From positions 1 through 41,939 of IMG/VR virus record IMGVR_UViG_3300027917_000010: 41,939 nt of DNA, one strand, 5' to 3'. Shown here one piece after another: positions 1 to 41,939 of the stretch. The position numbers were made by a program, and so were the translations under genes. A model generated the notes under the pieces. The model saw only the letters and a list, made by a program, of their open reading frames with translations, was not told the origin of the DNA and ran no database searches. Origin of the DNA: a virus. Every line of letters starts with the position of its first letter. Position 1 is the stretch's first letter.

Positions 1-99
1 CGGAGCACGGTCACCCTTCAACCCCCCGTCAATCTTCGGTTTGTTTGCGAGCGAGTGAAGTGACACGGTACTCGTTGGTCCTTTGAGCAGCGGACCCTC
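1..99. repeat. Terminal direct repeat, left copy (contig overlap)
   Basis: Bases 1-99 are identical to bases 41841-41939, the last 99 bases of the window. A coding frame runs through the repeat and continues at 41840 without interruption. The simplest reading is therefore that one circular or circularly permuted molecule was linearised and the overlap is an assembly artefact. A genuine short terminal redundancy is possible but less likely, because the repeat lies inside a gene. Confidence 0.95.
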
Positions 100-207
100 A
101 ACCCCACCTTCAACGTCGTAGAAGCCCTCGTCTGCGAGCTTCCGATACCATTCGCGCTGGAGCTTACGCAGTTCCTTCGACTTATACCAAGGTTTCTTGT
201 CGCTCAT
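1..207 (-). CDS. Helix-turn-helix protein, N-terminal part (gene crosses the contig joint)
   Basis: The ATG at 207 opens a frame of exactly 69 codons that reaches base 1 on a codon boundary. On the circle it continues at 41840 and stops at 41562, giving 161 residues. The first part (MSDKKPWYKSKELRKLQREW...) is basic and probably helical. The DNA-binding motif is in the other part. The start is supported by an AGAGG-type ribosome site and by overlap (TGATG) with an 11-codon frame just upstream. The gene follows the polymerase gene in the leftward unit. A linear annotation would miss this start and would begin the protein at an internal GTG (41906). No family name is assigned. Confidence 0.85.
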   Translation of the reverse strand, partial: MSDKKPWYKSKELRKLQREWYRKLADEGFYDVEGGVEGPLLKGPTSTVSLHSLANKPKIDGGLKGDRAP

Positions 208-244
208 CACTTGACCTCTTCGTATCCGTTCTTGTTTCGCATAG

Positions 245-2224
245 CTACTTGACGGCAGCCCAGTTGTATCCGATTTTCGGCTCCGCGAGGATCGGGACCT
301 TCAAGCCCAGCGCCGGTCCCGCCGACTCCAGCGACTCCTTCAGGAGCGCAGCGCACGCATCGGCCTTGGGGTCGGGGCACTGCACCATGACTTCATCGTG
401 CACCGTCGTCACGATCTGGTAGTCCGGTCGCATGTGGTGACGGAAGTAGTTCATTCCTAGAAGCAGCAAGTCCCTCGCACCACCCTGTATTAGATAGTTG
501 ACGACAAGTCGCTCGCCATTTGACCGGACAGAATACACTTCGCCATTCGGCTTCGGCTTTCGCCCGTAGATCTTGCACCGCTCGTAGTACTTCTTCGCGA
601 CCTTGGCGTACTCCTCGGGCATGTGCGCTCGCATGTACTCGGGGTTCAGCTCCGGGATGTACCGCAGCCTTCCCGCCAGCGTCCGTACAAACGGGACAGT
701 CGCGCTGGAGTCGTCCGCCTCCTGGATGATCTTCTGTCGCCACCGCTCTACCTCCGGGTACTCCGCGTGGAGCGCTGCGATCTTGTCCTTCGCCTCGCTC
801 TCGCTGCAGCCTAGCACGTCGTTCGCCAGCTTCGCTGGTGCGCCACCGTAGAGCAGGAAGCCAAAGTTGACGGTCTTGCCCTTGTCACGGGTGATGCCCA
901 TCGCGTCCGCCGTCCGTTGGTGCAGGTCGCCCCCGTTCAGGAAGGCGTCGAGCAGCGTGCCGCCGCAGTACTCCGCGAAGTAGCGCAGCTCCACCTGCGA
1001 GTAGTCGGCGCTGACGAAGACGCAGCCATCGTCGGGAATGTACGCCTCGCGTACGAGCTTCGCGTACTGCCCACGCGCCGGCTGGTTCTGGATGTTAGGG
1101 TTGCTGCTGCTGAGGCGCCCGGTGCGGGTGCCAAAGTGCCACAGATCCGGGTGGAGCCTTCCGTCTCGCCACTGGCGGGCCTCCTCGACCAGCTCATCGG
1201 AGTACGTCGACACGATCTTGGCGACCTCCTGGTAGTCCAGCCGGAGCTGGGCCAGGCGCTTTCCGTCCCCCTTCGCGTTCTTGACGTTGTACTCCATGAC
1301 CTTCCCCTCGGTCGAGAAGGCTCCGCCCTTGGTTCTCCCCTTCGGTGTCCATGTCCCCTCAACGAAAAACTCTTGAAGCTGCTTGGCGCTGCTGATCTTG
1401 ATCCCCGGTGCGAGCGCTTCCCACTCGGAAAGGATGCGAGCCTGCTCGAACCCCGCCTCGACGCCAAGCGTGCGCAGCTTCCCGTAGTTGATCCGCATGC
1501 CTTGTCGCTTCATGTCAGCGAGCGTATGCGTGAACGTGCACTCCTCGATGAACCAGTCCCACAGTCCCGCCTCTTCGAGCTTGGGCTTGAAGTGCTCGCC
1601 CAGGTCGAGCGTGTTGCGGCTGTCCCAGCCCGCGTAAAACTTCACCGCGTCGCCGGTCTTCGCATAGATCAGCGGGTCGTAGTGCGGGACCTTGCGGTCG
1701 AACAGCTCCGCGACGATCCCCTTCAGGTCGATACCCTTGTGTCGCGCGAGCACGAGCCACGCGGCGATCATGCTGCACAACAGGCCGTCCAGCGTGTAGC
1801 CGTCCATCGCCAGCGCGATGATGTCGATCTTCGCGTGGTGCGCCCACGCCCGGTGCTCCGCCGCCGCTTCCGCAAGCACCCCCATGATCTCGTCAAGGTG
1901 CGTGAAGCTAATGTTGTTCCCCTTGTGACGAACGGGAATGTAGTAGTTGTACTCCCCGAACGAAACGGAAACACCCAGCAGCGCGGAGTGCGACACGTTG
2001 GCGAAGTCAGTACCTCGAAGCGAGGCACCAGCAAACTCTGTGTCGATCCCGATGTTCCCATCGTGGGAACGTAGCCGCTTGAGGAAGGTGGCGACGCGCG
2101 CCGGCGTGTTGACCGTCGACACCTTCAGCTTGGAGTACTCGTCCTTCTCCTCCTTCTTTTTCTTCTTTGATTTCGCAGGCTTAGGAGGGCTCTCGCGTAC
2201 CGGGCGTCGCTCGATGATCTTCAT
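245..2224 (-). CDS. Family A DNA polymerase with 3'-5' exonuclease (T7-class)
   Basis: 659 residues from the ATG at 2224, which overlaps the stop of the upstream gene (ATGA). A longer frame to 2344 exists, but it would run back into that gene. The exonuclease domain comes first: D61-T-E63 (Exo I), D134 (Exo II, HHAKID) and Y197/D201 (Exo III). The polymerase domain follows with motif A DYSQVELR at 407-414, motif B at R446/K450/F454 with YG at 459-460, and motif C VHDE at 608-611. There is no 5'-nuclease domain, as in T7 polymerase. It should be the replicative polymerase, working with the helicase encoded at 5659-6513. A Lys-rich stretch (19-27) precedes the exonuclease. In the O helix (motif B) there appears to be one extra residue between NFG and YG compared with T7 and Taq. 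Confidence 0.97.
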   Translation of the reverse strand: MKIIERRPVRESPPKPAKSKKKKKEEKDEYSKLKVSTVNTPARVATFLKRLRSHDGNIGIDTEFAGASLRGTDFANVSHSALLGVSVSFGEYNYYIPVRHKGNNISFTHLDEIMGVLAEAAAEHRAWAHHAKIDIIALAMDGYTLDGLLCSMIAAWLVLARHKGIDLKGIVAELFDRKVPHYDPLIYAKTGDAVKFYAGWDSRNTLDLGEHFKPKLEEAGLWDWFIEECTFTHTLADMKRQGMRINYGKLRTLGVEAGFEQARILSEWEALAPGIKISSAKQLQEFFVEGTWTPKGRTKGGAFSTEGKVMEYNVKNAKGDGKRLAQLRLDYQEVAKIVSTYSDELVEEARQWRDGRLHPDLWHFGTRTGRLSSSNPNIQNQPARGQYAKLVREAYIPDDGCVFVSADYSQVELRYFAEYCGGTLLDAFLNGGDLHQRTADAMGITRDKGKTVNFGFLLYGGAPAKLANDVLGCSESEAKDKIAALHAEYPEVERWRQKIIQEADDSSATVPFVRTLAGRLRYIPELNPEYMRAHMPEEYAKVAKKYYERCKIYGRKPKPNGEVYSVRSNGERLVVNYLIQGGARDLLLLGMNYFRHHMRPDYQIVTTVHDEVMVQCPDPKADACAALLKESLESAGPALGLKVPILAEPKIGYNWAAVK

Positions 2225-2712
2225 CGATCCATCATCAACTGGGCGCAGACCATAGAGCAGAAGTGTCTCGCGCCGTCGTCCATAACCGCGATGATGGGGG
2301 AGTCGGCGCTGGTGATAACCATGCGGCACGCGGGGTTCGCACACGTGCTGATCGCTTCTCGGGGGTCGTAGTTATAGTAGAAAGCCTTGATACTCTGGGC
2401 TGCGCTGTCGTCCCCGGCGATGCGCTCCGGGCTCGGCTGCACGTACACGGCGGTGTCGACCTCCTCCCAGTTCAGGCGGGAAAGCTCCGCGGCGGCGGCC
2501 CGCTGCTTCTCCTCTATCTCGTTGATGACACGGTTGAGATACCACGCCGCCTTGCGCAGGTCTTCGAGCTTCTTGCCCTTGTACTCGCAGCGGCACACGT
2601 ACTTCAACACGTTAGCCAAACGGAAATCACTTTTCGCATAGGTCTCGATCACGTCAATGACCTCGATCCCGTTTCGGTTATAATGACGTGGGCTGTTTAC
2701 TGGGTCGCTCAT
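2221..2712 (-). CDS. DUF3310 (SaV-like) domain protein with C-terminal zinc-binding segment
   Basis: 163 residues. The N-terminal 70 residues (SPRHYNRNGIEVIDVIE, then ...LANVLKYVCR...KKLEDLRKAAWYLNR) match the DUF3310 family, which is common in phages and often labelled nucleotide kinase without proof. The C-terminal 45 residues carry CANPAC and HFCSMVC, a four-Cys arrangement resembling a treble-clef or FCS-type zinc finger. I have not seen this segment as a standard part of the family. The gene sits directly upstream of, and overlaps by 4 nt, the DNA polymerase gene, so a role in replication or nucleotide metabolism is likely but inferred. It is preceded by a strong AAGGAG site and by the structured element at 2728-2834. 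Confidence 0.8.
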   Translation of the reverse strand: MSDPVNSPRHYNRNGIEVIDVIETYAKSDFRLANVLKYVCRCEYKGKKLEDLRKAAWYLNRVINEIEEKQRAAAAELSRLNWEEVDTAVYVQPSPERIAGDDSAAQSIKAFYYNYDPREAISTCANPACRMVITSADSPIIAVMDDGARHFCSMVCAQLMMDR

Positions 2713-2727
2713 TTTCTTCTCCTTTGT

Positions 2728-2834
2728 GGACGTGGGGAGACTTGCACTCCCCTGCTGGCGGCAAATGCTTCCGCCGATGGCTGGCCCAACGTCCCGTCTA
2801 TGTTCACGGGTATTACCCGAAGCAGGCCATAGAC
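2728..2834 (-). ncRNA. Multi-hairpin, tRNA-like structured element in a 135-bp gene gap
   Basis: Complementary segments in the gap fold without overlap. Closing stem: GGACGT (2728-2733) with ACGTCC (2789-2794). Inside it: GGGGAG (2734-2739) with CTCCCC (2747-2752), 7-nt loop; and GGCGG (2757-2761) with CCGCC (2771-2775), 9-nt loop. Beside it: GTCTATG (2796-2802) with CATAGAC (2828-2834), enclosing CGGGT/ACCCG (2807-2819). Read on the minus strand, the closing stem, the middle hairpin and the 6-bp hairpin with loop TGCAAGT sit where acceptor, anticodon and T arms would be. The span is about 68 nt, there is no D arm, and the anticodon loop has 9 nt and lacks the usual T33. It is therefore not a normal tRNA. 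It could be a decayed tRNA, a processing signal or a leader of the DUF3310/polymerase genes. Confidence 0.45.
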
Positions 2835-2847
2835 AGCCCCATAGCCC

Positions 2848-3150
2848 CTATCCCTTCGCCTTCGGGCTGCGATCCATCGCGTGCCAGAAGGTTGCGTTGA
2901 TGAACGACTCGCTCACGTCCACAAGGATCTCCTCACCGTTCGGTGCGAGGAACTTGCAGGCGACGAGCTTCGCTCGCTCGGGGTAGCCCTCTTCCGTCTC
3001 GTTGCCGGTGTCGACTTCGAGGAGGAGGCTGGCGCTCCCGGGGTAGTCCTCATCACCGAGGATAACCCCAAAGTTGTCGTAGGTGTAGCCGTCTTCACCC
3101 TTAGTGGCGAGGCTGATTGACGCATATCGAGTCTTCTTTTTATTGCTCAT
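2848..3150 (-). CDS. Hypothetical acidic protein of the recombination cluster
   Basis: 100 residues, starting at an ATG that overlaps the stop of the Rad52-type gene (TAATG), so it is translationally coupled. The protein is acidic, probably mainly beta-stranded (RYASISLATKG, YDNFGVILG, ASLLLEV), with FLAPNGEEILVDVSESF near the end and a basic tail. I do not recognise it. Its position between an annealing protein and the polymerase would suit a single-strand-binding or accessory role, but no OB-fold signature is clear enough to say so. Compare it structurally with phage SSBs before using that idea. Confidence 0.75.
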   Translation of the reverse strand: MSNKKKTRYASISLATKGEDGYTYDNFGVILGDEDYPGSASLLLEVDTGNETEEGYPERAKLVACKFLAPNGEEILVDVSESFINATFWHAMDRSPKAKG

Positions 3151-3770
3151 TAGAATTTCTCCGGGGCTTTGAACCCACTCTTCTTTGCCTCAGCGGGGGC
3201 CTTAGTGCTTCCCGCTTTCTTTGCCTTGGGCTCGGGCCGAGTCGTGCTCGGTGTCACGGCGGCATTGTCTTCGCCCGCCTTAAGTGGGTACAGGCTCAAT
3301 CCCAATACCTGCCCCAGGCTTGACGCGGCTCGCTTGAGCGCGTCTGTCACAGCTTCCGCCGCGGCGAAGTCGATGACCTCGTTGGCGCGACCGTCGCTTA
3401 CGTCCTCGAACTTTCCAGTTGGCTTCCGGTTCTCCCAGATTTCTTTCCGAAGGACACCATGGCCCACTGCAAGCCCGTCCCGGGTGACCGTGCGCTCAGC
3501 CACATAAATCGTCAGGCGAACATGTGCAAACCACCGCGCCGCCCCGTCGTTGAAGCTCGGGTTGATGGGGTAGTTATCGATCACTTCATAACTCCAGCCC
3601 AGCGGGCCGAACAGCTCGTTGAGGGTTTGCTTCACGTATCGTCCGGTAACGTACGACAGGCCCTTGCGTTCGCTCACGTATTGCGGAGCTACTGGCGTTC
3701 GCAGGATCTCGACGAGAGTCTGCCCCTGCGCTTGTTGTTCCTCTTTTTGAGGCTTCTCTTTTTCACTCAT
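3150..3770 (-). CDS. Rad52-family single-strand annealing protein
   Basis: 206 residues, ATG preceded by GAGGAAC. The core contains the typical Rad52/22 features: GLSYVTGRYVKQTLNELFG followed by GWSYEV (residues about 37-62), VRLTIYV plus GVLRKE in the sheet region, and EAVTDALKRAASSLG near 138-152. After about residue 165 comes a low-complexity basic tail (PKAKKAGSTKAPAEAKK) of the kind found in phage annealing proteins. It would anneal complementary single strands made by the exonuclease at 3783-4544, which is the next gene upstream. The pair forms a two-component recombination system functionally like lambda Red. This assignment comes from motif reading, not from a profile search. Confidence 0.85.
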   Translation of the reverse strand: MSEKEKPQKEEQQAQGQTLVEILRTPVAPQYVSERKGLSYVTGRYVKQTLNELFGPLGWSYEVIDNYPINPSFNDGAARWFAHVRLTIYVAERTVTRDGLAVGHGVLRKEIWENRKPTGKFEDVSDGRANEVIDFAAAEAVTDALKRAASSLGQVLGLSLYPLKAGEDNAAVTPSTTRPEPKAKKAGSTKAPAEAKKSGFKAPEKF

Positions 3771-3782
3771 GCGTTCCTCACT

Positions 3783-4544
3783 TTAACCTGGTCCGCCGGC
3801 AGCGGCAAGCGCCTCGGCAAACTTTTCATTCTCTTCGTCGAGCACCTTATCCCAAGCTGGATCGCGCTCGATCACATAGGCCCTGAAGTCCCACACCTGC
3901 CGCCACTTCTGCTTCGGGTGGCGCATGATCGTTTCCGCCATGATAATCCCATAGTCAAGCTCCAACACTGCGAGTTGCGTCTTCACCTGGTCCACGTAAT
4001 ATTCCGGTACCATCTCCTGAAACTTCGAGCTGGTGCTCTTCTTGACCTCGGTGATGAACAGCCCACCGTTGTCGTCGATGTAGCTGCGGAGGTACGGAAA
4101 GAGGGTGCGGTCCTGGCTGAACTCCGCGTGGACCTCCGGCTCTTCGAGGCTCGGGTCGTGCCAGGCGTCAGCGTCCCACGGTGCACCGAACCCATCGATG
4201 CTCGCGGCGATGAAGTCCCAGCGATCGTTGACGTACAGCCCGTTGTCGGGCTTGACCAGGCAGCCCACGGCGTACCCAAACTTCTCTTGGATATTCTGCT
4301 CATCGAACGAGCCATGCGCCATCGAGGTGACAGAGTAGTCGTCGAACTCCTTCTCGGCGCCCAGCTTCCCTTCGATGATAGTGTACTTGTTGTTATCCTC
4401 ACTGTACCAAGACGGCACGTCTATCTCGCGCCACCCAAAGACCTCCGACGAGGTGAGGAACGAGCGCCGGGTTTCTTTCCAGTGATCGAAGTTGGCCTTC
4501 GCGTCAGCGATCTTTCGGACACGATCGGGTAACTGTAGCATCAT
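3783..4544 (-). CDS. YqaJ/lambda-exonuclease-type recombinase nuclease
   Basis: 253 residues; the ATG overlaps the upstream stop (ATGA). Motifs of the YqaJ/lambda exonuclease fold appear in order: RRSFLTSSEV near 26-35, E87 in the helix before FGYAVG, D117 in ASIDG, and the catalytic E166-V-K168 in GLFITEVKKS. EYYVDQVKTQLAVLEL then follows, with the conserved Gln at about 187-190. It should resect double-stranded ends 5' to 3' and deliver single strands to the Rad52-type protein encoded next. An acidic insertion (about 125-160) separates D117 from the E-x-K motif and is longer than in minimal members. Confidence in the fold is high; polarity and role are inferred from the family. Confidence 0.88.
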   Translation of the reverse strand: MMLQLPDRVRKIADAKANFDHWKETRRSFLTSSEVFGWREIDVPSWYSEDNNKYTIIEGKLGAEKEFDDYSVTSMAHGSFDEQNIQEKFGYAVGCLVKPDNGLYVNDRWDFIAASIDGFGAPWDADAWHDPSLEEPEVHAEFSQDRTLFPYLRSYIDDNGGLFITEVKKSTSSKFQEMVPEYYVDQVKTQLAVLELDYGIIMAETIMRHPKQKWRQVWDFRAYVIERDPAWDKVLDEENEKFAEALAAAGGPG

Positions 4545-4762
4545 AGCTTCGCACTGATGTTCACGTATCCCTCAAGCGTGACCACTTCACCTGACTCCAG
4601 GACAAGCCCTGTTACGCGGTCGAAGCCGCCATCAGACCCCCCCTTGGGGACGCCGAGAAGTAGCATGCCGTTTCCCGGGAAAGAGGTTTCCGTCTTGATT
4701 ACCGCGCCGATGTATTCCTTCGTTCCATCTGGACGGGATAGTTTGATGTTGCCAATTTTCAT
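4541..4762 (-). CDS. Hypothetical small protein, first gene of the leftward unit
   Basis: 73 residues from the ATG at 4762. A GTG at 4825 would give 94 residues, but the AAGAAG before that GTG lies only one base from it, so neither start is well supported. The protein is short and beta-rich (MKIGNIKLSRP, YIGAVIKTETSF, GMLLLGVPKGG, GEVVTLEGYVNISAKL). I do not recognise it. It overlaps the YqaJ gene by 4 nt, so the two are coupled, and it is the first gene leftward from the divergent promoter region. A role in early takeover or recombination is possible only by position. Confidence 0.6.
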   Translation of the reverse strand: MKIGNIKLSRPDGTKEYIGAVIKTETSFPGNGMLLLGVPKGGSDGGFDRVTGLVLESGEVVTLEGYVNISAKL

Positions 4763-4834
4763 ACTGTCTGCATCATGACAGGCCGGGACAGGAGGCGCAA
4801 GAACTTTCTCAACTTTCCCTGGCACGCTTCTTGC

Positions 4835-4893
4835 TATTCTTGTGTATTATTCGCTCGGGAAAATGTGGGACAGTTGGCTTATTATTCTTGTGT
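4835..4893. repeat. 11-bp direct repeat in the divergent promoter region
   Basis: TATTCTTGTGT occurs at 4835-4845 and again at 4883-4893, 48 bp apart in the same orientation, inside the roughly 110-175 bp gap between the leftward and rightward units. Both copies are flanked by AT-rich sequence (TATTAT, TTTTTT). This could be a paired operator or part of the leftward promoter, for which I found no convincing -35/-10 pair. Confidence 0.5.
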
Positions 4894-4900
4894 TTTTTAC

Positions 4901-4930
4901 TTGACAGAGGTTCCTTGTTCGGATTAGAAT
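4901..4930 (+). promoter_or_regulatory. Sigma70-like promoter of the rightward unit
   Basis: A perfect -35 TTGACA (4901-4906) is followed after 18 bp by TAGAAT (4925-4930), one mismatch from TATAAT. Transcription should start at about 4937, which is the A of the first ATG. No ribosome-binding site precedes that ATG. The first rightward message may therefore be leaderless. Confidence 0.75.
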
Positions 4931-4936
4931 GTCGTC

Positions 4937-5164
4937 ATGCGCAGAGAACGGACTGACGCCGCACCGCATGAGTGTACTGAGTGCAAAGAGCCAGCCTATG
5001 TCCCGTTCAGCGGACCAGCGCGCTGCACCAACTGGCACTGTTCCCGCTTCGATCAGAAGATCTGGGAAGAGCATGTGCTGGCGTTGCCCGACCCAGGCGA
5101 TCCCCTCGACATTGACGAGGACGCAACGACTGAGCCGGGCTACTGCTTTCGTAAGATTTTCTGA
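4937..5164 (+). CDS. Small zinc-ribbon protein
   Basis: 75 residues. Four cysteines, C13-x2-C16 and C30-x4-C35 (HECTEC and RCTNWHC), form a probable zinc ribbon; the rest is acidic (DPGDPLDIDEDATTEP). It is the first gene behind the promoter at 4901-4930 and lacks a Shine-Dalgarno sequence. An ATG at 4929 lies inside the -10 box and in another frame, so 4937 is preferred. Its stop overlaps the next start (TGATG). A first-expressed, tiny zinc protein could be a host-takeover factor, but nothing in the sequence proves that. Confidence 0.75.
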   Translation: MRRERTDAAPHECTECKEPAYVPFSGPARCTNWHCSRFDQKIWEEHVLALPDPGDPLDIDEDATTEPGYCFRKIF

Positions 5165-5346
5165 TGTGGGAGTTCGTCGGGTACTATCTGAGCAGCGGAA
5201 AGGAATGTATGTTCAAAATTGGAACCTTTTCTTCCTACAAGGCCGGGGCAGCGCACGCGAACAGTTGGATGCGCAACGAGCCGCGCGCGGTTCGGTGGGA
5301 AGTAGAAGTTATGCACGAGCCGCTTGGGGAGGATGATGGCGAATGA
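5164..5346 (+). CDS. Hypothetical 60-residue protein
   Basis: It starts at an ATG overlapping the previous stop. The protein is aromatic-rich and has two predicted strands plus a helix (WEFVGYYLSSGKECMFKIGTF, SSYKAGAAHANSWMRNE), ending in an acidic tail. I do not recognise it. Tight coupling on both sides (the next gene starts at 5336, inside this one) indicates that it is a genuine member of the rightward operon. Confidence 0.65.
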   Translation: MWEFVGYYLSSGKECMFKIGTFSSYKAGAAHANSWMRNEPRAVRWEVEVMHEPLGEDDGE

Positions 5347-5662
5347 AAGAGAAATCAAAATGGGGATCAAGCCTGAGAACCCTGGAGCTGTATGCAGCGC
5401 TACCGGTCGCGCTTGTAAGTGTAACGGCGGGCGTTGCCGCTTTGGTGGTGAATCGCGCCTGGACAAGGTTTCAGTCCCGGTTGTACGCCACCTACGAAGT
5501 GCCAAAATCATGCTTGAAGCCGCGCTCGAACACATTGACCTCGCTCTCGGGGCAGACCACCTACTCATCCGAAAGTACCCAGCACCAGAAGTGCGGGAGA
5601 CACGTCGGAAAATAGTGGCGGCAATCGCGATGATAGAAGAAATCGGTGGGGAGTTGAAGTGA
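5336..5662 (+). CDS. Hypothetical protein with Cys-rich N-terminus
   Basis: 108 residues from the ATG at 5336. An adjacent ATG at 5333 and a TTG at 5324 are in frame, but GGGGAGG (5326-5332) lies just upstream of the ATGs. The N-terminal third contains four cysteines (AVCSATGRACKCNGGRC), possibly metal-binding. The C-terminal two thirds are helical (HLRSAKIMLEAALEHIDLALG, RRKIVAAIAMIEEIGGEL). It ends with a GTGA overlap onto the helicase gene. Position suggests a helicase partner or loader, but that is inference only; no known loader motif is visible. Confidence 0.65.
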   Translation: MANEREIKMGIKPENPGAVCSATGRACKCNGGRCRFGGESRLDKVSVPVVRHLRSAKIMLEAALEHIDLALGADHLLIRKYPAPEVRETRRKIVAAIAMIEEIGGELK

Positions 5663-6513
5663 GACTACACTCAACATCGGAGACTATTCATGAAGCTATC
5701 GACACGTTCAGGCTCGACTCTCTCGAGCCTCCTAATCTGGTGCCTTTGGGAATCCCTCCTCTTGACAACGAGATCGGTGGCCTGGGTCCTGGGGCGCTCG
5801 GAGTACTTGCGGCACCTACCGGAGCGGGAAAGAGCAGCGCCATGTTGTCTGCCATGCTTTCGTCGAAGGTCAAGGTGGGAGCTATTTCGGCTGAGGATGG
5901 CCCGGACGTTGTCGGCACCCGACTACTCTCGGCTATCACTGGGATCGACAGCTTGCGATTACGGCGTAAGGACCTCACGAAAAAAGACCTGAAGACTATC
6001 GCAGAAGCAGCCAAGGCGTCCACTCTGGACCACATGCATTTCGCATATCCTATCGGTGGGCGCATCGGGTTGGTCGAAGAAGCTATCGCGGAAATGGGGG
6101 AGCGCGGCTGTCGTCTCGTGTGGTGCGACTACCTCCAGTGTTTCAGCGTCCCCGGCCACAAGGAGCGGCGCGGAGAGATCAACGAGCTGCTGAGTCGTAT
6201 TCACCAAGCGGGTGCGGACGCGGGATGCGCCATCATGTTAATCAGCCAGTTTCGTCGGGTGGGCGAAGACCTCAAGACCGGGAAGCCACGGCCCCTCGGG
6301 ATCCACCACCTGAAGGAGTCGGGTGACATAGAGAATAAGGCGCGCATCATCGTCATCGCTCAGAAGCAGCCGGCGCCTGATGGTGTTCGCGTGAGGTTCA
6401 AGCTGGCGAAGTGTACATACGGGGGCGAGTATGTGAAGTACGATATGCTCCGAGATAATAGTGGTACGTTGAGACACGTCCACTATTATAAGCCGGAGGA
6501 GAATTGGGGGTAA
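5659..6513 (+). CDS. DnaB-type replicative helicase domain (RecA-like ATPase)
   Basis: 284 residues, starting at a GTG that overlaps the previous stop (GTGA), with GGTGGGGAG upstream. Walker A is APTGAGKSS (K58, S59). E79 in AISAED matches the catalytic Glu of DnaB. Walker B is LVWCDYLQ (D157). LISQFRR (Q197) and RPLGIHHLKESGDIENKA (about 211-228) match DnaB motifs 3 and 4. Only the C-terminal ATPase domain is present; there is no DnaB N-terminal domain and no primase domain, unlike T7 gp4. It should unwind the fork ahead of the family A polymerase. A RadA/KaiC-like ATPase is the alternative, but the LKESGDIE motif favours DnaB. Confidence 0.88.
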   Translation: MRLHSTSETIHEAIDTFRLDSLEPPNLVPLGIPPLDNEIGGLGPGALGVLAAPTGAGKSSAMLSAMLSSKVKVGAISAEDGPDVVGTRLLSAITGIDSLRLRRKDLTKKDLKTIAEAAKASTLDHMHFAYPIGGRIGLVEEAIAEMGERGCRLVWCDYLQCFSVPGHKERRGEINELLSRIHQAGADAGCAIMLISQFRRVGEDLKTGKPRPLGIHHLKESGDIENKARIIVIAQKQPAPDGVRVRFKLAKCTYGGEYVKYDMLRDNSGTLRHVHYYKPEENWG

Positions 6514-6514
6514 C

Positions 6515-6907
6515 ATGTCGGGCAAGAAGTCCCGTGACAAGGGAAGCAGGTTCGAGCTGTTCTTGGAGAAGGCATTCCGCGCCTCGTTCCCTGATGCTCG
6601 TCGCATGGGGGGTACGCAGTCGCGCGATCCTAAGTACGCAGATATAGAGGGCACACCGTTTAGAATAGAGGCCAAGCATTGGGCTAAGCTGACGTACAAG
6701 AACATCACGGACGCACTAGCTCAGGCGAAGGAAAATAGCGAGAGGTACGAGGATAATCGCATCCCGATCGCTATCACTAGGGTTGACTACGCCAAGGATG
6801 AGCTTGTGCATATGACACTGCGGCATTTCCTTGCGCTAATCGAGCGTCACTTCTGGAGAGAGCCTGAGTTTGCGGAAGTGATTCCAATCCGTGGTGAAGA
6901 GGAATGA
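6515..6907 (+). CDS. PD-(D/E)XK nuclease, Holliday-junction-resolvase-like
   Basis: 130 residues, one base after the helicase stop. It has the order typical of small resolvase-like nucleases: a basic N-terminus with E14 (SRDKGSRFELFLEKAF), then RRMGGTQSRDPKYADIEG with D43, and E52-A-K54 in FRIEAKHW. A helix with a possible Gln (ALAQAKENSERY) follows. Such proteins cut branched or single-strand-containing DNA. Genes of this type occur next to helicase genes in many phages. The genome also encodes an endonuclease VII-like protein (34172-34537), so two junction-cutting activities may be present. Exact substrate unknown. Confidence 0.75.
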   Translation: MSGKKSRDKGSRFELFLEKAFRASFPDARRMGGTQSRDPKYADIEGTPFRIEAKHWAKLTYKNITDALAQAKENSERYEDNRIPIAITRVDYAKDELVHMTLRHFLALIERHFWREPEFAEVIPIRGEEE

Positions 6908-7662
6908 GTGGCCCAAAAGCAGTGGTGGTAGGTGATCTGCATTTCCACCCTCTTTACGACAATAAGAGGGCCACGGAAATCGGGGAGTTTGCTGCAGAGG
7001 AACTTGCCACCGCTGGTGATGAGGGCTTCCTAGTTCTGATGGGGGACGTCGCGGACTGCGTGGCCTTCAACGAGCACGGAAGCAAACTGGAGCTAGAGGG
7101 GGCGCGTTGGAAGGACGACATCGCCGCGTGCAAGGATGGGCTGGACCGCCTGATGCAGCCCTTCTACAGGCGCAAGCGCAAGCTGCCGCACCGGATCGTA
7201 ACGTTAGGGAACCACGAGAACCGCGTCAACCGCTGGCTCAAGCAGGAGCCGCGCTTCGCTGGTATGATGTCGACGGAGGATCTTGGCTTCGCTCAGTTTG
7301 GCTTCCAGACTTTCGAATACGGGAAGATGGTGCAGATCGGAGGCACCAACTTCGTACACAATCTGGGGACGCAGACTAACCGTGCCGCGCAGATCACGAG
7401 CCCAACCAACGGGATCAAGTCAATCGGCGTGTCAACTATTGTCGGACACTCCCACAAGTTTTCGCATACGCCAGTTCCTTTCCGGGACCGGTATGTCCAC
7501 GGGATCGACGTGGGGTGCGCTATTCATCGGGATATGGGGTTCGGTGAGGGGTGGTCGCACCAGACCGCGCACCTCTACCGACGCTGCGTATGGGTGCTTG
7601 ACAATATGGAGAACGGCGATTTTGATCATCGCTCCGTTCGTCTGGAAACGCTGGGTGTCTGA
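6904..7662 (+). CDS. Calcineurin-like metallophosphoesterase
   Basis: 252 residues; the ATG overlaps the previous stop (ATGA). All five metallophosphoesterase blocks are present: GDLHFH (D11, H13), GDVAD (D48), GNHENR (N103, H104), H152 in NFVHN, and GHSHKF (H182, H184). The two-metal site is therefore complete and the enzyme is probably active. Substrates of this family include DNA (Mre11/SbcD), cyclic nucleotides and phosphoproteins. No nuclease-specific cap is obvious, and a separate nuclease is encoded just upstream. Possible jobs are DNA end processing or hydrolysis of a signalling nucleotide, but the sequence does not decide between them. Confidence 0.88.
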   Translation: MSGPKAVVVGDLHFHPLYDNKRATEIGEFAAEELATAGDEGFLVLMGDVADCVAFNEHGSKLELEGARWKDDIAACKDGLDRLMQPFYRRKRKLPHRIVTLGNHENRVNRWLKQEPRFAGMMSTEDLGFAQFGFQTFEYGKMVQIGGTNFVHNLGTQTNRAAQITSPTNGIKSIGVSTIVGHSHKFSHTPVPFRDRYVHGIDVGCAIHRDMGFGEGWSHQTAHLYRRCVWVLDNMENGDFDHRSVRLETLGV

Positions 7663-8096
7663 TGATTTACGAACACGAATGCAGGGATTGCAATCTTGAA
7701 TGGCAGGAGGAGTACAGCCTGGAGACCTTCGACGTCTTAAAGGCTCGAGAAAAGGAGACAGGAGAGGGCATTTCCTGTCCCGATTGCGAGAGCACGAACA
7801 CCTTCAGGCACGTCAACTACATACCCGTCCACTTCAAGGGTGGCGGATGGAGCCCACAAGGGTACTATCAATATGAAGCATACGATACTCTGCAGGCGCA
7901 AGGAAAGAAAATTACGCTCTACGATCGTAAGGAGGACCTAGACCGCGTGATGGAGGGCGAGAAGAGGCAGCGGATCATCCGTCGTATGAAGCGGGAAGAC
8001 GAGATCGCAAAGCGAACCCTCGGTCCCGACGCAGCGTTCACCGAAAAGCGTGCGGAGAAGGCACTGGCCAAGCGCATGAAGAAGGACGAGCCTTGA
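7662..8096 (+). CDS. FmdB-like zinc-ribbon protein with long charged tail
   Basis: 144 residues, start overlapping the previous stop (TGATG). The N-terminus (MIYEHECRDCNLEWQ...) with C7-x2-C10 and C39-x2-C42 (ISCPDC) is the FmdB/zinc-ribbon pattern, often annotated as a regulatory protein. The usual domain is 45-55 residues. Here it is followed by about 90 residues with a YYQYEAYD segment and a strongly basic/acidic helix (RVMEGEKRQRIIRRMKREDE ...). Phage members of this group occur with replication and packaging genes; the function is not established. The TGA of this gene overlaps the TTG start of the protease-like gene, so the two are co-translated. Confidence 0.75.
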   Translation: MIYEHECRDCNLEWQEEYSLETFDVLKAREKETGEGISCPDCESTNTFRHVNYIPVHFKGGGWSPQGYYQYEAYDTLQAQGKKITLYDRKEDLDRVMEGEKRQRIIRRMKREDEIAKRTLGPDAAFTEKRAEKALAKRMKKDEP

Positions 8097-8593
8097 CCAT
8101 CTGCCTGGCCGCCAAGTTCAAGGACGGGGTGCTGTGCTGCACAGACTCCGCTGTTTCCGTTGGGCACAACCGTCTAACCAAACCCGACATCAAGGGCTGG
8201 TGGAGGCACAACTCGTTTGTGATGTTCAGCGGCACGTTGTACTACGCGCAAGAGATCTTGCACGCCACACCCAAGGACCTGCGCAGCGCAGTGCTGGAAG
8301 TGAAGAAAATGCATAAGGACGATGATGATGATGAGGATTCCGCTGAACTGTTAGAGGTTCGAGGCGGGGACATCTATTACTATGAGTCGACTGGAGCGGT
8401 GATGAAGGCCGGGAACTACGGCGCCATCGGGCATGGCTCTACGCTCGGGCTCGCGCTGCTCGACATGGTGTACGCACCGGGGCGCTCAGAGAAATGGTTA
8501 CGCACGCACATGGAGAACATCGTGCGCATTGTTGAGAAGTATGACACGACGGTCTTCCGCCCTTCAAGATTTGAGGTTATCACTGGAGGTTAA
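8093..8593 (+). CDS. HslV/proteasome-beta-like Ntn hydrolase (putative Thr protease)
   Basis: 166 residues from a TTG at 8093 overlapping the previous stop, with AAGGACGAG upstream. After removal of Met the protein begins Thr-Ile-Cys-Leu-Ala. In that numbering T1, D17 (CCTDSAVSVG) and K33 (PDIKGWW) fall at exactly the positions of the HslV/proteasome catalytic triad T1, D17, K33. SGT at 45-47 and AIGHGSTLGLALL (110-121) match the HslV oxyanion loop and the IGSGG loop, with His113 in place of the usual Ser. Length is close to HslV. An acidic run (DDDDDED, about 75-81) is an insertion. No HslU/Clp-type ATPase is encoded here, so it would act alone or with a host unfoldase. Peptidase activity is inferred, not shown. 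Confidence 0.75.
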   Translation: MTICLAAKFKDGVLCCTDSAVSVGHNRLTKPDIKGWWRHNSFVMFSGTLYYAQEILHATPKDLRSAVLEVKKMHKDDDDDEDSAELLEVRGGDIYYYESTGAVMKAGNYGAIGHGSTLGLALLDMVYAPGRSEKWLRTHMENIVRIVEKYDTTVFRPSRFEVITGG

Positions 8594-8595
8594 AG

Positions 8596-8721
8596 ATGGG
8601 ACTACCTGACAAGCTGCCAAACTGGGCGTTCTGGGTTCTGTTCTCGCTCTCGTTGCTCGTAACGGGAGTGATCTGGATTCTATCTTTCCTGCCTCTTATT
8701 CGCAAGCGAAGAAAGAAGTAA
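8596..8721 (+). CDS. Small single-span membrane protein
   Basis: 41 residues, ATG preceded by GGAGGT (8585-8590) at good spacing. The central stretch (WAFWVLFSLSLLVTGVIWIL and on) is one transmembrane helix, followed by PLIRKRRKK, a positive tail predicting an N-out/C-in orientation. It lies two bases after the Ntn hydrolase gene. Its length makes it easy to miss. It could be a small holin-like or inner-membrane takeover peptide; the sequence gives no further clue. Confidence 0.7.
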   Translation: MGLPDKLPNWAFWVLFSLSLLVTGVIWILSFLPLIRKRRKK

Positions 8722-8727
8722 ACTGGT

Positions 8728-8961
8728 ATGACTGAACACATGATCATCTTTAACACATTGATCGTGCTGGCGTTCCTCGTGCAGATCTATAACTATTGGC
8801 TTCTCGGAGAAGATCGCGTCAACCATTACACATGGTTGTTTGTTCTTGGGTGCTTTGTTATTACTGAAACTATGGTTGCGTTGACGATGAGTAAGATATA
8901 CTTTCTCTATGTTGCGCTGAACCTTTTCGGGATATGGAGGTTGTTCAGATGGGTCCGTTAG
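8728..8961 (+). CDS. Small multi-span membrane protein
   Basis: 77 residues with two to three hydrophobic helices (about 5-25, 35-52 and 56-72: IIFNTLIVLAFLVQIYNYWL, WLFVLGCFVITETMVAL, IYFLYVALNLFGIW) and a basic end (RLFRWVR). Translation start at ATG 8728, six bases after the preceding gene; no strong ribosome site is seen, so coupling is likely. I do not recognise it. With the 41-residue protein it forms a membrane pair at the end of the rightward unit. Confidence 0.65.
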   Translation: MTEHMIIFNTLIVLAFLVQIYNYWLLGEDRVNHYTWLFVLGCFVITETMVALTMSKIYFLYVALNLFGIWRLFRWVR

Positions 8962-9149
8962 AGCGAGCAGCAATAAAAGAGATCAACGGTTGGGTTGAAG
9001 ACTTCGACGGGAACTGGAGGGAGGTGCGCAAAGAGATGTTGTTTCGTATTGGGCAGCTCGCGCATCATGGTACCGCGATGGCAAGTGCTTACGCACACGT
9101 TCTTGGACAAGTCTATGAAGAGATGGAGCCAAAGCCACTGGCTTCATGA
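8949..9149 (+). CDS. Hypothetical 66-residue helical protein
   Basis: The ATG at 8949 is chosen because GGAGG (8936-8940) lies at correct spacing; a GTG/ATG reading from 8934 would start on the ribosome site itself. It overlaps the end of the membrane-protein gene by 13 nt. The protein is amphipathic and helical (PLERAAIKEINGWVEDFDGN, EMLFRIGQLAHHGTAMASAY), without a membrane segment. It is the last gene of the rightward unit. It is followed by only 41 bp before the convergent endolysin gene, where I see no clear terminator hairpin. Confidence 0.65.
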   Translation: MGPLERAAIKEINGWVEDFDGNWREVRKEMLFRIGQLAHHGTAMASAYAHVLGQVYEEMEPKPLAS

Positions 9150-9190
9150 CACTCCGCCCACGACATATACTCCATCAGAAGTACTGCCCC

Positions 9191-9685
9191 CTAAGCCGCT
9201 TGCGTTGTGCCTGTCTCGAGATCTGCAGGACGGCGGATTGCGACGATGTCGTACTTCCCGCGAGGGAACCAGCTGACGCAGACCTTATTGCTTTGGTTGC
9301 CGCCGAGAATGACGATGTAATGCTTGGTGATGAGCTTGAGGATCCCGACGTGGAACCCAGCGCGTGACCCCGTTCGAGTATCCGCACCGGATTTCTTTCG
9401 TTTGATCACAATGACCGCACCCCTGATCGGGCGGGAAGGGACGCCCCACGTCGTGTAGCTCGAGGCCAGTGCGTGGTTGGTGCCTTCATATCCACAGGCA
9501 TTGAGCACCATGGATACAAAGACCGCACACCACGCAGTCTCATCTCTTCCCGTAGCCCATCGGCCAAGGTTCTTTCCGAACTGTTTGAGCCAGCCCAGTA
9601 TCGTCGGGTTGTGCTCTGGTCCCTTGATCTCTTCTATCCCGATGAAGGTTGTAGCCTTCTCGTAGATATGATCAAGGGAGGCCAT
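9191..9685 (-). CDS. Endolysin (CHAP/NlpC-P60-type peptidase)
   Basis: 164 residues. The catalytic Cys is C53 in ETAWCAVFVSMVLNACGYEG, the His is H112 in GFHVGIL, and a polar third residue is likely in GGNQSNKV. This matches the TIGR02594-like group of phage Cys-peptidase lysins. No signal peptide and no separate cell-wall-binding domain are seen, consistent with a globular Gram-negative endolysin that depends on a holin. It is the last gene of the late unit, downstream of the holin candidate at 10744-10971. It should cut peptidoglycan cross-links or stem peptides; exact bond unknown. Confidence 0.82.
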   Translation of the reverse strand: MASLDHIYEKATTFIGIEEIKGPEHNPTILGWLKQFGKNLGRWATGRDETAWCAVFVSMVLNACGYEGTNHALASSYTTWGVPSRPIRGAVIVIKRKKSGADTRTGSRAGFHVGILKLITKHYIVILGGNQSNKVCVSWFPRGKYDIVAIRRPADLETGTTQAA

Positions 9686-10404
9686 TACGCAAGGCAGCTA
9701 TTGTAGAGGGTTGCGACCTGCGTGTCATTTAGCGCAGTGCCGGCGTATAGAACTACAGAGCCAATCCCCGTAGTGTATAAGGTTCCCGTTCCGCTGTGTC
9801 CAATACAGGTCTGAGTGGACGCGGTGGAGATGGTTGCGGAGTTGCCCGTAGTCGTATTGTTGAGTACGCCGTTGATATAGATCTTGGCAGTGTCATTGCT
9901 AAGACTGCGGGTCGCTGCAATATGCACGGTCTGCCCGATCGCCCAAGCGAGACCGCTGGAGGTTACGCTGCCGGTGAACGTATTCCCGTTGTTGCCCCAG
10001 CCGAAAGTCACCTCGTTCGCGGTGTCGTAACGAAGCACCCACGTCCCAAGCGCCGTGTAGCTGTTCGCATGCGCCATCAGGAGATGGAGGTTATTTGCCG
10101 TGGCCTCTTGCAGCGTAAACCACCCAGCGAGGGTCATATCCCCCGTTGGCTTGAGCGCAGCGTTCAGCGAGGTAGTAGCCGGCTGCCGCTCCCCAGAGCT
10201 GAGCAGCGTCAGCGTGCCGCCAGGGGTCTTGGTATAGACCGGGAAGCCATGTGAGATATCCCTTCCCGCGCCACCCGTGATGGCTTCAGTAAGGGTCGGG
10301 GTTTTCACCCAATGGGCAGTGGCTCCCCCAAAGAGCGTATCGTCATGGGCAGTTAGGATGCTGCTCCCACTCCCACCACTTGGCCCCCAGAGGGAAATGG
10401 CCAC
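9685..10404 (-). CDS. LamG/concanavalin-like lectin-domain virion protein
   Basis: 239 residues; the GTG at 10404 overlaps the previous stop (TAGTG). From about residue 75 to the end it has the layout of a LamG/jelly-roll domain: DMTLAGWFTLQE, WVLRYDTANEVTFGWGNNGN, TVHIAATRSLSNDTAKIYIN, GVLNNTTTG, GIGSVVLYAGTALNDTQVAT. Such domains bind sugars on phage tails. The N-terminal 70 residues are Gly/Thr-rich. It is probably an accessory receptor-binding or decoration protein encoded with the fibres and lysis genes. Assembly position unknown. Confidence 0.75.
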   Translation of the reverse strand: MAISLWGPSGGSGSSILTAHDDTLFGGATAHWVKTPTLTEAITGGAGRDISHGFPVYTKTPGGTLTLLSSGERQPATTSLNAALKPTGDMTLAGWFTLQEATANNLHLLMAHANSYTALGTWVLRYDTANEVTFGWGNNGNTFTGSVTSSGLAWAIGQTVHIAATRSLSNDTAKIYINGVLNNTTTGNSATISTASTQTCIGHSGTGTLYTTGIGSVVLYAGTALNDTQVATLYNSCLA

Positions 10405-10742
10405 TACCGCACCTCGCCACGCACCGTGAAGACGCCCACCGCACCCGCGACAGTCTTGGTCGCCGCGGTAGAGCTAAGACACACTGCGCATCCGTTGTCG
10501 AACACGACGCCGACGTCAGACTGGCTCAGCGCCTCCGGGTCCCATGACACGGTGCTGGTAGCCGCAACAGAAATGCAGATGTCTGGGGCGGTTGTGTCAG
10601 CCGGCACGGTGGCCGAGTCGAAGATATGGAGGTATAGCACACCTGCGGACGAGTTTGTTGCAATGATCTCGTCCACCCGGCAGCGCGATGCGCTGGCAAC
10701 CGCACTGGCCTCAGCGGCACTTGAGCTGTAGAGTTTCTTCAT
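10404..10742 (-). CDS. Hypothetical small beta-rich virion protein
   Basis: 112 residues, coupled by TAGTG to the LamG gene downstream. It contains SRCRVDEIIATNSSAGVLYL, HIFDSATVPADTTAPDICIS and DVGVVFDNGCAVCLSSTAAT, a pattern I know from small phage structural proteins resembling tail or head decoration (single beta-sandwich). No named family is claimed. Together with the neighbouring LamG gene it probably forms part of an adhesin complex. Confidence 0.65.
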   Translation of the reverse strand: MKKLYSSSAAEASAVASASRCRVDEIIATNSSAGVLYLHIFDSATVPADTTAPDICISVAATSTVSWDPEALSQSDVGVVFDNGCAVCLSSTAATKTVAGAVGVFTVRGEVR

Positions 10743-10743
10743 A

Positions 10744-10971
10744 TTACTTTAGAATGGGGGTTGGCTCGTCCTTCTTCGGGGCATCCTTGGCCTCGTAGGA
10801 TTTTCGTGCCGACTCCGGTAGGAGATTGACCACGTAGAGGATCTTCGCGATGATCGCGTCGTCCTTCGGCGTGGGGGTGAGCTTCGCAATCAGCGCAGCG
10901 ACCGAAAGCAGAGCAGCAAGGACGCCAACGAGGGCAGCCCAGTTTGCGGTGATAAAAGTGATGAAAGCCAT
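10744..10971 (-). CDS. Holin candidate (single TM, N-terminal)
   Basis: 75 residues. One hydrophobic helix (about 8-31, WAALVGVLAALLSVAALIAK) is followed by LTPTPKDDAIIAKI, a phrase common in small phage proteins annotated as holins, and a charged C-terminal tail (ARKSYEAKDAPKKDEP). Its place between the lipoprotein protease/coiled-coil genes and the endolysin supports a role in lysis timing. Alternative: a structural membrane-anchored accessory. No dual-start motif is visible. Confidence 0.6.
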   Translation of the reverse strand: MAFITFITANWAALVGVLAALLSVAALIAKLTPTPKDDAIIAKILYVVNLLPESARKSYEAKDAPKKDEPTPILK

Positions 10972-10995
10972 AGCTGATACCTAGTGAAGGTGGTT

Positions 10996-11670
10996 TTAGT
11001 TTAATAGGGTCCTAATGTATTCCGGGAGAACGGCCTGCCCAACCGGCATAATCTCTGGCACAATCGCCCCCTGCCCCACTGCCGTACTGACCACTATCCC
11101 GATGAGTCGTCCCTTCTCGTCGAGGATGGGACCACCAGAGTTTCCCCCGATGAACTGCCCATCTACGTCAAAGGTATAGTCACTGTATTCGCTGCTGGGG
11201 GAGGACACAAAGCCCGCGAACAGATGGACCCTGCTGAACCCATTCGGGAAGCCAGTCCAAATAACCCGCATGCCGTAGGTTGGCTCCCATGGGGAGATCT
11301 CTACCCCGCCACGTAGCCTCGCCCCAACGGCATCAACGATGGCCAGATCCTTCGACTCCCATCTGGTGACGATCACACCATTGAAGTACTTGCTCTGGTA
11401 TAGTATGAACAGCTGGATGTCTTTGAACTTATCCGTGAAGAACGGCGCAACGCAGTGATCAGCGGTAACGATAGCCCCATCGACGACGACTCCTGAGCAA
11501 TAGTGAACCAGCTCACCATTGATCTTTGCTGCTAGACTGACTGTTGCGTCGAGCACGTCCTGTACCTTGGCCGCACCGTCATCCTCTGGGGGAGTCGTGG
11601 GCGTGGATACCTTGAAGAGGCCGCACCCAGAGAGCGCGACGAGGAGTAAGGCAATGGCTGTCTGTTTCAT
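10996..11670 (-). CDS. Lipoprotein trypsin-fold (S1-like) serine protease, lysis-cassette copy
   Basis: 224 residues from ATG 11670, which overlaps the stop of the upstream gene (ATGA); a longer reading to 11736 is rejected. The signal peptide ends in the lipobox LSGC with C16. The catalytic triad is H72 (VTADHC), D108 (ESKDLAIVDA) and S178 (GGNSGGPI), with C58-C73 placed for the classic disulfide next to the His. The GNSGGP form and compact size resemble HtrA/V8-like bacterial S1 peptidases. It should be lipid-anchored in the periplasm. Possible roles: degrading envelope proteins in lysis, replacing a spanin function, or blocking superinfection. The choice between these is inference. Confidence 0.85.
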   Translation of the reverse strand: MKQTAIALLLVALSGCGLFKVSTPTTPPEDDGAAKVQDVLDATVSLAAKINGELVHYCSGVVVDGAIVTADHCVAPFFTDKFKDIQLFILYQSKYFNGVIVTRWESKDLAIVDAVGARLRGGVEISPWEPTYGMRVIWTGFPNGFSRVHLFAGFVSSPSSEYSDYTFDVDGQFIGGNSGGPILDEKGRLIGIVVSTAVGQGAIVPEIMPVGQAVLPEYIRTLLN

Positions 11671-11909
11671 AGAACTGAAATTATGATGGGCAAAAGGGCG
11701 AGAAGCACCGCCACACCAGCAGACACCAGTGCCCACGTAGCCTTGCGTTGCTGTTGCTCGAGCACCACGATACGCTCATGGTGATTAATAGATCTCTCAT
11801 CATGACGTTCTAAAGCGCCTTCGACACGCGCTAGACGCTCGTTGATGGTATCCAACTTTTGATCAATCCTTTGGAGGATGAACTGTATTTTGTTCTCGGA
11901 CTCATTCAT
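11667..11909 (-). CDS. Coiled-coil protein with C-terminal TM (XhlA-like / spanin-like)
   Basis: 80 residues: a hydrophilic heptad-like helix (about 5-55, including RIDQKLDTINERLARVEGAL and RIVVLEQQQRKA), then one hydrophobic helix to the end (ALVSAGVAVLLALLPIIISV). This is the layout of XhlA/haemolysin-type lysis proteins. It is also a mirror image of i-spanins, which have the TM at the N-terminus. Coupled by ATGA to the lipoprotein protease gene. It is probably a lysis accessory; the pairing of a membrane coiled-coil with a lipoprotein recalls spanin pairs, but topology is reversed. Confidence 0.6.
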   Translation of the reverse strand: MNESENKIQFILQRIDQKLDTINERLARVEGALERHDERSINHHERIVVLEQQQRKATWALVSAGVAVLLALLPIIISVL

Positions 11910-11921
11910 AGCTGTAATGGT

Positions 11922-12233
11922 TTACGTTGGATCGCCTAGCCCCTGGAGCCAAGCCACAAGTTCAGCGATGTTTGTATTGAGAACGTCAATCTCGGCATTG
12001 ATTGCATCTCTTACATCAATGAGGGCAAGCCGCCTTGTATTCGCGATATCAATCTCTGACACAGTTTGTGTTCGCTGCTGAACTAAGGCGTCTTTCTCAG
12101 CACGTAGCTGATCAAGCTCCCCGCGTACAAATCTACGCGCGTCCTGAGTACCCAGGTCGATGCGATAGGTTCCATCCAAGTTATCAATCAGAGTAACTTG
12201 TTCGCCATTAATGGTTGTTAAAACGTCTGCCAT
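11922..12233 (-). CDS. Small coiled-coil virion protein
   Basis: 103 residues from ATG 12233; the longer frame to 12326 would run into the fibre gene. A short beta N-terminus (MADVLTTINGEQVTLIDNLD, TYRIDLG) is followed by a long coiled coil (about 34-95, ELDQLRAEKDALVQQRTQ, IDVLNTNIAELVAWLQGLG). It lies directly downstream of the 1000-residue fibre gene. It may be a fibre chaperone or a small trimerising fibre attachment; the sequence alone does not decide. Confidence 0.65.
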   Translation of the reverse strand: MADVLTTINGEQVTLIDNLDGTYRIDLGTQDARRFVRGELDQLRAEKDALVQQRTQTVSEIDIANTRRLALIDVRDAINAEIDVLNTNIAELVAWLQGLGDPT

Positions 12234-12250
12234 GATTACCTTATAAGCCC

Positions 12251-15200
12251 TTACAAATATGCAACTAGGACTGTGATAGTGATTCCGTTCACGGCTGTGA
12301 CGCCAGCGGCGGAAAGGGTTTCGCATGATATACCAATGCGGTCTCCAGCACTGAAGCTTGGGTTTGGAATAGTAGTTGGGGCAACAGATGTGGTAATATC
12401 AAACACTGTCTGCCCTAGTGTCCCAGATGTCCACGAGGGTGGTGCGAATGAAGCGTCTGTCATCCTAGTTCGTACAACAGCGCTTGAGCCTGTTGCGGTC
12501 TGCAGTCGGGTTAAAGCCCACCTAGCTTGGAAGTTTCCGCCGACGGGCGCCCCTCTGATAACAACGTACTCGACAACTCCATCCTTCGGCATGAGTAGTC
12601 CGCCGTTATCAAACGTCATCCCAGAAGCGCTCTCTGGGTCATTCGGTGACCATGATGCAACTGCCCAGTTGGGGTCGTTCCAGCCGTTGGCTGGATAGCT
12701 GTGCTCCTGACCGAATGTCGTTCCGGGGGCAGCAATGCGAGCAGATAATGAGAAGGATTGGATGCTTGAGAACTGGACGCCCGCCTGTACATAAACGGAT
12801 ACAATATCGTTAACCGCCCAAGAGGTAGCGCTACCGCCAAGGTACGTAAGTGATAAAACCTTATCATCCGCAATAGTAGTTGGAAGCCCACCAGAGCGGT
12901 AGTACGCTGTAGTTCCGTCGTTCTTTACGAACTTGATAATCGTACCTGCGGAGGAGCGATTCCACATCCAGGCAACGCTCTCCCCAGAACGTGCGACAGA
13001 ATCTATGCGTGTCTGTGTAACTGCAGAAGGCGTTCCACTAGTAAACGTTACTTGCCCCGCATTTACAGCCCCAATAGCCGTAACAGACGTAATCTCAAAG
13101 TCCCCTAGCTTCCCGGCTGCGGCTTTCTGCGTATTCGCTACAGTCCAGACATCATATGTGTTTGTTGCAACGAATGACCCAGAGACATCTAGCGGCGTTA
13201 CGGAGAAAGTCCAATAGGTTGTATTGTCTGTTCTGCTTTTAATGCGGAAAGTACCATGTGCTGCACCGCCGGCATTGTCTCTGACTACGATAACGTCGCC
13301 GGGCGCCAGGCTTCCATATGTGCTGCTGAAGTTATTATCGCTGCTTGAGGCGTCTGCCAGATTAAGCGTGGTGACCGAGGAAAGTGTGGCTGAGTTTGCA
13401 GTAAACGTTGTGGACGCAGGAGCACCACCACCGGTGACATACTCGTACTGAAGCATCCCCCCGCCGCCACCCCCACCAGCACCAGTAGGGGTAGACCAGA
13501 CATTCGCACTGGTAGTGTTATCTACGAGGAAGTAGATCTCATTTGTGGAGGTATTGATGTACGGGGTTCCACGAAGCCTGTAGTTTCCCGTAGTCGTTCC
13601 AGGTGCCCCAGCCCCACTCAGTGCGTTCTGTTTTGTGTATACTACCCAAGTATAATCTTTTGCTGCTGTGAGGGTTCCTCCCCAGTCGAGTGGGAGTACA
13701 GTATATGTAGAGTACGTTCCTGAATCTGCATGCGCTAGGATAGAAACGTTTACATACGATGTACCATCCGTAGCTCTCGCGGTTCCTATTCCGAGTATTC
13801 CGTCATTTAGCCTATTAGCAAGATTAAGATCGTTTGACTCTTCACTGACTTTGATTGTAGCGATTGCTGACGGGTCAGAATCATCAAAGGAGATTCCGCC
13901 TGCTGAGGGGGCAGCATCTGCTATGCTTCCACAAGTCCATATACCCCATCCTCCAGGGATACTTCCAGAGACATCTAGTCCCTTGATTGTGCTTAATACC
14001 AGAAGCTCATTGTTGCTCGGAATAGTCCCATCTATTGGGGTAACGGATAATGTAAAATATCCGGAACTATCGGTAGCATCGGCGCTTAGCTGAAACAGGC
14101 AAGCGATTGACGATCTATCTCTACTATGAAAGCAGATAAAATCCCCTGCCTCCAATGTTGCAAAGATAGTAGACCAGTCCTGTCCTGCCTGTGATAAATC
14201 ATCTAGGTAGAGCGCAGTTATGCTACCAAAAGTTGCGTTGTTGAATCGAACAAGGTTAGCACCAGGATCTGCTGCAGCAGTGGTAGTATCAAAACGCCAC
14301 TGAGGTAATCCTTTTCCGACATCCGCCAAAACGGAAAACTGATATACTGTAGTATCTGTAAAGGAACCGGCTACAGTTAATGCTTGAACCGTCAGTGTCC
14401 AATACGTACCATTATCTACAAGGGTAGAAATACGGTATGTCCCGTATACTGTACCAGAGGCATTTCGAAGCAGAATATAGTCGCCCTGCTTCAAAAATGC
14501 CAACACGCTCAGCATGCCGACTGAGTCGTTATCCGTTTCCGAAATATTAATCGTGTTTACTGAAATAAGGCCACTGGAGTTTGTTGTGAATCCCCCAGCA
14601 GCCGGCGCCCCTCCGCCGGTCGCATATTTCCATGAACCAAGTCCTCCACCAGAGCCACCGCCGCTGCTCCATACATTCGCATCAGTCGTCGCATCAACTA
14701 GAATGTACGCGTTGTCCCCAGTTGTATCTGTGTATACTGTCCCAAGGTCGTAACCGTTTCCAGTTGAAACGCCCGGTGCGCCAGACCCAGATATCCTTCG
14801 TGGGTAACGAAGATCTCCTCTCGAATCATTATGATATTGTGTGTGGTCGTCATCAGAGAGCCCGGTCAGAGTACCATGATCAATGATACTGCTTATTTCG
14901 TTGTATGGTGCGATTCCGGAAATGTACGACGATTCCCCGGTTAGCGTATAGCTTATCCCTGTCGTCGTATCACTTCCGGTTTCATTTTCTTCAACATAGA
15001 TGAGCACCGGGCTTCGATCAAAACCAGCATCCCGCGAAACGGTAAAGACGTGCGTTCCTCCACCGGTATCCACTACTTGGACAGTATACCCCGCTTGTGC
15101 TCCGCCGAGTGCTGTATCATATGCTTTCTCAAGTGCCGTCGATGTTTGCACTTTGACGCGCACATATGTGTATGTATCGTCAATCGTGAAGGAGAATGCG

Positions 15201-15253
15201 TCTCCCCATGCGATCGTGGAACCAGATACTGGGGTTACTGAAGTAATAGCCAT
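12251..15253 (-). CDS. Large tail fibre with five internal ~105-residue repeats
   Basis: 1000 residues. Residues 1-110 are a virion-anchor domain clearly paralogous to the start of the fibre at 15561-17003 (shared GAQAGYTV, FTVSR, VENETGS). At 159-196 and 549-587 a repeated module (GAPG..TGN ... LVD.TT.ANVWS) ends in glycine-rich linkers. About five beta-domains lie between and after: near 206-313, 316-427, 435-542, 600-708 and 716-825. They share GD(Y/F/V)I..R, G.(Y/F)(R/Q)..., (Y/T)W(T)..V.(P/A)L and similar blocks. The C-terminus (about 835-1000) looks like a C1q/jelly-roll tip shared in style with the other fibre. Likely receptor binding. Repeats suggest growth by domain duplication. Confidence 0.82.
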   Translation of the reverse strand: MAITSVTPVSGSTIAWGDAFSFTIDDTYTYVRVKVQTSTALEKAYDTALGGAQAGYTVQVVDTGGGTHVFTVSRDAGFDRSPVLIYVEENETGSDTTTGISYTLTGESSYISGIAPYNEISSIIDHGTLTGLSDDDHTQYHNDSRGDLRYPRRISGSGAPGVSTGNGYDLGTVYTDTTGDNAYILVDATTDANVWSSGGGSGGGLGSWKYATGGGAPAAGGFTTNSSGLISVNTINISETDNDSVGMLSVLAFLKQGDYILLRNASGTVYGTYRISTLVDNGTYWTLTVQALTVAGSFTDTTVYQFSVLADVGKGLPQWRFDTTTAAADPGANLVRFNNATFGSITALYLDDLSQAGQDWSTIFATLEAGDFICFHSRDRSSIACLFQLSADATDSSGYFTLSVTPIDGTIPSNNELLVLSTIKGLDVSGSIPGGWGIWTCGSIADAAPSAGGISFDDSDPSAIATIKVSEESNDLNLANRLNDGILGIGTARATDGTSYVNVSILAHADSGTYSTYTVLPLDWGGTLTAAKDYTWVVYTKQNALSGAGAPGTTTGNYRLRGTPYINTSTNEIYFLVDNTTSANVWSTPTGAGGGGGGGMLQYEYVTGGGAPASTTFTANSATLSSVTTLNLADASSSDNNFSSTYGSLAPGDVIVVRDNAGGAAHGTFRIKSRTDNTTYWTFSVTPLDVSGSFVATNTYDVWTVANTQKAAAGKLGDFEITSVTAIGAVNAGQVTFTSGTPSAVTQTRIDSVARSGESVAWMWNRSSAGTIIKFVKNDGTTAYYRSGGLPTTIADDKVLSLTYLGGSATSWAVNDIVSVYVQAGVQFSSIQSFSLSARIAAPGTTFGQEHSYPANGWNDPNWAVASWSPNDPESASGMTFDNGGLLMPKDGVVEYVVIRGAPVGGNFQARWALTRLQTATGSSAVVRTRMTDASFAPPSWTSGTLGQTVFDITTSVAPTTIPNPSFSAGDRIGISCETLSAAGVTAVNGITITVLVAYL

Positions 15254-15561
15254 TAGGATAGCCTATTAATAAGTCGTTGGCGGATGGATACACCTCCGAC
15301 AAGGGCATCGAGCCACGGGAGCGTGGCGTCATTCTGGATGGCGGTGACGATGCCATCTGCCCCCGCAATGACGTAGACCGCCCACGCGCCTGGATAGGCG
15401 TTGAAGAGTTCGTTGATTCGCGTAAGGGCTTGTGCGTGTGTTTGCCCAAGCGCGCGCGCTGCGTCGTAGAGGTCGAGTTGAAGTTGCTGAACGGTTGTTT
15501 CACGCTGGGAGCGTGCATGGTCGAGCCAACCAGAATCAATGATGTCAGGACGATATGCCAT
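15253..15561 (-). CDS. Small protein between the two fibre genes
   Basis: 102 residues, overlapping the stop or start of a fibre gene by single bases on both sides, so it is translationally coupled to both. It is helical at first (WLDHARSQRETTVQQLQLDL, AARALGQTHAQALTRINELF) and ends in GADGIVTAIQNDATLPWLDALV. I do not recognise it. A chaperone for fibre folding or an adaptor joining the two fibres is a reasonable guess from position only. Confidence 0.65.
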   Translation of the reverse strand: MAYRPDIIDSGWLDHARSQRETTVQQLQLDLYDAARALGQTHAQALTRINELFNAYPGAWAVYVIAGADGIVTAIQNDATLPWLDALVGGVSIRQRLINRLS

Positions 15562-17003
15562 TATGCAGTCCTCTCAATGGTGAAAGTAATGCTAAACTTA
15601 GGCGTTCCATTGAAGGTTGCGGAGGAGCCGGTGTCACAGAACAACATCATTTCAAGGAAATCTCCCTTAGCAAACGTGTTGTTCGATGAGGGGGTGTAGC
15701 TAATCTTCTCCCACTGCCCAACAGCCGTTCCTGTGATGGCATGGAATCCGCCGGAACCGCAAAGCTCAGTGCTTGTGGCGGGGTCCGCGGTTCCGTTTAC
15801 TTGTTCGTGCTTCCAAAACTCAAAGTCCCCGGACAAGTTGGCGTTTGAGTATTCTGCCCACCCTTCGATAGCCACAACCCGCCCAGCGAATGGGGCGACA
15901 TAGGATCCTGAGGGAACAGTAATAGTCCCCGGAGAGCCCTGTGTCGTTCCCGCGGAGGTGTCGTTGAATCCCTGGTATGTCCAGGGGGCTCCCACGGGTC
16001 CGCGGTTGTAAGAGGGCTTGGATGCGACGGCGCCACGCCCCGCGAATACAATGTGCATCCGCTCCGCGAGGGGGATGTTCCCCCCAGTGTCATTTGTGAA
16101 TGTCGGGGCGCTAGGTATGTCATTCTTGACCCAATACTTACCGAATCCGGCCCCTGGAGGAGAAACAGATGCTACCTCCGCCAACGCATGGGCGGCACCA
16201 GACCCCAAAAGTAAAGAAGTACCTACATCATCAACATATAGAGAGCTGTTCTGAAGCAACTTGCCGGTGGTCGTGTCGAAGCGCGCGACGGCGTTGTCCG
16301 TTGCTGATGCTGGTCCAACCACGTCCCCGCCTCCACCGCCGCCCGCGAGCAAGTTATAGTCCGTTCCAGACGGATCGGTGAAGATCGGCTTGTTATCACT
16401 GGATCGCACCCAAAACTCGCCATACCCTGCACTTGGCGTATTGACATGGTCCGCGCGCGTCTGCATATATGCGGCCTGCTGGACGCTGTTACCCGCTCGA
16501 GCAACGTACGTGGTGACCAGGATATTGCTAAGGTCAACGAACTCGATCGCGTCCGCGGTGAGGGCCACGCGCGCGTAGTACCCCGCCTTGCCAGAGTAGG
16601 TGGATGGCGTGTCATAGTGCGAAAGGAACGAGTCACCAATCGATTGCAGGAAGTATGGGTCCGCGCTCTGCGGATAGTCGTTGGCGCTATAGAGCGTGTA
16701 GTTGGTCGTGGTCGTGGCGGGGGAGCCCGTCTCGTTCTCAACGACTCGGATGCTGAATGGCGATAGGTCCCAGCCCGCGCTGCGCGAGACCGTAAACAGG
16801 TGGCGTCCAGCCACGGGGACGGTGACGGAAACAGTATACCCTGCCTGTGCTCCCGAGAGGCTGGAGTCATAAGCATACTCCCATCCTCCGGCGGTTTCTA
16901 CCTCGATCGTGATGGAGGTGTACGTATCGTCGACGCGGAACGAAAAGGAGTCGCCCGGATCGAGCTGGGAGTCTGCTACAGGGGAAATGGTGTCAATAGC
17001 CAT
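15561..17003 (-). CDS. Tail fibre, paralogous anchor domain plus C1q-like tip
   Basis: 480 residues. Residues 1-110 form the same anchor domain as in the 1000-residue fibre. A helical-to-beta stem follows (YYARVALTADAIEFVDLSN, ARAGNSVQQAAYMQTRADHV). Two repeated blocks occur (SAGYGEFWVRSSDNKPIFTD and GAGFGKYWVKNDIPSAPTFT). A GGGGGG linker leads into DVVGPASATDNAVARFDTTT, a phrase typical of phage fibre stems. The last about 150 residues (HIVFAGRGAV...; TITVPSGSYVAPFAGRVVAI; KFSITFTIERTA) are a C1q/TNF-like jelly roll. It is probably the second receptor-binding fibre, or a hub to which the larger one attaches. Confidence 0.82.
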   Translation of the reverse strand: MAIDTISPVADSQLDPGDSFSFRVDDTYTSITIEVETAGGWEYAYDSSLSGAQAGYTVSVTVPVAGRHLFTVSRSAGWDLSPFSIRVVENETGSPATTTTNYTLYSANDYPQSADPYFLQSIGDSFLSHYDTPSTYSGKAGYYARVALTADAIEFVDLSNILVTTYVARAGNSVQQAAYMQTRADHVNTPSAGYGEFWVRSSDNKPIFTDPSGTDYNLLAGGGGGGDVVGPASATDNAVARFDTTTGKLLQNSSLYVDDVGTSLLLGSGAAHALAEVASVSPPGAGFGKYWVKNDIPSAPTFTNDTGGNIPLAERMHIVFAGRGAVASKPSYNRGPVGAPWTYQGFNDTSAGTTQGSPGTITVPSGSYVAPFAGRVVAIEGWAEYSNANLSGDFEFWKHEQVNGTADPATSTELCGSGGFHAITGTAVGQWEKISYTPSSNNTFAKGDFLEMMLFCDTGSSATFNGTPKFSITFTIERTA

Positions 17004-19621
17004 TAGTACGTCTGCTGTCTCTGGGAGGTAGTGAGACTGGATTCAGCCCCGGGGTTATTTACCTTTTGGCGCGGCCCATTGATCACCTGGTCCTGCATCT
17101 GGGTCTGTGCGTAGTTGCTCTGTAGCCTCATGATGAAGTCCCCGGTGTACATGGGATCCATTCCGCCAAGAAAGATATTCGCCGCAGCCACAACCTTGGG
17201 ATTGGCCTTGTCTGCTGGGACCCTCGACATGACGTGCGCCAGCTCCATGCTCATCTGCGCATAGAACTCTGGGCTCGTGGCCCGTAGGGATTCGACCATC
17301 TGGGGCGTTACCGTTCCTGAGTAGACTTCCCATCCCACCGCCACAGGGTCCGCCGCTGCGAGGAACTTCTCCATGTACTCTTCGATGGCGGAAAGGGGCT
17401 GGGGTGCCCCGCGCCCGTAGATCGTATCGTCTACCGGTGGTAGCTGCGACTGCAGGTAGAACACCCAGTTGGCCGTCTTCTGGAGCGCGTGGTCCGCACC
17501 GGTCGGGTCGAAGCCTGCGCCACGGTCGATCGCCTCGCTCATCCCATCGATCAGCGCATCCGGGTTTCCTGCCAGCTCTATCAGTTTCTGGTGGATTAGT
17601 TCGAACGTTGCGCGCTTCTCCTCCTTGTTCATTCCATGGATCGCCGCCGTGATGCCCGCACCAGCCATCATCGGTTTTGGAGATAGGAATGCGTCGAGGC
17701 CCTTGGCGGCCAGCTCTGCGATACGTACACCCTGGCTCAAGCCGCTCGCCAGCCGTGCGGCCGCGAAGCTCTCCGGACTATCTGCCACGGTTCCCGCCAG
17801 GTCCCGCTCCTTCTTGAGCTTGCCAAGCGTTGAGGTGCGCGCCTTGTTGATCTTGATCGCGTCTTCCATGCCCTTAGTGCCGCGCGAGATGCCGTCGCTC
17901 GCCTCGAGCATTGCGGTCTCGAACGCCGCACGCTGGTCAGCGGAGAGAAGGCCCTTCTCTGCGAGAGTGTCCACCGCAGCGCGCATCCGCGCGATCGCGT
18001 CTCTGTTCTTCCCAACTGCAATGCCATCAGACGCTTGGAAGCGCTCGAAATCCTTGGGGCGGGAAGGGATCTGGATTTCTCCGAGATCGTCCCACACTTT
18101 GACCACGTCGTCAACCGCCCCGATGATTTCCCTATTCTTCTTGATCTGCGACTTGGTGAAGACTTTCGGGTTATTCAGAAACTCCGTGATCTTGTCGTCT
18201 ACGATGTCGGCGCCGGCGTCTACGCCTCTGCGGAACCGCGCGTTCACCTTCGCCTCGATCAGCGCCTTGTGCATGCTCGCCGCGTCTTCACCGCTATCGA
18301 TGATGCCTCGCTTGATTGCGTTCTTCACATCCACCATGCCGGCTGACTCAACGTGTTTCAACAGCTCGTTAGCATGCAGGATCATTCCGTCGCGCGCCTT
18401 ATCCGTAAGCCCCATGTCGACGACGCCGTTGCCGTGTAACTTCCGGTGCATCTTCAGCGCCTCTTGCCGAACACGGTTGACCGCCTGTCCCATCTTCTTG
18501 ATCGAGGGGACCATGTTGTCGAAGTCTACGGCATCCAGCATGTTGGGGCTGTCAGCGTATCGGCGGTATTCGTCCATCGCCGCCGCGCGCTTGGTCGGGG
18601 TCATACCGTCAAGCTTGCTCGGCGTCACCTGGTCGCGCGCGTGCACGAAATCCAGCTCGAGCTGGCGTGCAGCATCTGCCACCTCATCAGTCTGGGCGAG
18701 ACCGCGCTTGCGCACAGACCGCATGAGTTTTCCGATGAGCCCGCTGGCCGCTGACGCCCGCGCGTACTTCATGGCTTCTGCGCCCTTTGGAGACAGGACA
18801 GCCATCGTGGTCAGCGCCGTTCGAGCAGTACCCAGTGCGCTCTGCGCTCCCGGGCCGATTGCGTGTTTGGCGTATGCACCTAGGCCTCGAGCCGCTGCAC
18901 CCGCAGCGAACACCGAACCGAAAAGCATTCCGGTGCCGACTTGCTGCGCCCAGTCCTCAGCAACGAACGGACCGTTCGTGTCGAGCTGGTTCTGTACATA
19001 CATGTGCGTTTCGATCAGAGCGTCCTGTACGGCGATCTGTCCGGCGCGTTTAAGGCCGAGCCCCGCCCCCATCTTCGGGGCGTTGAGCCCGGTGATAACG
19101 CCGACCTTCCGTGCGCGGTCGGCACCAAGAGCAATCCGCCCTAGCCCGCCGAGAGCCACAGTACCCAGCGCCATTTCCGCGAGGTTCCCGACAAGGTTCA
19201 TTCCCACGTTGACGGAAAGCTCGGAGCGCAGTCGCGCAGCCTCTTCTTCTCCGACGATCGCGTTCTGAATGAACTGCATGCCGGGGACCGCCGCATTAGT
19301 AAGAGCAGTAAGATTCTCCTCGTCAGCGATGGCACGAGCCTCCCGCGACTGTGCGTCCTGGCGCGCGATCTCTATGGTGTCCTTGGTGGCGACTACATTC
19401 TCTCCGGCTCGAGCGCGATGCCGCACGTATTCCGAGGGAGCCAGCTCGTCGACGATCTCCCCGTCCTGGTTTTCGTAGTTGACGCGCACCTTGGCGTCTT
19501 CTGCCACCGGAGTGATCGGTGGAAGATAGTCGGGGCGGCCACGGTTCAGTTCGGCGGCCTCGAAGTCCGTCATCAGGACTTGGGACTTGCCGTCCGTATA
19601 TAGCCGCTTCGGCTCACTCAC
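17003..19621 (-). CDS. Large internal virion (ejection) protein
   Basis: 872 residues. The N-terminus (about 1-75) is polar and includes RVNYENQDGEIVDELAPSEY. Several Ala/Gly-rich hydrophobic stretches follow (about 140-175, LAEMALGTVALGGLGRIALG; about 230-255), then long helical segments. The C-terminus is Gln/Asn-rich and polar (NYAQTQMQDQVINGPRQKVN). This pattern, and a place after the other large internal protein in a nozzle-to-fibre gene order, fit an ejection protein that leaves the head and helps form a channel across the envelope. No lytic transglycosylase motif is seen. Assignment is by position and composition, not homology. Confidence 0.65.
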   Translation of the reverse strand: MSEPKRLYTDGKSQVLMTDFEAAELNRGRPDYLPPITPVAEDAKVRVNYENQDGEIVDELAPSEYVRHRARAGENVVATKDTIEIARQDAQSREARAIADEENLTALTNAAVPGMQFIQNAIVGEEEAARLRSELSVNVGMNLVGNLAEMALGTVALGGLGRIALGADRARKVGVITGLNAPKMGAGLGLKRAGQIAVQDALIETHMYVQNQLDTNGPFVAEDWAQQVGTGMLFGSVFAAGAAARGLGAYAKHAIGPGAQSALGTARTALTTMAVLSPKGAEAMKYARASAASGLIGKLMRSVRKRGLAQTDEVADAARQLELDFVHARDQVTPSKLDGMTPTKRAAAMDEYRRYADSPNMLDAVDFDNMVPSIKKMGQAVNRVRQEALKMHRKLHGNGVVDMGLTDKARDGMILHANELLKHVESAGMVDVKNAIKRGIIDSGEDAASMHKALIEAKVNARFRRGVDAGADIVDDKITEFLNNPKVFTKSQIKKNREIIGAVDDVVKVWDDLGEIQIPSRPKDFERFQASDGIAVGKNRDAIARMRAAVDTLAEKGLLSADQRAAFETAMLEASDGISRGTKGMEDAIKINKARTSTLGKLKKERDLAGTVADSPESFAAARLASGLSQGVRIAELAAKGLDAFLSPKPMMAGAGITAAIHGMNKEEKRATFELIHQKLIELAGNPDALIDGMSEAIDRGAGFDPTGADHALQKTANWVFYLQSQLPPVDDTIYGRGAPQPLSAIEEYMEKFLAAADPVAVGWEVYSGTVTPQMVESLRATSPEFYAQMSMELAHVMSRVPADKANPKVVAAANIFLGGMDPMYTGDFIMRLQSNYAQTQMQDQVINGPRQKVNNPGAESSLTTSQRQQTY

Positions 19622-22007
19622 GCACTTGTGCCTTTCGGAGGAACTTGTCGTTCGCCTTGTACTCTTGCTCCAAGGCGATCATGGTGTTGTAGTCGGGAAC
19701 GATGTCGTCCTCTAGTCGTGAATACATGATCCGCTGCGCCTCGACGAGCACCTTTCCCATGAACGCCTGAATCTGGTCTCGCTTCGTTGAGACGTTGAAC
19801 ATGCTTTGAAGCCAGTCGACAAACGCGGCACCCTTTCCGGTGTAGCTCGCTGCGGCCTCCATGCCAACCCTCAAATCCTGGTCGGAAATACGGGCAGTGG
19901 GGTCGTGCGTCTTGATGTACTGCATGGCCTGCGTGATGGCCTCTCGCTGAATCATCATGATTTCTGGATTAGCGTTGGTGAAGACACCGGGGAACGTGAA
20001 GCTTGTCTTTCCCGTCTCGGGATCCGTCTCCCACATGCCGGTGATGCCGACGTTTCGGATGGTCTTCGCCGCTCGCTGCATTGCGCCCATGGAGTCTCGG
20101 AACTTGCCCACCTCGTTCTGCACTCGCTCGTAGTCCTTGCCGGCTCTCGAGCCCGGCATGATGGTGAGGAGCCGCCCATTGAGACGGATCTTCGACTTCT
20201 CCCCGGTCTCTGGATCGAACATGTTCTTTTCGAGGATCTCGGGATAATCAATCGTGAGCTGGTAGCGTTTAAGCGCCTCCTGGTAGTGAATGTTGCGCTC
20301 CCCACCCGCGTACATGAGCGGGCTGGGTGGCCCGTTCTCTTCGATAACCCCAGAGATGATCTTCGCGTCGCGGTAGTCAGGCATTCCCCCGTTGGGGATT
20401 GCGCGCCCCGACTGGATGGCCGATATCGCCTCCGACCAACTGGTCAGCCCGACGAGGCTGTCGAGCCCGCGCTTGCCAACGGCCTCCCCCCGCTTGAACC
20501 CGTCGAACTTGACCGCGTCCTCGTGAGCCAGTAGCACACTCTCGGCGTACTGCCCGATGTTCTTGGCGTTGATCTTGTACCGGCTCGCCGTGACCTCAGC
20601 CTTTCGGCGTTCCAGTTCGGCAGCCCGCTGCTCTTCCTCCCAGACCGCCCGCTCGTTCATGTAGCGCTGCTCAGCCTCCTCCGGGGTCTCGAGACGGGAA
20701 ACACCAGTACCCACATCTTCGATCGGCTGTAGCTCGCGACTCGGCGCTGGGCGCGTCGGCTCTGGCGCGGGTTGCTGGGTCTCTCCCGTTCCTGGACCCC
20801 CTGGCGCTACCACCCTACCAGTACCCGGTCGTCTAGCCGCTATGGCACCGCTACGGCCCGGCGCTGGGGCAACCATGATCTGCGCCTCTGGGCGCGGCCC
20901 AACGACCTCCCCCTCTAGCGTCTGCACCATTTCCGTTGGGATTGTCATCCCTCCGCTGGGGGCGGAACGAATCATTTGCTGGTACTGCGCTGCCTGCTGC
21001 TTGAGCTTGGCTATTTGTGCCGCGTTCTTGATCGGGCCATCGTACTCCAGCTTGAAGATCTCCTGCTCGGCCTGGGCCTTCGCCTCTAGATACTTCAGCT
21101 CGTAGTGGTCCTTCGCGGTCTGCAGGCTCATGTGATGGGCCTCGGTCACGGCGTGCTGCTGCGCCGCCTCGATGCGCCCGACGATCGCCGCATACTTCAT
21201 GGCACGGATTTGGCTCAACTGCTTGAACTCGTCCTCCAGGAGCTGCCGCTCGTCCTGAGCAAGCCCGCGCTCAGTCTGCAGAAGCATGATATTGTTCTTG
21301 ATGTTCGCATCCTGGGCCGCGATGTCGCGCGCTATCGCCGCGTCCAGCATGTTCAGGGCGCTGTTCGGGTTCGACTTTCCGGCGGCGAAGCCCCCGGTAA
21401 GGGCCGCGAAGGCGGCCGCCACACGCCCACCGCGCCCGATACTCTCGTGCCAGTGGTAGGGGTCGATCTTCCCAGCTCGCGCCGCGTCAACCTTATTGTT
21501 CAGATCCTGGATCTGTTGTCGAATCCTCGGGAAGTGATAGTTGGCAAGCTGCTGCGCCGCCTCGGCGTCCTGGTCGTTGAGCTGTGCCCACTGCAGCATC
21601 TGATCTCTGGTGAAGCCGCTAGCGCGCATGTCGACGAGGTTCTGCAGCGTCTGCTGCTGGTTGATCCTGTCCTCGCGGGCTCGGATGGCGAGTGCCGTGT
21701 CCGCGGCTACTCCTGGCCCCAGTTGGATGCTGCCCCGCCACCCGGTACCAGCGCCGCCGGTCCTGGGGCCAAGCGGGGCGCCCGTTACCTCGCCGCGGCC
21801 ACCTCCGGGCTGGCTCGCGCCCGTACCCCACGTTGCTGGCTCCGGCTCAGCCGGGGGCGCTTCCGTCGCCCTGCCGCCAGAGCCGAACGCTCCGCTCATA
21901 CCACCACGCTGAGTACGGACTGGCTGTTCCTCGCCGCCCCGAAACGGGATGGAGGGGAGGCGCGTATCTTCCGCTTCTTGTCGCAGCGGGCCTCGATCGC
22001 CAAACAT
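19614..22007 (-). CDS. Large internal virion protein, Pro/Gly-rich start and long coiled coil
   Basis: 797 residues. Residues 1-100 are Gly/Pro-rich and disordered. A long helical coiled coil follows (about 110-340, with NNKVDAARAGKIDPYHWHES, AQQHAVTEAHHMSLQTAKDH, LKYLEAKAQAEQEIFKLEYD). A second Pro-rich linker comes near 370-430, and then a globular C-terminal domain (DPTARISDQDLRVGMEAAAS, TGKGAAFVDWLQSMFNVSTK). It is next to the other ejection-type genes and overlaps the downstream gene by 8 nt. It resembles ejection proteins in overall build. No enzymatic motif is seen. Confidence 0.65.
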   Translation of the reverse strand: MFGDRGPLRQEAEDTRLPSIPFRGGEEQPVRTQRGGMSGAFGSGGRATEAPPAEPEPATWGTGASQPGGGRGEVTGAPLGPRTGGAGTGWRGSIQLGPGVAADTALAIRAREDRINQQQTLQNLVDMRASGFTRDQMLQWAQLNDQDAEAAQQLANYHFPRIRQQIQDLNNKVDAARAGKIDPYHWHESIGRGGRVAAAFAALTGGFAAGKSNPNSALNMLDAAIARDIAAQDANIKNNIMLLQTERGLAQDERQLLEDEFKQLSQIRAMKYAAIVGRIEAAQQHAVTEAHHMSLQTAKDHYELKYLEAKAQAEQEIFKLEYDGPIKNAAQIAKLKQQAAQYQQMIRSAPSGGMTIPTEMVQTLEGEVVGPRPEAQIMVAPAPGRSGAIAARRPGTGRVVAPGGPGTGETQQPAPEPTRPAPSRELQPIEDVGTGVSRLETPEEAEQRYMNERAVWEEEQRAAELERRKAEVTASRYKINAKNIGQYAESVLLAHEDAVKFDGFKRGEAVGKRGLDSLVGLTSWSEAISAIQSGRAIPNGGMPDYRDAKIISGVIEENGPPSPLMYAGGERNIHYQEALKRYQLTIDYPEILEKNMFDPETGEKSKIRLNGRLLTIMPGSRAGKDYERVQNEVGKFRDSMGAMQRAAKTIRNVGITGMWETDPETGKTSFTFPGVFTNANPEIMMIQREAITQAMQYIKTHDPTARISDQDLRVGMEAAASYTGKGAAFVDWLQSMFNVSTKRDQIQAFMGKVLVEAQRIMYSRLEDDIVPDYNTMIALEQEYKANDKFLRKAQVRE

Positions 22008-22867
22008 CAGGCCTCTCCCGTCACGTCAAGATTCGTAGTCAACCCCATCGGATTCATGAGACTTTGCCCCGGTGCCAGCCCCAACCGGCGGTTAACCCGG
22101 GGGACCATTTCCGCGAGGCTCATGCCCTTCCGCTCCGCCTCTGCCAGCATTAGCTTCTTCATCTGCAAGTTATATGCCAACTCCTTCTCCACCTCTGGAG
22201 CAATATCGGGGCGCTGGTTGTATGCCTCGTCAATCAGCTTGCTGGTGGGGTCGGGCTGGAACGCCGCCTCGGGGGCAGAGATCCCTGCCGCTTCCCGCTT
22301 GAGCCTGAAATCCTGGAGCCGCTGCGCAGCATCGTCCATAAATGCCTGCTGGTCCACCTGCTCCTGGGCCGCCATATCCTTTTCGAGGACGTCGAGCCCG
22401 GTACTCTGCTCCATCGCAGTCGGCTCGTACGGCGTACCGAACCCACTCGGGCTCACGTCAACCTCAGGGCGGTTCGTGTCCTGCAGGTCGCTCTTGCTCT
22501 TCGGCCCAATGGAGATTGCCGCCATGTCTCCGAGCCCTTTTGCAAGGTCCGTACCAAACTGACCGATGCGCTCAGCGCGAGCCATTCGGTTCTTCTCGTT
22601 CGCCTGTTGCGCCGCGAGGGCCGCTTGCGACTCGACGCCAGCGATGTTGCCAACGGCCTGTGCCGCTTGCCGCAGCCCCGAGCGCAGAGCCAAGCCACGG
22701 GAAGCCCCATAGCCCGATTGGGCCGCGCCCAAGATCTGTCCAGAAAGGCGCGTAGCCTGAGGCTCCGCCTTCACCTTGGGGGGTTTGCGCAGCCCTGGGA
22801 TAGCCGTGCCCACCTTCGTTCCTAGACCGACAATCGCCGGGATGAGTGCGCCTACGTCAATAGCCAT
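22007..22867 (-). CDS. Internal virion protein, medium size
   Basis: 286 residues, sharing a single base with the next gene (stop/start overlap). It starts with a hydrophobic Gly-rich helix (DVGALIPAIVGLGTKVGTAI). Ala/Gln-rich helices follow (LSGQILGAAQSGYGASRGLA, VESQAALAAQQANEKNRMAR), and the rest is mostly helical and charged. Composition and position among the ejection genes support a capsid-internal role. No family is claimed. Confidence 0.6.
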   Translation of the reverse strand: MAIDVGALIPAIVGLGTKVGTAIPGLRKPPKVKAEPQATRLSGQILGAAQSGYGASRGLALRSGLRQAAQAVGNIAGVESQAALAAQQANEKNRMARAERIGQFGTDLAKGLGDMAAISIGPKSKSDLQDTNRPEVDVSPSGFGTPYEPTAMEQSTGLDVLEKDMAAQEQVDQQAFMDDAAQRLQDFRLKREAAGISAPEAAFQPDPTSKLIDEAYNQRPDIAPEVEKELAYNLQMKKLMLAEAERKGMSLAEMVPRVNRRLGLAPGQSLMNPMGLTTNLDVTGEA

Positions 22868-22870
22868 ATC

Positions 22871-23353
22871 TTACTGTCCTCTTGGGGAAAACCTTGGTTG
22901 CGGTTGCTGGGTCTCCCAGGCCTCATACCCTGGTTGCGGGGGAGGCTGCACGTTGATCGTGGGCTGAATCGAGCCCTGGGACTGCCCCATGGACGGGCCC
23001 GTGGGGGCCTGCGCCTGGAAGGATTCACCCACCTCTGCGCGGATACCCGCCTCTTTTTCGCGCGCCGCTTCCTTCTTGGCCTGCCTGCGCCCCACGAAGA
23101 TCTTCGTGAGAAGTCCCGCCACAGCAAGACCCGCCGAGGCGATCTGTCCAGCAACGGGAACAGCGTTCGCGGCTGCAGCGGCGGAGAAGACCCCGGCGAG
23201 GGCAGTGCCCGTTGCGACACCGCTACCTGCACCTGAAATTGCCTGGGACGCAATCGCTCCTTTACGGGAAGCCGCGCTGGCCTTTCCCGCAGTGCCGTCA
23301 AACAGTTTGTTCGTGGTTTGAAGACCCGCGAGCCATGCTGGATTCAGCGTCAC
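22871..23353 (-). CDS. Small internal virion / membrane-active protein
   Basis: 160 residues; the ATG overlaps the nozzle gene's end (ATGA-type overlap at 23350-23353). The middle (about 28-85) is a long Ala/Gly/Val stretch (GSGVATGTALAGVFSAAAAA, VPVAGQIASAGLAVAGLLTK) that could insert into a membrane. A basic segment (VGRRQAKKEAAREKEAG) and a Pro/Gln-rich tail follow. It fits small pore-forming ejection proteins of podoviruses (T7 gp14-like in character, not in sequence). Confidence 0.6.
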   Translation of the reverse strand: MTLNPAWLAGLQTTNKLFDGTAGKASAASRKGAIASQAISGAGSGVATGTALAGVFSAAAAANAVPVAGQIASAGLAVAGLLTKIFVGRRQAKKEAAREKEAGIRAEVGESFQAQAPTGPSMGQSQGSIQPTINVQPPPQPGYEAWETQQPQPRFSPRGQ

Positions 23354-26300
23354 TTGAACCTCGACTTCCCGAGACTCTTCTGTCCGGTTCCGGCCTTCAA
23401 AGCGTATTCGAGATCTAGCGCGAGCAACACAAACCCCTGTCCCCTAGTGTAAGCGGGTTCAGAAAGCTCCACCTTCTCCGTTGCAATCTCTTCGATCACA
23501 AACTTGATTGCCTGGCATTTCTGGCGGGAAGGGTGGATGAAGAGCTGGAATCTGTTGCCGTCCGCGGGGTCGAAGTCCTGGTTTGCGCGCCAGCGGTGTA
23601 CTGAAGTCTCGGCCCCGGCACCCTCGTAGTCGTAATGCACGGTGACTTGCAGGTCCCCCGACTGAACGGAGCCGCCCTGAAGCGCCCAGGAGGATAGATA
23701 CTTCCCGAGGAGGGTCGCACCAACGAACCTTCCGAAGTTCTGCATCTGAGCGACGCGCAGCCACGGAGTCTCCCACTTGCACAAGCCTGAGGTGGACCAG
23801 TTGGTCACTCCCGCGTCCCGCTTTAGGAGATCCCAGTCACGCACTTCGTAGAGGGTTGTCCCGTTCGTACCCACGAGCTGAAGGTCTTCAGCATCCTGCT
23901 CGACCACGGACCACTTGGCCTCCCCGTAGTTGTAGACGAAGATCGCGCTGGAGGGTGGTTGGTTCGCGAGGAAGGGTCGCGGGGGCTGCGTCGGAGTGTT
24001 CACCGCGGAGTCCGCCACGTACTCGTCCTGCGAGCCCGTTGCACAGTACCAAAGTATTTCCGTGTTCGAGGGGTTGTGGAGTACACGGTCCACGCTGAAC
24101 CCAGAAGCTGCCGTCATGCCGCTGACGTTGTCCCCAATCTCGAGAATCTGCAGATCGCGCGTCACGACATGGAAGCTGTCCGTAGAGTTCGAGAAGAAGG
24201 CAACACCGTCCCGATACGACACGACCGACTCCGGGTCGGTACATCCGATCCCGTGGGGCATTCTCTCAACTGAGAAGTCCCCCTGCGCACCCGTGTTGTC
24301 CGGGCCCGGGCCGTACAGGTACCAGGTGTCGGTTGGAGTGAACACGATCACCTTGTCGTCCATTGTCCCAATCGCTGTAATCTCTTCGTTTGCGATGGTG
24401 ACGGCGAGGGAAGCGGAGAACTCAGGCGCTACTCCGTCCGTGAACAGTTTGGAGTAGTAGATGGTGCTGGGGTTGTTGATGGCGTGCGCGAACAACCGGC
24501 GCCCGCTCTTCACAACCATGTCGAAGTTGGGCCACGGGTCCGCAGCAAGCTCTCCGCCCGCGGTGTACAAAGCCTTGGAGGAGCGATATGTCTCAACGTC
24601 AATCTCTCCGAAGGTGTGTGGAGAGAGTACGCTGGGCACGCGCACCTGTACGACGGAGCTTCCACTTCGGTAGCGAACTTCTTTGACTCGCGCGAGCTGT
24701 GGGGTCTCACCGGGAAGGGAGGCGTAGATCTCAACAAAGAACTTCGTCTTCGTGGAGAGGCCCAGCGGAGGAGAGACGTAGATGTACACGGTGTTCGCGT
24801 TCACCGACCCGGACGCGAGAACATTGAAGAGGTACACCGGCTGGCTTGGGGCGCTGCGATGTAGATTCCCCTTGTTGTCCACGTACGACACAACTGCTTG
24901 ATACACCTTCGGGGCATCTGCTGGGTCAGCTCGGGTCAAGTTCTGATACGCGATCGCGAGGAGCTGATCGTTGTCCGCGTATGCACCCACGATCTCCGGA
25001 GACTCGAGGATTCCCGCCGTCTCGAGCACGGTTCCCCCAGCGTACCAAGTAGGAGCACTTGTGCCGAGGATGAGGCCTTCCGAGAACTGTTCATACGGAA
25101 CTCGAATGTTGGGAGAGATTCTGTAGATGTTGCAACCCGCTACGCCAGCACTCAACACGTTGTTCGAGTTGTTGGTTGAGCCGCCCGTGGTCTTGTCAAG
25201 GAACGACCAAGTGTCCTGTGCCACCAGCAGCGTGCGGTTGGCGAAGTAGAAGTTGTGGACCAAGTCGTCCGTGAGCGTCCCATCGAGGAAGTATAGATTC
25301 CCGAGCTGGATGGATTGCTCCTCCTCACCAGCGTCCTTCGCTTTGCTCTGCGCAGCATCGAAGGTTCCACACACGCGAAACACGGGATCAAAAACGCCCG
25401 TGGGCTCCAAGATCTTCGCGGCGCGAACAAGAATGGACGTCATGGGTTTCTTCTGGACGGGAAGAATAGTGGCCTGCTGTGGGTTGTCCAAACCCGCGAT
25501 GTTCACCGTCAGGTTGTTGAAGTTTCCAAACTGCTGCACCACGAAGTATGGATCGTTGTTATCATCGAGTTCGATGTTAGAGATGAGCCGCTGTGAGTAT
25601 AGTGCGACGTTGACGTCGATAGACCGCGCTGCTATATCGTTGAAGGGGTCGATGATCCCAAAGTATCGCACCCCATCCCCACCAACCGTATCGTCCATCT
25701 TGACAACGGGGCTACCCTCCATAACCGTGTAGGCGACGTAGATGCTGGTGCTCAGTGGGTAGATGCTCCCGTTGACGATCACCCCATCCTCGTTCGACTT
25801 GAAGGTGTAGCTCGTTCCCGCACCGGGCGCTGCCCAGGTGTTGCGGTAGAGTACCAGATCGCAGCAGTTCGCACCGTCCGCGATGCTGACGTCCGTCTGG
25901 GAGAAGAGGACATAGATGTAGTCCCCACGCAAGAAGCAGGCAAGCGCCGCGAGCTTCACGTTTCCGGAGTCTGTGGAGATCACAGTCTCTGAGCCGTAAA
26001 CACCCGCCGACGTGTGGGCGCGCCACTTCAGCTCGTGCGTGATGGAGTCTTTCCACGCATGAACACCAAAGAGGCCGTCAATAGGCTGGTGGGCAACCAT
26101 ACCCACTTGGGATCGAAGCTCGCTGGTCCACCCAATACGAGCGTCTTCCCAGGACAAGCTGCCCCACGAGGTACCGCTCCCGAGGTGCTGGGACCGGAGG
26201 TTGTAGATGGCGTACCCGGTCTCTTCCGCCACGAAAGACCAGGCGTTGCTTCCCGTTTTGTAGATATGGAGATCCCCTAGACCGTCCACCAGGAAACACA

Positions 26301-26871
26301 CGGCTTCCCCGACCCCGGAGGGGACGATTGCTGCGAACCGTAGATCCAGCACGGTCTCATCGAGGATGTTGCCTTTCGTATCATAGATGCGCAGCGTCGT
26401 CGCTCTCGAGCCATCGGAGCCTACGCTGGAGAGCTGAACGCTATCGATCACAACGGCGTAGCCTGTGACGACAAGATCACCGCTCAAGTAGGCCCCAAGG
26501 GGAACCCAGCTGAAGTGCTGCGCACCCTGAATCCCCTCCACACCGATTTCTCGCTCGATGCCTCCGAGGTTTGTGTCTTGTGAGTACGAGGTGAAGGAGG
26601 AGCCGCTATCGTTCGACAGGAGCACCTTATCATTCTCAATCACGGCGACATTTGAGCCACGAGCGTAAAGCCCGTACGCCTTGTCCGTGTAGTTCGCCCC
26701 GCCCGTTGCGCTCAGTAGCGTCGTGGGTGGGTATTTCTGTCCCGCGTCCTTGCTCGTGAACTGGATGTTCTCAACATACTGCATCCCGGGGGGCTCTAGG
26801 AGCAAATCGTCCGCGCCCTCCGTGATGCCTCCGGAAAGCGGGATTGACTTGGTGACGCGCTTCAGAGCCAT
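23350..26871 (-). CDS. Tail nozzle / stabilisation protein (gp12- or gp10-like, very large)
   Basis: 1173 residues. The start, PLSGGITEGADDLLLEPPGM, then QYVENIQFTSKDAGQKYPP, is typical of podovirus nozzle/tail-stabilisation proteins (T7 gp12, P22 gp10). Many propeller-like beta repeats follow, and a TDTWYLYGPGPDNTGAQGDF-type block lies around 840-860. It is considerably longer than T7 gp12 (794 residues), with the extra length apparently in inserted beta domains between about 450 and 780. It sits directly after the adaptor genes, as expected. It would form the six-fold tip of the short tail. Family-level identity is likely; subfamily is uncertain. Confidence 0.78.
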   Translation of the reverse strand: MALKRVTKSIPLSGGITEGADDLLLEPPGMQYVENIQFTSKDAGQKYPPTTLLSATGGANYTDKAYGLYARGSNVAVIENDKVLLSNDSGSSFTSYSQDTNLGGIEREIGVEGIQGAQHFSWVPLGAYLSGDLVVTGYAVVIDSVQLSSVGSDGSRATTLRIYDTKGNILDETVLDLRFAAIVPSGVGEAVCFLVDGLGDLHIYKTGSNAWSFVAEETGYAIYNLRSQHLGSGTSWGSLSWEDARIGWTSELRSQVGMVAHQPIDGLFGVHAWKDSITHELKWRAHTSAGVYGSETVISTDSGNVKLAALACFLRGDYIYVLFSQTDVSIADGANCCDLVLYRNTWAAPGAGTSYTFKSNEDGVIVNGSIYPLSTSIYVAYTVMEGSPVVKMDDTVGGDGVRYFGIIDPFNDIAARSIDVNVALYSQRLISNIELDDNNDPYFVVQQFGNFNNLTVNIAGLDNPQQATILPVQKKPMTSILVRAAKILEPTGVFDPVFRVCGTFDAAQSKAKDAGEEEQSIQLGNLYFLDGTLTDDLVHNFYFANRTLLVAQDTWSFLDKTTGGSTNNSNNVLSAGVAGCNIYRISPNIRVPYEQFSEGLILGTSAPTWYAGGTVLETAGILESPEIVGAYADNDQLLAIAYQNLTRADPADAPKVYQAVVSYVDNKGNLHRSAPSQPVYLFNVLASGSVNANTVYIYVSPPLGLSTKTKFFVEIYASLPGETPQLARVKEVRYRSGSSVVQVRVPSVLSPHTFGEIDVETYRSSKALYTAGGELAADPWPNFDMVVKSGRRLFAHAINNPSTIYYSKLFTDGVAPEFSASLAVTIANEEITAIGTMDDKVIVFTPTDTWYLYGPGPDNTGAQGDFSVERMPHGIGCTDPESVVSYRDGVAFFSNSTDSFHVVTRDLQILEIGDNVSGMTAASGFSVDRVLHNPSNTEILWYCATGSQDEYVADSAVNTPTQPPRPFLANQPPSSAIFVYNYGEAKWSVVEQDAEDLQLVGTNGTTLYEVRDWDLLKRDAGVTNWSTSGLCKWETPWLRVAQMQNFGRFVGATLLGKYLSSWALQGGSVQSGDLQVTVHYDYEGAGAETSVHRWRANQDFDPADGNRFQLFIHPSRQKCQAIKFVIEEIATEKVELSEPAYTRGQGFVLLALDLEYALKAGTGQKSLGKSRFK

Positions 26872-27164
26872 CAGAACACCCAGAAAGTCATAGTGCCCGT
26901 CCGGGCAGATTGCTGTTGTACGATGAGCTTAGTTCCGGAGATACTCCAGTTGAAGTACCCGGGGGAGTCTAGGTCGCATGAGATCAGGATTGCGCCCGTG
27001 CGCCGCTCTTTGACGGAAACGCTTTCTTCGTCGCTGTTGTCGAAGGATACATCCACAGGCTCGCCGCGAGTGATGTCACCAATGACGAGGGCCGTTGGTG
27101 CGGCCTGAATACGCGAGATGTTTTGCTGAGTGCGGTTACTACCGAGCTTCAGGAAGTTCGCCAT
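26871..27164 (-). CDS. Small adaptor-region virion protein
   Basis: 97 residues from ATG 27164, with GGGAGA upstream; a longer reading to 27284 would lie inside the adaptor gene. The protein is beta-rich with repeats of hydrophobic/polar alternation (AAPTALVIGDITRGEPVDVS, GAILISCDLDSPGYFNWSIS, GTKLIVQQQSARTGTMTFWV). It looks like a single Ig- or beta-sandwich domain. It is placed between adaptor and nozzle and is probably a tail or decoration component; not recognised further. Confidence 0.65.
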   Translation of the reverse strand: MANFLKLGSNRTQQNISRIQAAPTALVIGDITRGEPVDVSFDNSDEESVSVKERRTGAILISCDLDSPGYFNWSISGTKLIVQQQSARTGTMTFWVF

Positions 27165-27186
27165 CAGAAGAGTCTCCCGAAAGACA

Positions 27187-27888
27187 TCAGTGGCCCCAGT
27201 TTCTCCCGCCACGTCGTTGACGACGGTTGCGGCCAGCGACATCACGCAGTGTGCGGATCTGGGCAACAGATTGCTCTCGGACATCTTTCAGAATACGCGC
27301 CTCAGCTCTATCGCGTTCGATGTGCAGATGTGCCGCTTCGCTCTCTTCTTTTTCTAGACATTTGATAGCAGCATCAAGAACAATAGCCTCGTGCCAGTTG
27401 CTAGGCCATTTCAACGTGTCGGTGCCGAGAGTGAGCCGTGGCGCTTCCTTGATGTAGCGCACCCCGATGCTCGAGACGGACTTAGCCGGGAAGAGAAACA
27501 GCTCGTATCGCCCCTGGTCCTGGTTGAGATAAAGGAAGTACCGGACGTCGTAGTCGCCGTCGTACTGCCGTGAAAGAAGGTTGAGGTAGTCCTGCGAGTC
27601 AGCCTCATACGCAGGTACCCAACGCGACCCAGTGTAGACATTGACGTCCACGAGGCGCATGAAGTTCGATGGGAGCTGATAGGCGTTATTTCCGACCTTG
27701 ACCAGCGTGGGGGAGACCGTGGCGAAGAGCTTCCCGTCGTCTACGTTGACCATCTTGGCATAGAGATCGAAGATCCCGTCATTGATGTAATGCGTGATCT
27801 CGCTGTCGGAACAGAAGGCGCTGTTCTCCATGTCCGCGCGCTGGCGAACATGAGTGATCAAATCGGTCAGCGTAACGTTGGTGGCCAT
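27187..27888 (-). CDS. Head-tail adaptor (tail tubular protein A, T7 gp11-like)
   Basis: 233 residues. The order is typical of podovirus adaptors: an N-terminal helix bundle (TLTDLITHVRQRADMENS, EITHYINDGIFDLYAKMV), YQLPSNFMRLVDV, a beta region with YELFLFPAKSVSSIGVRYIK, and a C-terminal helix pair (WHEAIVLDAAIKCLEKEESE, ERDRAEARILKDVREQ), ending in a basic tail. It binds the portal ring and carries the nozzle. It is preceded by the terminator at 27932-27965, so its level is likely lower than that of capsid protein. Confidence 0.85.
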   Translation of the reverse strand: MATNVTLTDLITHVRQRADMENSAFCSDSEITHYINDGIFDLYAKMVNVDDGKLFATVSPTLVKVGNNAYQLPSNFMRLVDVNVYTGSRWVPAYEADSQDYLNLLSRQYDGDYDVRYFLYLNQDQGRYELFLFPAKSVSSIGVRYIKEAPRLTLGTDTLKWPSNWHEAIVLDAAIKCLEKEESEAAHLHIERDRAEARILKDVREQSVAQIRTLRDVAGRNRRQRRGGRNWGH

Positions 27889-27931
27889 CTATTTCTCCAA
27901 CCAGGCTATTCCCCGGCGTAGTAGAAGGGAG

Positions 27932-27965
27932 GCTGGGAATCACCCAAAACTGAATGATTCCCAGC
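27932..27965 (-). terminator. Rho-independent terminator after the major capsid gene
   Basis: A perfect 11-bp inverted repeat, GCTGGGAATCA (27932-27942) and TGATTCCCAGC (27955-27965), has a 12-nt loop. On the minus strand it follows the capsid stop by 9 bases and is followed by a pyrimidine-rich CTCCCTTCTAC. It probably lets part of the polymerases through and sets the capsid:tail ratio. Confidence 0.8.
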
Positions 27966-27974
27966 AATTATATA

Positions 27975-29204
27975 CTAGTAAAGGTCTTGGATCCACGAGC
28001 AACGACCCGGCTCCTGGATGGAGAGGCCGTAGAACCCGTAGAGGTAGAAATGCAGCTCATCCGCCGTCTTTTCACGGTGGTAGAAGCTACCATCTCGGTT
28101 GAACATGCTCGGTAGAGCAGCGGTCGAGTACAGCTCGATCTTGCGCGTGTCAAGAACGAATGCCTGATCGTCCTGCGTGTGTCGGTCCGCGATGACGGGA
28201 ACGGATCCCGCACCGGTCGCAACATCGATTCCGCTAAAGCTAACGCTACCTTCAGTAGCGTCAATTTTTGCGTATCGGCCACGCGCCTCAGTCTCAAGCG
28301 CGAGATCGGCCCAGTCTGCTGCAGAGACAAGGGCCATGTTCGGGCGACCACCCTGACGGATGATCTGCGCGGTCGTTTGCACGAGGGCATCAGTGATGAG
28401 CAAGCCCGAGAGCGTGCCCTTCACACCGTCCACACCGGCAAGCCGGGTGGGGTCCACGGTTCGGTCGATGCCGTTGAACGCCGTAGCGCCAACGCCCGAA
28501 CCCGGGAGCCATGCCTTGAGGCCCTTGGCCTTGGCATTCTGGTCTCCAGAGAGGACGAGCTTCTGACCCGCGGCAAGAACCGTAGTGAAGTCCGCGTCCA
28601 GACCGATTCGGTCGTTCGCGCGGTCAACCTCGGTCACGATAGCCTCTTCACCGGAGTCAAGAAGAACGTTAGAGGCGTTGAGGTGGACGAGAACCATGCC
28701 AACGTCAAAGTTTGACGCCTGGCCGGCACCAACGCCGACGTAACCTGCAACGGTTCCGCCGAATGCCTCGGTGGCAACACCACGAACGCCGGTACCGTCC
28801 TCATGAAGTTCGATCTCGACGTCGTTGGCGAAAGCCATGTGGCCGCTATCTACCTCGTCGACAAGAAGGTCCTTGAACGCACCGTCATTGCCCGCGCCGG
28901 AAGCAAGTTCAATCGCCTTATTGTCTACGCCGCAAATGACGTAGTGATTGGTCCAGTCCATTTCCCATCGCTCGCGGCTCGGAGCCGAGACGTTCGCACG
29001 AGCCGTGGCGTACGTGGCGCCGCGACCGTTCGGGAAGCTGAACTTGATTGGTTTAATATATTTCGATCCACCCGTATTCGGGTTCTTCGGGAGAAGAGCC
29101 ATCAGAGCGTTCGAGTCGTAGCAAAGATCAGCGACGGTCGAACCCCGGTACAGCTCTTTCAGGAAGTCCGCATAGTTGGTGGACGTAGTGGCTGTAAAGG
29201 CCAT
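27975..29204 (-). CDS. Major capsid protein (HK97 fold)
   Basis: 409 residues. The start (YADFLKELYRGSTVADLCYD) matches the N-arm of podovirus capsid proteins. It continues with the P- and A-domain order of HK97-fold proteins: GATYATARANVSAPSRERWE, VDNKAIELASGAGNDGAFKD, GQASNFDVGMVLVHLNASNV, and RPNMALVSAADWADLALETE with a late VIADRHTQDDQAFVLDTRK strand. It is flanked upstream by the scaffold gene and downstream by a strong hairpin terminator, the usual arrangement for a highly expressed capsid gene. No protease gene is needed in this class. Confidence 0.9.
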   Translation of the reverse strand: MAFTATTSTNYADFLKELYRGSTVADLCYDSNALMALLPKNPNTGGSKYIKPIKFSFPNGRGATYATARANVSAPSRERWEMDWTNHYVICGVDNKAIELASGAGNDGAFKDLLVDEVDSGHMAFANDVEIELHEDGTGVRGVATEAFGGTVAGYVGVGAGQASNFDVGMVLVHLNASNVLLDSGEEAIVTEVDRANDRIGLDADFTTVLAAGQKLVLSGDQNAKAKGLKAWLPGSGVGATAFNGIDRTVDPTRLAGVDGVKGTLSGLLITDALVQTTAQIIRQGGRPNMALVSAADWADLALETEARGRYAKIDATEGSVSFSGIDVATGAGSVPVIADRHTQDDQAFVLDTRKIELYSTAALPSMFNRDGSFYHREKTADELHFYLYGFYGLSIQEPGRCSWIQDLY

Positions 29205-29227
29205 TTTTGTATCCTGTTAGATGAGTG

Positions 29228-30004
29228 TTATGATTTGCTCTTCTGCCAGAGGTAGTCAATCTTCTCCCGCCGGCTCATCTTCGACAAGTCGGGGGTTTCG
29301 TCTGCGCCTGACAGATCGGCGGTTAGGGTTTGTGGCGTCGCTCTGGCCGGTGCTGGGTCTTTACTCACGGGAGCCTGGCCGTACACGCTGTGTAGTTTTT
29401 TGTACACCTCGCGCAGTCCATTCTCCACCTCGCTCGCTATTTCGTCTTCACTCGTGTCCAAGCCTTCTTCAAGTCGTTGGAACAGCGCGTTGACAACCGT
29501 CTCCTGCTGCTCCAGCGCCATGAGGCCCGGGAAATCGTCTTTGCGCGCGTTGATATTCTCGACTGCTGCCGCTCTGAGCCCCTCAACCTGTCGGTTGAAA
29601 CTCTCGGCAGCTTCCGCTTCCCGCCTGGAGGCAAACGCAGCCTCCTGTTGCGCCTGCAGCTCTTCAAATTTTTGAAGGAGCAGTTCCTCCTTGCTCAGCT
29701 CTTGCTTTTGCGCGCCGCGTTCTGCGATCGCGTTGAGAGCCGCACGTAGCTCTCGCACCTCGACCTCCAGAGTACTTTCTGGGGTGGGCTCTGGTGCTTT
29801 TTGTGAACGGATGAACTCTCGGATGCTCGGGGCCGCTAGATTGCGCTCGCTTGGCTCCGGCTTCTCGTTGAGAGCCTCTGCCGTTACTTCGGGTTCAACA
29901 ACGTTCGCCTTCTCCCACGCCGCGTCAACTTGCACTTGACGTGACTGTGCCTCTGGGGTAGGGGCTGCGTGTTGTTCGGGTAGCTGTGATTGAATGTCGC
30001 TCAT
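29228..30004 (-). CDS. Capsid scaffolding protein
   Basis: 258 residues, acidic and Glu/Gln/Ala-rich, with a long central helix (about 80-210: TLEVEVRELRAALNAIAERG, EELLLQKFEELQAQQEAAFA, FNRQVEGLRAAAVENINARK). It ends in a short basic helix (MSRREKIDYLWQKSKS) of the kind that binds the capsid protein. It sits between portal and capsid genes, as podovirus scaffolds do. Disordered Pro-rich N-terminus (about 1-75). Confidence 0.85.
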   Translation of the reverse strand: MSDIQSQLPEQHAAPTPEAQSRQVQVDAAWEKANVVEPEVTAEALNEKPEPSERNLAAPSIREFIRSQKAPEPTPESTLEVEVRELRAALNAIAERGAQKQELSKEELLLQKFEELQAQQEAAFASRREAEAAESFNRQVEGLRAAAVENINARKDDFPGLMALEQQETVVNALFQRLEEGLDTSEDEIASEVENGLREVYKKLHSVYGQAPVSKDPAPARATPQTLTADLSGADETPDLSKMSRREKIDYLWQKSKS

Positions 30005-30010
30005 GGTGTA

Positions 30011-31885
30011 TTAAATCGCTGTAGGGTTGGAACCATCCGGCGATATTGCCGGAGGCCCGCCTGCTAGTCCAAAGCCCATGCCTTGAGAACGCAGGAGAGT
30101 TGCTTCTTCGGCTTGGTCGTTCATCGACTTGAGCTGGCGCATGAAGCGGCGCAACAAGCTGATACGATCTTCCGGCACGCCCATCGCTTGGGCGCGGTTG
30201 ATATACATCTGCGTCATTTTCATCGATAGGCGCAGATCCATCGTAGGTTCTGGTGCTTCATATTCGCCCTCGTCGAGCATCATCTCAAGGATGCGCTCCA
30301 CGTTCTGTCGGGCGGCGTTTCGTAGATTCTTGAACTGGTCAAGATCTGGGAAGTCGAGGAGGGCCATCGCCTCGCCAGCGTCCAGCCAGCCGGCGTTGAA
30401 GAAGTCGAGCACATCGCTCTTCTTGCCCGCTGGGCTCTGAGAGAGCATGGATGCCGGGAAGACCTGGATCACGAAGCTGTCTTCGCGCGGATCATCGATG
30501 TTCGCCCAGTCCACGTCTTCGATCGTGTACTTATCCGACCGGACCACGACCTTGAAACTGGGGTTCCGTTTGTATATGCATCGACCTGCACGTACCTGCT
30601 GTTCATAGAGCTTCACGTTGAAGCGCTCAAACTCCTCGTACTGGGGCGCGAGCTCCGTGGCCTGGATGTCGTTAAAGTCCCGCACGGCCTGACCGGTCTC
30701 AAACTGACCGCCAGTGCTCTCTGGCATAGAGAGACTGAGGAGTCGACTGACTTGGAGAGCCTTCTCCCAGATAGTCGATGCGTAGTTGACCACGTCTGCG
30801 GGCACCGAGGGAGGAAGCTCGAACGTCGGGGCGCGGTCAGCATAGTTGATCACGATACCGTTGACGTTCCCCAGCTTCCCTTCGGAAATGTTCCCGCCTT
30901 CGGGAACGAGGATGAACGGCGTCGGCATGTTGTCGATACACTCTTCGATGTTACGAATCGTGTGGTTGAAGTCGAAGTGGAGACCTAGCAGCTCCTCAAT
31001 GAGGCTGACGCCCCAGAATCCGATAGTCGGGTCTTCCTTCCAGCGGTAGATGGAAAACGGTGCGGTGCAGTCCTCCCACTCGTCCAGGACGAGTACCTGG
31101 TTCTCCACGGCGATGGCGTGCTTGCCGTCTCCAGCACCCTTGAAGGATGGGAGCCGCCAGGCTTCCACGACCTCGACCATGTTCTGGAGAGTGTGGCGCT
31201 GACGGTGCCAGACGTATGGGTCGTCGGTGATGCGCTGCGAAACACGGATGGCTTCCTTGTGCTTCGTGAACATCGCCGCGAGGCGTGTACGGCTTACGAA
31301 GGCTCGCTGGTAGAAATGGGTTGGCTTACCCGACTGGGAAGCCTCAACTGGGTCGACGAATAAGTCAGCGGGGTGCACCCGGTCGTTCTCTACCTCGTCC
31401 ACCACGGGGTGCGGAGTGGTCTTGACAATACCCGTGCCATAGATGAAGCCGTCGAGCGCCCCCGAGCGCTTTGTCGGGCGAAGATCGGTGAGATGCTCGC
31501 AGAACTCGACCCACTTCTGCATCTGGCGAGCCTTTTTCTGCAGCGTGTGGTTTCCGCCCCGGGTCACGAAGACCGGGCGGGGGTTCTGGCGAGTGACTTT
31601 GGCGTGAGCGCTGTCGACCATGACCTTGGCAAGGTTCACGGGAACGCGGGAGTAGGCGGCCTCCTCGTCGTCAACCCGCCAGGCGGCGCTGTAGTTGGCG
31701 AGATAGTCGCTGTTCGCGATGTCACGGTTCAGGTAAATCCGCGAATAGGCGTTGTAGGCGGCCAACCTGGCGTGATCCTCGCTCACGAAGTATTTAAAGA
31801 TCGCAAGGAGGGGGCTCAGGGCCTTGGTCTTAGTTTTCTCAACCCACCAAGGCGAGCCCGACTCGAGAAGTGCGTCGGTAGCCAT
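30011..31885 (-). CDS. Portal protein
   Basis: 624 residues. Features of podovirus portals: FKYFVSEDHARLAAYNAYSR near the start, VNLAKVMVDSAHAKVTRQNP, a DPTIGFWGVSLIEELLGLHF segment before the wing (about 295-315), IVINYADRAPTFELPP, and the crown/barrel helices with NVERILEMMLDEGEYEAPEP. It builds the twelve-fold ring through which DNA is packaged by the terminase and to which the adaptor attaches. The gene is separated from terminase by a 315-bp gap that holds a rightward promoter and small gene. The ATG at 31885 is retained; no strong alternative. Confidence 0.9.
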   Translation of the reverse strand: MATDALLESGSPWWVEKTKTKALSPLLAIFKYFVSEDHARLAAYNAYSRIYLNRDIANSDYLANYSAAWRVDDEEAAYSRVPVNLAKVMVDSAHAKVTRQNPRPVFVTRGGNHTLQKKARQMQKWVEFCEHLTDLRPTKRSGALDGFIYGTGIVKTTPHPVVDEVENDRVHPADLFVDPVEASQSGKPTHFYQRAFVSRTRLAAMFTKHKEAIRVSQRITDDPYVWHRQRHTLQNMVEVVEAWRLPSFKGAGDGKHAIAVENQVLVLDEWEDCTAPFSIYRWKEDPTIGFWGVSLIEELLGLHFDFNHTIRNIEECIDNMPTPFILVPEGGNISEGKLGNVNGIVINYADRAPTFELPPSVPADVVNYASTIWEKALQVSRLLSLSMPESTGGQFETGQAVRDFNDIQATELAPQYEEFERFNVKLYEQQVRAGRCIYKRNPSFKVVVRSDKYTIEDVDWANIDDPREDSFVIQVFPASMLSQSPAGKKSDVLDFFNAGWLDAGEAMALLDFPDLDQFKNLRNAARQNVERILEMMLDEGEYEAPEPTMDLRLSMKMTQMYINRAQAMGVPEDRISLLRRFMRQLKSMNDQAEEATLLRSQGMGFGLAGGPPAISPDGSNPTAI

Positions 31886-31916
31886 CTAGGAAGTAGTAGA
31901 AGTGGTCAAAATGGTC

Positions 31917-31945
31917 TTGGCAACGCACCTTCCGTCGTGTATAAT
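31917..31945 (+). promoter_or_regulatory. Near-consensus sigma70 promoter pointing against the late unit
   Basis: TTGGCA (31917-31922), 17-bp spacer, TATAAT (31940-31945), a perfect -10 with a one-mismatch -35. Transcription would begin at about 31952 rightward, into a structured leader and the gene at 32086, and then antisense to the terminase 3' end. It is the best sigma70 promoter I found in the window. Confidence 0.8.
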
Positions 31946-32031
31946 GGGGTACTTCACGTTGGGGAAACCATTTCTCCTCATGAAGCGCCCCATCTGGCAC
32001 GACGTCCATCGCTTGGGGCCGGGGGCTTAGA

Positions 32032-32068
32032 GGGGCCGAGTCGGGACAGCTCGGCCCCGTCCCCTGTC
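32032..32068 (+). promoter_or_regulatory. Leader with mutually exclusive hairpins (possible attenuator)
   Basis: GGGGCCGAG (32032-32040) pairs with CTCGGCCCC (32050-32058), 9 bp, 9-nt loop. The same sequence offers competing pairs: GGGAC (32043-32047) with GTCCC (32059-32063), and GACAG (32045-32049) with CTGTC (32064-32068). These exclude the first stem. It ends about 9 nt before the GGAG ribosome site of the 69-residue gene. No T-tract follows, so translation control is more likely than termination. Confidence 0.5.
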
Positions 32069-32085
32069 ATACCCCCTGGAGCGAC

Positions 32086-32295
32086 ATGGAACTGACAACC
32101 GCTGAACTAATCAAACGTGCCCGTCGAGTGGCGAAACTTTACAACGGCACGGTCGCTCCTCGAGCCGTGCAGCTTGAGGCCATGAAAGACCTCCAGGACT
32201 TTATATACGCCCTCGACCGGGACGCTTCCATTTCCCAGCCCGGACCCACAACGGTTCCCGCTTCTTCGGATTCCTCGAAAGCTCGCGCTCTCTGA
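32086..32295 (+). CDS. Small rightward gene inside the leftward late unit
   Basis: 69 residues, ATG preceded by CTGGAGCGAC. The start, TTAELIKRARRVAKLYNGTV, then PRAVQLEAMKDLQDFIYALD, looks like a genuine amphipathic helical protein. The last third (ISQPGPTTVPASSDSSKAR) is low-complexity and is antisense to the terminase 3' end. It stands behind the promoter at 31917-31945 with a 130-nt structured leader. It is the only rightward gene I support outside the 4.9-9.15 kb unit. It may be expressed early, before late leftward transcription, and its transcript could also act as antisense RNA to terminase. Function unknown. Confidence 0.6.
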   Translation: MELTTAELIKRARRVAKLYNGTVAPRAVQLEAMKDLQDFIYALDRDASISQPGPTTVPASSDSSKARAL

Positions 32296-33703
32296 GTTGA
32301 GCATGGAGCCGTTCCAGCCTCTCACGGTCATCCGCTGGTGTGTCGTCGACGACGAAGCCCTGCGTATCGTGCGTGCGTACCTTCGTATATCCGTAGCGGA
32401 GGCTATCTGCCGCATGGTCCTCCCAGCCACGCTTAATGATACGCTTTCCGATCTCAAGGCTTTTCTCGTCCCACTGAAGCTCGGCCATCTCCTGGAGGAC
32501 ATCGAGGCAACCACGCTCAACGAAGAACAGCTTGCCCGCGCGGATATCCGCGTTTATGATGCTAATACCCATGTCGACGCTATCAAAGCCCTTCTTGACC
32601 GGTCGGGCTGGAATATGTGGGTGCGTCGATTTCCACTGCTTGACGAAAGCCGCGCCCTGCCCACCACTATCCACTACGATGTGACTGTAGTTCGGGAATC
32701 GATTCATGAGGCGCTCTATTTCGGTGCCGGCTTGGAGAACGGAGAGGCCAGGCTCGCGGTAGCTCTCCAGCACATAAGTGCGCCCGACTTTGCGACTATA
32801 CGCGAGAACTGTGAATGCGCACGGGTCCTCCGTTCCTAGGTCGACACCAATGATATATCGCCAGTCCGACGCTATCTCCTCCGGGAACCGGTCGACGACC
32901 ATGCTTTCCCGGTAGTCGAAGGCGGTGCGGTGGGTGTCGAAGACCCATTCCCCTAAGAACTCACGACGGAAAGCAGGGGTGTTGCGCGTCCAGCCATTGG
33001 CCGCTAGTGCCAGCTCAAGCTCCCCATCCGCGTCTGGGATCCATGGGTTGTCCTGCATCGTCCAGTGGTGGACTGACCAGCCGAGGGTGCTCTGCTCTGA
33101 GAGCTGTCCCCCGTTGGCGATCTTGTAGAAGGGGCTGTGCCGGTTGTTCGAGGGGGTGCCCGTGACCATGATGGGCGCCTGATAGTCCGCCGTCGATGGG
33201 AGCAAGATCTCATTGATCAGATATAGCATGTCGTAGCCCATATTCTGGGCCTCGTCGAGACACACCGCCGGAGGCTTACCACCACGAGCCTTGTCCATCT
33301 CTCGGCGTGAGCCGACGCCGTAGACTTGGATCATGCTGTCATTGGGTAGCTTCACATTGCTCGTCACATTGTCGAAGCGGAGCCCCAGGTTCAGTTTACG
33401 GTCGATATCCCTCAGCGCCGGCCAGATGATAACCTTCGCGCTCGCTCGATTCATATTCATATATATCGGAAAAGACCCGGGGTGCTCGAACCCGGCCTTG
33501 AGTAGCGCCAGCGCCACGCCGTGGGACTTTCCCGCACGACGGGAACAACATGCGACCTTGAGACGGGCGGGGTCCGTGATGAACGCTTTCTGGGGACCGA
33601 ACATCAACGCATCCCAGTCGAGGCTCTGTACTCGCCCCCCACGCTTGGCGGACTGACGAAGCGCTTCGCGCTCCGCCTGAGTCATTCCCTGATTAGCCAC
33701 CAC
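32201..33703 (-). CDS. terL: Terminase large subunit
   Basis: 500 residues from GTG 33703. ATPase: Walker A CCSRRAGKS (52-60), Walker B AVCLDEAQ (D150, E151), motif III MVTGTP (about 179-184). Nuclease (RNase H fold): D288 in IIGVDLGTEDP, D345 in IVVDSGGQG, D433 in DHAADSLRYGY. It packages DNA through the portal. The gene overlaps the acetyltransferase-like gene by 11 nt. Its 3' end overlaps the rightward small gene (32086-32295) by 95 bp, so both transcripts would interfere. The C-terminal 50 residues are basic. Confidence 0.96.
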   Translation of the reverse strand: MVANQGMTQAEREALRQSAKRGGRVQSLDWDALMFGPQKAFITDPARLKVACCSRRAGKSHGVALALLKAGFEHPGSFPIYMNMNRASAKVIIWPALRDIDRKLNLGLRFDNVTSNVKLPNDSMIQVYGVGSRREMDKARGGKPPAVCLDEAQNMGYDMLYLINEILLPSTADYQAPIMVTGTPSNNRHSPFYKIANGGQLSEQSTLGWSVHHWTMQDNPWIPDADGELELALAANGWTRNTPAFRREFLGEWVFDTHRTAFDYRESMVVDRFPEEIASDWRYIIGVDLGTEDPCAFTVLAYSRKVGRTYVLESYREPGLSVLQAGTEIERLMNRFPNYSHIVVDSGGQGAAFVKQWKSTHPHIPARPVKKGFDSVDMGISIINADIRAGKLFFVERGCLDVLQEMAELQWDEKSLEIGKRIIKRGWEDHAADSLRYGYTKVRTHDTQGFVVDDTPADDRERLERLHAQLRERELSRNPKKREPLWVRAGKWKRPGRGRI

Positions 33704-34175
33704 TTTGAAGCTCGTCGAGCAGCCACGGGAGGAACACCGCCGACCACTCTTTCATCTTGTCAGCGAGCCATGGCTTGCGCATGTCCTTGGTACCATATGT
33801 GTAGACCACATTTTGCCCCTTGGTGTACCCAAAGTCCGAGTAAAATCTGGTCATCAGTTCTTTACTCACCCCCTGCCGCTGTGAACCTTTCTTTACTTTG
33901 AGGAAATGGACTACGGGAAGGTTCTCAAAGGGCTGCGCGATCAGGTATCCCCTAAATAGGTGTGGCTTACCCGGCTCGCACGCGAGGTAGGCAGAGCCCG
34001 CCTTGGTGCTCCACTCCAGGAGCTTCGCGATCTTGTCGTGCTCGTAGCCGAAATAATCGTCTCTGATAAGACCCGGAAATCTCATGGCCGGCGACTCTTG
34101 ATAATCATAGAGCCAAGATTGCAAAATATACTTACGATCCGCAAACGTTACCGGCCTGATATCTGATTCACTCAT
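33693..34175 (-). CDS. GNAT-fold protein (acetyltransferase-like) of the packaging cluster
   Basis: 160 residues, coupled by ATGA to the endonuclease VII gene. The layout is that of a GNAT: IRPVTFADRKYILQSWLYDY (helices 1-2), GSAYLACEPGKPHLFRGYLI, then PVVHFLKVKKGSQRQGVSKE (beta4 and the acetyl-CoA pyrophosphate loop, QRQGVS replacing Q/RxxGxG/A). The last third deviates from the family. Proteins like this are found next to terminase in many podoviruses; the substrate is unknown. It may be catalytically altered, since the loop has S instead of G/A at its last position. Confidence 0.65.
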   Translation of the reverse strand: MSESDIRPVTFADRKYILQSWLYDYQESPAMRFPGLIRDDYFGYEHDKIAKLLEWSTKAGSAYLACEPGKPHLFRGYLIAQPFENLPVVHFLKVKKGSQRQGVSKELMTRFYSDFGYTKGQNVVYTYGTKDMRKPWLADKMKEWSAVFLPWLLDELQSGG

Positions 34176-34537
34176 GCTAGGTACTCCATGGCGCGCTTGA
34201 CGCCCTCAAGATTGTCTCCAAGAAGGCCGATGCCTCTATTGCACTTGCCGCACAGGAAGCCTCGGATGTCACCGGTGTCGTGACAGTGGTCACACTGCGC
34301 ATCGTCCCACTTCAGGTACGTCCCGCAGCAGCGACACAGGCCGCCCTGCTCCGCCCACATCGCTTTGCCCTCACTGACTGTGATACCATACCGGCGAGCA
34401 TAGAGCCGCGCCCGCTCCCTCTTCCGTTTCCGCTCACGGTTGTTCTTGGCCCACGCCCTGGACCTGGCTTTGGCGTTCTCTCGGAACTCCGGGTCTTCGC
34501 GATACCGGCGTTGGTGGTAGCTTTTACTCTCGCTCAT
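34172..34537 (-). CDS. Recombination endonuclease VII-like (T4 gp49 family)
   Basis: 121 residues. A basic helical N-terminus (ENAKARSRAWAKNNRERKRK) leads to the HNH/endo VII core: CRCCG (68-72), DHCHDTGDIRGFLCGKCN (D83, H84, H86, C96, C99, N100) and RGIGLLGDN. The two Cys pairs bind zinc; D83-H84 and N100 are the catalytic signature. It should resolve branched DNA ahead of packaging, and its place next to terminase supports that. It overlaps the gene before it by 14 nt and the one after it by 4 nt. Confidence 0.9.
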   Translation of the reverse strand: MSESKSYHQRRYREDPEFRENAKARSRAWAKNNRERKRKRERARLYARRYGITVSEGKAMWAEQGGLCRCCGTYLKWDDAQCDHCHDTGDIRGFLCGKCNRGIGLLGDNLEGVKRAMEYLA

Positions 34538-34970
34538 TTAGCATTTCCTGGACTAGGTGTCTGATGTTTGGGTTGTGCTGGAAGGCACGGCAGGCGTCGT
34601 CGAACGTCCAGCCGGCGTCGATCAGGTCGACCGCGAGCTGTTCGTCGGTCTTCGTGTCGCCGCTGTGGTCCTTCGCTTCGAGCTGGGCCAGGGTGGCCTC
34701 CAGCTTACGTATCGAATCCTGGTGGGCGAGGAAGAGTCTCTCCTCCTCCGGCTCCAGGTAGCCTCCGGCCTCGAGCCTCTCCTCGTATTTGAGGAGGGCC
34801 ATGTCAGCCATCTCGAGACGGCGCTGGAGGCGCTCCTTGTAGGAGAGCTTCCGGGTGCTTTTGTGAACCCGGGTCTCGGGAACGCAGTCCGCTGCTTCTA
34901 TCGTCTCGGCGGTCTCTGCGAGTATCTCACTCGCTACGACTACTCTTCTTCCAGGTACGGTTCTTGCCAT
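34524..34970 (-). CDS. Coiled-coil protein, candidate terminase small subunit
   Basis: 148 residues. The N-terminus is short and variable. The middle is a charged helical region (YKERLQRRLEMADMALLKYE, LEPEEERLFLAHQDSIRKLE, LEATLAQLEAKDHSG). The end (VDLIDAGWTFDDACRAFQHN, IRHLVQEMLNERE) could be a short HTH-like or oligomerisation segment. It lies two genes upstream of the large terminase in a packaging cluster that otherwise lacks a small subunit. Size and helical build fit; the DNA-binding HTH normally N-terminal in TerS is not obvious, so confidence is modest. Confidence 0.5.
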   Translation of the reverse strand: MARTVPGRRVVVASEILAETAETIEAADCVPETRVHKSTRKLSYKERLQRRLEMADMALLKYEERLEAGGYLEPEEERLFLAHQDSIRKLEATLAQLEAKDHSGDTKTDEQLAVDLIDAGWTFDDACRAFQHNPNIRHLVQEMLNERE

Positions 34971-35000
34971 TCGCCCACGGCCTTCTCTTCGCTGTTTGCG

Positions 35001-35570
35001 TTATTGGGATTCCCAACTCCATCCACGTTTAGGGTCGTAATACTTGGGGGAGACTCTCTCATTCGACCAATCGTACAGGGGGCGATTTGGGTCTTCGTAG
35101 CCCAGCCTATACGCCTCTTGCTTCTTGGGATCTGTAATGCCGCCACGGGACTGCAGTCTTTGATACTGCTCGCGTTTGTTCCCAATCGGGACGTGTGGGA
35201 TTCCAAGATCTTCCCTCTGGTAGTGTCGCGCACGAGCGCGTGCTTCCCCAAGACGAGCGGGTCCGAGGTTTCCACGGCTGATGGTATCCATCTCTCTCTG
35301 GATAAGCGCGGCGCGGTCCATTCCGATTACTGGGTCCGCGGGAGCGGCTCCTGCACGGGAGGGCTCCGCGGTCATGAACCGATAGAGCGTGTCCAGCACA
35401 AACTGCCGCTTGGCTAACTCCGGGTCAAGCGCGCGAAGGTCCATTAGCTCTTCGGGAAGGGCTGGATCTGCGAGCACAGTACCCTGGTATGGCACCTTGG
35501 TACGGGAAGGGACCCCGGCGAGTATCTTTCCGAGTGTCCGGTCTATAAGCTTAGTCTTGGTGGCTCCCAC
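35001..35570 (-). CDS. Hypothetical head-cluster protein
   Basis: 189 residues from GTG 35570, which overlaps the stop of the 51-residue gene (TAGTG). Charged, with little secondary-structure regularity: LMDLRALDPELAKRQFVLDT, ALIQREMDTISRGNLGPARL, ARARARHYQREDLG and a Trp/Tyr/Arg-rich tail (YEDPNRPLYDWSNERVSPKY). I do not recognise it. The tail resembles those of small phage virion proteins. It is probably expressed late with packaging genes. Confidence 0.65.
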   Translation of the reverse strand: MGATKTKLIDRTLGKILAGVPSRTKVPYQGTVLADPALPEELMDLRALDPELAKRQFVLDTLYRFMTAEPSRAGAAPADPVIGMDRAALIQREMDTISRGNLGPARLGEARARARHYQREDLGIPHVPIGNKREQYQRLQSRGGITDPKKQEAYRLGYEDPNRPLYDWSNERVSPKYYDPKRGWSWESQ

Positions 35571-35725
35571 TACTTCTTACCCTTGCGCCGCTTGCGCATT
35601 GAGATCTGAATGGCGAGCATCTGAGCAACTGCCTTCGCCTTAGAGAGGGGCTTCTTAGAGTAACTCTTCCCGCTTGGGTCAGTAGCCTTGTACCCCCCGC
35701 GTACTTTATGAACCGAAATCGGCAC
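35570..35725 (-). CDS. Small basic phage protein (HKVRGGY type)
   Basis: 51 residues from GTG 35725 to TAG 35570. It contains HKVRGGYKATDPSGKSYSKK and then KAKAVAQMLAIQISMRKRRK, very like the small HKV-GGY-x-GKxY-KxxAxxQxxAI proteins that occur near phage head genes. Its stop and the next GTG share bases (TAGTG), strong evidence that it is translated. Highly basic; it could bind nucleic acid or be a minor head protein. Function unknown. Confidence 0.65.
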   Translation of the reverse strand: MPISVHKVRGGYKATDPSGKSYSKKPLSKAKAVAQMLAIQISMRKRRKGKK

Positions 35726-35726
35726 C

Positions 35727-35780
35727 CTAGTACTTCTTCGGACGCGGACGCGGTTTAGTCTTGGAACCTTTGCAAGGCAT
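35727..35780 (-). CDS. Possible 17-residue basic peptide
   Basis: MPCKGSKTKPRPRPKKY, from ATG 35780 to TAG 35727, two bases before the GTG of the next gene. Very basic and Pro-rich. Its ribosome site (TAGGTAG) is weak. It may act only as a leader that couples translation to the next gene. Low confidence. Confidence 0.35.
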   Translation of the reverse strand: MPCKGSKTKPRPRPKKY

Positions 35781-36191
35781 CTACCTACAAGGGTGGGTGG
35801 TCACAGCCTGTGATACCAAACGCCCACCTTCCCGAGAATGACCATACATGTAGTATCATATGTTTCCCATGTTTCGTATTTATGCGAATGGGAGTTGTTC
35901 AATGATATCCACAATATAGGGTCACTCTGAATACCGTTTTCCCCCCTTAGCAGAACCCCCCTAGTCGGGACGAATATTGCATCATAGCTCACATCGTCCC
36001 TCTAGTTGGCCAGAGGTTTATCTACTCCCCTAGTACATCTACCTTCCATTGTCAGGGTAGTGGATGTATAGCTCTTTCAGATAAACACCCTATAACTCCC
36101 TATACACCCATAAGGAGTATACCTACTTTTAGAAGTCTTCGATAGTGTGCTTGCTACTCGCTTCGCTCGTCTTTGAGACAAATGTTCAGTA

Positions 36192-36215
36192 GGGGGAAGT
36201 GGGGGGATGGGGGGG
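36192..36215 (+). other. G-quadruplex-type sequence
   Basis: Runs of 5, 6 and 7 G separated by AAGT and AT; the last run can supply two tracts, giving four G3 tracts within 24 bases. It lies 16 bp before the palindrome and tandem repeats at 36231-36268. Formation of a G4 is inferred from sequence only. Confidence 0.6.
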
Positions 36216-36230
36216 TTTAGAGCACCTTGT

Positions 36231-36268
36231 CCTACATCATGTAGGTGCATGTAGGTGTATGTAGTTGT
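36231..36268 (+). repeat. Palindrome plus three tandem 10-bp repeats (iteron-like)
   Basis: CCTACAT-C-ATGTAGG (36231-36245) overlaps three consecutive 10-bp units ATGTAGGTGC, ATGTAGGTGT, ATGTAGTTGT (36239-36268). Exactly one helical turn per unit suggests a protein binding on one face of the DNA, as in iteron origins or operator arrays. A TTGACA on the minus strand (36266-36271) directly abuts the array. Confidence 0.65.
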
Positions 36269-36369
36269 CAAGAGAGTTAGCTCACTAAAACTGCACTTAA
36301 TGTGGCACAGATACTGCTATAGCATACGCTATGCCAGTCGGAAAGTGATGATTCGGTGCGGGAAGACAC

Positions 36370-36391
36370 AAAAAAAGAGCCGTAAGGCCCT
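36370..36391 (-). terminator. Rho-independent terminator ending the leftward early unit
   Basis: On the minus strand AGGGCC-TTAC-GGCTCT (36391 to 36376; 6 bp with one G-T pair, 4-nt loop) is followed directly by a T7 tract (36376-36370). A classic terminator. It lies about 200 bp beyond the last coding frame and behind a first terminator at 36527-36550. Confidence 0.85.
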
Positions 36392-36506
36392 TGACATTTG
36401 TTATTTGGCATGAGTTTTGCGTTAACACCACATAATCATTACCTTTTCCCAACATCAAGTGAGTTGTATCACCCAAACACTCACTTTCTGGTACTGTAGC
36501 TGGAAT

Positions 36507-36580
36507 GGTATGCTACAACGCAAAAACCCCTGACAATCGCTTGTCAAGGGTCATTTGCAGTTTTGGTGTTGTAGCTTACC
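36507..36580 (-). terminator. Nested inverted repeat with inner Rho-independent terminator
   Basis: Inner stem: CCCCTGACAA (36527-36536) with TTGTCAAGGG (36541-36550), 10 positions with one mismatch, loop TCGC, followed on the minus strand by T5 (36526-36522), so a leftward terminator. Outer arms: GGTATGCTACAACGCAAAA (36507-36525) and TTTTGGTGTTGTAGCTTACC (36561-36580), imperfect inverted copies of each other. The outer arms are not needed for termination and could form a cruciform or bind a dimeric protein. Confidence 0.75.
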
Positions 36581-36586
36581 TACGCG

Positions 36587-36655
36587 CTAGCCTTCTCCCG
36601 TCAAGAATCCCACGGCGAAGCATACCGCTATAAGCACGAGTAACGGTAGAATCAT
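36587..36655 (-). CDS. 22-residue hydrophobic membrane peptide
   Basis: ATG 36655 to TAG 36587. The peptide is almost entirely hydrophobic (MILPLLVLIAVCFAVGFL and a TGEG tail), one transmembrane helix. Its ATG overlaps the stop of the 10-codon frame before it (ATGA), so it is translationally coupled to a frame with a strong ribosome site. It is the last coding frame before the terminators. It resembles small membrane toxins or phage inner-membrane microproteins in build only. Confidence 0.5.
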   Translation of the reverse strand: MILPLLVLIAVCFAVGFLTGEG

Positions 36656-36684
36656 CGCCGGCGTCCCTTGTAATCAAAGCTCAT
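36652..36684 (-). CDS. 10-residue leader peptide
   Basis: MSFDYKGRRR, from ATG 36684 behind a strong GGAGG (36690-36694) to TGA 36652, overlapping the ATG of the membrane peptide. It may be a leader controlling translation of the 22-residue peptide. Confidence 0.45.
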   Translation of the reverse strand: MSFDYKGRRR

Positions 36685-36697
36685 GATACCTCCAGGG

Positions 36698-36949
36698 TCA
36701 AGGGTGAGTAGCTATCCGGGTAGCCACACAGGGCGCGAGCGCCGCACCATAGCGCCGCCTACTGACGCGCGGCGAGAGGATAGCCACTACATCACACACG
36801 TACCGCGATGGCTGGCCTATGCTGGCGGCATATTCCGCTACACTCTGGCCGCTGGCATCGTACCACGCACGGCCGTAGGCATGTTCGTGAGCAAGCTCAC
36901 ACAACCCGTCGAACGCGATGCGCTCGTTTCGCCATGTAATATACCTCAC
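36698..36949 (-). CDS. Small protein with phage ILSPRVS motif, possibly truncated
   Basis: 83 residues, ATG overlapping the previous stop (ATGA). ARAWYDASGQSVAEYAAS-like helix, then YVCDVVAILSPRVSRRR. The phrase A(I/A)LSPRVSW occurs in a family of phage hypothetical proteins in which it is followed by a further helical region with Asn and Trp. Here the sequence ends soon after (GAALAPCVATRIATHP), so this copy may be shortened or frameshifted. Function unknown. I recall the motif from general experience and give no family number. Confidence 0.55.
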   Translation of the reverse strand: MRYITWRNERIAFDGLCELAHEHAYGRAWYDASGQSVAEYAASIGQPSRYVCDVVAILSPRVSRRRYGAALAPCVATRIATHP

Positions 36950-37371
36950 AATCCCTCCGGTAGGTCAACGCCCTTTGTGGGCTGGATTACATAGTAAATG
37001 CCATCGCACAGTGTCCAGCCTTCCGTGTCGGGCTTTGTGGGTCCATGTGCGACAAACTTACCGGCGTGGGTATGGTAGTTTGTATGCGGGTTCACAAAAT
37101 ACGCGGTGAGGTCATGTTCAGCGATACACAGGAACGATTCTTGATTGTAATCTAGCGCACGCTGGCGTACAAAGCTCTCCGCTAGCGCGCCGACTACCAC
37201 AAGAGAGCGCTTGTGCGCGCCTTTGTAAGCCCCATCACATTCTCGAAATGGGAAGCCTTCCAGTGCGGCGTCACACACTAAATCGTTGTGGCGCTGTTCA
37301 TTTGTAACGGGGCTCGCACCTTGTAGGTACGCGCTCACAATGTAGGTTCTGGGTGTGCTGAAATCTCTCAT
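36946..37371 (-). CDS. Hypothetical protein
   Basis: 141 residues, ATG preceded by GAGGGATAAC. Contains NEQRHNDLVCDAALEGFPFR, ECDGAYKGAHKRSLVVVGAL and a late AYFVNPHTNYHTHAGKFVAH segment with several His. It resembles small early proteins of diverse phages in having an alpha/beta fold with DxA...GF.....G.Y.G..E; not recognised. Coupled to the following gene. Confidence 0.65.
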   Translation of the reverse strand: MRDFSTPRTYIVSAYLQGASPVTNEQRHNDLVCDAALEGFPFRECDGAYKGAHKRSLVVVGALAESFVRQRALDYNQESFLCIAEHDLTAYFVNPHTNYHTHAGKFVAHGPTKPDTEGWTLCDGIYYVIQPTKGVDLPEGL

Positions 37372-37372
37372 G

Positions 37373-37576
37373 TTATCCCTCGTTTTCTATGTAGTTCAGT
37401 AGCGCTTCATGGTGCGCGTCTATGGCTGATTTCAGGATATCATCGGCCGCCCGCGCGTGTGGACCACCAGCGTTGACCGCTGGCCCTAGCTCTACCCAGG
37501 CGGCTTCGATGGCCTCTAGCAGCGTCTGCGCATGTTCACAGTTGCAAAAATCTCTCATGGTAACTGTTGATCGCAT
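37373..37576 (-). CDS. Small CNCEHAQ protein, copy B of a tandem duplication
   Basis: 67 residues from ATG 37576, supported by AAGGAGT 8 bases upstream; an internal ATG at 37558 would align better with copy A but lacks a ribosome site. Shares CNCEHAQ.L..AI..AWVEL, then ILK.AIDA.H.AL, with the gene at 37582-37770. CxCxH could bind metal. Function unknown. Confidence 0.7.
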   Translation of the reverse strand: MRSTVTMRDFCNCEHAQTLLEAIEAAWVELGPAVNAGGPHARAADDILKSAIDAHHEALLNYIENEG

Positions 37577-37581
37577 TTGTT

Positions 37582-37770
37582 TTACTCCTTGTCAATAATG
37601 TCACAGTACTCTTTTAGTGCGTCGTGGTCGGCGTCAATCGCTTTTCTCAAAATAGCGTCGGCGAGTCGCTCTTTATAGGTAGTGGGTAGCGCTAGCTCAA
37701 CCCAAGCCTCATTTATGGCGTCACGTAGAAACTGGGCATGCTCACAGTTGCAGTAGTCTTTGCCGCGCAT
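37582..37770 (-). CDS. Small CNCEHAQ protein, copy A of a tandem duplication
   Basis: 62 residues. Starts MRGKDYCNCEHAQFLRDAIN and is paralogous over its whole length to the gene directly downstream (37373-37576); the middle loop differs. Adjacent duplication with diverged sequence suggests an old tandem copy whose two products may pair as a heterodimer. Function unknown. Confidence 0.7.
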   Translation of the reverse strand: MRGKDYCNCEHAQFLRDAINEAWVELALPTTYKERLADAILRKAIDADHDALKEYCDIIDKE

Positions 37771-37781
37771 TGCGATACCCC

Positions 37782-37985
37782 CTAACAGTAAAGGGCCAGT
37801 GTTGGAAAATGTAATAAAAAGTAATCTTCCGCTTCGCTAACGGGAATATCGGCCAGGTTTATTGCATCCTCGAGGGCTTCGTGCGCGATAGCAGCGCATA
37901 CCTCATTTGAGGCGTGGCGATGGCGCGATATCAGGGCATCAATCTCTGCGGATATTTCAGCCAGCTTAGCTCTGTTTTTACTCAT
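37782..37985 (-). CDS. Hypothetical small helical protein
   Basis: 67 residues; strong AGGAGG before the ATG, which overlaps the previous stop (ATGA). Helical (NRAKLAEISAEIDALISRHR, ASNEVCAAIAHEALEDAINL) with a hydrophobic end (FLLHFPTLALYC). Not recognised. Confidence 0.65.
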   Translation of the reverse strand: MSKNRAKLAEISAEIDALISRHRHASNEVCAAIAHEALEDAINLADIPVSEAEDYFLLHFPTLALYC

Positions 37986-38362
37986 TTTCGTATCCTCCTA
38001 TGCTCATAAGGTATTGCGATACCGTAGGAGCGACAAGTTCGATGCATTACAGAAACAATAGTTTCCGAACATTTATCGCATACCCCGCCATGCCCCACGT
38101 TGCTGCACCTTTCAGCCACATGGCATAGGGTGGCTTCGCATGGAGTGGGTAACTGTGAAAAAACGTGGGATGCGTGCTCATATCGGTCTTTAGCTTCCCG
38201 CCACGTGTTGCCCCCTGCGCCTATCGTAGCGCTCTCGAGGCTGGCGAGAATAGTGCGCGCAAGCTCCCAATCTGCCCTTGTCCTACAGGGGCGCAAAACA
38301 TCGTATCCATGCGTCACTATCATGCGCAGCCCTCGAGTGTAGGTTTCATATGACATAACCAT
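37982..38362 (-). CDS. Hypothetical protein with Cys/His-rich C-terminus
   Basis: 126 residues from ATG 38362 (TAATG overlap with the lipoprotein gene; ATG at 38356 also possible). The first part is helical (DWELARTILASLESATIGAG). The second half has Cys and His pairs (CHVAERC, GVCDKC, MHRTC) that look like a zinc site. It ends in a basic tail. Not recognised; a nucleic-acid-binding role would fit. Confidence 0.65.
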   Translation of the reverse strand: MVMSYETYTRGLRMIVTHGYDVLRPCRTRADWELARTILASLESATIGAGGNTWREAKDRYEHASHVFSQLPTPCEATLCHVAERCSNVGHGGVCDKCSETIVSVMHRTCRSYGIAIPYEHRRIRK

Positions 38363-38559
38363 TAGTACGACCCACCACACTTGCGGGAGCAATCGGCGTC
38401 AGTGTCACACACGCACACGCGCAGAACAGGCTCCTCCCGGGTCGCGCCCTGAACCAAGGCGGTGAATGCGGCCCCGGCTTGGTGAGACCGCGCGTAGGAT
38501 TGACTGCCACAACCGCCAAGAGCGGCTAGGGCGACTAGTGCTAGTAGAATGTTTTTCAT
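38362..38559 (-). CDS. Small Cys-rich lipoprotein
   Basis: 65 residues. Signal peptide MKNILLALVALAALGGC with lipobox LGGC (C17). The mature part is short and ends in VCVCDTDADCSRKCGG, four to five cysteines likely forming disulfides in the periplasm. Early phage lipoproteins of this size often block superinfection by masking a receptor (for example T5 Llp, in function only). It is preceded by a 300-bp gap with a CRP-type site. Role inferred. Confidence 0.75.
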   Translation of the reverse strand: MKNILLALVALAALGGCGSQSYARSHQAGAAFTALVQGATREEPVLRVCVCDTDADCSRKCGGSY

Positions 38560-38865
38560 GCCCCGAATAAATGCACGGAGCGTGCCAAGCGGAAATTATT
38601 AGTGTTTTTGGCGCATGAGACACCCGTTCAGTGCATTTAACGCCGGATGCTATATTACAAATGCAAAAACCACAAATGATTATCGCTGGTTGTGAGCCTA
38701 CATTTTCCGCCGGGCTATGTAAAATATGCAGAGCTGTGTTTTGTGATGTATCTCACACAAACATCGCACATCAAGCAATCGTGTAGGTAGAGGTGTGCGA
38801 AGCCGGCTCCTGCTTCTCCCAACGCAAGCGCACCAAGTCTCTATGATAGGGGCTGCCCTGGGATC
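38560..38865. other. Non-coding gap with CRP-type site
   Basis: About 300 bp without a gene, AT-richer than its surroundings, within the leftward early unit. It carries the palindrome at 38742-38757 and a GCACG/CGTGC mini hairpin at about 38574-38586. It probably holds an internal promoter for the lipoprotein and the genes to its left. I see no full sigma70 consensus; a TACATA -10-like hexamer at 38716-38721 would place the CRP-type site near -41. Confidence 0.5.
38742..38757. promoter_or_regulatory. Perfect CRP-family binding site
   Basis: TGTGA-TGTATC-TCACA matches the TGTGA-N6-TCACA consensus at all ten conserved positions, and flanking T/A bases extend it (TTT...AAA). It sits about 185 bp upstream of the lipoprotein start. 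It suggests control by a host CRP/Vfr-type regulator and a proteobacterial host. Confidence 0.65.
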
Positions 38866-39090
38866 TCACACCAGCCTTCGCACATAGCTCGCGCGCGTAA
38901 AGCTATTCGCATCATTCAGGCGCTTTACTTCTGCCGCCGCTGCTGCCTCATCCAAATAACATGCGCCTATCACAGTCTCACCGCTTATGCTCTTATTCGT
39001 GATCTTAACTACGTACACGGCTACACCATCCGCGCGGGCCGCCTCGTACCGCTCACGCTCGCGGATCGCATCGTGAAAAGCGTCACTCAT
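38866..39090 (-). CDS. Hypothetical small protein
   Basis: 74 residues from ATG 39090, which overlaps the stop of the 30-residue membrane peptide gene (ATGA); the longer frame to 39123 is therefore rejected. Helix-strand-strand-helix (DAFHDAIRERERYEAARADG, VAVYVVKITNKSISGETVIG, DEAAAAAEVKRLNDANSF). It resembles small single-domain phage proteins; not recognised. Confidence 0.65.
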   Translation of the reverse strand: MSDAFHDAIRERERYEAARADGVAVYVVKITNKSISGETVIGACYLDEAAAAAEVKRLNDANSFTRASYVRRLV

Positions 39091-39179
39091 AGCCCGGCAA
39101 TAATCCCAGCCGTGACTGCACACCCAAGAAAGAACGCCGCGAATGCGATAACAAGGGTCAGAGTACCATGATCACGCAT
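39087..39179 (-). CDS. 30-residue membrane peptide
   Basis: ATG 39179 to TGA 39087, with a strong GGAGGTGGGAG upstream. MRDHGTLTLVIAFAAFFLGC and a short AVTAGIIAGL end form one transmembrane helix. Its first 8 nt overlap the upstream gene and its stop overlaps the next ATG, so coupling is tight on both sides. Too short for standard gene finding. Confidence 0.65.
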   Translation of the reverse strand: MRDHGTLTLVIAFAAFFLGCAVTAGIIAGL

Positions 39180-39384
39180 CTCCCACCTCCTCGCTGATAA
39201 GGGCTGCCTCGTACTTAAAAACTTGAGTTATCTCGTCATCTATATCCATAAATCCTTCATCATCTGTAATGAAATATTCAACGGTAGGATCATCACGATC
39301 ATCGATGCGATCGGCTAGCTCTAGACCCTTTGGTTTCCATGGTTGCGGGCTCGCCCTTCTGAATCTTTTGACTGTTATGCTCAT
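39172..39384 (-). CDS. Hypothetical acidic protein
   Basis: 70 residues from ATG 39384 (ATGA overlap; a longer frame to 39420 rejected). A basic start (SITVKRFRRASPQPWKPKGL) and a very acidic rest (DRIDDRDDPTVEYFITDDEG, DIDDEITQVFKYEAAL). Could mimic DNA, as anti-restriction proteins do, but there is no specific evidence. Confidence 0.6.
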   Translation of the reverse strand: MSITVKRFRRASPQPWKPKGLELADRIDDRDDPTVEYFITDDEGFMDIDDEITQVFKYEAALISEEVGDA

Positions 39385-39674
39385 AGCACGGTTCCTTCCT
39401 CGATGATAGGGGCTGCCCACTCCAGCGTTTTGTGCATCTCACCAAAGGCCACGAGCGCCTTGCGCCGCGTCGGTGCATGGAAGGCGTTGCCCTCCCCGTC
39501 GAGCACCACGTCGTACCCCTTGATGCCCTTCGGCGCCTTTACGAGCATAGCCGCCATGACCTTCCCGTCGTCGCGCACGTATTCCAGGCGGTAGCTCGGG
39601 GGCTTGCGCTTGATGCGCGTGATCAACACACCCTCCTCCATCGTTTCCGTTCCGACACGTCGCCACTGGAACAT
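39381..39674 (-). CDS. Hypothetical small protein
   Basis: 97 residues, ATG overlapping the stop of the serine protease gene (TAATG). Beta-rich core (GVLITRIKRKPPSYRLEYVR, KVMAAMLVKAPKGIKGYDVV), then a helix (RRKALVAFGEMHKTL). Not recognised. Co-expressed with the envelope lipoprotein genes. Confidence 0.65.
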   Translation of the reverse strand: MFQWRRVGTETMEEGVLITRIKRKPPSYRLEYVRDDGKVMAAMLVKAPKGIKGYDVVLDGEGNAFHAPTRRKALVAFGEMHKTLEWAAPIIEEGTVL

Positions 39675-40369
39675 TAGCGCACGTTCTCCTCGATCCAGGC
39701 AGCGTGGTCGCTAGCGTTTAGGTTCACGTAGCCGCCCGTTCCGTCGCACACGCCGGGCTCGCCGTAACCGAATGACACCACGCCTACGATGTTGTCATTG
39801 CAGTACAACGGGCCGCCGGAGTCTCCATTACAGGAGCCCTCGGACGCCCACAAGATCCCGTGCTGCGCACGGCATACGTTGATCTCTCGCTCGTGAAGCT
39901 CACGGTTAGAACCGATACCCCAGCCCTGCACTATATAATACTCGCAATCTTCTAGGTTCCCGATCGTAGCGAACGGTCCCGGGAGACCCTCTTCCGTGTA
40001 GAGAATGCGCAGGTCGTGCGCACCCGGCTTGACCGCAAGGGGGTGCTCGATGCTCTCAGCAACCGCCCAGCAGTCCGTGTTGAAGTTCAGGCACACGCGG
40101 TCCAGGTTCTCACAGTGCGCTGCAGTGAGCACAGTGTGCGGGCCCACGACGGTGCCGGTGCAGTAGCCAAGACCACCGACGAAGACGGTGCTGCGTCGAT
40201 CAGTGCTCAGTACGCCGTTAACAACGTACCGATTGACGCCGCTCTGATCGGGGGATTCACACGCTACGACACTCGGGCCGCACCCGTGCAGGAGCATGGC
40301 GATTACAACCCAACCGCAAGCGATGAACACGAGTATCCAAGTTAGATGTTTGTGCTCCGGCTGTCTCAC
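39674..40369 (-). CDS. Lipoprotein chymotrypsin-family (S1A) serine protease, early-region copy
   Basis: 231 residues from GTG 40369 (GTGA overlap). A membrane/signal segment (WILVFIACGWVVIAMLL) ends in lipobox LHGC with C30. Triad: H85 (LTAAHC), D119 (AHDLRIL), S184 (GDSGGPL). Nine or so cysteines, including C70-C86 around the His and C180 next to the Ser, predict several disulfides, so it works outside the cytoplasm. The residue at the base of the S1 pocket (two before C180) is Gly, not the Asp of trypsin. It is not closely similar to the protease at 10996-11670. Possible role: trimming surface proteins to block superinfection or counter predators; inferred. Confidence 0.88.
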   Translation of the reverse strand: MRQPEHKHLTWILVFIACGWVVIAMLLHGCGPSVVACESPDQSGVNRYVVNGVLSTDRRSTVFVGGLGYCTGTVVGPHTVLTAAHCENLDRVCLNFNTDCWAVAESIEHPLAVKPGAHDLRILYTEEGLPGPFATIGNLEDCEYYIVQGWGIGSNRELHEREINVCRAQHGILWASEGSCNGDSGGPLYCNDNIVGVVSFGYGEPGVCDGTGGYVNLNASDHAAWIEENVR

Positions 40370-40746
40370 AGCCCCTCCAAGGGGTCATCAGACTCAACGT
40401 TGACGTCCCAATCGTGCTTGATGTGCCCTCGACCCCTTGTGTTGCGGTGTGGTTTAGGGCGTGGCGGGCACGTCTGACAGGCCTCCACACGATCCACACA
40501 TTCCCGGAGCGCCTCCAATAGATTATCCCGCTGCTGCGCAGCCTGCTCGTATAGAGAACGCCAGTTCTCATCGGTATCCGGGCAATCGGGACAGCAATCC
40601 TCCACACCCTCAACGGAACATGGGTCGCCGGGGAGGTACCCGCCATTCGGCTGGTTGCACCCTAGAAGGGTCGTCGTGATCACTACGAGCAGCGCGATGA
40701 TTCCAATGATCATTACCGCTCGCAAAAACTTTTCACACGTCCTCAT
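40366..40746 (-). CDS. Cys-rich coiled-coil lipoprotein
   Basis: 126 residues from ATG 40746 with GAGAGGGACA upstream. Signal peptide with a long hydrophobic stretch (VMIIGIIALLVVITTTLLGC; lipobox LLGC, C30). Then a Cys cluster (PCSVEGVEDCCPDCPD), a helical stretch (WRSLYEQAAQQRDNLLEALR) with CVDRVEACQTC, and a basic/polar end. Coupled by GTGA to the serine protease gene downstream, so the two lipoproteins probably form a pair at the outer or inner membrane; it could be a protease partner or inhibitor. Not recognised. Confidence 0.7.
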   Translation of the reverse strand: MRTCEKFLRAVMIIGIIALLVVITTTLLGCNQPNGGYLPGDPCSVEGVEDCCPDCPDTDENWRSLYEQAAQQRDNLLEALRECVDRVEACQTCPPRPKPHRNTRGRGHIKHDWDVNVESDDPLEGL

Positions 40747-41074
40747 TGTCCCTCTCAATCTCGTTCCCGCTCACGTAATGGAGAACCATACTTTCGTCCC
40801 ACGGGAAGATAAGGCCGTAGCTCAGGCCCCCCTCCTCTTGTCGGCGAACGACGACCCGCCCGGATTCTCCAGTATAGGGGCCAGCAATGACTCGCACATG
40901 CTCAGACACGTCGAAGATCTCTTCCGTGTCGCGCGTAAACAAGTCCTGTCGCTTCCATGCTTTGTCGAGCGCTTGCTGCTTCGCGTTTTTGGGATCGTGC
41001 GCACCGCTACTGTTCTTATGTCGCGCAAAATACTTAGCGAATCTATTACTTACGTTCCCGTATCCGCTAGCCAT
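40733..41074 (-). CDS. KOW-motif protein
   Basis: 113 residues. A basic N-terminus (NRFAKYFARHKNSSGAHDPK) is followed by HVRVIAGPYTGESGRVVVRR, a clear KOW/L24-like motif (about residues 59-79), with a beta tail (LSYGLIFPWDESMVLHYVSG). KOW domains occur in NusG and ribosomal proteins and bind RNA or RNA polymerase partners. In this early unit, a transcription-antitermination or translation-related role is plausible but unproved. Confidence 0.7.
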   Translation of the reverse strand: MASGYGNVSNRFAKYFARHKNSSGAHDPKNAKQQALDKAWKRQDLFTRDTEEIFDVSEHVRVIAGPYTGESGRVVVRRQEEGGLSYGLIFPWDESMVLHYVSGNEIERDNEDV

Positions 41075-41346
41075 TACTTTGCCTCCCAGTAGGTGGGTGA
41101 GTTATTATGAACCCGCTTCATCCTCTCGAGTCTTGTTACTACTCTTGCGACGTCCTGCTTTAGACTTGGTGTTGGTTGCAGGTCGAGCATCTCCAGCATC
41201 TTGTCGAGCAGCGCTCGCTCTCTGTCCACGCGCTTCTCTATCCTTTTCGCTTTGTTGATTAGGTTCGCGAACTGTGGATACATCGGAAATGGAAACTTTG
41301 TCGGGGTTGACAGCATCTCCATCAGCTCTTCGTTCGTTTTCTTCAT
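41074..41346 (-). CDS. Helical protein nested out of frame in the gene before it
   Basis: 90 residues; strong AGGAGG 6-8 bases before ATG 41346. Helical (NLINKAKRIEKRVDRERALL, KMLEMLDLQPTPSLKQDV, ARVVTRLERMKRV). It shares 242 bp, in another frame, with the gene at 41105-41542. Since both starts have good ribosome sites, both may be made; this frame has the more protein-like composition in the shared part. Confidence 0.65.
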   Translation of the reverse strand: MKKTNEELMEMLSTPTKFPFPMYPQFANLINKAKRIEKRVDRERALLDKMLEMLDLQPTPSLKQDVARVVTRLERMKRVHNNSPTYWEAK

Positions 41347-41542
41347 CTAGTGCCTCCTGTATGCCTGTACTACGCTCAAAGTCGTCATACATAAGTTGAA
41401 ATGTTTCCCACGCACGGCGTGCCGTGGCTAAGTCTCCCCTGGAGAGGGCTGAAGCTGCCTGGTGCAACTCAGAGCCCATCTGCTCAGTAAAGCGCTTCCC
41501 AATGCGCAGTTGCGTGCCTCTCACATCTCTTGATCTTGCCAT
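41105..41542 (-). CDS. Hypothetical helical protein with a disordered tail
   Basis: 145 residues, ATG behind GGAGGAATC. The first 70 residues look genuine (QLRIGKRFTEQMGSELHQAA, LATARRAWETFQLMYDDFER). The rest (REPNQQSEKDREARGQRASA and on) is low-complexity and coincides with the out-of-frame gene at 41074-41346. The C-terminal half may have arisen by overprinting, or the functional protein may be short. Not recognised. Confidence 0.6.
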   Translation of the reverse strand: MARSRDVRGTQLRIGKRFTEQMGSELHQAASALSRGDLATARRAWETFQLMYDDFERSTGIQEALDEENERRADGDAVNPDKVSISDVSTVREPNQQSEKDREARGQRASAARQDAGDARPATNTKSKAGRRKSSNKTREDEAGS

Positions 41543-41561
41543 GATTCCTCCATTTTAATAG

Positions 41562-41939
41562 CTATAAATATTCGTTGTCAAGCCTGATCGAAATATTTTC
41601 TCGAAGCGCGGCGATATGCTTTCGGATCTTAGAGCGACTTATATCGAGCGCCTCCGCAATCGTGCGCTCCCCCTCGCTTTGTGAGTGAAGCAGCCACACC
41701 CAACACCGCTCGTCGGAAAGCCTGCATTCCCGGATAGCCTGCACCGCGATCAGCTCCGCATGGTGATAGTATCGTGCCTTTCCGCCCCCAAGGTAATTAA
41801 TGGCGTCCAGCTCGTCGCTCGCTACATCGTCAAACTCTCTCGGAGCACGGTCACCCTTCAACCCCCCGTCAATCTTCGGTTTGTTTGCGAGCGAGTGAAG
41901 TGACACGGTACTCGTTGGTCCTTTGAGCAGCGGACCCTC
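41562..41939 (-). CDS. Helix-turn-helix protein, C-terminal part (start lies at 207)
   Basis: Open to the window end in frame with the part at 1-207. The last 40 residues (SEGERTIAEALDISRSKIRK, HIAALRENI) form a helix-turn-helix typical of sigma-region-4/response-regulator-like DNA-binding domains; the middle contains ARYYHHAELIAVQAIRECRL. This makes a 161-residue probable transcription regulator of the early unit. Which promoters it binds is unknown; the repeats at 4835-4893 or 36231-36268 are candidates. Confidence 0.85.
   Translation of the reverse strand, partial: EGPLLKGPTSTVSLHSLANKPKIDGGLKGDRAPREFDDVASDELDAINYLGGGKARYYHHAELIAVQAIRECRLSDERCWVWLLHSQSEGERTIAEALDISRSKIRKHIAALRENISIRLDNEYL
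41841..41939. repeat. Terminal direct repeat, right copy
   Basis: Exact second copy of bases 1-99. If one copy is removed, the unit genome is 41,840 bp. Both copies code for the same internal stretch of the helix-turn-helix gene that starts at 207 and ends at 41562. Confidence 0.95.

Follow-up and report, generated by a model that had tools for sequence, protein, structure and literature searches.

The gene at positions 8093-8593 of a 42-kb phage genome probably encodes a threonine peptidase of the proteasome-beta/HslV superfamily, one that would act as an unfoldase-free ring or double ring on limited substrates during infection. The window, meaning the whole stretch of 41,939 nucleotides that was analysed, carries an exact 99-bp direct terminal repeat (1-99 and 41841-41939), so the genome is probably complete. 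It encodes a terminase, a portal and a major head protein, along with a DNA polymerase, a DnaB-like helicase, and Rad52-like and YqaJ recombination proteins. The protease gene and its surroundings are laid out as follows:

5659-6513, plus strand: DnaB-like replicative helicase, head of a conserved run (PF03796, E=7.3e-22; PHROG_19, E=6.7e-32)
6515-6907, plus strand: RusA-like Holliday junction resolvase, conserved neighbour (PHROG_244, E=1.7e-17; synteny)
6904-7662, plus strand: metallophosphoesterase, conserved neighbour (PHROG_221, E=1.7e-22; synteny)
7662-8096, plus strand: zinc-ribbon-like CxxC protein, overlapping the protease gene (weak Pfam zinc-ribbon matches)
8093-8593, plus strand: predicted proteasome-like Ntn-hydrolase, 166 aa (165 without Met)
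8093-8095, plus strand: TTG start codon, which places Thr right behind the initiator
8728-8961, plus strand: small membrane protein with two hydrophobic segments (homologs downstream of the protease in phage contigs L003 and L005)

The translation of the 8093-8593 open reading frame begins (M)TICLAAKFKDGVLCCTDSAVSVGHNRLTKPDIKG. With the methionine off, Thr is residue 1, Asp residue 17 and Lys residue 33, which is the numbering of the catalytic residues of HslV and of 20S proteasome beta subunits. The window has 630 candidate starts with 100 or more open codons behind them, and the T2/D18/K34 spacing that corresponds to this register occurs at just one, 8093; the register exceeds chance. A sequence-only reading of the window had singled out the register, and the residues are as it stated. 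It had also proposed a TTG start tied to the previous stop, with Thr at position 2, and this too holds: in TTGA at 8093-8096, the TTG of the protease shares letters with the stop codon that ends the preceding zinc-ribbon gene. Of the two further loops that it matched to the family, SGT and IGHG, both are present and the oxyanion glycine lies within SGT, but IGHG is an imperfect fit to the family GSG motif because G-H-G replaces G-S-G and the equivalent of Ser129 is His.

The relatives use different start codons. The protease of L062 begins ATG-Thr, preceded by GGAGG, and that of L063 likewise begins ATG-Thr. In L064 (6001-6003), as in L005 (9474), the start is apparently ATC-Thr behind a strong Shine-Dalgarno sequence, GAGGAGG, and in L064 the stretch from the upstream stop to the conserved Thr codon contains neither ATG, GTG nor TTG. 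Since the start codon varies while the Thr codon always comes next, Thr at position 2 is conserved. The known specificity of methionine aminopeptidase includes the removal of Met before Thr, and on this basis the initiator would be expected to be removed from the 8093-8593 product.

Profile comparisons place the protein in the proteasome superfamily. The Pfam family PF00227 (Proteasome) matches the product at 28.6 bits, against a cut-off of 22.4 (E=1.3e-6), and matches six of the seven members of the protease family. All seven are matched by PHROG_1040, 'peptidase HslV family', the match to the window protein being remote (E=1.8e-5, 25.5 bits). While a PDB search with the single sequence was weak (best E=0.026), a profile made the relationship clear. 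The family profile found the betaproteobacterial proteasome homolog BPH (PDB 5ovu; PMC5777263) as the best of the solved structures (E=1.3e-5), with Thr1 aligned on Thr1, followed by bacterial proteasome beta subunits and HslV (best HslV, E=2.5e-3). With a profile of the window's own group, Vibrio phage 166E36-1 scored 23.5 bits, BPH 19.7 and FKP3 19.6, against 5.7 for E. coli HslV and at most 3.0 for reversed sequences. HslV proper was discarded as the family, since it scores below BPH and the genome yielded no unfoldase.

A structural model was generated with AlphaFold from the seven-sequence alignment (mean pLDDT 81, pTM 0.80), and its order of strands and helices is that of proteasome subunits. 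Foldseek matched the model to proteasome subunits at probability 1.00, with TM-scores up to about 0.74. Against the PDB there were 1281 matches at E≤1e-3, of which the best 50 were all a proteasome subunit or Anbu. Against predicted viral structures there were 31 matches at the same threshold, including proteins of Vibrio phage VpV262, Gordonia phage Daredevil and a Caulobacter phage. Model residues 21-31, between Asp17 and Lys33, have pLDDT below 50; homology suggests that Thr1, Asp17 and Lys33 are clustered in space.

The profile searches and the model together make the 8093-8593 product, as predicted, an Ntn-hydrolase of the proteasome/HslV superfamily with an alpha-beta-beta-alpha Ntn fold. 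The sequence-only reading, which had called the protein HslV/proteasome-like, was thus right about the superfamily; HslV is not the nearest relative. A chance resemblance in a non-Ntn protein, to which the weak single-sequence PDB result might point, is practically refuted by the fold, and the profile and conservation results also speak against it.

Three close relatives keep T1/D17/K33, at 81, 46 and 40% identity, and comparison with the closest of them (L062, 81%, which came from a further scan) gives a dN/dS of 0.13 at a dS of 1.28. Judged from these sequence comparisons, the open reading frame is a real gene on which purifying selection acts. When 18 divergent phage proteins were aligned without forcing, Asp17, Lys33 and the two motif glycines did not vary; the first residue was Thr in 15 proteins and Ser in three. 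Few further positions are conserved, and this points to a working active site.

The same alignment bears on a non-catalytic role, in which the protein would be a proteasome-fold scaffold or inhibitor, for example by entering the HslV or proteasome rings of the host as a decoy subunit. The His at the Ser129-equivalent position, found in both the window protein and L062, would suit such a role, and in proteasome alpha subunits the fold already has an inactive member. That the conserved columns are precisely residue 1, Asp17, Lys33 and the two glycines, and that Thr stays right behind the initiator while start codons differ, makes a non-catalytic role very unlikely. The Ser129 equivalent is an accessory residue that varies across the family: L063 and L064 have Ser there, while other phage members carry Ser, Cys or Glu.

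Sequence searches with the protease itself reached few relatives. In tblastn against annotated phages, no phage record matched at E≤0.01, and single-sequence tblastn searches of annotated phages and plasmids were of no use. The way to relatives was the adjacent helicase, which found 46 loci. The helicase-linked phage records G002 and G004 carry the protease at about 50 and 47% identity, and PHROG_1040 additionally detects it in G005-G008. The distant relatives of the helicase (35% identity or less) gave no PHROG_1040 match, several of these records being fragments, and the protease gene therefore belongs to the window's phage group and not to every phage that has a helicase of this sort. Bacterial and archaeal genomes scanned with the window-group and Ser1-group alignments yielded no relatives, so a host or prophage link was not made.

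Genomic neighborhood analysis provides further context. All seven related phage contigs that extend to the corresponding place have a proteasome-like gene there. L003, L005 and L062 share the order helicase, RusA-like resolvase, metallophosphoesterase, zinc ribbon, protease, with the zinc-ribbon homolog directly upstream of the protease in each, and the small membrane protein lies 3' of the protease in L003 and L005 (L062 ends too early). In G005-G008, the helicase and resolvase are followed by a protease with Ser1, not Thr1, that belongs to another branch of the superfamily. Two variants therefore occur at the corresponding place in related phages. The Ser1 genes lie at 8937-9485 in L006, 7928-8476 in L007, 6224-6772 in L009 and 3478-4017 in L008; by eye, the next open reading frame after the Ser1 gene in L006 and L007 is a candidate DNA adenine methyltransferase.

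A head-maturation protease was considered and rejected, as the gene stands among plus-strand replication genes, far from the minus-strand head genes. Other features of interest on the minus strand are:

10996-11736, minus strand: predicted trypsin-type protease with a lipoprotein-like N-terminus, LSGC (PF13365, E=4.7e-17)
34172-34537, minus strand: recombination endonuclease VII gene (PF02945, E=1e-19)
39674-40369, minus strand: predicted trypsin-type protease (PF00089, E=2.7e-12)

The two trypsin-type enzymes and the proteasome-like one thus make three predicted peptidases, of two classes, in a 42-kb phage. The endonuclease VII gene is located close upstream of the large terminase gene.

In agreement with the sequence-only reading, which had reported that HslU and Clp-type ATPases are missing from the genome, neither AAA nor AAA_2 gave a match in the window genome or six relatives; each of the 14 control genomes was positive. 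An HslU/Clp-type or classical AAA+ ATPase is not detectable in the window genome. The peptidase might instead borrow an AAA+ unfoldase from the host, such as HslU or ClpX, and by docking on it form a hybrid ATP-dependent protease through which host degradation is redirected. This would fit a phage with no detectable unfoldase of its own, and it would fit the membership in the HslV superfamily given by Pfam and PHROG. The features of the predicted entrance and of the nearest relatives nevertheless render it unlikely. One of them is the following:

8312-8350, plus strand: acidic stretch HKDDDDDEDSAEL at the BPH pore-loop position, where BPH has TKEDEDDPYESSQ

This loop, placed by the family profile alignment with 5ovu, has 8 Asp/Glu in a 16-residue segment, whereas HslV has the basic cluster Arg86/Arg89/Lys90. 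By analogy, so acidic a loop in this position would speak against docking on host HslU in the manner of HslV. In addition, the model has only short helices between strands 4 and 5 (49-56 and 63-73), where the helical layer of HslV is much longer. HslU was not found in pull-downs of BPH, the nearest solved relative (PMC5777263), and a 2021 survey of phage homologs found no co-occurring AAA+ partner (PMC8665760).

Because the helical layer is so much shorter than that of HslV, ring formation is not to be assumed. The shortened layer may not suit a barrel, and this favours a further alternative: instead of forming a degradative barrel, the protein would be a processing enzyme or transpeptidase with high specificity for a single phage or host protein. 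The proteasome superfamily includes such an enzyme in the monomeric ligase connectase (PMC8665760), and BPH is inert on generic substrates. However, the window protein's model lacks the two-helix insertion between strands 3 and 4 that marks connectase; a short turn links strands 35-38 and 41-46. A conserved partner substrate gene was not found either. With the signature insertion absent, a connectase-like ligase was kept as a rival only, and such a role is improbable, to about the same degree as docking on a host unfoldase.

The favoured reading remains that of an unfoldase-free threonine peptidase. Its initiator Met would be removed, exposing Thr1 as the nucleophile, which Lys33 and Asp17 would activate. 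The subunits would most likely assemble into a homo-oligomeric ring or double ring with no dedicated unfoldase, and the acidic loop may line the entrance and choose substrates. To judge from the gene's position, the protease would be made together with the replication genes and, during infection, would cleave only certain host or phage proteins. The His in place of Ser129, the short helical layer, the low pLDDT of residues 21-31 and the inertness of BPH all count against this reading. A more specific version, in which a viral BPH-like barrel with an acidic gate cuts chosen host proteins without ATP during phage DNA replication, is doubtful. If true, this would give a phage proteasome homolog an assigned part in host takeover or counter-defence for the first time.

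Comparison with known systems further defines the position of the protein. HslV shares with it the fold, the catalytic residues in exact numbering and the Met-Thr start, but is the weaker sequence match when compared with BPH, is paired with HslU, which activates its dodecameric double hexamer, and has much longer helices 1 and 2 in addition to its basic cluster.

BPH is a bacterial protein of 197 residues, 14 copies of which form a double ring; it has a long acidic pore loop, placed between H2 and the strand that follows, and no known unfoldase (PMC5777263). Mass spectrometry showed that its Met is removed, epoxomicin binds at its Thr1, and the equivalent of Ser129 hydrogen-bonds Thr1; the purified protein was inert on standard substrates (PMC5777263). 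The window protein resembles it in Thr1, Asp17, the Lys33 equivalent, the acidic stretch before the next strand, the absence of a propeptide and the absence of a known unfoldase. BPH differs in its longer helical layer and in having Ser where the GxG of the window protein has His. Moreover, its tetradecameric ring is proven, whereas ring assembly of the window protein is only predicted.

A phage-made protease of this type had been put forward as new by the sequence-only reading, and this part has to be given up. A 2021 publication had already described PPH and AAH, proteasome homologs of phages, with their function left open and with both a genomic-context clue and a co-occurring AAA+ partner absent (PMC8665760). 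Public phage records also already annotate genes as 'HslV family peptidase' or 'proteosome component protein', in Klebsiella phage FKP3, Pseudomonas phage PsgM04F and Vibrio phage 166E36-1, and further in Ochrobactrum phage OC and Moorella phage MTATph1. A related gene is ORF47 of the podovirus VpV262 (L070, 20743-21303), recorded as 'hypothetical protein', which is proteasome-like with Thr1 and Asp17 in register (MTTIVLNFTNGVGTIAAD). The annotated homologs and ORF47 are phage-encoded and conserve T1/D17/K33, as does the window protein. The annotated homologs, however, come mostly from large phages, several have C-terminal extensions, and those compared share about 22% identity or less with the window protein.

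Some annotated homologs, unlike the window group, lie near a PhoH or DNA methyltransferase gene. In FKP3, PsgM04F and J2-1, a DNA methyltransferase gene is found one to two genes downstream of the protease. In the large phages L056, L057, L058, L069 and L074, the HslV-family peptidase adjoins a PhoH-like P-loop ATPase or is one gene away from it. PhoH might be the ATPase partner of such peptidases, a pairing not seen in the window's close group.

A further close counterpart is PPH, reported without helix H2 and at about 140 residues (Fuchs et al. 2021, PMC8665760). The window protein shares with PPH and PHROG_1040 the encoding by a tailed phage, the proteasome-beta fold, Thr1/Asp17/Lys33 and a compact subunit, as well as the absence of a propeptide and of an AAA+ partner; it differs from PPH in its 165 residues and in the two short helices of its model. 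It is encoded by a phage genome and has BPH and phage homologs as its best matches, as fits a compact phage homolog of group I. Most likely, then, it is close to the PPH kind and falls near BPH and PPH, in group I of Fuchs et al. 2021. The window protease is a well-supported addition to the phage proteasome homologs known since 2021. Its phage group offers a compact, probably complete 42-kb genome, a conserved neighbourhood, and both Thr1 and Ser1 enzyme variants, which makes the activity and targets of an unfoldase-free proteasome-like enzyme testable.
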